Below, in pieces: positions 1 to 64,000 of a stretch of 64,000 bases of DNA (the stretch's first letter is position 1; the number at the start of each line of letters is the position of its first letter). The notes under the pieces are model-generated. The model saw only the letters and a program-made list of their open reading frames with translations, did not search any database and was not told the DNA's origin. The position numbers and the translations under genes were made by a program. The stretch comes from Gordonia oryzae (GTDB lineage: Bacteria > Actinomycetota > Actinomycetes > Mycobacteriales > Mycobacteriaceae), in the NCBI RefSeq assembly GCF_003797185.1, contig NZ_RKMH01000001.1, positions 186,001-250,000 on the forward strand. Reading direction: 5' to 3'.

Positions 1-1
1 C

Positions 2-1696
2 GACGTCCTGCGGCTGGCCGTCCCACCCCGCCACGCGCGCACCGAGGCGCAACCGACCCCCATGCCGAGCACGGAGGTAGCGGCGCCCGACCGCAGTGCC
101 TGGCAGGCATATCGCACCGGCGCGGCGTTTGTGGAGTCATTGGCATCGTCGAGTCCACGCGCGGTGTGGCAAGCCACCCCGGGAGAGAGCTGGCCGCACC
201 GGCTCGCCGATCTGGCCGCGCTGACCGCCGCCGCCGGCCGCGGCGTGGTCATCGTCGTTCCCGACCAACGCGACCTTGATCGGCTTTCGGCGGCCTGCGA
301 GCCGCTGCTTGGCGATCGCTGCGTCACCCTCGCCGCGGGTCTGGGGCCGACCGCCCGCTATCGGCGGTGGCTCGCGGTACGGCGTGGAGGAGCCGACGTC
401 GTCCTCGGCACGCGCAGCGCGATTTTCGCGCCCGTGCACGATCTCGGGTTGATCGCGGTGTGGGACGACGGTGACGACAGCCTCAACGAACCGCGCGCGC
501 CGTATCCGCACCCCCGGGAGGTCGCGGTGCTGCGGGCCCATTACGAGCACGCGGGGTTGGTGATCGGCGGCTACGCGCGCACCGCCGAGGCGCAGGCACT
601 CGTCGCCTCGGGCTGGGCGCACGATCTCGTCGCCGAGCGGGCGGTCATCCGTGAACGTGGTGCCGCGATCGAGGCCATCACCGACGAGGACGTCCGTGTC
701 GCGCGGGACCCGATGGCTCGCACTGCACGTATCCCTGCGGTCGCTTTCGATGCGGCGCGGCGCGCGCTGGCCGCCGACGCGCCAGTGCTGTTCAGTGTCC
801 CGCGGCGCGGCTACATCCCGTCGCTGGCCTGTGCCCGCTGCCGCGAACATGCCCGCTGCCGGGCGTGCCACGGACCGTTGCAGATGGACGTCAACGGATC
901 GTTGTCCTGCCGGTGGTGTGGTCGTCGCGACACCGCCTTCCGATGCCCTGAGTGCGGTGGCACCCGCGTGCGCGCCCTCACCGTCGGCGCCCGCCGGACG
1001 GCGGAGGAACTGGGCCGGGCCTTCGCCGGCACGCCGGTCGTCACCAGCGGCGGGACCGGCGTCGTCGACGAGGTGGAGCCGGGACCGCGCGTGGTGGTGG
1101 CCACGCCCGGCGCCGAACCGGTCGCGCCGGGCGGTTACGGGGCCGCGGTCATCCTCGATACCTGGGCTCAGCTCGACCGAGCCGATCTGCGGGCCGAAGA
1201 AGATGCCGTGCGCCGGTGGATGGCGGTCGGCGCGTTGGTCCGGGCCCGGCGGCAGGGCGGGACGATGGTCATCGTCGCCGACTCGACGCTACATCCGGTA
1301 CAAGCGCTGATCCGTTGGGACCCGGTCGGTTTCGCCGAGGCCGAACTCGGGCGTCGCATCGACCTCGGCTTCCCGCCCGCGGTCACTATGGCTTCCATCG
1401 ACGGCCCGGCCGAGCTGGTCACCGGATTCCTCGACCAGATCGAGTTGCCCGACGCTGCCGACACGCTGGGCCCGGTTCCGCTGCCCGTCGGTGTCCGCCC
1501 GCCCGCGGGCAGCACCGACTGGGACCGGTCCGACGGTCACGGCGCTCCCGACCAGATCGAACGGATACTGATCCGCACCGACCGCCGCCATGGTCGGCGG
1601 CTTGCCGAGGCCTTGCGTGCCGCGCACATCCGACGCAATGCGCAACGCGAGACCGGACCGATCCGGGTCCAGGTCGATCCGCCTACGATCGGATGA
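2..1696 (+). CDS. priA: Primosomal protein N' (PriA), 5' end cut by window edge
   Basis: C-terminal part of PriA, the replication-restart protein. The reading frame is open from base 2 with no stop, and the residues before the first ATG at 62 ([12 protein letters not shown]) look like normal PriA sequence, so the gene starts before the window. A cysteine-rich zinc-binding section (CARC, CRAC, CRWC, CPEC) lies near nucleotides 830-960. The helicase signatures are degenerate: where a Walker A loop is expected there is [12 protein letters not shown], and the DEAH box position reads VWDDGDDS. Mycobacterial PriA is known to share this loss, so the protein probably acts as a structural loader and not as an active helicase. 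It is followed by fmt after a short gap of about 55 bp. Confidence 0.9.
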
Positions 1697-1751
1697 GCGC
1701 CGCGCACGTCGTGCGCGGATCGAGATGATCGTAGAAGTGGAGGAAACCGGC

Positions 1752-2687
1752 GTGAGAATCGTGTTCGCGGGAACACCGCAGGTCGCGGTGCCATCACTGC
1801 GAGGGCTCGTCGAGGGTTCCGAGCACGACGTCGTCGGCGTCATCTCCCGTCCGGATGCGGTCTCGGGACGCGGCCGCAAGGTGCACCGGTCGCCGGTCGC
1901 CGAACTCGCCGACGCCCATGGCATCCCGGTCATCACCCCGCGACGTCTCGGTGAACCCGAGGTCGCCGAGACGCTGCAGCTGTGGGCGCCCGACGCCGGG
2001 GCAGTCGTGGCCTACGGCGGACTGGTGCCGCCGTCGCTGCTCGAGCAGCCCACCCACGGCTGGATCAACCTGCATTTCTCGGTCCTGCCCGCATGGCGGG
2101 GCGCGGCGCCGGTCCAGGCGGCGATCGCCGCCGGTGATGCCACGACCGGAGCCAGCACCTTCCGGCTCGAGAAGGGCCTCGACACCGGACCGGTCTACGG
2201 GGTGCTGACCGAGACCATCCGTGACACCGATAGCAGCGGTGAACTCCTCGACCGTCTCGCCGACGCCGGGGCGGGTCTACTCGTTGACACCTTGTCGGGG
2301 ATCGAGGCGGGTGCGCTGACGCCGGTGCCGCAGCCGGCCGACGGCGTCAGCCACGCCCCGAAGGTCGAGGTCGACGATGCCCGGGTGCGGTGGGACCTGC
2401 CCGCGCACATCATTGATCGCCGCATTCGCGCGCATACGCCGGCACCGGGCGCGTGGACCACCCACGGTGACGTCCGACTCAAACTCGGGCCCGTCACGAT
2501 CGCGGATCCGACGGCACCCGAGGAGTTGGCGCCGGGTGAGGTCCACGTGACGAAGAAGGCCGTGTTCGTCGGGACGGGGACCACCCCGGTCCGTCTGGGC
2601 TCGGTGCAGGCACCAGGGAAGAAGCCGATGTCGGCGACCGACTGGGCTCGGGGCGCCCGCCTCGACGAGGGGAGTGTGCTCGGATGA
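1752..2687 (+). CDS. fmt: Methionyl-tRNA formyltransferase
   Basis: Formylates the amino group of Met on initiator tRNA using 10-formyl-THF. The protein of 311 residues has the family's usual length. It opens with the Rossmann-like start [16 protein letters not shown], and residues around 104-120 read [17 protein letters not shown], containing the catalytic Asn and His; the catalytic Asp follows in GLDTGPVY. I chose GTG 1752 because a GGAGG lies 8 bases upstream and the protein then begins exactly at the first beta strand. An ATG at 1725 is in frame but would add nine unconserved residues. The stop overlaps the rsmB start (ATGA), so the two genes are translationally coupled. Confidence 0.93.
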
Positions 2688-4174
2688 GCAGACCACGCGG
2701 TGACCGCGACGGGACCAACCGCAGCGGGTCCAACCGCGACAGGTCCAACCGCAGCGGGACCGACCGAAGCAACCATCGTTCCGGTCCGGGACGCGGCTCC
2801 CGCAACGATCCGAAGGTGCGGGACAAGGCGGTCGATCCGGTCCGCGAGACCGCTCGCGACGTGTTGCGTGCGGTCCGTGAGCGCGACGCCTACGCCAACC
2901 TCGTACTGCCGAAGATGTTGCGGGAGCGCCACATCAGCGGTCGAGATGCCGCACTGGCCACCGAACTGACCTATGGTGCCGCACGCGCGCAGGGCATCCT
3001 CGACGCGGTTATCGCCGCCGCCGCGAACCGCCCGGTCGACGAGATCGACGGCAGGCTGATCGACGTGCTCCGCCTGGGCGCTTATCAGTTGTTGCGCACC
3101 AGGGTCGGTGCCCACGCGGCCGTCGACACCTCGGTGGACCTGGTCCGGTCCGAATCCGGTATCGGGCCCGCCGGATTCGTGAACGCGGTGCTGCGCAAGG
3201 TCTCTCAGCGCGACGAGGAGCTGTGGGTCGATCAGCTCGCCCCGTCCATGGCCGACGACCTGGTCGGTCACCTGGCCTTCCGGTATGCGCATCCGCGGTG
3301 GATTGCGGAGGTGTTCTACGACGCTCTCGGTGGGTCGTTCGGACAACTGCAGGCCGCGCTCGCCGCCGACGACGAGCGGCCACCGGTGCACCTCGTCGCG
3401 CGGCCCGGTTTCATCACGGCCGAGGAACTCGCGCTGACCAGTGGGGGAGAGGTTGGCAGATACTCGCCGTACTGTGTCTACCTGCCCGGCGGCGATCCCG
3501 GTGACGTGGAGGCGATCCGGCAGGGCTACGCCGGCGTGCAGGACGAGGGCAGCCAGTTGGTGGCGCGGGCGGTGACCGTGGCCGACATCGGCACCGACGG
3601 CGGTCGGTGGCTCGACATGTGTGCCGGGCCCGGCGGCAAGGCCGCCTTGATCGGTGCGCTCGCCGATATCGACAACGCGCACCTCGACGCCATCGAGGTC
3701 AGCGAGCATCGCGCCGACCTCATTCGCGGTGTGGTGCGCGATCTCCCGGTCGACGTCCATGTGGCCGATGCGCGCGATGTCACCGCCCACACCGGACTCG
3801 AGCCCGGCTTCGACCGAATTCTGCTCGACGCCCCGTGTACCGGCCTGGGATCGTTGCGCCGCCGGCCCGAGGCGCGGTGGCGCCGGCAGCCGACCGATGT
3901 TCCCGAACTCGTTGCGCTGCAGCGAGAGTTGCTGACCGAAGCACTGCGATTGGTTCGTCCCGGCGGGGTGGTGCTGTACTCCACGTGCTCCCCGCATCCG
4001 GCGGAGACCACCGACCTGGTGTCGAGCGTGCTCGAATCGGTCACGGCCGCACGCCAACTCGATGCGCGGCCGATCGTGGGCGCCACCGAACTCGGCGAGG
4101 GTCCGCACGTTCAGTTGTGGCCGCACATCCATGGCACCGACGCGATGTTCCTCGCCGCGCTGACGCGCTCCTGA
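2684..4174 (+). CDS. rsmB: 16S rRNA cytosine-C5 methyltransferase RsmB (Sun/Fmu)
   Basis: Methylates C967 (E. coli numbering) of 16S rRNA with SAM. After a 40-residue Arg/Asn/Ser-rich tail come a NusB-like RNA-binding domain (about residues 45-190) and a Rossmann methyltransferase domain. The SAM loop [11 protein letters not shown] is near residue 311, the motif IV cysteine in DAPCTGLGS near 384 and the motif VI catalytic cysteine in YSTCSPHP near 434. The tail is built of imperfect repeats of Asn-Arg-Ser-Gly type and is not part of the family core. The start overlaps fmt by four bases. No clear terminator follows; the next 400 bp are non-coding or IS-derived. Confidence 0.93.
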
Positions 4175-4587
4175 GACGCGCGAACCGAGGAAGCGGACCG
4201 GACAGGGGCAGACGGCGACGCCCTCGGCTGTCGCTGATCGCCATACGCCGACGGCCTCGGTGACAGGGAGCCGGAGTGCGTTGTTGCTGGCAGATGGGGA
4301 TGCGCTCTCTATCAATCAGTGAAGACTAGAGGCGAGCCGCTCGGTCGGGATCTGACTTTCCATTAATCTAACTCTCGCTTACCTACGTGGGCAGTCCTTC
4401 TTTGGACGTGTCGGCCTCGGCCGGGCAGCTCACCACCTGGCGGTGGTTGGTGGTCGTGCCGGGCGGGATGTGACTTGATAGGACCCTGAGTTCCGAGTGC
4501 CCCGTCGCTGACAAGTTCGCCCGGTCGGCGTCGGTCATCCAACACCGCACTGTGAGCAATGATGCGAGTGAAGGAGACCGCTCCACA
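4175..4587. other. Non-coding stretch before the IS110 relic
   Basis: No convincing gene on either strand. From about 4340 onward composition becomes less GC-rich and shows IS110-like 'left end' character, leading directly into the transposase relic. In IS110 elements this upstream segment encodes the bridge RNA that guides recombination, so part of it may be a dead bridge-RNA locus. The boundary with ancestral rsmB-rpe spacer cannot be set by eye. Confidence 0.4.
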
Positions 4588-5658
4588 ATGACAGCAGTAC
4601 CGGCCTGTGAGCAAGAGTCGATCATCGTCAGCATCGACACCTACAAGGACACGCGGCGATCCTGAGCATGCGCGGAGAATTCCTCGCCGACAAGCAATCC
4701 CCAGCCCAGCACGCGGCTGCGCATAGCTCTTGACCTGGACCGCGACCGTCGGCCGGTCTCCACGTTCGGCGTCGAGTGCACCGGCTTCTACGACGCCGAC
4801 CTCGTCCGGCACTTGCTGGTCGAAGGCCACGGCGTTCGGGAGATCAACCTCCCCCACGCCAACACCGCCGCGCGTCGCGGCAAGACCCGACGCGGTCGAT
4901 GCCAAGGCCGCGGCCCGCAAGGTCCTCGCCGGAGAGGCTCCGGTGGTGCCCAAGAACACCAGGGGCGCTGTCGAGTCGATCCGGATGCTCACCCTGGCCC
5001 GCAACTCCACCGTCAAGCCACGCTCGACGGCGCAGACCCAGTTGCAGAACGTGCTCGTCACCGCCCCGTACGCGTTGCGGGAGTAGATCAACGCCGAAGC
5101 CTCCGGCTCGATAGCCCGCGTCGCGCTCTGCCAGCGGCCGCGTCTGGACCTCGCCAAGCTCGCGGACCCGGCCCACGCCGCGAAGCTCACCCTCCGCCAG
5201 CTGGCGCAGCGCGTCGAGAGTCTGGACGCCGAGATCTCCGACCTCGACCGCGAACTCAAGACGCTCGCCGACGCCACCACACCGACGCTCGTCTTTAAGG
5301 CTGGCATAGGAACCGGGCGCGCCGCGCAGGTCCTGAGCAGTGATGGTGAGAACATTGCCCGCCTGCATTCCGACGCTGCGTTCGCCAGCTTGTGTGGCGC
5401 GGCTCCGATCCCCGTCGCCTCGGGCAGGACCCACCGCATGCGCCTACACCGCGGTGGTGACCGCCAAGCCAACCGGGCACTGCACATGATCGCCGTCGTC
5501 CGCCTGCGCTACGACCCGAATACCATCGCCTACGTGGAACGCAGACTCGCAGAAGGACTCTCTAAGAAGGACACGTCCGGCGCTGCCTGAAACGGTTCAT
5601 CGCCCGCGAAGTGTTCCACGACCTCACCACCGGATTGGTCCTCCGGCCGCCGGTCTAA
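4588..5658 (+). pseudogene. IS110-family transposase, degenerate
   Basis: Fragments in three frames line up with an IS110/IS1111 (DEDD plus Tnp20 domain) transposase. ATG 4588 begins an N-terminus ending VSIDTYKDTRRS then stop, resembling the family VGVDTHKDTH. A further piece reads FGVECTGFYDADLVRHLL from about 4770, then after a frameshift DAVDAKAAARKVLAGEAPVV from about 4890, with an in-frame stop at 5084-5086. The C-terminal domain is recognisable in LHSDAAFASLCGAAPIPVAS and HRGGDRQANRALHMIAV (about 5365-5490), and a last frameshift near 5575 leads to LKRFIAREVFHDLTTG. At least three frameshifts and two stops make it inactive. The expected Ser in the Tnp20 core is partly lost. Confidence 0.8.
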
Positions 5659-5708
5659 ATGACGTTCAGTCCGTTGCTCCTTGGTTGTCCCTCGCGCGAC
5701 GCGGTCGG

Positions 5709-6338
5709 TCAATGGTCATCTGTGGCGTGGCGCATTTGTTGCCGTGTGAGGTCGCCCATAGCGACCACACCCTGCGCAATCTGGGCAGCGAGTCGCGAGA
5801 GGTCGCTGTCGGCGTGTTCTGGAAAGTTGGAGGTTGCCGCGAGAGTGGCAAATCCGTGGCACAGTGACCATCCCGCCAGGGCGAGTCCTTGAACCTCGTC
5901 GTCGGTGACCTGCCCGGACAGACCTGCGGTGAGGTCGGTCCGGGCCGTGGCATACAGCACGTCAAACGCCGAACTCTTGGCGTGCATCAACTCGAGGTCA
6001 TCGCCGCGGTACAGATTCGGGCGGAACATTACTTCGAAGTATCCGCGGTGGGTCAGGGCGAAGGCTATGTAGGCTTGGCCGCCACTGAGGAAGCCGTCAG
6101 TGGCAGCCGCTCGGATCATCTCTGCTTGGAGGCGAAATCCTTCAGTCGCCACGGCGGTAAATATTCCGGTCTTGTCGCCGAACTTGTAGGCCAGCGCAGC
6201 ATGCGAGACACCAGCGCGCCGCGCGATACGGCGCATGCTCACCGCAGCCACGCCCACCGTCTCGACTTCCGCTACCGCACCGTCGATCGCCACGCGGTCG
6301 ATCTGCCCATGATGGTACGGGCGCTGCACGTCGGCCAT
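5709..6338 (-). CDS. TetR/AcrR family transcriptional regulator
   Basis: A 209-residue repressor-type protein. Residues about 15-60 form the TetR helix-turn-helix (MRRIARRAGVSHAALAYKFG); the rest resembles the WHG-type ligand-binding domain, with GYFEVMFRPNLYR in the middle and helices that include LALAGWSLCHGFATL. It is transcribed away from the membrane protein at 6448, with about 110 bp between them, so it most likely represses itself and that neighbour. A candidate operator is listed at 6366-6388. The ligand cannot be told from sequence. It lies in the accessory insert next to the IS110 relic. Confidence 0.88.
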   Translation of the reverse strand: MADVQRPYHHGQIDRVAIDGAVAEVETVGVAAVSMRRIARRAGVSHAALAYKFGDKTGIFTAVATEGFRLQAEMIRAAATDGFLSGGQAYIAFALTHRGYFEVMFRPNLYRGDDLELMHAKSSAFDVLYATARTDLTAGLSGQVTDDEVQGLALAGWSLCHGFATLAATSNFPEHADSDLSRLAAQIAQGVVAMGDLTRQQMRHATDDH

Positions 6339-6365
6339 AGCCAGCTATCCTACCGGCCAGATTTG

Positions 6366-6388
6366 ACCATTGATAAGTTTCGAACGGT
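6366..6388. promoter_or_regulatory. Possible TetR operator in divergent spacer
   Basis: Imperfect inverted repeat ACCATT-N11-AACGGT in the spacer between the TetR gene and the membrane protein. The arms match at five of six positions. The position is right for autoregulation, but the symmetry is weak. Confidence 0.3.
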
Positions 6389-6447
6389 GAGCCATACTCA
6401 TTCCGTCACGAACTGTCCAGCGGCAAGATGCTCGCTGAGGAGGACCA

Positions 6448-7146
6448 ATGGTCGAGAAGAGCAACTCGCGGTTCCCCATGCGGTCCTGGATGCCGGCTCG
6501 CGTGGCCCGGTGGGCTGGGATAGCTGGATTCGTCATCCCGGCCTTCACCCTGCTGACCTACCCAATCTGGTTGATGCAGCGCCCGCACCTAGACGGGGTT
6601 GAACTGGCGCAGTGGGCCATCCATCAGCATGGTCGCCTCGTCGCTACCATGCTGCTCGATGTCGTCGGCGTCACGATCTGGTACATTTTCGGAGCCGCGA
6701 CCTGGACCTACCTGCGTGATCGGCTTCCGGCAACATCGCCGCTTCCAGCCTGTTTCGGTGTCAGCTTTGTTGGGTGCGTAACGCTGCTGCTGAGCGGGTT
6801 TACCGCGTTTGCACTCTTCCTGTACCGTCCGCACAGCCCCGAAGTGTCAACACTGCTGTACGACGTGACTTTCGGGCTGCTCGCGGTCTCCGGATTGCCG
6901 ACCATCGTGGCCTCGGGATCTTGCTCGATCGCCGTATATGTGCACCGCGTACTACCTCGGTGGGCCGGGCACCTTGCGCTCGCGACCGCGGTAGTGCACC
7001 CGGTCCTATTGGCAACACTGACCATTCGCGGCGGGCCACTTTCACTTGAAGGGTTCGCGATCGCCGCCATGCCGGCATTTCTCTTTGTCTGGATCCTCGG
7101 TACTGCCCTTGCTATGCCCCGCTCTAGTGAGCAATCCGACTCTTGA
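6448..7146 (+). CDS. Multi-pass membrane protein of unknown function (DUF4386-like)
   Basis: A 232-residue protein with about six hydrophobic segments: IAGFVIPAFTLLTYPIW near residue 25, MLLDVVGVTIWYIFGAA near 68, FVGCVTLLLSGFTAFALFL near 105, VTFGLLAVSGLPTIVASG near 140, LALATAVVHPVLLATL near 175 and a C-terminal one near 210. The layout resembles small DUF4386/DUF998-type membrane proteins; no catalytic motif is visible. A GAGGA sequence sits 7 bases before ATG 6448. It is divergent from a TetR regulator that probably controls it, a layout common for stress-inducible membrane proteins. Function unknown. Confidence 0.8.
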   Translation: MVEKSNSRFPMRSWMPARVARWAGIAGFVIPAFTLLTYPIWLMQRPHLDGVELAQWAIHQHGRLVATMLLDVVGVTIWYIFGAATWTYLRDRLPATSPLPACFGVSFVGCVTLLLSGFTAFALFLYRPHSPEVSTLLYDVTFGLLAVSGLPTIVASGSCSIAVYVHRVLPRWAGHLALATAVVHPVLLATLTIRGGPLSLEGFAIAAMPAFLFVWILGTALAMPRSSEQSDS

Positions 7147-7477
7147 AACTGGTCGGCTTGACATCTATAGGACCGTCGCGCGGTGTCGATCGACAGATGG
7201 GTCGCCGATGCGGCGGTGACCACCCAGGTCGGCTTCGTCGACGACGAGGTAAGCGCCCTGATCGGACGCGCCGGACGTGACATCGCCTCACGTCGGGGAT
7301 GGTGCTCGCTCTCGAACAATGCTCGGCGGGAGTAGCGGCGATCTCGTCGTCAACCCCGACCGGTGGCCTGGTTCTGGCCGACGGACCCGTCGGCGCGCAC
7401 GCAGCGGCGATCACCAACGACCGACCGCGTATCCGCACGGTGACATGACCGATCCGGGGGCATGACCTGCCCGGCAG
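7147..7477. other. No confident gene; possible decayed reading frame
   Basis: Two short plus-strand segments in different frames have protein-like composition: a GTG-started piece at 7183 reading VSIDRWVADAAVTTQVGFVD, and one at 7299 reading MVLALEQCSAGVAAIS and ending at a TGA near 7448. Together they look like one small gene broken by a frameshift near 7298, but I do not recognise the family. Confidence 0.35.
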
Positions 7478-7921
7478 TCACCGATCCGGCACCAGGGTGC
7501 CCTGGTGATACAGCGCCACCCAGTGCCCACCATCGTCGTCGCAATTGTCGTACCGCCAGAGTGTTGCCCGCCGCGACACCCTCTCACCCTGGTGCAGCGT
7601 ATAGGTGACCAACTGGGTGGCAGGGGCGATACTGCGCACCGCGAAATCCTCGACGCGCCAGTTCTCTTCGAGGTCGGCCGGGGCTGTGGTGCTGGCATGC
7701 CGCCGGGCGAGCACCGACCACACGTGTTCGCGGTCGTAGCGACTGCCCGAGGCGCCGACCTCTGAGAAGTCCACATCGGTCATCCGGTCGAATTCGGCGC
7801 GGGAGAAGCCGCGCTCCCAGCGGTGAAAGATCGGTTCGCACCGCCGCAGGGCGCCCGCGACCCCACCGGAGTCCTCGCCCGCGACCCCACCGGTGTCGTT
7901 GCTCGAGCGCTCGTCGTCCAT
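7478..7921 (-). CDS. NTF2-like (DUF4440-type) protein
   Basis: A 147-residue cytoplasmic protein. After an N-terminal tail with the repeated GGVAG pentapeptide (from a near-duplicate 14-base DNA motif around 7857-7891), the body reads [20 protein letters not shown] and then [18 protein letters not shown], the pattern of DUF4440/SnoaL-like NTF2-fold proteins; strands such as [11 protein letters not shown] and [10 protein letters not shown] follow. These folds bind small ligands or act as minor enzymes; the ligand is not predictable here. I chose the internal ATG at 7921, since the longer frame from 7963 adds residues overlapping the divergent rpe promoter. It is transcribed away from rpe. Confidence 0.75.
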
Positions 7922-8004
7922 GGTGTCCAGTGTCGCACCGGCGGCGATCGGCGGGCGCCACACCCGACTTCGTCGGTGTCGCCCGGCCGCGTATGTTGTC
8001 TGCC

Positions 8005-8703
8005 ATGAGTTCCCCGATTGCCCCGATGATCGCCCCGTCGATCCTCTCGGCCGACTTCGCCAACCTCGCCGCCGAGGCCGGCGCGGTCTCCGGACCGGGA
8101 CCCTCGCGCGCCGACTGGTTGCACGTGGACGTGATGGACGCCCACTTCGTCCCCAACCTGACCCTCGGGCTGCCGGTCGTGGAGAGCCTGCTCAAGGCCA
8201 CCGACATCCCACTCGATTGCCACCTGATGATCGACGATCCCGGTCGTTGGGCGCCGCCGTACGCCGAGGCGGGCGCCTACAACGTCACGTTCCATGCCGA
8301 GGCGACCGTTGACCCGGTCGCCGTGGCCAAGGACATCCGGGCCGCGGGCGGAAAAGCCGGTCTCGCCCTCAAACCGGGCACCGCGCTCGAGCCGTATCTG
8401 GAAATCCTGCGCGACTTCGACACTGTGCTCGTGATGAGCGTCGAACCGGGTTTCGGTGGCCAGAAGTTCATGCCCGAGGTACTCGACAAGGTGCGCGAGA
8501 TCCGCACGATCGTCGATGCCGGCGAGTTGCGGCTGCTCGTGGAGATCGATGGGGGCATCCACGAGGGGACGATCGCCGAGGCCGCCGAGGCCGGTGTCGA
8601 CTGCTTCGTCGCCGGGTCCGCGGTCTACGGTCCCGCCGATGCCGGTGCCGCCGTCGCGGCGTTGCGTGAGAAGGCAACGGCGGCAAGGGTACACGCTCAC
8701 TGA
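8005..8703 (+). CDS. rpe: Ribulose-phosphate 3-epimerase
   Basis: Interconverts ribulose-5-phosphate and xylulose-5-phosphate in the pentose phosphate pathway. The 232-residue TIM barrel has all family marks: [13 protein letters not shown] at the N-terminus, the metal/catalytic [16 protein letters not shown] near 38, CHLMIDDP near 70, [11 protein letters not shown] near 145 and VEIDGGI with the second catalytic Asp near 178. ATG 8005 gives the usual start; ATG 7993 is an in-frame alternative adding four residues. The gene leads into ribD with only five bases between, so rpe and ribD are probably co-transcribed, as in mycobacteria. Confidence 0.95.
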
Positions 8704-8708
8704 CACCG

Positions 8709-9740
8709 ATGATCCCCGACGAGGCGGCGCTGGCCGCAGCGATGCGTGAGGCCGTCGCCGAATCGCGAGCGGCACTCGGTGGGGTGTCGCCGAATCCGGC
8801 GGTCGGCGCCGTGTTGTTGGCGCCGGACGGTACCGAGATCGCCCGCGGTCACACCCAGCCGCCGGGCGGTGCGCACGCTGAGATCGAGGCGCTGCGCCGC
8901 GCCGGGGATGCGGCGCGCGACGCGACCGCGGTGGTCACTCTCGAGCCGTGTAATCACACCGGACGCACCGGCCCGTGCGCCCAGGCGTTGATCGAGGCGG
9001 GGGTGGCCCGGGTGGTCTATGCCGTCAGCGACCCGAATCCGACCGCAGCGGGTGGTGCGGACCGGTTGCGTGCGGCGGGGATCGAGGTGATCGCGGGCGT
9101 GGGCGCCCTCGACGCGCGGTCGGGGCCGTTGCGCGGCTGGCTGTTTCGCCAACGGTTCGGACGCCCGCTGGTCACCGCGAAGGTCGCGTCCACCCTCGAC
9201 GGCCGGATCGCCGCGCCCGACGGCACGAGTCAGTGGATTACCGGCCCGCTGGCACGCGCCCGGGCCCATCGGCAGCGCGCCGAACTCGATGCGATCATCG
9301 TCGGCACCGGGACCGTCATTGCCGACGACCCCGCACTGACCGCCCGGTTACCCGACGGCACGCTGCATGCCCACCAACCCATTCGGGTTGCCATGGGGGA
9401 GCGCGACATTCCCGACGGCGCCCGGATTCGTGACACCACGGTGGGCGGGTTCCGGCATGTCCGTACCCATGATCCGGTCGAGGTGCTCGCGGCGCTGGAC
9501 AACACGACGTGGGTGCTGGTGGAGGGTGGTCCGCCGATCATCGGCGCGTTCCTCGACGCCGACCTCGTCGACGAGGTCGACAGCTATGTGGCGCCGACGA
9601 TCCTGGGTGCCGGGCCGTCGGCGGTCGAACGGGCCGCGACGATCACGCTCGCCGACGCAACCGAACTACATCTGGCCGGCGTCGAACAACTCGGTTCCGA
9701 CGTCCTGATCCGGAGTGTGTCCGACCGGCTACTGCCGTGA
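8709..9740 (+). CDS. ribD: Bifunctional diaminohydroxyphosphoribosylaminopyrimidine deaminase / reductase
   Basis: Carries out the second and third steps of riboflavin synthesis from GTP. The N-terminal deaminase domain (about 1-145) has the zinc site HAEIEAL and PCNHTGRTGPC. The C-terminal reductase domain (about 155-343) starts with VTAKVASTLDGRIA and contains DAIIVGTGTVIADDPAL and a glycine motif in VLVEGGPPIIGAFL. Length is normal. It is separated from the other rib genes by a small membrane protein and lies upstream of the FMN riboswitch, so it is not under that control. The 3' end overlaps the convergent small membrane gene by 12 bases. Confidence 0.95.
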   Translation: MIPDEAALAAAMREAVAESRAALGGVSPNPAVGAVLLAPDGTEIARGHTQPPGGAHAEIEALRRAGDAARDATAVVTLEPCNHTGRTGPCAQALIEAGVARVVYAVSDPNPTAAGGADRLRAAGIEVIAGVGALDARSGPLRGWLFRQRFGRPLVTAKVASTLDGRIAAPDGTSQWITGPLARARAHRQRAELDAIIVGTGTVIADDPALTARLPDGTLHAHQPIRVAMGERDIPDGARIRDTTVGGFRHVRTHDPVEVLAALDNTTWVLVEGGPPIIGAFLDADLVDEVDSYVAPTILGAGPSAVERAATITLADATELHLAGVEQLGSDVLIRSVSDRLLP

Positions 9741-10004
9741 ACGCTTGCGCGCGCCGTTGCGCCCAAGGATCCAGCCCGCGAGCAGGCCACCAAGCGCGAC
9801 GATGGTGAGGATCAGCCACTGCCATGAGCTGATGGAGAACATCAGGAACCGCACCTGCACGTGCTGGGTGTTCTGGGCGATGAAGATGATCGCGACGATA
9901 GTGAGGATCAGCGGGAGCCAAAAGCGTTTCAGGAGTCCCAGGACGATCTCGGCGGCTGTTCGACCAGCGGATCCGGTGGATGTCGGTGTCGACTTGTCGG
10001 CCAT
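9729..10004 (-). CDS. Small LapA-like membrane protein
   Basis: A 91-residue protein with two hydrophobic segments (about residues 29-47, LPLILTIVAIIFIAQNTQHV, and 59-82, WQWLILTIVALGGLLAGWIL) and a basic tail RNGARKRSRQ. This is the layout of LapA/DUF1049 domain proteins, where QN-Q-V-VRF follows the first segment; E. coli LapA helps lipopolysaccharide assembly, but the role in Gram-positives is unknown. The same frame stays open far upstream, but ATG 10004 gives the full domain, and the region above is non-coding riboswitch leader. It overlaps the end of ribD in convergent orientation. Confidence 0.85.
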   Translation of the reverse strand: MADKSTPTSTGSAGRTAAEIVLGLLKRFWLPLILTIVAIIFIAQNTQHVQVRFLMFSISSWQWLILTIVALGGLLAGWILGRNGARKRSRQ

Positions 10005-10173
10005 GCTGGCGTCGCCTTTCGCCGTGTACCGGGTCCGAGAACCCAGACCTGGGTGGTCGTGAATCATAGCGCAGTGGCGCTCGTTCCTGTGCGACGGGTG
10101 CACCCGCTGCACCGCATAGGTGGAACACCGTACTGGTTGGGTCCGCGACCCTCGTGCTAGCGTCGATATGTAA

Positions 10174-10322
10174 GTTCTCGGGGCGGGGTGAAACTCCCCA
10201 CCGGCGGTGATGGTGTCGCATAGGCGATACCGAGCCCGCGAGCGCCCGTCCAGCTGTGGACGGGGACAGCAGATTCCGGTGCGACTCCGGAGCCGACGGT
10301 CACAGTCCGGATGCGAGAGAAC
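10174..10322 (+). promoter_or_regulatory. FMN riboswitch (RFN element)
   Basis: Matches the RFN consensus: closing stem GTTCTCG with CGAGAGAAC, then GGGGCGGGGTGAAACTCCCC, ACCGGCGGTGAT, and near the 3' end GATTCCGGTGCGACTCCGGA, GCCGACGGTCACAGTCCGGA. It senses flavin mononucleotide and lowers expression of the downstream riboflavin genes when FMN is plentiful. Confidence 0.96.
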
Positions 10323-10339
10323 AAGACGGTCCTGCGCCG

Positions 10340-10369
10340 TCCTGTCTGCTCCGAGCGAGTTCGACAGGA
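10340..10369 (+). promoter_or_regulatory. Riboswitch expression platform: ribosome-site hairpin
   Basis: TCCTGTC (10340-10346) can pair with GACAGGA (10363-10369). The second arm includes part of the ribosome-binding site GACAGGAGG of ribE, so the hairpin would block translation initiation. No U-run follows, which argues for translational and not transcriptional control. Confidence 0.6.
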
Positions 10370-10377
10370 GGTAGAAG

Positions 10378-11040
10378 GTGTTTACAGGCATCGTCGAGGA
10401 ACTGGGCACCATCGTCGGCCGAGATGATCTCGCCGATGCGGCTCGACTCACCATTCGTGGCCCGCGGGTCACCTGCGACGCCGGATTCGGTGATTCGATC
10501 GCGGTCAACGGTGTATGTCTAACGGTCGTAGAATTCAACGACCAGCAGTTCACGGTGGATGTGATGGCTGAAACCCTCCGTCGCAGTTCGCTCGATCGTC
10601 TCGGACCGGGCAGCTCGGTGAATCTCGAACGCGCCATGCGCGCCGACGGCCGGTTCGGCGGTCACATCGTGCAGGGACACGTCGACGGCACCGGAATCGT
10701 TGTGGCGATCAGTCCCTCCCAAAATTGGACGGTCGTACGGATCGGCGTCGATCCGCATCTGAGCCGCTACCTCGTGGAGAAGGGCTCGATCACCGTTGAC
10801 GGTGTCTCTCTGACCGTCTCGGCGCTCGGCGCCGGGAGCGGAGCGAGCGGGCCGGGTGACTGGTTTGAGATCTCGCTGATCCCCACCACTTTGCAGGAGA
10901 CCACCCTGGGGTCGGCGTCGGTCGGCGCGGTGGTCAATCTCGAGGTCGACGTTCTCGCCAAATACGTCGAACGACTCCAGGCAACCCGCGCCGAGTCGAT
11001 CCGAACCCAGAGCGCAGCCGGCACGGCAGAGGTGAAGTGA
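10378..11040 (+). CDS. ribE: Riboflavin synthase, alpha chain
   Basis: Dismutates two molecules of 6,7-dimethyl-8-ribityllumazine to riboflavin and the pyrimidine precursor. The 220-residue protein shows the family's internal duplication: the first lumazine-binding half begins FTGIVEELG and has [12 protein letters not shown]; the second begins [14 protein letters not shown] and has [13 protein letters not shown]. The GTG start follows AGGAGG by seven bases. It is the first gene under the FMN riboswitch and its stop overlaps the ribBA start. Also called ribC in some actinobacterial annotations. Confidence 0.95.
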
Positions 11041-12389
11041 TGAGCGAGGCCGTCAGCGAGAAGACCGCGAGTGAATCGACAAGTGCAGCAGTGTATCTCG
11101 ATACCGTCGATCGTGCGATCGCCGACATCGCGGCGGGCCGGGCCGTCGTGGTGGTCGACGATGAGGATCGCGAGAATGAGGGTGATCTGATCTTCGCCGC
11201 GGAGAAGGCCACCCCCGAGCTCGTGGCGTTTATGGTGCGTTATACCTCGGGGTATTTGTGTGTGCCGATGGCCGGTGACGACTGTGATCGGTTGGGACTA
11301 CCGCCGATGTATTCGATGAACCAGGACAAGCACGGAACCGCCTACACAGTCACCGTCGACGCCCGGGAGGGCGTCGGCACGGGGATCAGCGCCTCTGATC
11401 GGGCGACGACGATGCGGTTGCTGGCCGATCCGGCGAGCACCGCGGGTGATTTCACCCGTCCGGGCCATGTGGTCCCGTTGCGCGCCAAGGACGGTGGGGT
11501 GTTGCGCCGGCCGGGGCACACCGAGGCGGCCGTGGATCTCGCGCGGCTGGCCGGTCTCGCACCGGCGGGGGTGATCTGTGAGGTGGTGTCGCAGAAGGAC
11601 GTCGGGTCGATGGCCCAGACCGACGAGCTGCGAATCTTCGCCGACGAGCACGATCTCGCGTTGATCTCGATCGCCGACCTGATCGCGTGGCGACGCCGTC
11701 ACGAGAAGCACGTGGTGCGGGTGGCCGATGCCCGCATCCCCACCCGGCACGGGGATTTCCGCGCCGTCGGTTACACCAGCATCCACGATGACGTCGAGCA
11801 TGTGGCATTGGTGATGGGTGATCTCGCCGGAGCAGACGGCAGCGGCAGTGATGTGCTGGTGCGGGTGCATTCCGAATGCCTTACCGGCGACGTCTTCGGT
11901 TCGCTGCGCTGTGATTGCGGTCCGCAGCTCGATGCCGCGATGGAGATGGTCGCCGCCGAGGGGCGTGGTGTGGTGCTCTACATGCGCGGTCATGAGGGGC
12001 GCGGCATCGGTCTGCTGCACAAGCTGCAGGCCTACCAGTTGCAGGACGCGGGCTCGGACACCGTCGATGCGAATCTGCAGCTCGGTCTGCCCGCCGATTC
12101 CCGCGACTACGGTCTGGGCGCACAGATCCTCGTCGACCTCGGGGTCACCTCGATGCGCCTGCTCACCAACAATCCGGCCAAGCGGGTGGGACTCGACGGG
12201 TACGGGTTGCATATCGTGGAGCGCGTGCCGATGCCGGTGCGGGCGAACAAGGAAAATTTGCGGTATCTGCGGACCAAGCGTGACCGGATGGGGCACGATC
12301 TCGACGGTCTGGAGAACTGGGACGGTCCCGACCACCTGGATCCGCAGGGCACGCTGGATTCGCCGTCTGGAGACGGCGGACCGGCATGA
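11040..12389 (+). CDS. ribBA: Bifunctional 3,4-DHBP synthase / GTP cyclohydrolase II
   Basis: Supplies both precursors of riboflavin. The N-terminal DHBP synthase domain (about 15-220) has the acidic active-site loop [12 protein letters not shown] and [20 protein letters not shown] with [14 protein letters not shown]. The C-terminal GTP cyclohydrolase II domain (about 225-430) has the zinc-binding [20 protein letters not shown], the catalytic Arg-containing [11 protein letters not shown] and a GTP site near [12 protein letters not shown]. All catalytic residues I can check are present, so both activities look intact. ATG 11040 overlaps the ribE stop; a GTG at 11037 is in frame. Confidence 0.95.
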
Positions 12390-12421
12390 GCAGCAGAGTT
12401 TGATGAGCTGCGGATCTGTGA

Positions 12422-13448
<1,027 letters not shown>

Positions 13449-13449
<1 letters not shown>

Positions 13450-14339
13450 TGATCGAACTCGACGCCGTGGGGCAGACCGCACTCGGGGTGGCCTCTGTGC
13501 GCGCTTATGAGTCGCTGCGTCGTGACGCGCTGTTCACCGATCCGCTGGCCGTTGCCCTATTCGAATCCGCGTTGGTCGCATCCGGGGTCACCGACCCCGA
13601 CGGCACCCTGCCACCGATGCCGCCGGCCACCGACGCTGCCGGCCGCGAACGCCTTGGCATGTACCACTGGATCGTCGCCCGCACCCTGTTCCTCGACGAC
13701 ATGTTCCGATCGGCTGCGCGCGACGGGATCGAGCAGTTCGTCATCCTGGGCTCCGGACTCGACGCCCGGGCTTTCCGGCTGGACCTGGGATCGGCGGCGG
13801 TGGTCTATGAGCTGGACCGCCCGCCGGTGGTCGAGGTCAAGGAAGCTCTCGTCGCTGAGCATGAGCTGGTCGCCGGCACCGGCCGACGGGTCGTGCAGGC
13901 CGATCTGATCTCCGACTGGTTATCGCCCCTGATCGAGGCCGGCCTGCACACCGATGAGCCGACGTGCTGGCTTGCCGAAGGGCTCCTGGTCTATTTCGAA
14001 CCCGACGTCGCGCGGCGGGTGATCGATACCATCGGGCGGGCCAGCGCATCGGGATCACGCATCGGCGTCACCGTTCGCTCCACGCGCGGCACACGCACCG
14101 ATGGCCCTTTCGCGCAGGTGGCCGCGCTCTGGCACCAGGATCCTGGCATTGTTCGGCGTTTCACCGACACCGGGTGGACGTGTGAGGTCACCGACACCGC
14201 CTCGGTGCTCGCCGCGGCGGGCCGAGCCATCGATGCTGAGCTCGGGGCCGCGGGAACCGCCGACGATGGTTCAGTGGGGCCATCGGCGAGTCTGCTCGCC
14301 GGCCGGTTCGAATCCCGATCCGTCGGCCGCGCCGACTAG
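13449..14339 (+). CDS. SAM-dependent methyltransferase, LCM/PPM1-like family
   Basis: A 296-residue protein of the actinobacterial family often labelled 'class I SAM-dependent methyltransferase, TIGR00027'. The SAM-binding stretch [17 protein letters not shown] lies near residues 98-114, followed by [18 protein letters not shown], and [20 protein letters not shown] near 175 is typical. Substrates are mostly unknown; some relatives act in antibiotic or lipid pathways. ATG 13449 overlaps the stop of the PH-domain gene; GTG 13446 is an equal alternative. It sits between the rib operon and uvrC, and it is not part of the mycobacterial order at this place. Confidence 0.85.
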
Positions 14340-14349
14340 CCTGGAACAC

Positions 14350-16380
14350 GTGGCCGACCCGAGTACCTACCGTCCTGCGCCCGGGACGATCCCGACAGAT
14401 CCGGGAGTGTACAAATTCCGTGATTCCCACGGCCGCGTCATCTATGTGGGTAAGGCCAAGAACCTTCGCTCTCGTCTGACGTCGTACTTCGCCGACATCG
14501 CCTCGCTGCATCCGCGTACTCGTCAGATGGTGACCACCGCGGCGTCGGTGGAGTGGACGGTCGTCGGCACCGAGGTCGAGGCGCTGCAGCTGGAATACAA
14601 CTGGATCAAGGAGTTCGATCCCCGGTTCAACGTCCGTTATCGCGACGACAAGAGTTACCCGATGTTGGCGGTCACGCTCAACGAAGAGTATCCGCGGCTG
14701 TTCGTCTACCGCGGGCCGCGGCGCCGTGGCGTGCGCTACTTCGGTCCGTACTCGCACGCGTGGGCCATCCGCGAGACTGTCGACCTGCTGACCCGGGTGT
14801 TCCCGGCCCGCACCTGCTCGGCCGGGGTGTTCAAGCGGCACGGGCAGATCGACCGGCCGTGTCTGCTCGGCTACATCGACAAGTGTTCGGCGCCGTGTAT
14901 CGGTCGGGTCAGCGCCATCGAGCACCGTGAGATCGTCAACGATTTCTGCGACTTCCTGGCGGGCCGCACCGACCAGATGATCAAGCGCCTTGAGCGTGAG
15001 ATGGCCTCGGCCGCAGAGGCACTCGACTTCGAACGGGCGGCGCGTCTGCGCGACGACGTGGGGGCGATGCGGCGCGCGTTGGAGAAGCAGGCTGTGGTAC
15101 TCGGTGACGGCACCGACGCCGACGTCATCGCAATGGTCGGCGACGAACTCGAGGTGTCGGTGCAGATCTTCCACGTCCGGGACGGTCGGGTGCGCGGTGA
15201 GCGCGGGTGGGTCGTGGAGAAATCCGATGACGACGACATCGGCGAGCAGGTCGGGCAGTTCCTCACGCAGTTCTATGGCGCCCAGGCCGATCTCGATGCG
15301 ACTGTCGAGGTCGGCGAGGATCGCGAGCGTGGTGAGTCAGTGCCGCGTGAGGTCCTCGTTCCCGCGCTTCCCGCCGAGCACGAGGAGCTGACCGAGTTCC
15401 TCTCCGATCTGCGTGGCAGCCGTGTCAGTCTGCGGGTTCCGCAACGCGGCGACAAGAAGGCGTTGTTCGAGACGGTCGCACGCAACGCGGGAGAAGCGTT
15501 GACGCAGCACAAGTTACGCCGTGCAGGTGACCTGACGACGCGGTCGGCGGCGCTGACCGAGTTGCAGGAGGGCCTCGGACTCGACCAGGCCCCGCTGCGG
15601 ATCGAGTGCGTCGACATCTCGCACGTGCAAGGTACCGATGTGGTGGCCTCGCTGGTGGTCTTCGAGGACGGATTGCCCCGCAAATCCGACTATCGCCACT
15701 ATTCGATCCGCGAGGCGGCCGGAGACGGCCGCTCCGACGACGTCGGTTCGATCGCCGAGGTGACTCGTCGACGTTTCCTGCGCCATCGCGCCGATCAGGC
15801 CGACGGCGTCGCCGCGCAGGTGGCGGCGCAGGTGGCCGCCGACTCCGACTCGAAGAAGACGCGGCGCTTCGCCTATCCGCCGAATCTGTTCGTCGTCGAC
15901 GGTGGTGCGCCGCAGGTGCATGCCGCGGCGACGGTTCTCGATGAACTCGGCGTCACCGACGTGGCGGTGATCGGACTGGCCAAGCGACTCGAGGAGATCT
16001 GGGTGCCCGGTGACGACGAACCGGTGATCCTACCCCGCTCCAGCGAGGCGCTGTTCCTGCTGCAGCGGGTGCGCGACGAGGCGCACCGTTTCGCGATCAC
16101 CTTCCACCGCAGCAAACGCAGCAAACGTATGACCGAGTCGGTACTCGACGGCGTTCCCGGCCTCGGACGCTCCCGGCGCACCGCGCTGGTCACCCACTTC
16201 GGCTCCGTCGCCAAGTTGCGGGAGGCCACCGTCGACGACATCGCCGCGGTGCCGGGCATTGGCCCAGGGACCGCACGGGTGGTGCACGACGCGCTGGCCG
16301 GCGACACGCCAACGGCCACCGGAAATTCGGCGGCCGGACCGGTCGAGACCACTCGCGATGTGACGGCGGGATGGACGTGA
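14350..16380 (+). CDS. uvrC: UvrABC system protein C
   Basis: The double-incision nuclease of nucleotide excision repair. Domains in order: GIY-YIG nuclease (about 15-95; [20 protein letters not shown]), cysteine cluster [23 protein letters not shown] motif that binds UvrB (about 215-250), RNase H-like 3' nuclease domain with [20 protein letters not shown] and [10 protein letters not shown], and a tandem HhH DNA-binding end ([17 protein letters not shown] and [16 protein letters not shown]). 676 residues, normal for actinobacteria. GTG 14350 lies just after the methyltransferase stop; the longer open frame upstream is only overlap. It leads the uvrC-rapZ-yvcK-whiA run. Confidence 0.95.
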
Positions 16381-16400
16381 GCACGAGCGGAGGTACGGAT

Positions 16401-17345
16401 ATGACCGACAGCGATCCCGTGCAGGGGGCATCGGTAGCAGGCGCCTCCGGCGCGGACGCCACCGACGGACTCGTCGTCCTGTTTGTCGCGGGCATGTCCG
16501 GCGCCGGTCGCTCCACGGTCGCCAACGTGCTCGAGGACGACGGCTGGTATGTCGCCGACAACGTGCCGCCCGCGCTGATCTCGACGATGGTCGACCTCGT
16601 CGCCAACAGCGACCCGCCGATCCTGCGGCTGGCCATGGTGTTGCGCGCTTCCGACGAGAACCTCGGCGCGCAGTTACGCACGCTGCGGGCACAACTCGCG
16701 GCCACCGGCACCCAGACGCGACTGCTGTTTCTCGACGCCAGCGATCAGGTGCTGGTCCGCCGCTTCGAGCAGGTCCGTCGTCGCCATCCGCTGCAGGGTA
16801 GCGAGACCTTGGTGGAGGGGATCGCGCGGGAGCGGGTGATCCTCGCACCCCTCAAGGATTCCGCCGACCTCGTGGTGGAGACCTCGACGCTGACCGTCGC
16901 CAAACTGCGTGAGGTGGTGGAGGATTCGTATCCGCACGACGCGAGTTCCCGGCTCAGCGTTGCCGTGCAGTCCTTTGGGTTCAAATACGGATTGCCGATC
17001 GACTCCGACCTCGTCGCCGACGTCCGCTTCCTGCCCAATCCGTATTGGGTGGCCGATTTGAGGGAACTCAACGGTCGCGACGCGGCGGTGCGGGAGTATG
17101 TCCTCGGACAGGACGACGCCGGGCGCTTCGTCGATCTCTACATCGAACTGATCGGTGTCGTGGGCAAGGGTTATCTCCGAGAAGGCAAGCGCTACATGAC
17201 CGTCGGCATCGGATGCACCGGCGGCAAGCACCGCAGTGTCGCGATCTCCGAGGAGTTGGCGCGTCGCCTGCGGGTCGCCGCGGACGACGCGGGTGCCGCG
17301 CGCTACGACGTGCGGGTCATGCACCGTGATCTGGGGCGCGAATGA
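16401..17345 (+). CDS. rapZ: RNase adapter / nucleotide-binding protein RapZ
   Basis: A 314-residue ATP/GTP-binding protein. The Walker A loop GMSGAGRST is at about residues 31-39, and the C-terminal domain carries KRYMTVGIGCTGGKHRSVAI with the conserved cysteine and Lys-His-Arg. In E. coli RapZ steers RNase E to small RNAs; in actinobacteria the role is not settled, but the trio rapZ-yvcK-whiA is highly conserved. I chose ATG 16401, which has a GGAGG seven bases upstream; ATG 16371 within uvrC is in frame but has no such site. Confidence 0.92.
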   Translation: MTDSDPVQGASVAGASGADATDGLVVLFVAGMSGAGRSTVANVLEDDGWYVADNVPPALISTMVDLVANSDPPILRLAMVLRASDENLGAQLRTLRAQLAATGTQTRLLFLDASDQVLVRRFEQVRRRHPLQGSETLVEGIARERVILAPLKDSADLVVETSTLTVAKLREVVEDSYPHDASSRLSVAVQSFGFKYGLPIDSDLVADVRFLPNPYWVADLRELNGRDAAVREYVLGQDDAGRFVDLYIELIGVVGKGYLREGKRYMTVGIGCTGGKHRSVAISEELARRLRVAADDAGAARYDVRVMHRDLGRE

Positions 17346-18346
17346 GTGCCATGCGGATCGCCGCGCTCGGCGGCGGACACGGCCTGTATGCGACCCTGAC
17401 GGCGATGCGCTATCTGAGCCCGCACGTGACGGCCATCGTGACCGTCGCCGACGACGGTGGGTCGTCGGGCCGGTTGCGTTCGGAACTCGGGGTGATCCCA
17501 CCCGGCGATCTGCGAATGGCGATGGCGGCGTTGATGTGTGCGCCGGCGGCCCTTGACGGTCTGGCCGGGCGGCGGGACCCGGCCGCCGACCGGCGGCACC
17601 ACGAGTTGTGGGCGGAGACCTTGCAGCATCGCTTCGGTGGTTACGGTGCGCTCGCCGGTCATCCGGTGGGCAACCTGCTGCTGGCCGGGCTGACCGAGGT
17701 CCTCGGCGATCCGGTGGCCGCCCTCGACGAGATGATGCGTGTGTTCGACGTCGATGGTCGGGTGCTGCCGATGTCGTCGGTACCGCTGGAGATCGAGGCC
17801 GACGTCTCCGGACTGGAATCCGATCCGCGTATCTCCCGAGTCATCCGTGGCCAGGTGGCCGTGGCGACCACCCCGGGCAAGGTGCGTCGGGTGCGACTCC
17901 TGCCCGCGGAGCCGCCGGTGTGCGAGCCGGTGATCACCGCCGTCGACGAGGCTGACCTCGTCGTGCTCGGTCCGGGCTCCTGGTTCTCCAGTGTGATCCC
18001 GCACGTCCTGGTGCCGGACCTGCTGAAGGCGTTGCAGCGCAGCACTTCTCGTAAGGTGTTGATCGTGAACCTGGCGCCGGAGCCGGGGGAGACTCCAGGA
18101 TTCTCGGTCGAGCGACACCTGCATGTGCTGCACGCCCACGCCGACACGCTCACGATCGATCACGTGGTCGTCGACGAGTCGTCGGTGCCCGCCGGGCGCG
18201 AGCGCGAGCACCTCGAGAGGGCAGCCGGGATGTTCGGTGCGAGCCTGGAGGTCGGTGATCTCGCCGTTCCCGGCCGCCACGTCCACGACCCGGCGAAAGT
18301 GGCCGGCCTGATCAAGCAACTGTGTTCGCGTGAAACGACCCGTTAG
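17342..18346 (+). CDS. yvcK: Gluconeogenesis factor YvcK/CofD-like
   Basis: A 334-residue protein of the CofD/YvcK (UPF0052) family. It has the phosphate-binding ALGGGHGLYATLTAMRYL at the N-terminus, VADDGGSSGRLRSELGVIPP near 40, HPVGNLLLAGLTEVLG near 100, and VVLGPGSWFSSVIPHVLVP near 208. In Bacillus and mycobacteria YvcK (CuvA) binds UDP-GlcNAc and is needed for growth on gluconeogenic carbon and for cell-wall control. The start overlaps the rapZ stop by four bases, so the two are coupled. Confidence 0.92.
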   Translation: MSAMRIAALGGGHGLYATLTAMRYLSPHVTAIVTVADDGGSSGRLRSELGVIPPGDLRMAMAALMCAPAALDGLAGRRDPAADRRHHELWAETLQHRFGGYGALAGHPVGNLLLAGLTEVLGDPVAALDEMMRVFDVDGRVLPMSSVPLEIEADVSGLESDPRISRVIRGQVAVATTPGKVRRVRLLPAEPPVCEPVITAVDEADLVVLGPGSWFSSVIPHVLVPDLLKALQRSTSRKVLIVNLAPEPGETPGFSVERHLHVLHAHADTLTIDHVVVDESSVPAGREREHLERAAGMFGASLEVGDLAVPGRHVHDPAKVAGLIKQLCSRETTR

Positions 18347-18460
18347 GCTGGCCCAGCGTGGTTGAGCGAGGGCAGGGTCTACCGGGGCGCGCCCTGGTAG
18401 TACAGGCATGGGGTCCACGGATGGCAGGAGGACCCGGCGATGACAGGAGGACAGGGACCG

Positions 18461-19444
18461 GTGGCGATGACCGCGGCGGTGAAGGACGAATTGAGTCGGC
18501 TCGCCGTGACGCAGGTGAGTCCGCGCAAGGCCGAGGTGTCGGCGCTTCTGCGGTTCGCGGGAGGCCTGCACATCGTGGCCGGACGAGTAATCGTCGAGGC
18601 CGAGGTCGACATGGGCAATGTAGCGCGACGGCTGCGCCGGGAGATCCACGACCTGTACGGATACACCTCTGAGGTCCACGTCCTGCGCGGTGGCGGACTA
18701 CGCAAGTCGGCGCGTTACATCGTGCGGGTCACTGCCGACGGTGAGGGCCTCGCTCGACAGACCGGGCTGCTGGATCTGCGCGGTCGACCGGTCCGGGGAC
18801 TGCCCGCGCAGGTGGTCGGCGGCAGTGTTGCCGACGCCGAGGCCGCCTGGCGCGGGGCGTTTCTGGCGCACGGGTCGCTGACCGAGCCCGGCCGGTCCTC
18901 GGCGCTGGAGGTCAGCTGCCCCGGTCCGGAGTCGGCGCTCGCGCTCGTCGGGGCGGCCCGGCGACTCGGGGTGTCGGCGAAGGCCCGTGAGGTGCGCGGC
19001 GCCGACCGTGTGGTCATCCGCGACGGTGAAGCGATCGGCGCGCTGTTGACGAGGATGGGCGCACACGACACGCGCCTGGTCTGGGAGGAACGCCGGATGC
19101 GTCGGGAGGTGCGGGCAACGGCCAACCGGCTCGCCAACTTCGATGACGCCAACCTGCGCCGCTCGGCGCGCGCCGCGGTCGCGGCCGCCGCCCGGGTCGA
19201 GCGCGCGCTGGAGATCCTCGGCGACGACGTCCCCGACCACCTCGCCGCGGCCGGACATCTGCGCATCACCCACCGGCAGGCCTCGCTGGAGGAACTCGGC
19301 CAGCTCGCCGATCCACCGATGACCAAGGACGCCGTCGCCGGCCGGATCCGCCGGCTGCTGTCGACCGCGGACAAGAAGGCGCATGCCGAGGGCATACCCG
19401 ACACCGAGTCGGCGGTCACCGCGGATTTGCTCGACGAGGAGTGA
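18461..19444 (+). CDS. whiA: DNA-binding sporulation/division regulator WhiA
   Basis: A WhiA regulator: an N-terminal homing-endonuclease-like (LAGLIDADG) core without catalytic residues, from [20 protein letters not shown] to about 210, joined to a C-terminal helix-turn-helix ([26 protein letters not shown], about 285-310). The middle includes [20 protein letters not shown], conserved throughout the family. In Streptomyces WhiA works with WhiB in sporulation septation; in other actinobacteria its targets are cell-division genes. I chose GTG 18461 because homologs begin [15 protein letters not shown] 18440 also has an AGGAGG site and would add seven residues. Confidence 0.93.
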
Positions 19445-19479
19445 CCGAGAGTCGTCGACCCGATCGTTCGGTCGGCGGT

Positions 19480-19502
19480 ACGGGTGTACCCAGTGCACCC
19501 GT
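19480..19502. terminator. Hairpin after whiA
   Basis: ACGGGTG (19480-19486) pairs with CACCCGT (19496-19502) around a nine-base loop, 36 bases past the whiA stop. There is no U-run, so it may be a weak terminator or a site in the gap leader. Confidence 0.35.
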
Positions 19503-19559
19503 CGCGCTGCCCGCGATCAGGCGTCCTACTAGGCTGGACCCGACACCGGTTGGCCATGA

Positions 19560-20645
<1,086 letters not shown>

Positions 20646-20690
20646 CCGACCGGTCGCTGCCGAACCCAACCGTTACGGAGCAATGCTGCA

Positions 20691-21902
20691 ATGGGTGTAC
20701 CCACTCTGAAAGATCTTCTCGACGAGGGCGTTTCGGGTCGCGGTGTGTTGGTTCGATCGGATTTCAACGTCCCGCTCGACGGGTCGACGATCACCGATCC
20801 GGGCCGAATCCTCGCCTCCCTGCCGACGCTGAACGCGCTCATCGATGCCGGCGCCAAGGTGATCATCACCGCGCATCTGGGCCGCCCGAAGGGCGAGCCG
20901 GATTCGAAGTATTCCTTGGCGCCGGTCGCCGAACGTCTCGGCCAGGAGCTGGGCCGCAACGTCCAGCTCGCCGGTGATGTGGTCGGCTCGGACGCGCTCG
21001 CGCGCGCCGAGGGACTCACCGACGGTGATGTCCTGCTGTTGGAGAACGTGCGGTTCGATCCGCGCGAGACATCCAAGGACGAATCCGAGCGAGAGGCGCT
21101 GGCCAAGGCCTTCGTCGAACTCGTCGGTCCCGATGGCGCCTTCGTCTCCGACGGGTTCGGGGTGGTGCACCGCAAGCAGGCCTCGGTGTACGACGTCGCC
21201 AAGCTCCTCCCGCACTACGCGGGTGAGCTCGTGGCGGCTGAGGTCAAGGTGCTTTCGGCACTCACCGAGGACCCGGGGCGGCCCTACGCCGTGGTACTGG
21301 GTGGGTCCAAGGTGTCCGACAAGCTCGGAGTGATCGAGGCGCTGGCACCGAAGGTCGACACGCTGGTCATCGGCGGCGGTATGGCGTTCACGTTCCTGGC
21401 CGCTCAGGGCCATGTCGTGGGCACCTCGCTGCTGCAGGAAGATCAGATCGAGGTCTGCAAGGATCTGCTGGAGCGATTCGGTGATGTCATACGGTTGCCC
21501 GCCGATGTGGTGGTGGCCGACAAGTTCGCCGCCGACGCGCAATCTCGGACGGTCTCTGCCGACGCCATCCCCGACGGATGGATGGGTCTGGACATCGGGC
21601 CGGAGTCGGTGCAGCGTTTCGCCGCGCTGCTCTCCGGCGCCAAGACGATCTTGTGGAACGGACCGTCGGGCGTGTTCGAATTCGAGAAGTTCTCCGCGGG
21701 CACCAAGGGGGTTGCCGAGGCGATCGCCGGCGCCACCAAAGCCGGTGCGTTCACCGTTGTTGGCGGGGGCGACTCCGCAGCCGCGGTGCGCACGCTGGGG
21801 TTGCCCGACGACGACTTCTCGCATATCTCGACCGGTGGCGGTGCGTCGCTGGAATACCTGGAGGGCAAGGAATTGCCGGGACTGAAGGTGCTGGAATCAT
21901 GA
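20691..21902 (+). CDS. pgk: Phosphoglycerate kinase
   Basis: Transfers phosphate from 1,3-bisphosphoglycerate to ADP. 403 residues, normal length. Hallmarks: [11 protein letters not shown] near 22, the substrate-binding [10 protein letters not shown] near 62, [14 protein letters not shown] near 117, [16 protein letters not shown] near 200 and the nucleotide hinge [11 protein letters not shown] near 360. It lies 45 bases after gap with a plain GGAG site, and its stop overlaps the tpiA start. Confidence 0.96.
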
Positions 21903-22690
21903 GCGGATCCCGTAAGCCGCTCATCGCGGGCAACTGGAAGATGAATCTCAACCACCTCGAGGCCATCGCACTGGTGCAGAAGATCGCGTTTGCGCTTCCC
22001 GCCAAGTACTTCGAAAAGGTCGACGTGACGGTCATCCCGCCGTTCACCGACATCCGTTCCGTGCAGACTGTCATCGACGGTGACAAATTGCTGCTGACCT
22101 ACGGTGCCCAGGATCTGTCGGCGCACGACTCGGGTGCCTATACCGGCGAGATCAGCGGGGCGTTCCTGGCCAAGCTCGGATGCACCTTCGTCGTCGTCGG
22201 GCATTCGGAGCGGCGCACCCTGCACGCCGAGACCGACGAGGTGGTGCTCGCCAAGACCAAGGCGGCGCTCAAACACGGCCTGACGCCGATCGTCTGTATC
22301 GGCGAGGGACTCGACATCCGAGAGTCCGGCGAGCACGTCGCCTACAACGTCGCGCAGCTGAAGGGTTCGTTGGCTGGTCTCTCTGCCGAGGACGTCGCGA
22401 AGGTCGTCGTCGCCTACGAGCCCGTCTGGGCCATCGGTACCGGTCGGGTGGCCAGTGCCGCCGACGCGCAGGAGGTCTGCGCGGCGGTGCGTACCACGCT
22501 CGCCGAGATCGCCGATGCGTCGACGGCCGCCTCGGTGCGGGTGCTCTACGGCGGATCGGTGAACGCCAAGAACGTCGGCGACATCGTCGGCCAGACCGAT
22601 GTCGACGGGGCACTCGTCGGCGGAGCCTCCCTGAAGGCCGACGAGTTCTCCACATTGTCGGCGATCGCCGCAGGCGGCCCCCTGCCCTGA
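21899..22690 (+). CDS. tpiA: Triosephosphate isomerase
   Basis: A 263-residue TIM barrel. The catalytic Lys is in [14 protein letters not shown] near residue 13, the electrophilic His in VVVGHSERR near 100, the base Glu in [12 protein letters not shown] near 172, and the phosphate-binding loops in [11 protein letters not shown] and [10 protein letters not shown] near the end. The ATGA overlap with pgk marks an operon. Start fixed by that overlap and by homology. Confidence 0.96.
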
Positions 22691-22813
22691 GCGCTCGCCC
22701 CAACGCGTAGACTGGTCGCGCCGGTCGCATTCCTCGTGAGGTGGCCGGCTCGACCATGTCGTCGGGCCCCGGCCGGACGCGACTCGATTCCAACCGACAA
22801 GGATCTGCCTGAC

Positions 22814-23053
22814 GTGCTCGAAACAGTTCTGGACATCGGCCTGATCATCACCAGCGTGCTGCTGGTGATTCTGGTTCTGCTGCACAGGGGTAAGGGCGGT
22901 GGCCTGTCGTCGCTCTTCGGTGGCGGTGTGCAATCGAGTCTGTCCGGCTCGAGCGTCGTCGAGCGCAACCTCGATCGGTTGACGATCTTTGTCGGATTGG
23001 TGTGGTTCATCTTCATCATCGGTATCGGCGTCGACATCAAGCTGTCCGCCTGA
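22814..23053 (+). CDS. secG: Preprotein translocase subunit SecG
   Basis: A 79-residue auxiliary subunit of the SecYEG channel. Two transmembrane helices (ETVLDIGLIITSVLLVILVL at the N-terminus and RLTIFVGLVWFIFIIGIGV at the C-terminus) flank the conserved loop HRGKGGGLSSLFGGG. GTG 22814 gives the usual N-terminus; the longer open frame upstream is non-coding in character and contains a -10-like TAGACT near 22708. Same location (after tpiA) as in most actinobacteria. Confidence 0.92.
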   Translation: MLETVLDIGLIITSVLLVILVLLHRGKGGGLSSLFGGGVQSSLSGSSVVERNLDRLTIFVGLVWFIFIIGIGVDIKLSA

Positions 23054-23067
23054 CCCGACGCACTTCC

Positions 23068-23103
23068 CTCGACCCGATGCGGCTGCCGCTGCATCGGGTC
23101 GAG
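23068..23103 (+). terminator. Strong hairpin terminator after secG
   Basis: CTCGACCCGATGC pairs perfectly over 13 bp with GCATCGGGTCGAG around a ten-base loop, 14 bases after the secG stop, followed by CGCTTTCT. A typical high-GC intrinsic terminator without a long U-run. Confidence 0.75.
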
Positions 23104-23127
23104 CGCTTTCTGCGTACTTGACCTGTG

Positions 23128-23179
23128 CCCACCCGAGATACCCACCCGAGATGCCCACCCGAGATGCCCACCCGAGATG
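23128..23179. repeat. Four tandem 13-bp repeats before ppc
   Basis: Unit CCCACCCGAGATG repeated four times head to tail; the first copy ends in A instead of G. It lies between the secG terminator and the ppc start, about 30-80 bases before ATG 23212, in the ppc leader. Confidence 0.9.
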
Positions 23180-23211
23180 CCACTGGCACGCGCAGCCGCA
23201 ATACTGGGGCA

Positions 23212-26043
23212 ATGACCTCTCCTTCGCGCGGTGCCCCGGACTGGCGTCCCTCCATCTCGATCGTTGACCACATCGTCGTCGACGACGAGGGCCGCACCCT
23301 CACCGAGCCGCTGCGTGAGGACATCCGGTTACTCGGCGGCATTCTCGGCGACATGGTGCGCGAACACTCGGGGGCGGAGGTCTTCGAACTCGTCGAGTCG
23401 GCGCGGGTGGCGGCGTTCAAGATCCGGCGCGCCGAGATCGATCGTGACGAGTTGGCAGATCTGTTCGTCGATCTCGACATCTCGGTGGCGATGCCGATCA
23501 TCCGCGCGTTCAGCAACTTTGCCCTGTTGGCCAACTTGGCCGAGGACATCCACCGGGAACGCCGACGGATGATCCACGTGCGGGCCGGTGATCCGCCCCA
23601 GGACAGCAGCCTCGACGCCACATACGCCAAACTGGCCAAGGCCGGACTCGGCGATGACGAGGTGGGCGATGCGCTCGCCGACGCGACGGTGGTGCCGGTG
23701 ATCACCGCCCATCCGACAGAAACTCGCCGGCGGTCGGTGTTCGAGGCGCAGAACCGGATCACCGAGCTGATGCGATACCGGTCGCGGACCGAACTGACCC
23801 CGGCCGAGGAGGCTGCGGTCACCGAGGGAATCCGGAGGCAGATCCTCACGCTCTGGCAGACTGCGTTGATCCGCCTCGAGCGGCTCACCATCCAAGACGA
23901 GATCCGTTCGGGCCTGCGCTATTACGACGCGTCGTTCTTCGAGGTCGTGCCGAAGATCAACACCTCGGTACGTGCCGCGTTGCGGTCGGCGTATCCGAAC
24001 GCCGGTCTGGCCGACGAGCCGATGCTGCGGATGGGCTCGTGGATCGGCGGTGACCGCGACGGCAATCCTTTCGTCACCAGCGATATCGTCGAGATGGCAA
24101 CGACTCTCGCGGCCCGCACCGCGATCGGCAACCACCTGTCGGAGCTCGAGGCTCTCGCGCAGGAGCTGAGCATGTCGACCCGACTCATGACGACCTCCGA
24201 CGCTGTCTACGAACTCGCCGGTGCGCCCCGCGAGGATGCGGCCGCCGATGAGCCGTTCCGTCTTGCTTTGCGCCACATCCGTTCTCGGTTGGTCGCGACC
24301 GCGACCGGGCTCTTCGGTGAGGAGGTGATGAAGACCTCGGACCTGTTCCTGCTCGACGGCGCCGACGCCTACTCGACCGCCGACGAACTGCTCGCCGACC
24401 TCGACGTCATCGATGCCGGACTCCGCGCTGCGGGCGACGACATCATTGCCGACGACAGGCTATTGCGACTGCGTGAGTCGGTGCGCACCTTCGGTTTCCA
24501 CCTGTCCGGGCTGGACATGCGGCAGAACTCCGATATGCACGAGGACGTCATCGCCGAACTGCTGGCGTGGGCCGGCGTGCACCCGGACTACCGATCACTG
24601 GACGAGACCGAGCGGGTCGAGATCCTGACCAAGGAACTCGCCGCCCGGCGGCCGCTCACCCGACCCGATGCCGAATTATCCGATTTGGCAACCAAGGAAC
24701 TCGGCATCGTCCGTGCGGCCGCGACCGCGGTGGCACGATTCGGACCGCAGTCGGTGCCCAACTACATCATCAGCATGTGCACCTCTGTCAGTGACATGCT
24801 CGAGCCGATGATTCTGCTGAAAGAAGCCGGGCTGATCGACATCGACAGTGACACCGGGAGACTCACCTCGACGGTTCGAATCGTCCCACTGTTCGAGACC
24901 ATCGAGGATCTGCAGCAGGGTGCCGAAACCCTGTTGGGTGCCTTGGACATCCCGCTGTACCGCGACCTCGTCGACGGACAGTCGGGCATGCAAGAGGTCA
25001 TGCTCGGCTATTCCGATTCCAACAAGGACGGCGGCTACATGGCCGCGAATTGGGCGCTCTATCGCGGCGAGCTCGATCTTGTCGAGGCCGCGGCCAAGGC
25101 CGGAATCCGGTTGCGGCTCTTTCACGGTCGTGGTGGCACTGTTGGACGCGGTGGTGGACCGAGCTATGACGCCATCCTGGCCCAGCCGCCGGGCGCGGTC
25201 CAGGGGTCGTTGCGTATCACCGAGCAAGGTGAGATCATCGCCGCGAAATACGCCGAACCCGTCAGCGCCGAACGCAATCTGGAGACGTTACTCGCCGCGA
25301 CCATCGAGTCGTCGCTGCTCGACGTCGAGGGACTCGGAGACGAATCCGAGGACGCCTACACCACTCTCGACGAGATCGCGGCGCTGGCCCGCTCGGCCTA
25401 CAGCGCGCTGGTGCACGAGACACCGGGATTCGTGGAGTACTTCACGACCTCAACGCCGCTGTCGGAGATCGGCGCACTCAACATCGGCAGCCGTCCGGCG
25501 TCGCGTAAACAGACCGAGAAGATCTCCGATCTGCGGGCTATCCCATGGGTGCTGTCATGGACACAATCCCGCGTGATGCTGCCGGGCTGGTACGGCACCG
25601 GCGCCGCCTTCGAGCAGTGGGTCGGCGACGACGCGGACCGTCTGGCCACCCTTCAGCGGTACTATGAGAAGTGGCCGTTCTTCCGCACCGTCATGTCCAA
25701 CATGGCGCAGGTGCTCGCCAAGTCGGACATGGGACTCGCGCACCGATACGCCCAGCTCGTTCCTGACGAGCAGTTGCGCGATACCGTGTTCGGGATGATC
25801 GTCGACGAGCACGAACGCACCATCGCGATGTATTCGAAGATTACCGGTACCAACGATCTTCTTGCCGACAACGCGGCACTCAAACGGTCTGTGTACAACC
25901 GCTTTCCGTACCTCGAGCCGCTGAATCTACTGCAGGTTGAGCTTCTGCGTCGGTTCCGCGCCGGTGACGATTCAGCGCGAGTCCGCCGAGGGATCCAGCT
26001 GACGATGAACGGATTGGCGACCGCACTGCGCAACAGCGGCTAG
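23212..26043 (+). CDS. ppc: Phosphoenolpyruvate carboxylase
   Basis: Anaplerotic enzyme making oxaloacetate from PEP and bicarbonate. 943 residues, normal for the family. Catalytic His in [17 protein letters not shown] near residue 165, then [19 protein letters not shown] near 280 and [19 protein letters not shown] near 640, all typical active-site regions, and the C-terminal [20 protein letters not shown] ending in [13 protein letters not shown] chose ATG 23212; the frame is open back to 23125 through the tandem repeats, but that stretch (repeated THPRC/MPTRD) has no homology character. Confidence 0.95.
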
Positions 26044-26147
26044 GGCCTCTTTCAGGGCGTTCCCCCGATGGTCGAGGTGTCCGGCACCCCAGTCGCCGGC
26101 CCTCGAGACCTGTTGCACGACAGCTGGTTCCACCCCACAGATGAGGA
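26044..26147. other. ppc downstream spacer
   Basis: Short stretch between the ppc stop and the HNH relic; no gene, and no clear terminator hairpin. Confidence 0.4.
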
Positions 26148-26640
26148 GATCGCCACCGCGGACAGGTGACAATCACCTGCCCCGTCTGTCGGTTCCGCCA
26201 TTGCGCCCTGCGATCGAGAAAGAGCGTCGGCACCCATTCGGCGAGGTATGTGCGTTGGTGATCGGCCCGGCATAGTGAGGTCAGGTTGCCGAGTACCGTC
26301 CTGCCTCCGGCTTCGGGGTTGGTGTGGTTCAAACGGTTGCCAGTGGTCGAGGTCGCACAGGTGTAACGGCTTGCTGCAGTTGGGATATCGGCACCAGGCG
26401 TCGTTGGAGAGCGCCGGTGTGCTGGGTGTATAGGTCAATGCCCCAGGTGGTGACGCGGTGTGGTCGCCATATCCTGTCGGATCCGCCGAGGTGCTTGGGG
26501 CCGGGCGGTGATCTGCGGGAAGAGTGGTCCGGCTGTGTGGGCGAATTCGGGGGTAGTGGATGGTTGTCGCGATCTCGGCCAAGGTCGCGGCGTAGTCGCG
26601 GTCGATCGGTCCGGATGGCGGAAACGTCGCTAAAGCCCTG
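26148..26640 (-). pseudogene. HNH endonuclease (DUF222-type) C-terminal relic
   Basis: On the minus strand one frame reads ALTYTPSTPALSNDAWCRYP followed by NCSKPLHLCDLDHWQPF; near 26330 a one-base shift moves to the next frame, which continues NHTNPEAGGRTVLGNLTSLC then RADHQRTYLAEWVP. Together this is the HNH nuclease end of the DUF222/REP13E12-like family that is abundant in Mycobacteriales (consensus CRFPNC...CDIDH...GNL-CLCR-HH). The DUF222 half is missing and the HNH core is damaged (CRADHQRT in place of CR-HH). Hence a decayed fragment downstream of pgl. Confidence 0.7.
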
Positions 26641-26647
26641 ACGGGGC

Positions 26648-27391
26648 TTAGGCGTCGGGGAGAGCGGAGGCCGCGGCGTGGTCGAGGAACCACACGGTCT
26701 CCTCGGTGCCGTGGGCTCCGGCGCAGGGCCAGTCGGCAGGGTCGGCGCCGGCGTGAGCTGCGGCCACCGCTTGGGCCTTGTCCTCACCGGCGACGAGAAA
26801 CCACACAGCCTTGCTGCGGTTGACCACCGGCAGCGTGAGGGTGATCCGCCGCGGCGGTGGTTTGGGCGAGTCCTCCACGGCGACAACGGTCTTCTGTGCC
26901 TCGGCGGTGGCGGCAGTGTGCGGGAACAGGGAGTTGATGTGCCCCTCGCCGCCCATGCCGAGCAGGTGGAGATCGAAATGCGGGGACACATCGGCTCCCG
27001 CGTTCGCCAACAGGGTGGCGGCGTAACCGGCTGCCGCGGCGTCGATGTCGTCGCCGAACTCGCCGTCCGACGGTGCCATGGGATGTACCCGAGCCGGATC
27101 GACCGGCACATGGTCGAGCAGCGCGTTGCGGGCCTGTCCGTAGTTACGTTCCGGATCGTCGGTCGGGACGAATCGATCATCGCCCCAATAGATGTCAACC
27201 GTGGACCAGTCGATGTCACCGCTGTCGGCGGCGAGGGACGCCAGAATCGCGATGCCGTTACTACCGCCGGTCAGCACCACCGACGCAACCCCGCGTGCGC
27301 GCTGTGCGGCACCGATCAGGTCGGCGAACCGACGTGCCGCGGTGTCGACCAGAGTCTGCTTGTCGTCGAAAACCAATGTCTCGGTGGTCAT
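26648..27391 (-). CDS. pgl: 6-phosphogluconolactonase
   Basis: Hydrolyses 6-phosphogluconolactone, the second oxidative pentose phosphate step. The 247-residue protein has the NagB/isomerase fold: VASVVLTGGSNGIAILASLA near 35-54, DIYWGDDRFVPTDDPERNYG near 67-86 and FDLHLLGMGGEGHINSLFPH near 139-158, with the catalytic His in the last. It is the last gene of the tkt-tal-zwf-opcA-pgl unit and overlaps opcA by four bases. Called devB in older mycobacterial annotation. Confidence 0.95.
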   Translation of the reverse strand: MTTETLVFDDKQTLVDTAARRFADLIGAAQRARGVASVVLTGGSNGIAILASLAADSGDIDWSTVDIYWGDDRFVPTDDPERNYGQARNALLDHVPVDPARVHPMAPSDGEFGDDIDAAAAGYAATLLANAGADVSPHFDLHLLGMGGEGHINSLFPHTAATAEAQKTVVAVEDSPKPPPRRITLTLPVVNRSKAVWFLVAGEDKAQAVAAAHAGADPADWPCAGAHGTEETVWFLDHAAASALPDA

Positions 27392-28305
27392 GCCGGTTGT
27401 CCTTGCTGCCTGAGTTCCACGGCGCCACGAAGTGCCTGCTCGAACACTTCGTCGGTGTCGAGGCGCCGTAGTTCCTCGGCGAGATATACGGGCAGATCAC
27501 GGTTGGTCATGGCGACCCGACCATCGGGCTTGCCGGGCACCGAGATCACTGCGTTGCCGTTCTGATCCATCGACAGGACCGTCGCGCCGTGCTCGCGCAG
27601 CAGGCGAACCTCGAAGCTTCCGATCGACCGAGTCGTGGGCACACCGAGCGCCGAATACAGCCAGCCCGCCAGCAACTCGATGCCCGGTGACTGGGCCGGT
27701 CCGGTCACCACCACCGACTGGATCGGTGTGTGTGGCGGGCGATCGATCGCCGACGCGAGCAGCGCGCGCCAATGGGTGATCTGGGTCCACGCGAGATCGG
27801 AGTCGCCGGGGGAGTAAGTGGCCAGCCTGCGTTCGAGAACACTCTCGGGATGAGCGGCCTTGCTGGCGTCGAGGATGCGTCGGCGACCGATCCGGCCCAT
27901 CGGGTCGGCGGACGGATCGTCCGGCGCCGAGCCCGGCCACCAGACGACGATCGGGCAGTCCGGCAGCAGGAATGGCGTCACGACGCTATGCGGTTGATCG
28001 GCGAGTGGCCCGGACATCGACAGGATGACCACCTCCGATGCGCCCGCGTCACCGCCCACCCTGATCTGCGCGTGGAGCAGCGACTCGCCCTTCCTGGAGC
28101 CGCATGCCAGCACGATGACCCGGCTGGGATGTTCACTGCTGGCGCCGATCGCCGCTTCCACGGCGGCCTCGGTGGGTTCGCCGTGTTCGGCCACCACGAC
28201 CAGGGTCAATACTCGGCCGAGGCTGATTGCTCCACCGGACTCGCGGATCTCAACCATCTTTTTGGCGACGTCGTTGGTCGAGGTCTCGGGCATCTCGATG
28301 ATCAT
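27388..28305 (-). CDS. opcA: Glucose-6-phosphate dehydrogenase assembly protein OpcA
   Basis: A 305-residue protein known from cyanobacteria and actinobacteria to be required for assembly or redox activation of glucose-6-phosphate dehydrogenase. Features include VLTLVVVAEHGEPTEAAVEA near 31, SEHPSRVIVLACGSRKGESL near 57 and LLPDCPIVVWWPGSAPDDPS near 113. It lies between zwf and pgl; 22 bases separate it from zwf and it overlaps pgl by four. Confidence 0.94.
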   Translation of the reverse strand: MIIEMPETSTNDVAKKMVEIRESGGAISLGRVLTLVVVAEHGEPTEAAVEAAIGASSEHPSRVIVLACGSRKGESLLHAQIRVGGDAGASEVVILSMSGPLADQPHSVVTPFLLPDCPIVVWWPGSAPDDPSADPMGRIGRRRILDASKAAHPESVLERRLATYSPGDSDLAWTQITHWRALLASAIDRPPHTPIQSVVVTGPAQSPGIELLAGWLYSALGVPTTRSIGSFEVRLLREHGATVLSMDQNGNAVISVPGKPDGRVAMTNRDLPVYLAEELRRLDTDEVFEQALRGAVELRQQGQPA

Positions 28306-28327
28306 CGGGGTCCTCTCACATCGGTCG

Positions 28328-29869
28328 TCACGGTCGTCGCCATGCGCGGCCGGTCCGAGCCATCATGTCGTCAGCCGACTTCGGGCCCCACGTCCCGGCT
28401 TCGTAGGTGTCGGGCTTACCCGACTCCGCCCAGTTTTCGAGGACGGGATCGAGGATCTCCCAAGCCAATTCGACCTCGTCGTTCACCGGGAACAACGAGG
28501 GCTCACCGAGCAACACGTCGAGGATGAGGCGTTCGTAGGCCTCCGGAGACGCTTCGGTGAAGGCCGTGCCGTAGCTGAAGTCCATGTTGACGTCGCGGAC
28601 TTCCATGCTCGACGCCGGCACCTTGGAGCCGAAGCGCAGTGTGATGCCCTCGTCGGGCTGCACCCGGATCACCAGCGCATTCTGCGACAGTTCTTCGGTC
28701 ATGGTCGTGTCGAACGGTAGATGCGGCGCCCGTTTGAAGACCAGGGCGATCTCGGTCACCCGGCGACCCAACCGCTTTCCGGTCCGCAGATAGAATGGCA
28801 CACCGGCCCAACGGCGCGAGTCTACCTCGAGGGCGATGGCCGCATATGTCTCGGTGATCGAGTCGGCCGCAAACCCCTCCTCGTCCTTGAGTCCCGGGAC
28901 CTTCTCGCTACCCTGCCATCCCGGACCGTACTGACCGCGCGCGGTGTTCTCCTCGATCGGCAGGATGTTGCGGGTCGCCGAGAGCACTTTGATCTTCTCC
29001 GCCTGCAATTGCTTGGGCTCGAAGGAGATCGGTTCTTCCATTGCCACCAGTGCCATCAGCTGCAACAGGTGGTTCTGAATGACGTCGCGGGCTGCGCCGA
29101 TCCCGTCGTAGTACCCCGCGCGGCCACCGAGGCCGATGTCCTCGGCCATGGTGATCTGGACGTGGTCGACGTAGTGAGAACTCCACAGTGGATCGAACAA
29201 TTGATTGGCGAACCGCAGTGCGAGAATGTTCTGGACCGTTTCCTTGCCCAAATAGTGGTCGATGCGGAACACTGACGACTCCGGGAAGACGGCGTTGACA
29301 ATGCCGTTGAGGTCTTTCGCCGACCGCAGATCGTGACCGAATGGCTTCTCGATGACCACCCGACGCCAGTGATCATCACGTTCCTCGGCCAGACCACTGC
29401 GCTGCAACTGCTCACACACTGTTGGGAAGGCCTTCGGCGGAATCGACAGGTAGAAAGCATGATTGCCGTCGGTCCCGCGCGTGTTATCGAGATCGGCCAG
29501 TGTCGACTTGAGACGCGCGAAAGCCTCGTCGTCGTCAAAAGAGCCCTGTACAAAACGGAATCCCTCGGCGAGTCGCTCCCAGACCTCCTCGCGGAATCCG
29601 GTGCGGGCGTGCTGACGGACCGCGTCGTGCACGATCGTGGCGAAATCCTCGTCGTCCCAATCACGCCGGGCGAAGCCGACGAGAGCGAACGACGGTGGCA
29701 GCAAACCGCGATTCGCCAGGTCGTAGACCGCAGGCATCAGCTTTTTGCGCGCGAGATCACCGGTCACGCCGAAAATGACCAGACTGCACGGGCCGGCAAT
29801 GCGCGGAAGCCGCTTATCACGCGGATCCCGAAGTGGGTTACGCCATTGCGTGGGACCGCCGGTAGGCAT
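28328..29869 (-). CDS. zwf: Glucose-6-phosphate 1-dehydrogenase
   Basis: Commits glucose-6-phosphate to the oxidative pentose phosphate pathway. 513 residues. NAD(P)-binding GVTGDLARKKL at 34-44, EKPFGHDL at 174-181, and the catalytic signature RIDHYLGKE at 202-210. It starts four bases after tal and precedes opcA, so flux and activation are co-expressed. Confidence 0.96.
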   Translation of the reverse strand: MPTGGPTQWRNPLRDPRDKRLPRIAGPCSLVIFGVTGDLARKKLMPAVYDLANRGLLPPSFALVGFARRDWDDEDFATIVHDAVRQHARTGFREEVWERLAEGFRFVQGSFDDDEAFARLKSTLADLDNTRGTDGNHAFYLSIPPKAFPTVCEQLQRSGLAEERDDHWRRVVIEKPFGHDLRSAKDLNGIVNAVFPESSVFRIDHYLGKETVQNILALRFANQLFDPLWSSHYVDHVQITMAEDIGLGGRAGYYDGIGAARDVIQNHLLQLMALVAMEEPISFEPKQLQAEKIKVLSATRNILPIEENTARGQYGPGWQGSEKVPGLKDEEGFAADSITETYAAIALEVDSRRWAGVPFYLRTGKRLGRRVTEIALVFKRAPHLPFDTTMTEELSQNALVIRVQPDEGITLRFGSKVPASSMEVRDVNMDFSYGTAFTEASPEAYERLILDVLLGEPSLFPVNDEVELAWEILDPVLENWAESGKPDTYEAGTWGPKSADDMMARTGRAWRRP

Positions 29870-29873
29870 GTGT

Positions 29874-30995
29874 TCAGGCCTTCGTCGCGGCGTCGAGTTG
29901 CTCGGCGGTGGCCGCGAGCAACTCGTTCCAGGCTTCCTCGAACTTGCGGACGCCCTCGTCCTCGAGGAGGACGAAGGCGTCGTCGAGGTCGACTCCGAGG
30001 CCGGCGATCTTGTCGAAGACCTCCCGAGAGGCTGCCGAGGTACCGATGATGGAGTCGGTGTTGACCCAGCCGTGGTCGGCGAATGCCTCCATGGTTTTGC
30101 CCGGCATGGTGTTGACGGTGTTCGGCGCGACGAGCTCGCTGACGTAGAGGGTGTCGGGATAGTCGGCGTTTTTGGTGCCGGTCGAGGCCCACAGCGGCCG
30201 TTGGGGATTGGCGCCCTTGTTCAGCAAACCCTGGAAGCGTGAGTTGACCTCGAAAACCTCCTGGTAGGCGGCGTAGGCCAGGCGAGCGTTGGCCAGCGCT
30301 GCGGTGCCCTTCAGTGCGGTCGCCTCGGGTGTGCCGATGGCGTCGAGGCGTTTGTCGATCTCGGTGTCCACGCGCGAGACGAAGAACGAGGCGACCGAGT
30401 GGATGGCCGAGACATCGTGGCCGGCGTGCGCGGCGGCCTCGATGCCCGACAGGTAGGCGTCCATCACGTCCTGATAGCGCTCCACGGAGAAGATCAGGGT
30501 GACGTTGACGCTGATGCCCTCGGCGAGTACCCGGGTGATGGCCGGCAGTCCGGCCTTGGTGGCGGGAATCTTGATCAACAGGTTCGGGCGGTCGACGATC
30601 TTGAAAAGTTCGATGGCTTGCGCGACTGTCTTGTCGGTGTCGTGGGCGAGTCGGGGATCGACCTCGATCGATACCCGACCGTCGACGCCGTGGGACTCGG
30701 TGAACACCGGGGCGAGGACGTCACACGCATTGCGGACATCGTCGGTGGTGACGGTGCGGATGGTGGCATCGACGTCGGAGCCACGGGCAGCGAGCTCCTT
30801 GACTTGCTCGTCGTAGGCGTTGCCGGTGGACAGCGATGCCTGGAAGATCGACGGATTAGTGGTCACGCCGACCACCGAGCGGGTGTCGATGAATTCCTGC
30901 AGACCTCCCGAGGAGATCAGGTCACGGGACAGGTCATCCAGCCACACCGATACACCGGCGGCGGACAATTCGGCGAGCTGGGCGTTCTGGGTCAC
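29874..30995 (-). CDS. tal: Transaldolase
   Basis: Non-oxidative pentose phosphate enzyme transferring a dihydroxyacetone unit. 373 residues, the longer actinobacterial form. The N-terminal [13 protein letters not shown] is at 43-55, and the Schiff-base lysine is in [10 protein letters not shown] near residue 142; [15 protein letters not shown] lies further on. GTG start with a GGAGAGA site. It is the second gene of the unit, 89 bases after tkt. Confidence 0.95.
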
Positions 30996-31084
30996 GGTTC
31001 TCTCCTTGCGTGCATCGCGTCATGCCCTTGTGGGGCAAGCGATATCGGTGTGTTCGGTTGTGGTGGACGGCGTTCGGGCGGGGG

Positions 31085-33163
31085 TCAGGAGCCGACGACG
31101 CGCTGCGCGGCGGTGACCACGGCGTCGGCAGTGATGCCGAATTTCTCGTAGAGCACCGTGTAGTCCGCCGAGGCACCGAAGTGCTCGAGGGAGATGATCT
31201 CCCCGGTGTCGCCGACGACCTGGTACCACGGCATGGCAATGCCGGCCTCAACGGAGACGCGCGGCACCGACGGCGGAAGTACCGAATTGCGGTATTCCGC
31301 GTCCTGCTCGAAGAACCACTCGAAGCACGGCATGGACACCACACGTGCGCGGATTCCCTTGTCGGCCAAGGATTTCTGTGCCTCCACGGCGAGCTGGACC
31401 TCGGAGCCGGTTCCGATCAGAACGACCTGCGGCTCGCCGTCGGCCTCTGACAGCACATACGCACCGGCGGCGACGCCCTCGTACGAGGTGCCCTCAAGGA
31501 CCGGTACGCCCTGGCGGGTCAGGCACACGCCGACCGGATGGTCACGCCGCGTCAGCAGGTGACGCCAGGCGTGGGCAGTCTCGTTGGCGTCGGCGGGACG
31601 GACCACGTCGAGGTTCGGGATGGTGCGCAGCGCCGCGAGGTGCTCGACCGGCTGGTGGGTCGGACCGTCCTCGCCGAGGCCTATCGAGTCGTGGGTCCAG
31701 ACGTAGATCGGGTCGATCGCCATCAGCGACGCCAGCCGAACCGCGGGTCGCATGTAGTCGGCGAACTGCAGGAAGGTGCCACCGTAGGCGCGGGTGGGGC
31801 CGTGCAGCGCGATCCCGGACAGGATCGAGCCCATGGCGTGTTCGCGGATACCGAAATGCAGGGTGCGGCCGTAGGGGTTGGCCGTCCACGTCGTGGTGCT
31901 GATCGACGACGGCCCGAATGAGTCGACGTTGTCCATCGTGGTGTTGTTCGAGCCCGCGAGATCGGCTGAGCCACCCCACAATTCGGGCAGGACCGGTCCG
32001 AGTGCGGAGAGCACCTTGCCTGAGGCGGCGCGGGTGGCCAGCGCTTTGCTGCCCGGCTCCCAGCTCGGCAGCACGTCGGTCCAGCCGTCGGGGAGTTCAT
32101 GCGACCACAGGCGATCGAAAAGCGCCTTGCGGTCCGGGTTGGCCGCGGCCCAGGCGTCGAAGCCCTTCTGCCACTCGGCATGGGCGGCGGCGCCACGCTC
32201 GGTGAGCGCGCGGGTATGGGAGATAACTTCGTCGGACACCTCGAAGTTCTTGTCGGGATCGAAGCCGAGGACCCTCTTGGTCGCGGCGACCTCGTCGGCA
32301 CCCAGCGCCGACCCGTGGATCGCGCCGGTATTCATCTTGTCCGGGGCGGGGAAACCGATGATGGTGCGCAGCACGATCAGTGACGGTTTGTCGGTGACCT
32401 GCGCGGCCTCCTTGATTGCTGCTTCGATGGCGGCGACGTTCTCGCCGCCGGACACATGCTGCACGTGCCACCCGTAGGCCTCATATCGGGCGGCGGTGTC
32501 CTCGGTCAGCGCGATCTGGGTGTCGTCCTCGATGGAGATGTGATTCTTGTCGTAGAAGACGATGAGGTTGCCGAGCTCCTGCGTACCGGCCAGCGACGAC
32601 GCCTCGGAGGTGACGCCCTCCTCGATGTCACCGTCGGAGGCGATCACGTAGATGTGGTGGTCGAAGGGGCTGGCGCCGGCCTCGGCGTCAGGATCGAACA
32701 GGCCGCGCTCGTAGCGTGCGGCGTAGGCCATACCGACCGCCGAGGCAAGTCCCTGGCCGAGCGGGCCGGTGGTGATCTCCACGCCAGGAGTGTGATGCAC
32801 CTCCGGGTGGCCGGGAGTCTTCGATTCCCACGTGCGCAGGTCCTCGATGTCGGATAACTCCAGACCGAAGCCACCCAGATAGAGCTGGATGTACTGGGTG
32901 AGGCTGGAATGCCCGCACGACAACACGAATCGATCGCGACCGACCCAATGGGTGTCGTTGGGATCGTGGCGCATCACCCGCTGATACAGCAGGTAGGCCA
33001 ACGGGGCCAGGCTCATCGCGGTGCCCGGATGGCCACTGCCACACTTCTGGACCGCATCCGCGGCGAGGACCCGAACGGTGTCCACGGCGCGCGAATCGAC
33101 CTCGGTCCACCATTCGGGGTGGGCCGCAGTGGTGAGTTCGCGGATCTCGTCTGTGTCTGGCAC
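31085..33163 (-). CDS. tkt: Transketolase
   Basis: TPP-dependent enzyme shuttling two-carbon units between sugar phosphates. 692 residues. TPP domain near 20-330 with [20 protein letters not shown] and the cofactor motif [16 protein letters not shown]; pyrimidine domain with [20 protein letters not shown]-terminal domain from about 560. I chose GTG 33163 ([11 protein letters not shown]), which has AGGAG 13 bases upstream; the open frame reaching 33400 is non-coding in character. First gene of the pentose phosphate operon, divergent from ctaB. Confidence 0.95.
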
Positions 33164-33532
33164 TGTTCTGCAGTCTCCTGTACCTATCGGGGTGCGTGCG
33201 CTCGCCGCAGCGAAAATTCGATCAGCGGCGATTCGAGGGTCGACGACACACCGGACGGAACGCGAGCTGTCACATGTGGTGGACGTCGGAGGTGCCTCAC
33301 TTCTCCCAGAGTAATCGGCTTCCGCCCGCTCCTGCCCGGCAACCTTTGTCTGCGGCGCGTATCGCGGCGCGTCGTCGGGAGCGCGGCCTGGTGGGCGCAC
33401 GCAATTCTTCGATCGGGTGGGGCAGCGTCTACCATGCTGTGTAGTAGCCGTGGCGCGCTGTTCGAAAGCCGGTCAACTGCCCTGAGCGCGTCCTTCGGGC
33501 AGGTAGGAGTGGACGTGAGGATTGGGGAACGT
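33164..33532. other. Divergent tkt / ctaB spacer
   Basis: About 370 bp with no gene. It must carry both promoters. A -10-like TACCAT near 33430 sits before ctaB; no strong operator symmetry is visible. Confidence 0.5.
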
Positions 33533-34549
33533 GTGAGCGGAGACGGCGCCGCTCCCGGCGTATCCACCTCCGCTCGGCACACCCAGTCCCGTGAGTCCGG
33601 TGTAGCTGCGCAGACCGATACCGGCGTGGAGCACATCGGCGCGACGTGGCCGCGGCGCATCCGGGCCACCGTCCAGGCTTACATCGCGCTCACCAAACCG
33701 CGCGTCATCGAACTGCTCCTCGTCGCCACGATCCCGGTCATGCTGCAGGCCAACCGCGGCCACGTCGACATCGCGGTCATTCTGCTCACCCTGCTCGGCG
33801 GCTGGCTCGGAGCCGGCAGCGCAAACACGCTGAACATGGTCGCCGACGCCGACATCGACAAGAAGATGCGGCGCACCGCGCGTCGGCCGCTGGCCCGTAA
33901 AGCGGTCGCCACCCGCAGTGCGCTGATCTTCGGCATCGTGTTGTGGGTGGCGTCGTTCCTGGTGCTGTTCTTCGCCGCGAATCTGCTGAGCGCCCTGTTG
34001 GTGACGGCGACCGTCGGCTTTTACGTCGGCGTGTACACGATGATCCTCAAGCGGCGAACCTGGCAGAACGTGGTGTGGGGCGGGGCCGCTGGCTGCATGC
34101 CGACCCTGGTCGGCTGGGCGGCGGTGACCGGCAGCCTGAGTTGGCAGCCGGTGGTGCTGTTCCTGGTCATCTTCTTCTGGACGCCGCCGCATACCTGGGC
34201 GCTGGCCATGCGGTATCGCGAGGATTACAAGGCGGCCGGGGTGCCGATGCTCCCGGTGATCGCCTCCGACGAGCACGTGACCCGGCAGATGCTCTTCTAT
34301 ACGTGGGCCACGGTGCTGGCGTCGCTGGCGTTGATCCCGGCGGCGAGCTGGATCTACGCGGCGGTCGCTGTGCTGGCCGGCGCCTGGTTCCTCAGCCGGG
34401 TCCACAAGCTCTATCGCGACACCCGGCAGGGTGCCGAGGTCACGCCACTCAAGATTTTCCTGCAGTCCAACGAGTACCTGGCGATCCTGTTCTGCGGATT
34501 GGCGATCGACGCCGTCGTGAACCTGCCGGTGCTCGCGCACGTGTTCTAG
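33533..34549 (+). CDS. ctaB: Protoheme IX farnesyltransferase (heme O synthase)
   Basis: Adds a farnesyl group to heme B for heme A-containing cytochrome oxidase. About nine transmembrane helices. The UbiA-type sites are [20 protein letters not shown] (first Asp-rich loop) near 105 and [15 protein letters not shown] (second loop) near 225. GTG 33533 is my choice; GTG 33509 with an AGGAG site and later starts are possible, since the first 45 residues are an unconserved polar tail. It ends 20 bases from the convergent qor. Confidence 0.93.
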
Positions 34550-34569
34550 GGCGCGCCTAGGGTACTTCG

Positions 34570-35535
34570 TCAGTTCGGCACGAGAACCGACGTCCCTGTC
34601 GTGCGCCGGCCCTCGAGGTCGGCATGTGCCTGTTCGGCGTCGGCCAGACGGTACCGCTGTCCGACCCGCACCTCGACGCCGTCGGCGAGGGCTCCGAGAT
34701 ACTCCGATGCGCGCCATGCCAATTCGTCGGGTCCGGCGATGAAGTGCGCCAGGGTCGGTCGGGTCACCGACAACGAGCCCGCGCTGTTGAGACGCTGCAG
34801 ATCGAATGGTGGCACCGGGCCGCTGGCCGCGCCGAAGAGGACCACGAATCCGCGAATGCCGGTCGCTGCCACCGACTGGTCGAAGGTGTCGGCGCCCACC
34901 CCGTCATAGGTGACCCGCACCCCGTCGCCGTCGGTGAGACCTCGCACCTGCTCGACGAGGTCCTCGCCGTAGCGGAGCACGTGGTCGGCGCCGGCCGCGG
35001 CCGACAGGTCGGCCTTCTCGTCCGAGGACACCGTCGTGATCACCCGCAGACCCCTGCGCTTGGCCAGCTGTGTGAGGATCAGCCCGACGCCACCGGCACC
35101 GGCGTGCAGCAGGATCGCGTCGCCCTCGGCGGGATGCGTGCTGCCGTCGAGCAGATAGTGCGCAGTCAGCCCACGCAATAACGAACTCCCGGCGACCTCA
35201 TCGGAGACGCCGTCGGGGATCGGCACCGCGCGAGTGGCACGGACCGCCACGAGCTCGCCATAGCTGGCCGGGGTGTCGCACCAGCAGACGCGGTCGCCGA
35301 CACCACGATCGGAGACCTGTGAGCCGACCGCCACGATCTCACCGGCGCCCTCGGTACCGGGCACATACGGCGGTTGCGAGGGGTACAGACCACGGCGAAG
35401 GTAGGTGTCGATGAAGTTGACACCGACGGCGGTGACGCGAACGAGAACCTCGTCGGGAGCGGGGATCGGATCGTCGACCGTCGCATAGCTCAACACATCT
35501 GGACCGCCGTGCCGAGTGACCTGGATTGCGCGCAT
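34570..35535 (-). CDS. qor: NADPH:quinone oxidoreductase, MDR family
   Basis: A 321-residue zinc-free medium-chain reductase. N-terminal GroES-like domain (VLVRVTAVGVNFIDTYLRRG near 30) and a C-terminal NADPH fold with LLHAGAGGVGLILTQLAKRR near 142-161 and GVRVTYDGVGADTFDQSVAA near 205. No catalytic zinc cysteines, as expected for quinone reductases. In mycobacteria qor is also near ctaB. Convergent with ctaB. Confidence 0.9.
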   Translation of the reverse strand: MRAIQVTRHGGPDVLSYATVDDPIPAPDEVLVRVTAVGVNFIDTYLRRGLYPSQPPYVPGTEGAGEIVAVGSQVSDRGVGDRVCWCDTPASYGELVAVRATRAVPIPDGVSDEVAGSSLLRGLTAHYLLDGSTHPAEGDAILLHAGAGGVGLILTQLAKRRGLRVITTVSSDEKADLSAAAGADHVLRYGEDLVEQVRGLTDGDGVRVTYDGVGADTFDQSVAATGIRGFVVLFGAASGPVPPFDLQRLNSAGSLSVTRPTLAHFIAGPDELAWRASEYLGALADGVEVRVGQRYRLADAEQAHADLEGRRTTGTSVLVPN

Positions 35536-36041
35536 GAGTCGTTTCTACACCCGGCCGAGACGGCGGAATACTCATGGCTTCTCCGCGGCTCGGTTGACGG
35601 TGGGTTTCACCGGGCGGTGGACGCCGGTGACGTGGTCGTGGCGACAGGGCGATGCCGGAGTCGGTCTAGGGCCTTACCGTATCCACCGAACTTGAGGTGA
35701 CACAGCCTGATTCGGTCTTCGTGCGGTTGAGGTCACGCTGTCGCGATGGGGCCCGATCGATATGCTGTCAACAACGCCGGACACGGCCTGCCGGGGCGGT
35801 AGAAGAAATCTCGGATGACGACCACATTCGTCTTTTGTCGCGCCCGATTCGCCGATCAGGGCCAACGCCGGCCCAATGATCCGCGCAGGGCAGCCCAGAT
35901 CGTCCGGCGCGCGCTCGACGACCCTCAAGCGCCTCGTCGACGTCGACTCGGGCTGAAAGCCATCGACCGCGTCTCGGTCAATGATGCCCCGGCATCGGTC
36001 GTGGCGCGTGTCCACCCGACGGCCCCACCTCGGTATGCTCG
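35536..36041. other. Non-coding or decayed stretch
   Basis: About 500 bp without a gene I can support. Short open frames on both strands (35674-36015 minus, 35815-36045 plus) have no recognisable features and no ribosome sites. It holds the promoter regions of qor and the following small gene. Confidence 0.45.
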
Positions 36042-36047
36042 ATGACC

Positions 36048-36431
36048 ATGAGCGAGCAGCCCGCAGCCCAGAGCGCCGAAACCCCCGCCGACGCCCCGAC
36101 CGTGTCGGTACCGCGTGACGTGGTGTCCTCGATCGAGAAGTTCGTCAACCGGGAAGGCGGGTCGGCCAAGGCCGTCGTACAGCCGATCGGCGCAGCCGGC
36201 GTTCGGATCACGCTCGTCGGCGAACAGGGTGGCATCCTCGGCGATCGCGTGGTCGCCGATCTCGCGACCGCCACCGCGGTCGTGGATGCGGTGGCCGGCG
36301 TCGAGACCGCCGAGTGGGACCGCGATCTGACGTCCTCGACGACCGTCGAGCCGTCGCACTATCGCAAGATGGCCGGCTGGGTCGCCGGACAGAAGCACTT
36401 CCCGAAGCCGCGTAATCACGGCGTTCTCTGA
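36048..36431 (+). CDS. Conserved hypothetical protein (127 aa)
   Basis: A soluble protein of 127 residues (ATG 36048; ATG 36042 is also possible). After a 20-residue Ala/Pro-rich tail the body reads TVSVPRDVVSSIEKFVNREG, then AAGVRITLVGEQGGILGDRV and a C-terminal SHYRKMAGWVAGQKHFPKPR. No signal or membrane segment. Codon use is normal for the genome, with G/C third positions. I do not recognise a named family; it lies alone between qor and ctaA and is probably lineage-specific. Confidence 0.75.
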   Translation: MSEQPAAQSAETPADAPTVSVPRDVVSSIEKFVNREGGSAKAVVQPIGAAGVRITLVGEQGGILGDRVVADLATATAVVDAVAGVETAEWDRDLTSSTTVEPSHYRKMAGWVAGQKHFPKPRNHGVL

Positions 36432-36690
36432 GTCGGTATCCCTGGGAGCGAAAGCCGAGCTGGCCGGGGACCCGGCCGGCGTCCTCGGGCTCGACCGGGT
36501 CCGATCCGGCGCCGACGCGGTCCTCCAGAACCCGGTCAGCAGGTGATGGCGACACTCCACGACATGGACCAGAGACCACTCCGCGTCCGCCGATGGGCGG
36601 CGCTGCGCCCCCGGATCTCGTCGATCGATGAGCCGGCGGCGCTGGGCTGTGTCGCGATAGCGCGGTGAGGCCGCGTTGGCTCCACAGCCC

Positions 36691-37683
36691 TCAGGTGAGG
36701 GGTACTGGGTCTCCAGATGGGCTGTCCGACAACCGAAACCACAGCACCAGCCGAGTGGCTCCGATGAGCAGCAACGCGCTGCCCAGCATGTGCAGCAGCA
36801 CGAGCAGGATGGGCAGGTCGGTGAAGTACTGGACCATGCCGATGATCCCCTGCAGGGCCAGCAGCCCCGCGTAGATGAGGGCGGCCCGGGACTGTGGCAA
36901 ACGCATGACCCGCGTGATGACCACAACCGCGATTGCCATACCGATGAGGACGAACACCGAGTCGGCGTGTAGCTGCGTCGTCTGCGAGGGCGTCAGGCCG
37001 TTGCGGCGGGCATGGAGGTCGCCGGCGTGCGGGCCGGAGCCGGTGACGACGGTGCCGAGATAGATTGCGATCCACGTCACCGCGTACACGAGCCACGCCA
37101 TGATCAGTCCGACCCGTGCGGCGATGCCCGTCACTGCCGATTCTCGTGCATACGGACTCGTGCGGAATACGAGCACCGTGGCTCCCGAGACCAACAGCAT
37201 CGACAGCAAGAAGTGCAGTGAGACCACCCACGGGTTCAGGTCGGTCAGCACGGTGATGCCGCCGACAACCCCCTGAAAGGGAATGCCCAGCGCGAGCAGG
37301 ACCACCAGGGCACGGTTGCGGCGATGCGACGACGCCTGACGCCACACTGCGACGACCGCGGCGATCGCGATGATGGCGAGCACCCACGTGAGCATGCGGT
37401 TACCGAATTCGACGGCCGCGTGATAGCCCATCGCCTCGTGCGGGACGAACGAACCGTCGGTGCACTGCGGCCAGGTGGGACATCCTAATCCGGAGCTGGT
37501 CAGCCGGACGGCTCCGCCGGTGACGACGATGCCCACGTTGGCGATCAGCAGAGCAATCGCCCAGCGATGGACGAATCGGGTCGTCGGCCGACCGAAGCCG
37601 GGGACACGGGCCAGGCCGGAGGGCGTAGTAGCGACGTGCGTGGGCCGGTCGGCGGCTGCGGGGGTCTTCTCTGAAGTCGTCAT
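36691..37683 (-). CDS. ctaA: Heme A synthase (COX15/CtaA)
   Basis: Oxidises heme O to heme A. A 330-residue protein with eight transmembrane helices and the heme-ligand histidines spread as in the family: LTSSGLGCPTWPQC near 60, EFGNRMLTWVLAII near 90, VVSLHFLLSMLLVSG near 150, TTQLHADSVFVLIG near 230 and VLLHMLGSALLLIG near 290. ATG 37683 gives the standard start. It follows the ABC permease by 52 bases on the same strand, the order known in mycobacteria (Rv1456c region), and it works with ctaB 3 kb away. Confidence 0.93.
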   Translation of the reverse strand: MTTSEKTPAAADRPTHVATTPSGLARVPGFGRPTTRFVHRWAIALLIANVGIVVTGGAVRLTSSGLGCPTWPQCTDGSFVPHEAMGYHAAVEFGNRMLTWVLAIIAIAAVVAVWRQASSHRRNRALVVLLALGIPFQGVVGGITVLTDLNPWVVSLHFLLSMLLVSGATVLVFRTSPYARESAVTGIAARVGLIMAWLVYAVTWIAIYLGTVVTGSGPHAGDLHARRNGLTPSQTTQLHADSVFVLIGMAIAVVVITRVMRLPQSRAALIYAGLLALQGIIGMVQYFTDLPILLVLLHMLGSALLLIGATRLVLWFRLSDSPSGDPVPLT

Positions 37684-37735
37684 CGGGGTCCCGTAATCGT
37701 GAGAGCTCTCGGGGGAGTGGGCAGGTGGGGCGATC

Positions 37736-38554
37736 TCACTCGAATCGGAACCACCTGACCGCGAGGGCGCCGGTGACCGCCGCCCATGCCAGCAGAACCA
37801 CCATGCCGACGACGTCGGCACTGCCGTGCGTGGCCTGCTCAAGGGCTTCGGTGAGCGCACCGGAAGGTACACATCGGGCCACCCACCACACGGCGTCGGG
37901 GATCGGTGACCGCATGACGACGACGCTGCCGATGCCGACCATCGCGAACCACAGCAGATTTGCGAGTGCGAGCACGATCTCGGCCTTCAGTGTTCCGCCC
38001 AGCAGGAGGCCCAGCGCCGAGAAGACGGCGGTGCCCAGGGCGATCACGAGCGCACCGATCGCGAGGCCGCCGAGACCGGGACGCCAGCCGAAACCGGCGC
38101 CGATGGCACCGATGATCACCGATTGCAACACGACCACGGCCACCACCGCCAGTGACTTGCCGGCGATGATGCCCCACCGTGGAATCGGCGTTGCCCCAAG
38201 ACGTTTGAGTGCTCCATAGCGACGGTCGAAGCCGACGGCGATGGCTTGCCCGGTAAATGCCGTCGACATCACCGCGACCGTCATGATCGCCGGGACGAAG
38301 GTCGCCGCGCGTTCGGCCGTACTCGATCCGAGGTCGGTGTCGAGGGGTAGCAGGCACAACCCGATCAACAGGGTGATCGGGATGAACATGGTGAGCAGGA
38401 GTTGTTCACCGTTGCGCAGCAGCAACCGCAGTTCGAGTCGGGTCTGCGCCGCGAGCATCGCCACGAGCGGCGCCGCCCCGCCACGTGGGGTGAAGGTGCC
38501 CGGCGGGAAACGCACCGGGCCCGCGGTCGATCCCACGGTTGTCGGATCGGTCAT
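37736..38554 (-). CDS. ABC-2 type transporter permease
   Basis: A 272-residue permease with six transmembrane segments, including LLLTMFIPITLLIGLCLLP near 53, PAIMTVAVMSTAFTGQAIAV near 90, SLAVVAVVVLQSVIIGAIGA near 130, LGGLAIGALVIALGTAVFSA near 160 and MVVLLAWAAVTGALAV at the end. The FDRRYGALKRLGATPIPRW stretch is the usual cytoplasmic coupling helix of drug/polysaccharide ABC-2 exporters. It overlaps the ATPase by four bases. The substrate is unknown; the fixed neighbourhood with ctaA suggests a link to respiratory-chain biogenesis (inference). Confidence 0.92.
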   Translation of the reverse strand: MTDPTTVGSTAGPVRFPPGTFTPRGGAAPLVAMLAAQTRLELRLLLRNGEQLLLTMFIPITLLIGLCLLPLDTDLGSSTAERAATFVPAIMTVAVMSTAFTGQAIAVGFDRRYGALKRLGATPIPRWGIIAGKSLAVVAVVVLQSVIIGAIGAGFGWRPGLGGLAIGALVIALGTAVFSALGLLLGGTLKAEIVLALANLLWFAMVGIGSVVVMRSPIPDAVWWVARCVPSGALTEALEQATHGSADVVGMVVLLAWAAVTGALAVRWFRFE

Positions 38555-39564
38555 CGCAACGCCCTGCCGGTCAGATCCAGGAATACGTCTTCGAGGCTGC
38601 GTGTCTCCACGCGCAGATCGGTCGCGAGCACATTGATCTTGGCGCACCACGCGGTGACCGTCGCCAATACCTGTGGGGTCATCGACCCGACGACCAGATA
38701 GCTGCCGGGCGCGGTCTCCGAGCACACATACCCCTCGGGCAGCGCCAGCATCAGCAACGCCAGGTCCAGTCCGCGCGGAGCGCTGAACCGCAGTTCGTTC
38801 TCGGCACCACGGCTGGTGAGATCGGCGGGCGTACCGGCCGCGACCACCCGACCGCTGTCGATGATGACGACGTGATCGGCGAGGTGCTCGGCTTCGTCCA
38901 TCAGGTGGGTTGTCAGCAGCACCGACACCCCGTCGCCGCGCAGGCGGTCGATGATCTCCCACACGACGAGCCTGGCGTGCGCGTCGAGACCTGCGGTCGG
39001 CTCGTCGAGGAACACCAGTTCGGGGCGCCCGACGATGGCGCACGCCAACGACAACCGCTGCTGTTGGCCACCGGAGAGGCGGCGAAACGGTGTGCGGGCG
39101 GCATCGCGCAGACCCAGCGCGTCGAGCAGCCAGTCCGGGTCGATCGGGTCGGCGCAATACGACGCGCACAGCCGTAGCATCTCCTCGGCGCGCGCGCCGG
39201 GGTAGGCGCCGCCACCCTGCAGCATCACCCCGACGCGCCGGCGTAGTTGATCGTTGTCGTGCCGGGGATCGAGGCCGAGCACGGTGACCGTTCCCGCGTC
39301 GGGGCTCAAGAAGCCCTCACAGATCTCGACCGTGGTGGTCTTGCCCGCGCCGTTGGGGCCGAGGAGCGCGAGGATCGACCCTGCGGGGAGTTCCAGATCG
39401 AGACCGTCGACCGCGGTCCGGTCGCCGAAGCGTTTGACCAGTCCGCAGACCTGAAGGGCGGGGGCGTCGACGCCGATGACGGTCCGCGCTTCGGGGGACG
39501 GGCCGTCGAGGTGACGGTCCGTCATCGGATCGTCGCTCGACGGCGAGGAGGTCGCGCTGCGCAC
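38551..39564 (-). CDS. ABC transporter ATP-binding protein
   Basis: A 337-residue ATPase partner of the adjacent permease. Walker A GPNGAGKTTT near 69, Q-loop in VMLQGGGAYPG near 113, signature LSGGQQQRLSLA near 163, Walker B LVFLDEPTAGLD near 182 and switch His in LLTTHLMDEAEHLA. The start may be GTG 39564 or ATG 39522; the former has a -10-like TAGTCT seven bases upstream, which would suit a leaderless transcript. Follows mptB by 79 bases on the same strand. Confidence 0.92.
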   Translation of the reverse strand: MRSATSSPSSDDPMTDRHLDGPSPEARTVIGVDAPALQVCGLVKRFGDRTAVDGLDLELPAGSILALLGPNGAGKTTTVEICEGFLSPDAGTVTVLGLDPRHDNDQLRRRVGVMLQGGGAYPGARAEEMLRLCASYCADPIDPDWLLDALGLRDAARTPFRRLSGGQQQRLSLACAIVGRPELVFLDEPTAGLDAHARLVVWEIIDRLRGDGVSVLLTTHLMDEAEHLADHVVIIDSGRVVAAGTPADLTSRGAENELRFSAPRGLDLALLMLALPEGYVCSETAPGSYLVVGSMTPQVLATVTAWCAKINVLATDLRVETRSLEDVFLDLTGRALR

Positions 39565-39643
39565 ACTGGTCAGACTATGCCTTCGTGCGCACAGGTAAAA
39601 AACCGTCGACCCCGTGCACTCGCATTGGCGTGAACGCCGTCGA

Positions 39644-41458
39644 TCACGCCGCGGTGTCGGTGTGTTCGGGGGTCGGGTGCTTCGACCAGCGCCGTCGCGG
39701 ACGCCACCGCGGCCAGTTCTCGAAGAACAGTGCCGTCATCACCGCGACCATGATCACACCGGCAAGCAACCCCTGGGCGAGGACCACGCCGCTGGTGTTG
39801 GAGCTGGTGGGCATGACGACGATCGCGATGATGGCCGAGACGGTGATGGTCGCGATCCGGAACCACGGCCGGGTTGCCCAGGCCGCGAGTGGGATGACCG
39901 CCCAGAGTAGATACCAGGCCTGGACGAAGGGGAAGAAGACGACAACCGTCGCCATCGACACACCCAACGCTCCCAGCGGGTGCAGGCGTCCGGCCAACGT
40001 CGCGAGCATCCAGCGGACGACGAAAACCGCGGCGATGAACTGGCCCAGCGGCCGGACCACGTCGAGGATCGCCTGGGTTTGGTCACCGAGACCGAGGAAG
40101 ACCCCGACCCGCCCGGCAGACACCGACAGCAATGTCGGCATCGACATCCACGACCGGACGACAGCGCCGGTGGACAACGTCGAGGTCCAACCGAAGCCGA
40201 GGCCGGTGCCCGCGCAGATGACCACCATCACCACCGCGAGCACGGCGCCGAGCAGGCTCGCGGAAGCAGCCAACGCCCACACCGTGGTGCGTGACCTCGC
40301 CCACCACTGACGAATCGGTGCCCCACGCAGCGCGGGCAGGCATGCACCCCACCGTTGGGCCAACGCGATCCCCACGAACCCGAGCGCGAGGACCGAGGTG
40401 AACTTCACCAGCGAACTGGTCGCGATCACCGCCGCGCCTGCGAGTAACAACCACCCGGCGCCGGTCGGACGCCACGATCCCGGGGTCCGCAGTCGCTGCG
40501 CACCGTAGATCGCGCGGAAGCACAACTCGATGCCGACCAGCATGAGCCCGAGCATGAGCGCCTCGTTGTGGATGCCACCCACCAGATGCAGGATGACCAG
40601 CGGGTTCATCGCACCCAACCACAATGCGGCCACTGGCGAGACCCCGCACCGCCGGGCCAGCCGTGGCAGCGCCCACACGATCAACGCCAGTCCGACCAAC
40701 GCCACCAAGCGGTGCAGGAAGATGGCGGCGGTGATGTTGTCGCCGGTCACCGCGGTGATGCCCTTGCCGATCCAGATGAAGAACGGACCGTAAGGTGCCG
40801 GTGTGTCACGCCACAGGTTGGGTACCGATCTGGTCAGGACGTTGCCCACCCCGAGTCCATGCAGCGGGCTGACCGTATAGGGGTCCATCCCGCGATAGGC
40901 GATCGCCGATTGCGCGAGATACGAGTAGATGTCCTTGCTGAGCAGGGGAGGCGCGACGATGATCGGCGCGATCCACAGCAGCAGGGTGCGATCGGCTTGC
41001 TGTCGGGTCATCCGACGCGCCGGACTGCGGCCGCGGAGGACCTCGACGCTCAAGCGCCCGACCGCGAACCGCCCGATCAGCAGCCATGCGACGACCAGCA
41101 TGATGGTGCCGCCGATCGACAGCGTCAGCGCAGTGCTCCACATCCGCGACGGCAGCGACAGCACACGCATGCCGGCAACCGGGTTCTGGAGCACCGGGAT
41201 CTGCCCGGTGCCCAATGACCCGACGAGCATCAGGATGGTTCCGGTGGCGCCGAACAATTTGATGCGCAACACACGGCGGTTCTCGGCGGCGTCGAGGGGA
41301 CCGACCTCGTGTTCCGGGCCGTGCAATTTGGCCACTGTAATGCCGTAGTCGCCACGACGATCGGGATCGCGCCGGATCCGCCGCGCGGGTGTGCTGACCC
41401 CGATGTAGTCCAGGGTTCGGCGCAGTACCGAGGCCGCTGACGCGGGTGATTGCGACAC
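39644..41458 (-). CDS. mptB: Polyprenol-phosphate-mannose alpha-1,6-mannosyltransferase MptB
   Basis: An integral GT-C glycosyltransferase of about 600 residues and more than ten transmembrane helices that builds the alpha-1,6-mannan core of lipomannan and lipoarabinomannan from decaprenyl-phosphomannose. The periplasmic acidic motif near the first long loop reads LLSKDIYSYLAQSAIAYRGM, where D is the likely catalytic base, followed by DPYTVSPLHGLG and DTPAPYGPFFIWIGKGI. Mycobacterial counterpart Rv1459c lies at the same place. GTG start. It implies a mycolata-type envelope. Divergent from sufR. Confidence 0.92.
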   Translation of the reverse strand: MSQSPASAASVLRRTLDYIGVSTPARRIRRDPDRRGDYGITVAKLHGPEHEVGPLDAAENRRVLRIKLFGATGTILMLVGSLGTGQIPVLQNPVAGMRVLSLPSRMWSTALTLSIGGTIMLVVAWLLIGRFAVGRLSVEVLRGRSPARRMTRQQADRTLLLWIAPIIVAPPLLSKDIYSYLAQSAIAYRGMDPYTVSPLHGLGVGNVLTRSVPNLWRDTPAPYGPFFIWIGKGITAVTGDNITAAIFLHRLVALVGLALIVWALPRLARRCGVSPVAALWLGAMNPLVILHLVGGIHNEALMLGLMLVGIELCFRAIYGAQRLRTPGSWRPTGAGWLLLAGAAVIATSSLVKFTSVLALGFVGIALAQRWGACLPALRGAPIRQWWARSRTTVWALAASASLLGAVLAVVMVVICAGTGLGFGWTSTLSTGAVVRSWMSMPTLLSVSAGRVGVFLGLGDQTQAILDVVRPLGQFIAAVFVVRWMLATLAGRLHPLGALGVSMATVVVFFPFVQAWYLLWAVIPLAAWATRPWFRIATITVSAIIAIVVMPTSSNTSGVVLAQGLLAGVIMVAVMTALFFENWPRWRPRRRWSKHPTPEHTDTAA

Positions 41459-41580
41459 ACGATGACTGTAGTGGGTGACCGCACCCCCGCCGACGAGGTG
41501 GCGGCCGCGATCTCGTCGGGCGCGGCAAGTGAGGTCGGGGCTAAGGGCACCCTTGCTGGCACGAGGGAATCAATTACGTC

Positions 41581-41595
41581 ACACTCGTGTTGTGA
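41581..41595. promoter_or_regulatory. SufR operator
   Basis: ACACT-CGTGT-TGTGA. This matches exactly the inverted repeat ACACT-N5-TGTGA that I recall being reported for M. tuberculosis SufR at its own promoter. It sits six bases before ATG 41601, so SufR would repress the whole suf operon including its own gene. Confidence 0.8.
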
Positions 41596-41600
41596 AAACC

Positions 41601-42413
41601 ATGCGCGGTGATGTTGTGCGGGGCGATACCATGCCCGACGCCGCCCCTCATGGTGTCCACGCCGATGGGCAGACGCGGGCTGCGGTCATCTCCCTGCTCG
41701 TGGAGGACGGCCCGCTGACGGCAGGGGAGATCGCCGACCGGCTCGGGATCAGCGCCGCCGGAATCCGCCGTCATCTCGATGCGCTGACCGCGGCGGGTGA
41801 TGTCGAAGAAGCATCCCCGGCGTTCGGCCAACGAGGGGGTCGGGGACGGCCGGCGAAGTGGTTCCAGCTGACGGCGGTCGGCCGCGGCAAGCTGCGTCAC
41901 GCCTACGACGATCTTGCCGGTGCGGCGATGCGCAAGCTGCGTGATCTCGGCGGCTCCGATGCGGTTGCGGACTTTGCCCGGGAGCGGGTGGAGCGCATCG
42001 TCGACGGCATCGACCCCGTCGCTGACCCGTCCACGGTCGCCGGAACCGTCACCGAGATCGCCGAGGCGCTGACCAGTGCCGGCTATTCGGCGAACACCCG
42101 GCAGGTCGGTGCGGGAATGCAAATTTGCCAGCACCACTGCCCGGTGGCGCATGTGGCCACCGAGTTCCCCGAGTTGTGTGAGGCGGAGACTGCGGTATTC
42201 ACCGAGCTGCTCGGCACGCACGTCCAGCGACTGGCGACCATCGCCAACGGTGATTGCGCGTGCACCACCCATGTTCCGCTCCTGCATCCAGATCCACCCC
42301 CGAATGCCAGCGAACAGCCGGATTCCGAAGAACGCCAGCACAGTACGACCCCGACGAGTGATGCACAGCCCGCATCCGCTCGACACCCCCAGAGTCGAAA
42401 GGCTTCGCGATGA
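41601..42413 (+). CDS. sufR: Iron-sulfur cluster-responsive repressor SufR
   Basis: Controls the suf operon. Winged helix-turn-helix near 30-70 ([20 protein letters not shown], then a basic [12 protein letters not shown] wing) and a C-terminal half with the cluster cysteines: [20 protein letters not shown] then CEAE (near 173-196), and a further CACTTH near 221. These ligate a 4Fe-4S cluster in the family. The starts GTG 41592, ATG 41601 and ATG 41631 are all in frame; the first lies inside the operator, so I prefer 41601. A polar tail of 40 residues follows. It overlaps sufB by four bases. Confidence 0.9.
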
Positions 42414-43879
42414 CAGTCACCGATCCCGCGGTCACCACCGCCAGCGAGTCCGCCCCGGTCGGCAAGGCGGCGCTCACGCAGGAAGAGACCATCGCGTCGT
42501 TGGGTACGTATGGCTACGGCTGGGCCGACTCCGACGTCGCGGGCGCCAGCGCCCAGCGCGGTCTGTCGCCTGCGGTCGTCGCCGACATCTCGGGAAAGAA
42601 GTCCGAGCCGCAGTGGATGCTCGATCAGCGTCTCAAGGCGCTGAAGATCTTCGATCGCAAGCCGATGCCGCACTGGGGTGCCGAACTCGACGGCATCGAC
42701 TTCGACAACATCAAATACTTCGTGCGTTCGACCGAGAAGCAGGCCACCTCGTGGGAGGAACTGCCAGAGGACATCAAGAACACCTACGACAAGCTCGGTA
42801 TCCCCGAGGCGGAGAAGCAGCGGCTCGTCGCCGGTGTGGCCGCGCAGTACGAGTCCGAGGTGGTCTATCACCAGATCCGCGAGGATCTCGAGGCGCAGGG
42901 CGTCATCTTCCTCGACACCGACACCGGCCTCAGGGAGCATCCGGAGATCTTCCAAGAGTACTTCGGGTCGGTCATCCCGGCGGGCGACAACAAGTTCTCC
43001 GCGCTGAACACCGCGGTGTGGTCGGGCGGCTCGTTCATCTATGTACCGCCGGGTGTGCACGTCGACATTCCGCTGCAGGCATACTTCCGGATCAACACCG
43101 AGAACATGGGGCAGTTCGAGCGGACGTTGATCATCGTCGACGAGGGTGCGTACGTGCACTACGTCGAGGGGTGCACCGCGCCGATCTACAAGACCGACTC
43201 GCTGCACTCTGCAGTCGTCGAGATCATCGTCAAGAAGGGTGGTCGCTGCCGCTACACGACCATCCAGAACTGGTCGAACAACGTCTACAACCTGGTCACC
43301 AAGCGCGCCAAGGCCGAGGCCGGCGCCACCATGGAGTGGATCGACGGCAACATCGGGTCCAAGGTGACAATGAAGTACCCGGCCGTGTGGCTCACCGGTG
43401 AGCACGCCAAGGGTGAGGTGCTCTCGGTGGCGTTTGCCGGCGAGGGACAGCATCAGGACACCGGCTCCAAAATGGTGCATCTCGCACCCCACACCTCGAG
43501 CAACATCGTTTCCAAGTCGGTCGCGCGGGGCGGTGGCCGCGCCTCCTACCGCGGTCTGATCAAGATCAACAACGGCGCACACGGCAGCCGGTCTACGGTG
43601 AAATGCGATGCGTTGCTTGTCGATACCATTTCGCGCAGCGACACCTACCCGTATGTCGACATCCGCGAGGACGACGTCACCATGGGCCACGAGGCCACCG
43701 TGTCGAAGGTCAGCGACGATCAGCTGTTCTACCTGATGAGTCGCGGACTGACCGAGGACGAGGCGATGGCGATGGTGGTCCGCGGCTTCGTCGAGCCGAT
43801 CGCCAAGGAACTCCCGATGGAGTACGCGCTCGAACTCAACCGTCTCATCGAACTTCAGATGGAAGGAGCCGTCGGCTGA
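42410..43879 (+). CDS. sufB: Fe-S cluster assembly protein SufB
   Basis: Scaffold subunit of the SufBC2D complex, 489 residues. It has [20 protein letters not shown] near 200, [20 protein letters not shown] near 245 and the conserved C-terminal [20 protein letters not shown] with the cluster-assembly cysteine near 405, then DLIS... [21 protein letters not shown]. Unlike M. tuberculosis SufB it has no intein: the sequence is continuous and of plain length. Coupled to sufR and sufD by overlaps. Confidence 0.96.
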
Positions 43880-45051
43880 TGGCCGATCCGACATTGCCGG
43901 TAATGTCCGCCGGACCGGTCAACAAAGGCGAGCAGTTCACGTCGTTCGACGTCAATGCTTTCGAGGTACCCAGCCCGCGCGAGGAGGCATGGCGGTTCAC
44001 CCCGTTCCGTCGGCTCCGCGGCCTGCATGACGGCACCGCCGAACGCACCTCGGAGGCGACTGTAACGGTCCGCGGAGCGGGTGACGGGGTCACCGTCGAC
44101 ACCGTCGGGCGCGCCGACGAACGCCTTGGCGCGGGTGGCGTTCCCTTCGATCGCATTGCTGCGCAAGCATATTCGTCGTTCACCCAGGCAACCGTGGTGA
44201 CCGTCGGGCGAGAGGTCGAGCTCGGTGAGCCGGTCACCATCGAGGTCACCGGACCAGGCGAGAGCCAGACGGCGTTCGGGCATCTGCAGATTCGGCTCGA
44301 ACCGTTCGCGCGTGCCGTCGTCGTCCTCGATCAGAAGGGGGGCGGAACGTACGCGGAGAATGTCGAGTTCGTCGTCGGCGACTCTGCTGCACTGACCGTC
44401 GTCAACGTTCATGACTGGGCGCACGACGCCGTGCATGTGGCCGCCCACCACCTACGGGTGGGACGTGACGCCACGGTTCGCCACTTTGCGATCAGCCTGG
44501 GCGGCAACCTCGTTCGCCTGTCCCCGGTGGTGCACTACGACGCGCCCGGCGGCGACGTCGAGTTGTGGGGTCTGTACTTCGCCGACGCCGGCCAGCACCT
44601 CGAACAGCGTCTGCTCGTCGATCACAGCCAGCCCAACTGCCGTTCCCATGTGGTGTACAAGGGCGCGCTGCAAGGGGATGCGACCGATCGGGCGCGGGAG
44701 GCGCACACGGTGTGGATCGGCGACGTGCTGATTCGCCCCGAGGCCGAGGGCACCGACACCTTCGAGTTGAACCGCAATCTGGTGCTCACCGACGGCGCGC
44801 GCGCCGACTCGGTACCGAACTTGGAGATCGAGACCGGAGAGATCGTTGGCGCCGGACACGCAAGTGCCACCGGCCGATTCGATGACGAGCAACTGTTCTA
44901 TCTGCAGGCCCGCGGCATTCCCGAGGACCAGGCCCGACGGCTGGTCATCCGCGGATTCTTCGGCGAGATCATCGCCAAGATCGCGGTTCCCGAGCTCCGT
45001 GAACGACTCGAAGCGGCTATCGAGGCCGAACTCGAGATCGCCGGCGCCTGA
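43879..45051 (+). CDS. sufD: Fe-S cluster assembly protein SufD
   Basis: Partner of SufB and SufC, 390 residues. The N-terminal part EEAWRFTPFRRLRGLHDG is typical; the beta-helix core includes LEQRLLVDHSQPNCRSHVVY and KGALQGDATDRAREAHTVWI, and the end reads GHASATGRFDDEQLFYLQAR then GIPEDQARRLVIRGFFGEII. TGATG overlap with sufB sets the start; the open frame to 43603 is only antiphase overlap. Confidence 0.94.
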   Translation: MADPTLPVMSAGPVNKGEQFTSFDVNAFEVPSPREEAWRFTPFRRLRGLHDGTAERTSEATVTVRGAGDGVTVDTVGRADERLGAGGVPFDRIAAQAYSSFTQATVVTVGREVELGEPVTIEVTGPGESQTAFGHLQIRLEPFARAVVVLDQKGGGTYAENVEFVVGDSAALTVVNVHDWAHDAVHVAAHHLRVGRDATVRHFAISLGGNLVRLSPVVHYDAPGGDVELWGLYFADAGQHLEQRLLVDHSQPNCRSHVVYKGALQGDATDRAREAHTVWIGDVLIRPEAEGTDTFELNRNLVLTDGARADSVPNLEIETGEIVGAGHASATGRFDDEQLFYLQARGIPEDQARRLVIRGFFGEIIAKIAVPELRERLEAAIEAELEIAGA

Positions 45052-45124
45052 CCCGCCGACGCAGAAGCCTCGCACCGGACACTCAGCCCACACGCACCCA
45101 CAGACACCCAACAAGGAATCAATC

Positions 45125-47242
<2,118 letters not shown>

Positions 47243-47243
<1 letters not shown>

Positions 47244-47725
47244 TGCGCATGGAGCAGATGTATCAGGACGTGATCCTCGATCACTACAAACATCCGCACG
47301 GCCGTGGTCTGCGCGAGCCGTTCGGCGCCGAGGTCGCCCACGTCAACCCGACATGCGGGGACGAGGTGACCTTGCGGGTCGCTCTGAGCGACGACGGCAC
47401 CACCGTCGCCGATGTCTCCTACGACGGACAGGGCTGTTCGATCTCCCAGGCCTCGACGTCGGTGCTCTACGACCAGATAGTCGGGCTGCAGGTGGACCAG
47501 GCGCTGGCCACCGTCGACTCGTTCTCCTCGATGATGACCTCGCGTGGCAAGGACGACGGCGATGAGGACGTCATCGGCGACGGCATTGCCTTTGCCGGGG
47601 TGAGCAAGTACCCGGCGCGGGTCAAGTGCGCCCTCCTGGGATGGCTGGCGTTCAAGGACGCATTGGCACGATCGGTCGAGGTACTGGAATCGCAGCCAGC
47701 ATCACAAGGAGCGGAGTCAGCATGA
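47243..47725 (+). CDS. sufU: Zinc-dependent sulfurtransferase SufU
   Basis: Accepts persulfide from SufS and passes sulfur to SufBCD. 160 residues. The zinc/active cysteines are in NPTCGDEVTLRV near 38, DGQGCSISQASTSVLYDQI near 65 and ARVKCALLGWLAFKDAL near 130. The GKDDGDEDVIGDGIAFAGVS loop is typical of SufU and absent in IscU. ATG 47243 overlaps the sufS stop; ATG 47249 is an alternative. Confidence 0.94.
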
Positions 47726-48111
47726 GCATCAATCCCGACGCGGCTGATGTCGAGATCACAGCCGGTGACCCGGCGCCGACCGGCCCGAGTACGTCGCTGC
47801 CGCAATTCGACGACGTCGAAGAGGCCATGCGCGATGTCGTCGACCCCGAATTGGGGATCAACGTCGTCGATCTCGGACTCGTCTACGGCATCGAGATCAC
47901 CGACGACGCCGTCGCGAAACTGGACATGACGCTGACGTCGGCGGCGTGTCCGCTCACCGATGTGATCGAGGATCAGACCCGCGGGGCGCTGGTCAACAGC
48001 GGATTGTGCACCGAGGTCGAGATCAACTGGGTCTGGCTGCCGCCGTGGGGCCCGGACAAGATCACCGACGACGGCCGCGAGCAACTGCGCGCCCTCGGGT
48101 TCACCGTCTAG
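47722..48111 (+). CDS. sufT: SufT / DUF59 (MIP18-like) maturation factor
   Basis: A 129-residue protein of the DUF59 family with VEEAMRDVVDPELGINVVDL then GLVYGIEITDDAVAKLDMTL and the conserved TSAACPLTDVIEDQ near 75. It helps load Fe-S clusters into target proteins. Last suf gene, starting inside the sufU stop. Its stop codon TAG is made by the first bases of a palindromic element inserted here, so the last residues (GFTV) may differ from the ancestral end. Confidence 0.92.
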   Translation: MSINPDAADVEITAGDPAPTGPSTSLPQFDDVEEAMRDVVDPELGINVVDLGLVYGIEITDDAVAKLDMTLTSAACPLTDVIEDQTRGALVNSGLCTEVEINWVWLPPWGPDKITDDGREQLRALGFTV

Positions 48112-48273
48112 GGTGTGTCTCCCAATTCCCTGTGCGGGTCTTGGCGGCCCGATTGCGCCCTGGCCGCGTTGTCGTCGGTCACGATAGCTGCCGCTATCGC
48201 TTCCTCCTCCGTTTTGCCGGAACGCAATCGTTCGCGCCAATCCCTCGCAGAAGAATTGGGAGAGACACCCTAG
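48108..48273. mobile_element. 166-bp palindromic MITE-like element
   Basis: Terminal inverted repeats of 21 bases: CTAGGGTGTGTCTCCCAATTC at the left and the complement CTAGGGTGTCTCTCCCAATT+C at the right, one mismatch. The interior is also symmetrical: the centre (48190.5) coincides with the loop of a perfect 7-bp hairpin CGATAGC-TGCC-GCTATCG, and the two 80-base halves are roughly 65-70 percent identical by eye. No room for a transposase, so it would be moved in trans. CTAG at each end may be a duplicated target. It can fold as one long hairpin and could end suf transcription. Confidence 0.8.
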
Positions 48274-48665
48274 CGGCCGGTGCCCGGACCGGACGGCGAT
48301 GAGTCCGCATCCACCGAACCCGAGGGACACTTTCGACGGGTACGGCGGTGGCGTCCGCTGCGTCGCGCTGGGCAAAGTGTTCGGTGACGCACTTGGCCTG
48401 GCGATGCCACCAGTTGACGAGACCGCGTTGCGCTGTTTCGGGGGTGCGCGGTGTCAGTGGCGCTCTGTACACGCCGCCCGGTCGGTCCTTCTTCGACGGC
48501 CTCGACGAACATGCGCTCCTCGCGCGGGCGCGCACTGTGGCCACTGGGTTGTTCGACCGGCTGGCGCCGACCACGCCGACCATCACGGCTAGCATTCTTG
48601 GGCGTCCTGACACGCCCGACGAACGGGGAACCGAGGACTCGCGAGAACCAGGACGGTCACGCCAA
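48274..48665. other. No supported gene
   Basis: About 390 bp after the palindromic element. A minus-strand open frame (48194-48613) runs through the element and has no recognisable features; a plus-strand segment near 48450-48590 reads GALYTPPGRSFFDGLDEHAL and then ARARTVATGLFDRLAPTTPT with protein-like character but no start or homolog that I know. It may be a gene remnant. Confidence 0.4.
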
Positions 48666-49817
48666 TCAGATGCGGCCGGTCATCGTTCGTCGTACGAGGG
48701 TGGTACGGGTGGGCTGATCGAGTGCCGCGAAGACCCGGCGCATCGCGGTAAGGGTGCCCCGAAGGTCGGCGCGTTCGCTCAGATAGCTGCGCTGTGACTC
48801 GATCGGCAACGCGAGAAATGCGTCGAAGAACCGGACGGTTTGCACGGGGTCGAGACCCAGCAGCACCGCGGCCCCGCGCAGGCGCAGACGCCACACCTGC
48901 TGTGCACGCCACGGCCACAACACTGCCGAGGCGTCTTCGTCGTCGGCGACCGCCCGTGCTGCGGTGTCGGCCCACCGCAGCGCGGTCGCCACGCCGTATC
49001 CGGTGGTCGGATTCATGAATCCGCCTGCGGCGCCGAACCGCAGCGGCTCGAGCCGCCACGGGGTGGGTGAGGAGATGAGCACCGGGAACGACACCCGCTC
49101 GCGGTGGCGTGCGCGGTCGCCGGTGATGCCGTGGCCGGCCAGCCGGATGGTGAGGCGGTCGGCGAGTTCGGCGACCGGAAGGGCAGGGCGGCCGATCAGA
49201 CAGGTCTCCTCGAGGAGGATCGCGTCGTCGCCGACGGGTACGGCATAGAGGAACGACGGCGCAGCACCGCGGGGGCACCACGGCGAACCGTGTCGTGGCG
49301 CTCGCCAGTCCATGAGGACCGCCTCGGCGCCGTCGAGGACTGGCGCCGCCTCCTCGCGACCGAGCACGATTCCGAACGCCGTCTGGCGCGGGGCCGCCCG
49401 GGCCGACGGGCCGTCGGCTGCCGCGCCGCGACAATCGAATACCGTCCCGGCGCGATGGACGGTTCCCTCGTCGGTGATGACCCGATCTGGGGCGACGTGC
49501 CGCGCCCGGGCCTCGACGACGTTGACACCGTCGAGGTGCAGGCGGCGTTGCAGCCCGACCGTGTCGAAGACGCTGTAGCCGCGTGGGATGTGACGCCGGT
49601 GGACCGCATGGGCGGCCACCGACGCCGTCCGTGCGGCGATCACCGAGTCGTCGAGCCATGCCGGCACCTCGTCGGTCCACGCCGCATATGTCGCGGTCCA
49701 GCGTCGTTCGATGCGCGAATCGATCAGCGTCACCGGCACGCCGTGATGGGCGAGCCGATGGGCCAGGGCGCGGCCGGAAGGTCCGGCACCGACCACGATC
49801 GCCGCTTGGCCGCTCAC
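48666..49817 (-). CDS. Lycopene cyclase, CrtY/CrtL-like
   Basis: A 383-residue FAD-binding protein that most likely cyclises lycopene ends. Dinucleotide motif AIVVGAGPSGRALAHRLAHH at 6-25, then the cyclase-specific WTATYAAWTDEVPAWL near 40, FLYAVPVGDDAILLEETCLI near 192-211 and GAAGGFMNPTTGYGVATALR near 260-279. These fit the CrtL-type monocyclase/bicyclase group described in Rhodococcus and Gordonia relatives. No phytoene synthase or desaturase is nearby, so the rest of the carotenoid pathway must be elsewhere. It ends in the accessory region after the palindromic element and is followed by an SDR in the same orientation upstream. Confidence 0.85.
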   Translation of the reverse strand: MSGQAAIVVGAGPSGRALAHRLAHHGVPVTLIDSRIERRWTATYAAWTDEVPAWLDDSVIAARTASVAAHAVHRRHIPRGYSVFDTVGLQRRLHLDGVNVVEARARHVAPDRVITDEGTVHRAGTVFDCRGAAADGPSARAAPRQTAFGIVLGREEAAPVLDGAEAVLMDWRAPRHGSPWCPRGAAPSFLYAVPVGDDAILLEETCLIGRPALPVAELADRLTIRLAGHGITGDRARHRERVSFPVLISSPTPWRLEPLRFGAAGGFMNPTTGYGVATALRWADTAARAVADDEDASAVLWPWRAQQVWRLRLRGAAVLLGLDPVQTVRFFDAFLALPIESQRSYLSERADLRGTLTAMRRVFAALDQPTRTTLVRRTMTGRI

Positions 49818-49865
49818 CCCAGCCCGCCTCGCCCAAGCACTCTCACACCCGTGCCCGTGCAGCGT

Positions 49866-50654
49866 TCACACGGTGCCGGTGGCCATGAGGCCACCGTCGA
49901 TCCGCAGGGTCTCGCCGGTGATCCACGACGAGCCGTCGCCGGCCAGGAACGCCGCCGCGGCGGCGATGTCCTCGGTTTCCCCGAGACGACCGAGTGGGTA
50001 CCGTGCGACCGCCTTGGCCTCGTTGTCGCCGCTGATGAGCACGTCGGCGAACTTGGTCCGGACGATGGCGGGGGCGATGGCGTTGACCCGGATGCCCGCG
50101 GGTCCGAGTTCCCAGGCGAGTTCCTCGGTCAACCTGATCAGCGCCGCCTTGGACGCGCCGTAAGCGGCGATCACGCCGGTCGACCGCAGTCCGGCCACCG
50201 ACGCCACGTTGATCACCGAGCCTCCGTGCTCGGCCATACCTGCTCGGTAGGCCTCCTGGACGAACCCCAACGCGGCGACCACGTTGGTGTCGAACGTCTT
50301 TCGGACGGCGTCGAGATCCGCGTCCATCAGCGGCCCTGCGGTCGGGGCGATCCCGGTGTTGTTGACCAGGATGTGGATCCCGCCGTTCGACACTGCCACG
50401 GCCACGGCCTCCGCCCGGTGTGCGGCGTCCCCGGTGTTGCCGGGCGCCGTGGTAACCCGCGAGTTGGGGACCACGGTGCGAATCTGTGCCGCGGCGGCCT
50501 CGAGGGCATCGGGCTTGCGGCCGGTGATGACGACGGCGGCTCCGCGACGGGCGAGTTCGGTGGCGATCCCCAATCCGATACCCCGGCTGGAGCCGGTGAC
50601 GAGAGCGGAACGACCGGTGAGGTCGGGTGCGGGCAATGAAGTGGTGTCGGTCAC
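49866..50654 (-). CDS. Short-chain dehydrogenase/reductase
   Basis: A 262-residue NAD(P)-dependent SDR. Cofactor loop ALVTGSSRGIGLGIATELAR near 17-36, NNTGIAPT near 97 (family NNAG with Ala to Thr), catalytic Ser in NVASVAGLRST near 148 and the YGASKAAL motif near 162, then GIRVNAIAPAIVRTKF. The C-terminus GSSWITGETLRIDGG is typical of FabG-like members. GTG 50654 is chosen; GTG 50663 is also in frame. 48 bases upstream of crtY-like on the same strand. Substrate not predictable. Confidence 0.88.
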   Translation of the reverse strand: MTDTTSLPAPDLTGRSALVTGSSRGIGLGIATELARRGAAVVITGRKPDALEAAAAQIRTVVPNSRVTTAPGNTGDAAHRAEAVAVAVSNGGIHILVNNTGIAPTAGPLMDADLDAVRKTFDTNVVAALGFVQEAYRAGMAEHGGSVINVASVAGLRSTGVIAAYGASKAALIRLTEELAWELGPAGIRVNAIAPAIVRTKFADVLISGDNEAKAVARYPLGRLGETEDIAAAAAFLAGDGSSWITGETLRIDGGLMATGTV

Positions 50655-50690
50655 AGGTGTCACCCTATCTATTTCTCGTCCGTCAGGTTC

Positions 50691-50873
50691 GCCCCCGGTT
50701 CCTGAGCGTATCGGTGTCGCCGGTAGCCACCACAAGTCGATCGGTGGCGGTCTGCAGCGATGCGATGACCGCATCGATCGCGCGTGTCAGCAGCGCCTTG
50801 CGGTCGTCGGTGTAGCAGCAGATCAAGACGCAGATGCCGCCATCGTGCGGGTGCGGATCATGCGGGTGCGGTT
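50691..50873 (-). other. Possible remnant of a tautomerase-like gene
   Basis: A minus-strand frame reads YTDDRKALLTRAIDAVIASL followed by QTATDRLVVATGDTDTLRNR and stop. The first part resembles the helix of 4-oxalocrotonate tautomerase-like proteins. No ATG or GTG start is visible, only a TTG, and the upstream DNA is a His/Pro-coding GC repeat (CACCCGCATGATCCG-type). Likely a fragment. Confidence 0.25.
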
Positions 50874-50942
50874 ACCGGGTGTACTCCCTCGAAGTCGGTT
50901 GGGTCGGGCTCGCGGGTTCCGTGCCGCGGAGTGCCGGCGGTT

Positions 50943-50960
50943 CTAAGGGTAGCCTAATTT
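50943..50960. promoter_or_regulatory. Possible IdeR/DtxR iron box
   Basis: On the minus strand ATTAGGCTACCCTTA matches 12 of 15 positions of the right part of the IdeR consensus (TTAGGTTAGGCTAACCTAA). It lies about 135 bases before the ABC-F gene and 290 before the SDR, so the target is unclear. Confidence 0.35.
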
Positions 50961-51094
50961 CGTGAGCTAGGACTGACCGCCACGCTCCAATCGGCCGGCG
51001 CAGGTCGTCGCCGCGTTCCTCGCCTCGCATCGCTGACGTCGACGAATGCCGGCGATGCGGCTTTGGTGTCGCTCGGCGATTAGACTGAACCGTC

Positions 51095-52723
<1,629 letters not shown>

Positions 52724-52730
52724 GACCGGC

Positions 52731-52743
52731 CGGGGTCACCCCG
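52731..52743. terminator. Short hairpin between convergent genes
   Basis: CGGGG-TCA-CCCCG lies between the ends of the ABC-F gene and the acyl-CoA synthetase gene. A five-pair stem and no U-run; possible weak bidirectional terminator. Confidence 0.3.
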
Positions 52744-52765
52744 ACCGATCCCAGACGAACGATTA

Positions 52766-54313
52766 TCAGACGTTCGAGGGCCAATACGCCTTGCGGAGAA
52801 TGCCTTTCACGAGTTTGCCGGTGGGGGTCCGGGGGAGTTCGTCGACGAAGTCGACCGATCGGGGCACCTTGTAACCCGCGATCTTCTCGCGGGTGAAGTC
52901 GAGTAACTCGGTTGCGAGCTCATCGGACGGTGAGAACTCGGGCGCGAGTTGGACACACGCCTTGGCGATCTCGCCGAGTTCGGGATCGGGGACGCCGATC
53001 ACACCGGCATCGAACACTGCGGGATGGGTGACGAGGACGTTCTCGGCTTCCTGCGGGTAGATGTTGACCCCGCCGGAGATGATCATGAAGGCCTTGCGGT
53101 CGGTGAGGTAGAGGTAGCCGTCCTCGTCGACGAAGCCGACGTCGCCGGTGGTCGACCAGTTGTCGTGTGCGGGGTGCCGCGCTTGCGCGGTCTTCTCCGG
53201 GTCGTTGTGGTACTCGAAGACGGCCTCCTCGCGCTCGAAGTAGACCAGTCCGACCTCGCCGGTGGGCAGATCGTTGCCGTCCTCGTCGCAGATGTGCACC
53301 ACGCCGAGTAGTGGCTTTCCCACCGAACCGGGATGATCCAGTGCCTCCTGGGGTCCGATGAACGTGGCTCCGGCCGACTCGGTGGAGGCGTAGTACTCGT
53401 GGACTACCGGGCCCCACCACTCGATCATGGCGCGCTTGACCTCGGCCGGGCAGGGCGCAGCGGCGTGAATGGCGACCTTCATGCTCGAGACGTCGTACCG
53501 GGAGCGGGCCTCTTCGGGCAATTTCAGCATGCGGATGAACATGGTGGGCACCCACTGGCTGTGGGTGACGTGGTAGGTGTCGATGAGTCGCAGCGCCTCT
53601 TCCGGATCGAAGCGGTCCATGAACACCACGGTGCCGCCCACCGAATTGGTGATTCCGCAATACCGCAGTGGCGCAGCGTGATACAGCGGCGCAGGGGAGA
53701 GGTAGACGGAGTTCTCGTCGAATGCGTACATCGGGGCGAACACCGCGGTGTAGGCGTCGGGGATCTCGTCGACCTGACCCTGCGGCAGTGGGGTCTGGAT
53801 TCCCTTGGGCCGTCCGGTGGTTCCCGACGAGTAGAGCATGTCGGTGCCGCGCGGCTGGTCGGTTCGCGGCTGTGACGATGCGCTCGCGAGGACCTTCTCG
53901 TACGAGTCGAAGTCGGGCAGTTCGCCACCCCAGACGAGTCGGTGCCCGGGTGCGGCGAGGGCGGGGAGTTCACCCGCACGCTCGAGGGCGTGCGCCACCG
54001 AGGCCCCCGCAAAGACCACCTGCGTGTTGGAGTCGGAGAGAATGTAATTGGTCTCCTCGGCTGTCAGGTGATGGTTGATCGCGGTCACGTACATGCCGCT
54101 GCGCAGCGCTGCCCAGTAGACCTCGAAGATGTGCAGGTCGTTCTCGGAGACCACGGCGATTGCATCCCCGGGCTTGAGGCCGAGGGATTGGAGATGATTG
54201 GCCAGGCGAGTGGAGTTCTCGTCGAGTTCTCGGTAGGTCAACTGCTCGCTGGTCGAGGCGCGGATGACGGCGGGCTTGTCGGGGGTACGGGCGGCGAAGA
54301 CTCCAGGGAACAC
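52766..54313 (-). CDS. Acyl-CoA synthetase (FadD-like, AMP-binding)
   Basis: A 515-residue adenylate-forming enzyme that activates a carboxylic acid to its CoA thioester. P-loop-like MLYSSGTTGRPKGIQTPLPQ near 160, HEYYASTESAGATFIG near 305, GDVGFVDEDGYLYLTDRKAF near 390-409 with the hinge Asp/Arg, and the C-terminal catalytic Lys in PRTPTGKLVKGILRKAYW near 500. It resembles mycobacterial FadD enzymes of medium/long-chain or aromatic type; the exact acid is unknown. A TetR-type operator lies 40 bases upstream. Convergent with ABC-F. Confidence 0.92.
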   Translation of the reverse strand: MFPGVFAARTPDKPAVIRASTSEQLTYRELDENSTRLANHLQSLGLKPGDAIAVVSENDLHIFEVYWAALRSGMYVTAINHHLTAEETNYILSDSNTQVVFAGASVAHALERAGELPALAAPGHRLVWGGELPDFDSYEKVLASASSQPRTDQPRGTDMLYSSGTTGRPKGIQTPLPQGQVDEIPDAYTAVFAPMYAFDENSVYLSPAPLYHAAPLRYCGITNSVGGTVVFMDRFDPEEALRLIDTYHVTHSQWVPTMFIRMLKLPEEARSRYDVSSMKVAIHAAAPCPAEVKRAMIEWWGPVVHEYYASTESAGATFIGPQEALDHPGSVGKPLLGVVHICDEDGNDLPTGEVGLVYFEREEAVFEYHNDPEKTAQARHPAHDNWSTTGDVGFVDEDGYLYLTDRKAFMIISGGVNIYPQEAENVLVTHPAVFDAGVIGVPDPELGEIAKACVQLAPEFSPSDELATELLDFTREKIAGYKVPRSVDFVDELPRTPTGKLVKGILRKAYWPSNV

Positions 54314-54353
54314 GATCTCTCCTCATCGGCGATGACAACTGTCAGCAAGGTTA

Positions 54354-54373
54354 TACCGAGCGCTCACTCGGTA
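54354..54373. promoter_or_regulatory. TetR-type operator before the acyl-CoA synthetase
   Basis: Perfect inverted repeat TACCGAG-CGCTCA-CTCGGTA, 41 bases upstream of the acyl-CoA synthetase start. Two 7-bp arms and a six-base spacer are typical for fatty-acid-responsive TetR repressors. No TetR gene is adjacent (the nearest is acnR, whose operator differs), so the regulator would act from elsewhere. Confidence 0.6.
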
Positions 54374-55211
54374 AGGGAAATCTGTCCGGATGGCGCGAAT
54401 CCGGTTATCGTCGTCACCTACCATTCGAGGTCCGCCTTCGGGGCGCGCCGGTGGAGCACGTCGACGGGGTCGAGGTGCCGCTGCTGCCACGAGCCCCGCT
54501 GATGCGTCTGTGTTGCTCGCCGATGGCGGAGGTGGTGCCGACGATCATTGACGATCTGTGGCACCAGAGCCCGCCACGGAAGATCGCGGGAACCCCGCAG
54601 TCTCACGTGTCGACACGTCGCGGCGTTCTCGAGTCGGCTGACGCACAGAAGTCGCCGGAAGCGTTCCCCACCGGAAGCGGTCACCGTTTCGTTCATCCCT
54701 GGCGATGCGGTGGATGCCAATATCTATGCCGGACAAGCGCAGCGTGAGAACCCGCTGCACGAGTCCGGTGGCGCCGAGGTGCACGCTGTCGACGACCAAC
54801 CTCGCCGCGACGGGTGCCAGTGGCGACCACGAGTCGGTCTTCGCCGAGTTGTCCGCCCTCCTGCGTGCCGATCCGCTGTGGGAGATGCGCTGTGGGAGAT
54901 GCGCTGTGGGAGATGCGCTGGGAACAGCTCGCTTCGACGCAGTACGGGCGCGGGTCGGCAGGCGCAGCCAGTGGAGAAGCCTGCGGACTGCGCGCGGCGT
55001 GCCCGCCGACATCGAGGGGGTCACCGAGCATCCGGGCGACCGTCGGCGTGAAACGGCGTCGTGTGCAGGCCGCCCGATCACATCGGGTGGGGAGTGCGAA
55101 TCCGTCGAAGGTCGTTGCGGAAGTAGCGATGGCCGGTGTCGGACACCGCCGCGATCGCCATCACCACCGAAGACGGGGGCGGCAGGTGTGACTCGTTGAG
55201 ATCGCGGCGGA
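54374..55211. other. Decayed non-coding stretch
   Basis: About 840 bp with no intact gene on either strand. Plus-strand fragments in shifting frames (RLRGAPVEHVDGVEVPLLPR near 54430, PEAVTVSFIPGDAVDANIYA near 54670, SVFAELSALLRADPLWEMR near 54835-54890) look like a pseudogene of unknown family, interrupted by a 14-bp triplication. Confidence 0.45.
54875..54916. repeat. Triplicated 14-bp tandem repeat
   Basis: GCTGTGGGAGATGC three times in a row, followed by a partial GCTGGGA. The unit is not a multiple of three, so each copy shifts any reading frame through it. It lies in the decayed stretch where the frame reads LRADPLWEMR. Confidence 0.9.
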
Positions 55212-56246
55212 TCACGAGCGGCCCGACCACCGCACGGCGGTCGCGGCGGCGAAATCGCCGGCGTGAGCGAAGGCCGCCATCATGATCACATCCGAGTCGC
55301 GTAGGCGGCCACTGTCGATCAGTGCGTCGAGTGTCATCGGGATGCCCACGGCGAACAGGTTGCCGCACTCATCGAAGGTGTCGGGATGCCGCTCGGCCGG
55401 AAGTTCCAGAGCTTCACGCCAATTGCGTAGAAAAATCCGGTTGGGTTGGTTGGTGATCAACCAGTCGAGATCGCGGGGCCGGATGTCGATGGCCGTGGCA
55501 GCATCGATCGTCACCTCAGGGACGAGCCGATTGCCTCGAGTGAGCACCTTGGTGATCTTGGACTCGGTGAAGCCGACGTGGATCTGCCCGGGTCCCGATT
55601 CCCAATACTTGCGGGCCGGTTCGGACACCGCGGTCATGTCCGCCGAATACTCACCGTACGAGCGGCACAGCGTGGTCAGTATTGGATTGGCACCGTCGCC
55701 GAGCATCAGGGTCGCGACCGCCGCGCCGTCGCCGGGGATGGCGGCCTGCGCCTTGGTGCGTACCTGCTCCTGGGTGAAGATCTGTCCGGCACTGTTCTGG
55801 GCCAGGGCGAGCAGTGCTGTGCCACCGCCGCGGGCGCGCAGCAGCGCTCCGCCGACCTCAATCATGTGCAGGAACGCCGCGCATCCACCGTTGTGCACAT
55901 CGAGGACCGTGGCGGGGTGCAGCCCCAGACGGTGGGCCAGTTCGCCCGCGCATCCGCGTACCGGAACCTCGGGCAGTTGGCTGTGGGTCACCACGATGTC
56001 GACGTCGTCGAGATGACCGGCGCCGTGACGCGCGATGAGGCGTTGTGCCGCAGCCACCATCATGTCGGCGTTGGACTCGTCGGCCCCGGCGTGATGGCGA
56101 TGGGCCGGTGCGCGGAACATGACGTTGTCGGCGAGCTCGTCATCCTGCGCGAACTGCGCGAAATAGGCAGCCGATACCCGATTCTCGGGTCGATAGGTGG
56201 CGATGTCGCCCAGGCACAGTCCGCCGGGGAGGTCGGCGGCGATCAT
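55212..56246 (-). CDS. 3-oxoacyl-ACP synthase III (KAS III)-like protein
   Basis: A 344-residue thiolase-fold protein. DVDIVVTHSQLPEVPVRGCA near 81 and LDVHNGGCAAFLHMIEVGGA near 115 carry the nucleophile Cys122 in the FabH context (family DVNAGCSGF). The normal catalytic His (HQAN in FabH) is replaced: DWLITNQPNRI has Asn266. The third residue Asn296 is kept in ECGNLFAVGIP. A Cys-Asn-Asn set argues against ordinary decarboxylative condensation; acyl transfer or another reaction is more likely. ATG 56246 overlaps the SRPBCC stop. Last gene of a four-gene operon. Confidence 0.88.
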   Translation of the reverse strand: MIAADLPGGLCLGDIATYRPENRVSAAYFAQFAQDDELADNVMFRAPAHRHHAGADESNADMMVAAAQRLIARHGAGHLDDVDIVVTHSQLPEVPVRGCAGELAHRLGLHPATVLDVHNGGCAAFLHMIEVGGALLRARGGGTALLALAQNSAGQIFTQEQVRTKAQAAIPGDGAAVATLMLGDGANPILTTLCRSYGEYSADMTAVSEPARKYWESGPGQIHVGFTESKITKVLTRGNRLVPEVTIDAATAIDIRPRDLDWLITNQPNRIFLRNWREALELPAERHPDTFDECGNLFAVGIPMTLDALIDSGRLRDSDVIMMAAFAHAGDFAAATAVRWSGRS

Positions 56247-56908
56247 GAGGTCATCCACTCCGGGGTCAGCGGCAGGCCGATGCGATGGCGGTGTTCGGCA
56301 ATGGCGGTCAGGTTGTCGAGTTCGATCTGGTGGCCGGCGGCAAACATGTCCCACAGATCGCCGACCCACTCCTCGCGACCGGCCGGAACGGTGTCGGGGA
56401 AGGGGTTGCGGTCGTAGAACGGATGCCGGCAATTTGTCCACAGCACGACTGATCCCGGCCGGTTCAGCACGAGTTGAGCGTCGACGACCCGCATCAGATA
56501 GATCATCCACAGGTGATCGGGTTGGTCCCAGGCACAGTGGTAGTCGACGGTCATCGCGCCTGGGTCGGCGATGGTGCGGACATAGATGGCGGTGTCGGTG
56601 TTGAGGCGGTCGGTACCGACCCACAGCTCGGCGGTCTCGGTTTGGCGCAGATCCCTTGTGCTGTAGGTCCATTCCTCCAGCGACCTGGTGTCGCAGAGCC
56701 ACTCGAACAGCTCTCGCGGAGGTGCGTCGACGTATCCGTGCACGGTGCAGAACTCGCCATAGATCTGATCGTGCGGATACACCGACCGCACCCGGTCGAC
56801 AATCATCGGGGTGCTCTGTGCACGCGAATGCGTCTCGACCCGGATGACGCCGGGTAATGGCTCGGAGGGATCGAGGTCGGAGAGAGCGCCGGTGGGATCG
56901 GTGGTCAT
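56243..56908 (-). CDS. SRPBCC (START-like) domain protein
   Basis: A 221-residue protein. After a short tail the helix-grip fold runs from about residue 40: GEFCTVHGYVDAPPRELFEW then LCDTRSLEEWTYSTRDLR, and later DYHCAWDQPDHLWMIYLMRV and SVVLWTNCRHPFYDRNPFPD, with a C-terminal helix SELD-like IELDNLTAIAEHRHRIGL. Such folds bind hydrophobic ligands and include polyketide cyclases/aromatases. It sits between a TPP-like mini protein and a KAS III-like protein, with four-base overlaps on both sides, so it probably handles an acyl or polyketide-like intermediate (inference). ATG 56908 is set by the overlap. Confidence 0.85.
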   Translation of the reverse strand: MTTDPTGALSDLDPSEPLPGVIRVETHSRAQSTPMIVDRVRSVYPHDQIYGEFCTVHGYVDAPPRELFEWLCDTRSLEEWTYSTRDLRQTETAELWVGTDRLNTDTAIYVRTIADPGAMTVDYHCAWDQPDHLWMIYLMRVVDAQLVLNRPGSVVLWTNCRHPFYDRNPFPDTVPAGREEWVGDLWDMFAAGHQIELDNLTAIAEHRHRIGLPLTPEWMTS

Positions 56909-57309
56909 CGGAGTCCTCTGGCTAGTGGATGACACGGCGGGGTCGCGTCGGGATCGGTGTCGACGACGAGGCACGCGGGACCGGGCCGGGTGAGTACGTC
57001 ACTGGTGGCGGCGTCGAGGTCGCGCGGATCGGTGACCCTCCGAACCCGCAGGTCGGGAAACATCGCTGCGAGACCGACGGCGATGTCGGTGGGACCGAAG
57101 GCGTTGAGCCCCGGCGTGTCCGGGGAGCACATCTGTGTCCGGGTGCCACACATGCCGTGGCCAGAACGCGTCAGGCCGACGCGAACGGCCGCGTCGAAGA
57201 GTTCCTCGATGTTCGCCTCGCGCACGCCGAAGGTCGACGTGATTCCTGCGGCGTGCAGGCGCTCGACGATGTGGTCGGCGACCTTGGGGTCCCGACATCG
57301 AGTGGTCAT
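56905..57309 (-). CDS. Miniature TPP-enzyme-like protein
   Basis: A 134-residue protein. Residues 9-45 (KVADHIVERLHAAGITSTFG then VREANIEELFDA) look like the beginning of the pyrimidine domain of acetolactate-synthase-type enzymes (normal VFGVPGANI). Residues about 50-130 (CSPDTPGLNAFGPTDIAVGL, then RRVTDPRDLDAATSDVLTR, PGPACLVVDTDPDATPP) look like the end of their TPP-binding domain. The roughly 400 residues between, with the cofactor-binding GDG...N motif and the catalytic Glu, are missing, so it cannot be an ordinary TPP enzyme. It keeps normal codon use and start/stop overlap with its neighbours. Internal-deletion relic or a new small protein. Confidence 0.7.
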   Translation of the reverse strand: MTTRCRDPKVADHIVERLHAAGITSTFGVREANIEELFDAAVRVGLTRSGHGMCGTRTQMCSPDTPGLNAFGPTDIAVGLAAMFPDLRVRRVTDPRDLDAATSDVLTRPGPACLVVDTDPDATPPCHPLARGLR

Positions 57310-57314
57310 TGCGG

Positions 57315-58961
57315 TCAGCGGGTGCTCAGGAAACGATCCAAGGTGCGTTCGGCGAGTGCGGTGATGGTCAACGACGGATTGACCAATCCCACCGCGCCCG
57401 GCGCGAACGAGCCGTCGACGACATAGAGGTTGTCATAACCGCGGATGCGGCCGTCGGCGTCGGCGGCCTGCCCGACAACGACCCCGCCGAGCCCGTGGAA
57501 TGTTGCGCCGGAACCGAATCCGGAGCGCCGGTCGTAGATCGGGATGCCGTTTGCCGGGTGGCCGAACCGCGTCTCGGTCCGCTCATGGAAATGCTGGGCG
57601 AAGGCGATCGCCTGCCGGTCCAGGACGCTGGAACCTTCGGCGTACGGGTAGTTCAGCTGCGTCGCGCCGGTGGAGTGGTCGTAGTCAATGGTGCCGCGCT
57701 CGTCGGTGAGCACCTGGATCAGGTGCGTGGTCGCCAACGAGCCCGCTGGTGCGGGGAAGGGGCTGGCCTGATAGATCATCGTGGCCGGTCCACCGGGCAT
57801 CCGGTCCTCACGGATGCGGGCATAGCCAGGACCGCCCTGGATCGGCCCGTGCTGGTCACGGAGCGCGGTGCGCACGATCAGGAAGTCGCCGTTGCCGCCG
57901 AAGCCGTTGCCAATCTTGGGTGACAGCCGGGAGAGCGTGCCCTGTGCGCGGGCCCGCACCAACAGCGAGGTGGTGTGGTAGGAGCCGGCGGCCATGAAGA
58001 GGTAATCCGCTTCGGCGGTCACGATCCGCACCGTGCGCCGCGCGTCATCGATCAGTCGGGCCCGCACGACATAACCGGGCCGCCGTGAGCGTTCCCGGAT
58101 CTCGAAGACCTCGTGCATGGGTTTGATCGTCACAAATCCGGTCCGCTCGGCGGCCGGCAGGTAGTTGTGATCGACGGAGTTCTTGGCGCCGCTGTTGACG
58201 CCGTAGGACAAATCGCCGATCGAGACGCCGGGCTTGGCGCGTCCGGCAAGCTCGGCGCGCACCCGATCCCAGTCGATGGCGTACTCCACGAATTGCGGTG
58301 CGATTCCGTATCGTTCGAGGATTTTCAACCAGGAACGCGCGCCCACGTAATTGGGGTGGGCGAGGATGTCGTCGGGTAGGCCCGAGGTGTTCAACATCTT
58401 CCGGGCGCGGGGGAAATACTCGGCGGCGAGTTCGTCGTAGCCCATTCCACCGGGGAAAACGGTCTCGAAATCGGCCTTGTCGGGCTGGAGGGTGAACGCG
58501 CCGAACACCAGGGACCCGCCGCCGACGCCTGCGCCGTGCACCGACTCGATGCCGTTGCCGCGGATGGTGTCGAGAACGCCCGGATAACGCTGGGTGGGTA
58601 CCCGGCCGACGCTCGAGATCCCGGCGGTGTCATCGAACCAGGCGGCGCGCCGGTCTGGCCGGTCGAAGGTCGCGAAGGTATTACCGTCGGGTCGGATCGG
58701 CCACCGCCGCCCCCGCTCGAACACCGTGGTCGTAATTCCGGCCTCGCCCAGACGAAGTGCGGCCACCGCACCGCCGAAGCCGCTTCCGATCACAATCGCG
58801 GTGGCGCCGCTAGTAGGGGCTCCAGGTGCGGCCGATGCCGGTGTCCCCGACGGGAAACCGAGGCCGGCGGGCCCGAGCACGGCGGCGCCGAGAGCCCCGG
58901 CCCCGGCGCCGCGCAGCAAGGATCGTCGGCTGATCGCAGCCGAAGGCGAATCTGAACGCAT
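57315..58961 (-). CDS. Tat-exported GMC oxidoreductase, cholesterol-oxidase-like
   Basis: A 548-residue FAD enzyme of the Streptomyces/Rhodococcus cholesterol oxidase family (type I, non-covalent FAD). A twin-arginine signal with SRRSLLRGAGAGALGAAVL (11-29) is followed by an Ala/Pro tail, then the FAD loop AIVIGSGFGGAVAALRLGEA at 55-74, PDGNTFATF, HGAGVGGGSLVFGAF near 142, and the C-terminal FHGLGGVVVGQAADADGRI and GAVGLVNPSLTITALAE. Aligned with the Streptomyces enzyme, His447 and Asn485 correspond to His489 and Asn528, but Glu361 is Gln398. ATG 58961 is chosen because it gives the complete signal peptide. First gene of the four-gene unit, 61 bases after acnR. Confidence 0.9.
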   Translation of the reverse strand: MRSDSPSAAISRRSLLRGAGAGALGAAVLGPAGLGFPSGTPASAAPGAPTSGATAIVIGSGFGGAVAALRLGEAGITTTVFERGRRWPIRPDGNTFATFDRPDRRAAWFDDTAGISSVGRVPTQRYPGVLDTIRGNGIESVHGAGVGGGSLVFGAFTLQPDKADFETVFPGGMGYDELAAEYFPRARKMLNTSGLPDDILAHPNYVGARSWLKILERYGIAPQFVEYAIDWDRVRAELAGRAKPGVSIGDLSYGVNSGAKNSVDHNYLPAAERTGFVTIKPMHEVFEIRERSRRPGYVVRARLIDDARRTVRIVTAEADYLFMAAGSYHTTSLLVRARAQGTLSRLSPKIGNGFGGNGDFLIVRTALRDQHGPIQGGPGYARIREDRMPGGPATMIYQASPFPAPAGSLATTHLIQVLTDERGTIDYDHSTGATQLNYPYAEGSSVLDRQAIAFAQHFHERTETRFGHPANGIPIYDRRSGFGSGATFHGLGGVVVGQAADADGRIRGYDNLYVVDGSFAPGAVGLVNPSLTITALAERTLDRFLSTR

Positions 58962-59022
58962 ACTGTGAAGATAGCCACAAACTTCGGGTAGGCACACTTT
59001 TGCCAATCGAGGGTGATCTACA

Positions 59023-59625
59023 TCACAGGGTGGTGTTGCTGGTGGAGTCCGCGGGAGCGCCCCGCGCCATGCGGACCGACTCCTCGACGAGGTCGAGTAC
59101 ATCGTGGAGATCGTCGGTGGGCTGACCGGTTGCCAGCCGGGTGATGAGACCGTCCAGCACGAGGTCGAGATATTTCACCAGGACCTCCGTGGGCACATCG
59201 TCACGAAGCCGGCCAGAGGCCCGCCCGCGTTCGAGTCGGGCGAGCGTGGCCTTCTCCACATCCGCCGAGTGTGACATCCAGGCATCACGAAAACTCTTGT
59301 CCGTCCGTAACTTTCGTGCGATCTCCAGGCGCGTGCCGAGCCAGTTGAAATCCTGCGGGCGGGCCAGAACATCGCGCATCACCTGCACGAGGCCCTGTTC
59401 GGCGGCCACGTCGGCCATGCGCTCGGCGTCCTCGGACGCCAATGCCAGGAACAGTGCTTCCTTGTCGCGGAAGTGGTGGAAGATCGCACCGCGGGACAGT
59501 CCCGTCGATTCCTCGATGCGTTTGACGGTGGCACCGTCGTATCCGTACTCGGCGAAACAATGCCGCGCGCCGTCGAGGATCTCCCGACGACGCGCGGCAA
59601 GTCGGTCATCGCTGACCTTGGGCAC
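59023..59625 (-). CDS. acnR: Aconitase repressor AcnR, TetR family
   Basis: A 200-residue TetR protein directly after acn on the same strand, as in corynebacteria and mycobacteria (Rv1474c). Helix-turn-helix near 15-60 (GATVKRIEESTGLSRGAIFH HFRDKEALFLAL), then the conserved core RPQDFNWLGTRLEIARKLRT and KYLDLVLDGLITRLATGQ. In C. glutamicum AcnR represses aconitase and responds to citrate/isocitrate and Mg. Its operator is found at 62679-62694. GTG/ATG start read as ATG 59625. 30 bases after the acn stop. Confidence 0.92.
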   Translation of the reverse strand: MPKVSDDRLAARRREILDGARHCFAEYGYDGATVKRIEESTGLSRGAIFHHFRDKEALFLALASEDAERMADVAAEQGLVQVMRDVLARPQDFNWLGTRLEIARKLRTDKSFRDAWMSHSADVEKATLARLERGRASGRLRDDVPTEVLVKYLDLVLDGLITRLATGQPTDDLHDVLDLVEESVRMARGAPADSTSNTTL

Positions 59626-59655
59626 TTGAGTGCTCCTTGTTCTCGAGCGGGTGCC

Positions 59656-62457
<2,802 letters not shown>

Positions 62458-62613
62458 GTGTAATCCACTCTCCTCTGGCCGGCGGGCTGCGCCGGCGTGT
62501 GCGTGCTGTCCCGGGCGACGGTCTCCGGGACGGCTGCGTACTTCATCGGCGAACTGACCGGCTCGTCGACTCTGACCATCCACCCGACGGGCTGCGTCGG
62601 GGTCGTGCTCGAT

Positions 62614-62643
62614 GCTTCATCCAGCGACGTTTCATCCAGCGAC
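62614..62643. repeat. 15-bp direct repeat in acn leader
   Basis: Two adjacent 15-base units, GCTTCATCCAGCGAC and GTTTCATCCAGCGAC, one mismatch, next to the hairpin at 62642-62661. Confidence 0.85.
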
Positions 62644-62661
62644 CGCGGGGTTTTCCGCGGT
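62642..62661. other. Hairpin in acn leader
   Basis: ACCGCGG-GGTTTT-CCGCGGT, a perfect 7-bp stem with a six-base loop between the AcnR operator and the acn start. In the acn RNA (minus strand) the loop reads AAAACC. Possible leader structure or attenuator-like element. Confidence 0.5.
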
Positions 62662-62678
62662 GACGTAATCCAGCCTAA

Positions 62679-62694
62679 CAGTACGGTCGTACTG
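62679..62694. promoter_or_regulatory. AcnR operator
   Basis: CAGTACGGTCGTACTG, a near-perfect palindrome that fits the C. glutamicum AcnR consensus CAGNACnnncGTACTG as I recall it. It lies 222 bases before the acn start, in the place of the promoter. Confidence 0.8.
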
Positions 62695-62879
62695 CTAACA
62701 AGGACCGTCCATCGGCGAGTGCGACCCGGACCCCCAGATGCTCACGACTCCCTCATTCTGTCGTACCGTTCTGATCGGGGTTCGGTGAGCATCCACCGAC
62801 GAACGCACATTTAATGATCGCGAAACGTGGTGGCCACCGTGACCCGTGCGCGCCATCGAGGTTCGAGGAAGCGGAGACG

Positions 62880-63554
62880 ATGAATCCTGGTCCGGTCACC
62901 GACGGCACCCAGATACTCGCCGCTCCTGCGCCGACCGTTCTCGCGGCGCCCGCCTCCGCGTATGACAGCCAGGGTGTCACTGCCACGACCGCCCCCGGTG
63001 GGGTCGACCTGACCGCTATCGCCGCCGACCTCCGCGACGATCACGTCTACAGCGAGGATCCCGCGCAGATCGGAGCCCTCAGGCAGGTGGTGGCGCATGC
63101 CCAGGCCGACGGTCACGACATTAATCTGGTGGTACTCAAGCAGCAGATGCCCACGTTCACGATGTATCGCGACATCGCCACCGAACTGCAGCAACATGTC
63201 GGCGGGACAGTACTGGTCTTCGGTCCCAATTCGGTGGGCAGTGCGTCGCCGGAGTTCAGTCGGGTCAACCTCGAAGACGCCACCGACAATCTGACGCTGT
63301 CGAATCCGCCGCAGGCCGCACAGCAAATGGTCGATGCGATCACCAAGCCCGGCGTCGACTGGACGCTGGTCACGATTGTGCTGATCGCCGTCGTCACGAT
63401 CGGAGCGATCGTCGGCCGCGTCCGGAGTCTTCGGCGTCGGGACCGCGGTGCGCAGACGTCGGCAGCAGATTTCAGTCACGGCGTCGGTGAGGAACCCGCG
63501 GCGGACGTGACGTCGCCCTCCGGAGCTGCGCCCGGCTCGGGAAACGACTCTTAG
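62880..63554 (+). CDS. Rv1476-like membrane protein
   Basis: A 224-residue protein conserved between acn and the ripA-like gene. Residues 1-160 form a soluble or extracellular domain that binds no known motif (VDLTAIAADLRDDHVYSEDP, INLVVLKQQMPTFTMYRDIA, VGGTVLVFGPNSVGSASPEF); a single transmembrane helix WTLVTIVLIAVVTIGAIVG near 165-184 is followed by a basic, Ser/Ala-rich tail. ATG 62880 has GGAG six bases upstream; the open frame from 62814 adds unconserved residues. Its fixed neighbourhood suggests a role in peptidoglycan hydrolase control (inference). Confidence 0.85.
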   Translation: MNPGPVTDGTQILAAPAPTVLAAPASAYDSQGVTATTAPGGVDLTAIAADLRDDHVYSEDPAQIGALRQVVAHAQADGHDINLVVLKQQMPTFTMYRDIATELQQHVGGTVLVFGPNSVGSASPEFSRVNLEDATDNLTLSNPPQAAQQMVDAITKPGVDWTLVTIVLIAVVTIGAIVGRVRSLRRRDRGAQTSAADFSHGVGEEPAADVTSPSGAAPGSGNDS

Positions 63555-63937
63555 GAAGGTCTGCGGGATCCTGCACACGGTGGCCGAGCTGTATCCGGCC
63601 GATCTTCGTCGCCGTTCTCGCGGACGGTCTCGGGATCCCCTGAAGGGTTGACGCTTCTGCGCCGGCATCCGTTGCCAATTCGATATCAACCCAACCTGTC
63701 GGACTTTGAGCAGTTCACAGCATCGGCGCAGGTAATCACGTCTTTGTAATTCGTTGCACCCGTTTTCTCCTGTGGCAAATGTGACGTACGGTTCCAATGT
63801 CACGTGTGGTGTACATGTCCATCAATGCGCCACATGTGATGCGTGTTGCATCGTCGGCGTCGTGCGCCGCGCGGGGTTGCAGACGCTGTTCGTGCCACGG
63901 ATGACCACATCCGCTGACAGACGGCGAGGGAGTGCCA
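63555..63937. other. Spacer before the ripA-like gene
   Basis: About 380 bp, clearly lower in GC than the genome between 63680 and 63850, and no gene. It contains several TGTGA/TCACA-type motifs: TGTGACG at 63780, TGTCACG at 63799 and CACATGTG at 63831-63838. This is likely promoter and regulator-binding DNA for the cell-wall hydrolase gene that follows. Confidence 0.55.
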
Positions 63938-64000
63938 GTGAGGCGAGTGACCACAGGAGTGGGCCGCAGGGCGGCGCGCCGATGGGCGTCGTTGGCGACG
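63938..64000 (+). CDS. Start of a probable RipA-like NlpC/P60 hydrolase, 3' end outside window
   Basis: GTG 63938, with GAGGG seven bases upstream, opens a frame of 21 codons that runs off the window: MRRVTTGVGRRAARRWASLA T. A short basic N-terminus followed by the start of a hydrophobic run looks like a signal peptide. In mycobacteria ripA (Rv1477), a peptidoglycan endopeptidase for daughter-cell separation, follows the Rv1476-like gene directly, which is the basis for the call. GTG 63932 is also in frame. Confidence 0.5.
   Translation, partial: MRRVTTGVGRRAARRWASLAT

Follow-up and report, generated by a model that had tools for sequence, protein, structure and literature searches.

A probable eroded remnant of a type II carbazole-type operon beside a SARP-type regulator in Gordonia oryzae

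The window analysed here is a 64,000-nucleotide stretch of contig NZ_RKMH01000001.1 of Gordonia oryzae, and all coordinates refer to positions within it. Four co-directional genes lie on its minus strand. They encode a 548-amino acid (aa) Tat-signal GMC oxidoreductase that is cholesterol-oxidase-like (57315-58961; the ORF has the twin-arginine start ...ISRRSLLRG...), a 134-aa remnant of a ThDP-dependent (NzsH/CqsB3-like) enzyme (56905-57309), a 221-aa CqsB2-like SRPBCC cyclase (56243-56908; a carbazole synthase homologue) and a 344-aa CqsB1/NzsJ-like KAS III-like condensing enzyme (55212-56246). The oxidase and ThDP remnant genes are separated by 5 bp (57310-57314), while the remnant overlaps the cyclase gene, and the cyclase gene the KAS gene, by 4 bp each. 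A 61-bp spacer (58962-59022) separates the oxidase from an acnR-like TetR regulator ORF (59023-59625, minus strand). This layout, given in a preliminary description of the locus, proved correct when the coordinates were re-checked. Two further features were absent from that description: a HisC-like aminotransferase gene stub of 45 codons with a stop past the break (55078-55215, minus strand), whose GTG start at 55215 shares a 4-bp overlap with the KAS stop, and a SARP/AfsR-like (BTAD) regulator reduced to a remnant with a broken frame (54302-55010, plus strand), within which is a 14-bp tandem repeat of three units (54870-54920, no strand assigned). The acnR-like gene is a conserved neighbour and is not cassette-specific. 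The same applies to the FadD4-like acyl-CoA ligase gene (52766-54313, minus strand), a Gordonia neighbour gene that was rejected as part of the cassette because it is present in 56 of 59 Gordonia genomes (E<=1e-170). A promoter scan found none, and clustering of the flanking ORFs is subject to noisy reading frames, the DNA being GC-rich.

Of the six genes that make up the site, those for the ThDP enzyme, the aminotransferase and the regulator are broken. Full-length versions of the first two stand at this position in the pair of Gordonia genomes nearest to this one (loci L068 and L069); relative to these, 424 codons of the window ThDP gene are gone in frame (net 1272 bp), with the deletion junction at 57160-57169 (minus strand), where 10 bp stand against 1282 bp in L068. 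The 134-aa protein retains approximately 46 N-terminal and 84 C-terminal residues of the ThDP enzyme, and its alignment columns for the catalytic Glu and the GDG...NN motif are empty; the GDG...NN motif is present in L068, L069 and a further ThDP copy on contig C10 of the same genome. The regulator is an open 944-aa frame in L068 and has a full-length 90% match in L069. An assembly artefact, with the operon intact in the living strain, might be suspected in a draft genome of 30 contigs. Such an error is very improbable: many changes relative to L068 and L069 lie on both flanks of the junction, and the aminotransferase and regulator genes are also broken.

The preliminary description had recognised a TPP-like protein without its core, as the loss of these motifs bears out, and had taken it for a functional miniature member of an independent four-gene pathway. 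The tight overlaps and the open frame across the deletion speak for that reading, which is nonetheless scarcely credible. The absent ThDP-binding and catalytic motifs, together with the relaxed selection on the stub reported below, led us to reject a functional protein of this kind; it is a deletion product, and the full-length gene persists in sister genomes, L070 having the same arrangement as L068 and L069. Among the fetched loci no mini-ThDP gene was found in other species, and the four-gene order containing it is seen only here, whereas the parent order with the full-length gene occurs in relatives.

The carbazole synthase CqsB2 (6ipv) is the sole significant PDB sequence match of the cyclase (phmmer E=9.7e-47) and the top fold match of its structure model (E=2.9e-19); as the model has a pLDDT of 78.6 and superposes on 6ipv with an rmsd of 15.9 Å, the family match alone was used. 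PMC7466098 names five active-site residues of CqsB2; the window cyclase keeps four of them (Tyr144, Tyr172, His206 and Glu209) and has Asp in place of Glu105. Excluded from the cyclase tree were L105 and L106, in which the cyclase gene has a broken frame or is truncated, and the own copy, L107. The co-directional biosynthetic set previously described stands in part: an acyl-condensing enzyme does accompany a cyclase and a Tat-signal oxidase, but the pathway is not a novel one, since its core matches the CqsB/Nzs carbazole pathway described in passages of PMC7466098 and PMC10100901. The ThDP, cyclase, KAS and HisC-like aminotransferase genes correspond to nzsH/I/J/D and to chlCz2/5/3/1, respectively.

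In the KAS III-like enzyme, Cys122 and Asn296 are kept and the FabH His position is occupied by Asn266 (ITNQPNR), relative to the Cys-His-Asn triad of these enzymes. The same Asn is found in 79 of 80 loci (on genome contigs; the best 80 of 485 by similarity), while His is kept in all six type I loci examined. Identity between type II and type I KAS sequences is only 23-30%; given this and the missing type I His, the substrate and product of the type II enzymes may differ. The preliminary description correctly noted one substituted catalytic residue in each recognisable enzyme (Gln at the Glu361-equivalent position of the oxidase, Asn for His in the KAS). We rejected these changes as signs of decay, as they are conserved across the branch: the "altered" residues are, judging by the alignments, a branch marker and not the mark of a broken or unique enzyme. 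In the loci compared, KAS His to Asn and cyclase Glu105 to Asp set a type II branch apart from the classical Streptomyces clusters, with the type I side represented by Streptomyces genome loci, an Embleya plasmid and the CqsB2 chain, not by the named clusters themselves. The KAS tree comprises 34 chosen rows. The alignments (127 KAS, 19 oxidase and 128 cyclase rows) include same-genome duplicates from two collections; the 80-locus counts are unmixed.

The type II branch is widespread. A cyclase match is present in 34 of 59 Gordonia genomes; in a sample of 397 genomes from across the order, 41 have one. Across the 80 loci, whose selection by similarity biases the genus mix towards near relatives, ThDP, KAS and aminotransferase genes lie within the fetched stretch in 78, 80 and 70 loci, respectively; the aminotransferase has its best profile scores with HisC models. 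The order ThDP-cyclase-KAS-aminotransferase is found in many Mycobacteriales, and recurs with the oxidase gene in front in related Gordonia. Lone or scattered type II pieces also exist, as in L099, where the cyclase has no ThDP, KAS or aminotransferase gene nearby. In Gordonia, Williamsia and one Acidobacteriaceae-labelled contig, the fetched stretch also encodes a two-component system, whose response regulator is present in 39 loci when duplicates are counted.

The Tat-signal oxidase shares its sequence family (GMC) and the active-site His and Asn with cholesterol oxidase, from which it differs by Gln at the position equivalent to Glu361 (cholesterol-oxidase numbering) and by a score of 107.8 bits against the NCBIfam CholsOxChoxAB equivalog, whose cut-off is 850. 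Counting cassette-linked oxidases only, this Gln is present in 18 of 19 rows (12 of 13 without duplicates), and the second Arg of the twin pair likewise in 18 of 19. Among the 59 Gordonia genomes, 28 have both oxidase and cyclase, three the oxidase only, six the cyclase only and 22 neither (Fisher p=6e-8, kinship ignored; cyclase fragments in G003 and G005 scored as present). In 16 Gordonia genomes, however, the oxidase gene stands between acnR and fadD where the cassette is not seen, which makes its cassette membership uncertain: the oxidase is tied to the cassette only partly, and obligate membership is doubtful.

An intact second cassette, with its motifs kept and its HisC-like gene whole, is located on C10 of the same genome. 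The window locus could thus be a dying duplicate, dispensable given the C10 copy, in which the remaining genes are functionless, their low dN/dS predates the loss, and all product derives from C10. The three broken genes and the tandem repeat in the dead regulator would fit such a history. Substitutions specific to the window were compared: the ThDP stub has 21 nonsynonymous and 11 synonymous changes in 121 codons, against 27 nonsynonymous and 128 synonymous changes in the 1100 codons of the oxidase, cyclase and KAS genes (Fisher p=1.4e-7), a contrast that argues against functionless neighbours. Part of it is background, because even a complete ThDP gene changes more quickly than the genes next to it (w 0.25 for L068 against L069); set against this background of its own gene, the stub is moderately relaxed (p=0.026 for the whole gene, p=0.012 for the same codons), so that the loss may not be old, a point in favour of the duplicate being on its way out. 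In the three intact genes w is not raised relative to the L068-L069 pair (0.08 for the oxidase), and the substitutions specific to the window tend in them, if at all, to be less often nonsynonymous (p=0.03). The oxidase, cyclase and KAS genes are still under purifying selection, and the ThDP stub is relaxed.

The same three genes are kept in Gordonia effusa (L079/L117), in which oxidase, cyclase and KAS occur without ThDP or aminotransferase genes and a second, full cassette is present (L098); the losses in G. effusa would be a separate event. Loss of both genes is seen in two of seven genomes with a second cassette and in none of eight without (chance gives 20%). Weighing these points, we consider a dying duplicate a serious possibility, if the less likely one. 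Instead, the window unit is probably the eroded remainder of a type II carbazole-type operon beside a SARP-type regulator, in which cyclase, KAS and oxidase remain selected and are fed from C10; an intact cassette on another contig makes such feeding in trans plausible.

In the scheme that homology suggests for an intact type II cassette, the HisC-like aminotransferase would yield an aryl pyruvate, which in the known pathway is indole-3-pyruvate, the KAS III-like enzyme would condense the preceding intermediate with an acyl thioester with loss of CO2, and the cyclase would close the new ring to give a carbazole-type product, on which the exported oxidase might act. With the window's own ThDP and aminotransferase genes dead, their C10 counterparts would probably supply the cyclase, KAS and oxidase. 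The same C-C chemistry applied to another aryl pyruvate, such as phenylpyruvate, could instead produce naphthalene- or scytonemin-like rings. The coupled KAS and cyclase switches leave room for such a product, as do the HisC-model scores of the aminotransferase, which are silent on Trp, and a weak similarity to the NCBIfam model of the scytonemin cyclase ScyC (24.9 bits, cut-off 400). We think it unlikely, given that the strong cyclase match is CqsB2, that six of the seven Tsukamurella loci have a TrpB-like gene in the stretch fetched, and that Tsukamurella pseudospumae is a reported carbazole maker (reference in a passage of PMC7466098).

The carbazoles reported from this species are lipocarbazoles, found in T. 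pseudospumae Acta 1857; the genome of JCM 13375, a strain different from the producer, has a single cyclase match, which is type II (L174). This makes type II a candidate for the 3-oxygenated carbazoles, although no gene-product link for lipocarbazoles was found in the literature searched (passages of PMC10421486 do not mention them) and no aminotransferase match in the fetched Tsukamurella stretches. According to the review PMC7466098, the machinery for mono-oxygenated carbazoles is still to be identified. More speculatively, and with the odds clearly against it, type II may be this missing machinery for 3-oxygenated (mono-oxygenated, lipocarbazole-like) carbazoles, the paired switches altering ring closure and acyl choice, and two Gordonia lineages may have trimmed one cassette to its product-deciding half (oxidase, cyclase and KAS) while sharing the acyloin supply of the other. 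If so, one genome would make two related products from one precursor. The mono-oxygenated carbazole question is now directly testable, with a defined four-gene cassette and paired active-site switches present in the lipocarbazole species, and the window amounts to an experiment done by nature, with cyclase and KAS still selected following the loss of the enzymes at the locus that made their precursor.

Among known systems, the carquinostatin and neocarazostatin cores of Streptomyces (CqsB1/B2/B3/B7 and NzsJ/I/H/D, as covered in passages of the published accounts) both encode a cyclase homologue together with a KAS III-like enzyme, a ThDP enzyme and a HisC-like aminotransferase. In contrast to these cores, the type II loci have Asn for His in the KAS, Asp for Glu105 in the cyclase and no second, FabH-like KAS among the loci searched, and the window ThDP and aminotransferase genes are dead. 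Gene order differs as well: the six type I loci run KAS-cyclase-ThDP, the type II loci ThDP-cyclase-KAS-aminotransferase. The chlocarbazomycin cluster chlCz1-7 of Streptomyces tubbatahanensis, in the passages describing it, shares a HisC-like aminotransferase (chlCz1), a ThDP enzyme (chlCz2), a KAS III (chlCz3) and an SRPBCC protein (chlCz5), and also encodes an ACP, SDR enzymes and a halogenase; FAD oxidases, too, are part of that cluster.

The four minus-strand open reading frames of the window, encoding an oxidase (57315-58961), a thiamine diphosphate (ThDP) enzyme stub (56905-57309), an SRPBCC cyclase (56243-56908) and a KAS III-like protein (55212-56246), are placed and spaced as in the preliminary description, and the residue changes it reported in the oxidase and the KAS are present in the sequence. 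Its suggestion of an unknown pathway does not hold, as the families at the locus are those of carbazole biosynthesis: a ThDP enzyme, a KAS III, a HisC-like aminotransferase and the cyclase, which matches the Streptomyces exfoliatus carbazole synthase CqsB2 in the PDB (E=9.7e-47; next match E=0.5). CqsB2 (6ipv) is also the top Foldseek match (E=2.9e-19) of an AlphaFold model of the SRPBCC protein (pLDDT 78.6). The CqsB2 catalytic residues, as assigned in the available text of PMC7466098, correspond to Tyr137, Tyr165, His193 and Glu196 of the window cyclase, and the position of CqsB2 Glu105 is occupied by Asp100. According to the same text, an aminotransferase supplies indole-3-pyruvate, the ThDP enzyme CqsB3/NzsH couples it with pyruvate, the KAS III-like CqsB1/NzsJ attaches an acyl chain in a decarboxylating step, and ring closure falls to CqsB2/NzsI. 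The window cassette belongs to this known kind of pathway.

In the two nearest Gordonia genomes (loci L068 and L069), the same site carries aconitase, TetR, oxidase, full-length ThDP, cyclase, KAS, aminotransferase and FadD genes, with a SARP/AfsR-like regulator containing a BTAD domain on the opposite strand before FadD (an open 944-aa frame beside the full cluster in L068; a full-length match in L069). In the window ThDP gene, 10 bp stand in place of 1282 bp (L068 numbering), an in-frame net loss of 424 codons, with which both the region of the catalytic Glu and the GDG...NN cofactor motif have gone. The aminotransferase is reduced to a 45-codon stub, and comparison with L068 and L069 identifies a frame-broken remnant of the regulator at 54302-55010 (+), within which lies a 14-bp tandem repeat of three units (54870-54920). 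Elsewhere in the window there is an FMN riboswitch (RF00050; 10170-10326, +, 97.9 bits).

Pairwise dN/dS between the window and L068 is 0.076 for the oxidase, 0.078 for the cyclase and 0.086 for the KAS, not above the L068-L069 values (0.096, 0.221 and 0.129, respectively). The 121 ThDP codons that survive give 0.55 (window-L068) and 0.33 (window-L069), against 0.13 for L068-L069; the whole ThDP gene gives 0.25 for the latter pair, so this gene evolves faster than its neighbours in any case. Counted only where L068 and L069 agree, window-specific changes are 21 nonsynonymous to 11 synonymous in the stub and 27 to 128 in the three intact genes together (p=1.4e-7); the right piece of the ThDP gene without junction-adjacent codons gives 9 to 6 (p=7e-4). 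The excess is less sharp against the gene's own L068-L069 background (p=0.026 for the whole gene, 0.012 for the same codons), and constraint on the intact genes is, if anything, tighter than in the L068-L069 pair (p=0.03). From these counts the stub looks relaxed, whereas the oxidase, cyclase and KAS do not. The genome assembly comprises 30 contigs, and the truncation could be ascribed to assembly error; relaxation of the stub beside three constrained neighbours counts against this. The cassette copy in the window is dead in part, and selection still acts on the enzymes left in it.

The same genome carries an intact ThDP-cyclase-KAS-aminotransferase cassette on another contig, C10 (L008), with a cyclase 72% identical to that of the window. 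In the cyclase tree, the window falls among oxidase-linked Gordonia sequences, which form a grade rather than one supported clade, and outside a 101-row branch (support 100/98) containing the C10 copy together with Nocardia, Tsukamurella, Mycobacterium, Rhodococcus and Williamsia copies. A response regulator and sensor kinase adjoin the C10 cassette (L008 6825-8930), and this pair recurs near C10-type cassettes in Gordonia and Williamsia. Window-type copies occur in 15 Gordonia genomes, seven of which have another copy as well. Two genomes, those of the window strain and of G. effusa (L079/L117), keep cyclase and KAS while missing ThDP and aminotransferase, and both carry a second cassette (L008 and L098, respectively); a tie between loss and second cassette is suggestive but not significant (about 0.2 by chance).

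Cyclase matches were found in 34 of the 59 Gordonia genomes searched, two being broken or cut (G003, G005). In 39 cyclase-bearing Gordonia stretches (L068-L106), a ThDP match is present in 37, a KAS in 38 and an aminotransferase in 36, most commonly ordered ThDP-cyclase-KAS-aminotransferase; in L099 the cyclase stands by itself, and elsewhere a few of the genes are fragmented. Other decaying cassettes (L126 and L100 of Gordonia sp. ABSL1-1, L105 of G005, L106 of G003, L189 of G019) show a split KAS frame, a broken or cut cyclase, or a ThDP fragment beside the oxidase, the last where the genome yielded no match to the cyclase.

When one genome per species was scanned, 485 loci encoding a cyclase relative came up; the best 80 of these are chiefly from Nocardia and Gordonia, the remainder coming from Tsukamurella, Mycobacterium/Mycolicibacterium, Rhodococcus, Williamsia and others. 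Among 397 genomes sampled evenly across the window's order, 41 have a cyclase match (four of them outside its family), the types below not being separated; in Streptomyces the figure is 25 of 295 genomes. Among the loci fetched, six with the order KAS, cyclase, ThDP (L108, L211, L225-L228), which we call type I, have the KAS motif HQPN and cyclase Glu105 (His and Glu in 6/6 rows). Type II has the order ThDP-cyclase-KAS, usually with an aminotransferase (L006 has the genes in a different order; L133 has two KAS genes), the KAS motif NQPN, and Asp105 in all cyclase rows compared. The Asn motif is present in 79 of the best 80 of the 485 loci and His in none, the remaining one (L126) having a frame-broken KAS gene; the substitution behind the "catalytically altered" KAS is therefore real but typical of its branch. 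Three type I loci (L225, L226, L227) have a second, FabH-like KAS, which was not found at E<=1e-10 in the 130 other loci (duplicates included). In the KAS tree type I forms one side of a branch (support 96/95), type II does so with weak support (71/93; recovered in 74% of bootstrap trees), and a separate position is held by the FabH-like rows (100/100). Streptomyces piniterrae (G059) carries both types (L211, L212) about 140 kb apart. An Acidobacteriaceae-labelled contig with a cassette (L115) is placed by Tsukamurella rows in the cyclase tree, and its label is possibly a binning error. Type II is a widespread variant of the carbazole-type pathway for which we found no earlier description: none of the open-access papers listed by our searches was recognisable as dealing with such a cassette in Gordonia, Nocardia, Mycobacterium or Tsukamurella.

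Oxidases linked to a cassette carry an N-terminal twin-arginine motif (its second Arg in 18/19 rows) and retain the active-site His and Asn; Glu361 (cholesterol oxidase numbering) is Gln in 12 of 13 non-duplicate rows and His in L076. The window protein scores far under the cholesterol oxidase cut-off. The oxidase may act on the exported product. Homologues of at least 61% identity occur in 31 of 59 Gordonia genomes, 28 of which also have the cyclase (p=6e-8, uncorrected for kinship). In 16 genomes (L190-L205), the oxidase is flanked by acnR and FadD, and no cassette was seen at that site, although the G050 contig stops just past FadD, so that one is possible; two of the 16 (G005, G051) have a fragmented oxidase gene. 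In three others (G012, G032, G048) the oxidase adjoins a cassette, and the fetched stretch contains neither aconitase nor FadD.

Lipocarbazoles are long-chain compounds. Those of Tsukamurella pseudospumae Acta 1857, cited in the available text of PMC7466098, are termed 3-oxygenated, and by the same text the machinery for mono-oxygenated carbazoles is still to be identified. The T. pseudospumae JCM 13375 genome (L174/G060) has a single cyclase match, which is type II, and a TrpB-like gene lies inside the fetched stretch in six of seven Tsukamurella loci. On these observations, the best candidate for the product is an alkyl carbazole of the 3-oxygenated kind. Homologous clusters are named for Streptomyces cattleya, Sorangium and Scytonema (PMC7466098, available text), and the chlocarbazomycin cluster, as described in the available text of PMC10100901, encodes the same four families as the window locus (HisC-like aminotransferase, ThDP protein, KAS III, SRPBCC protein).
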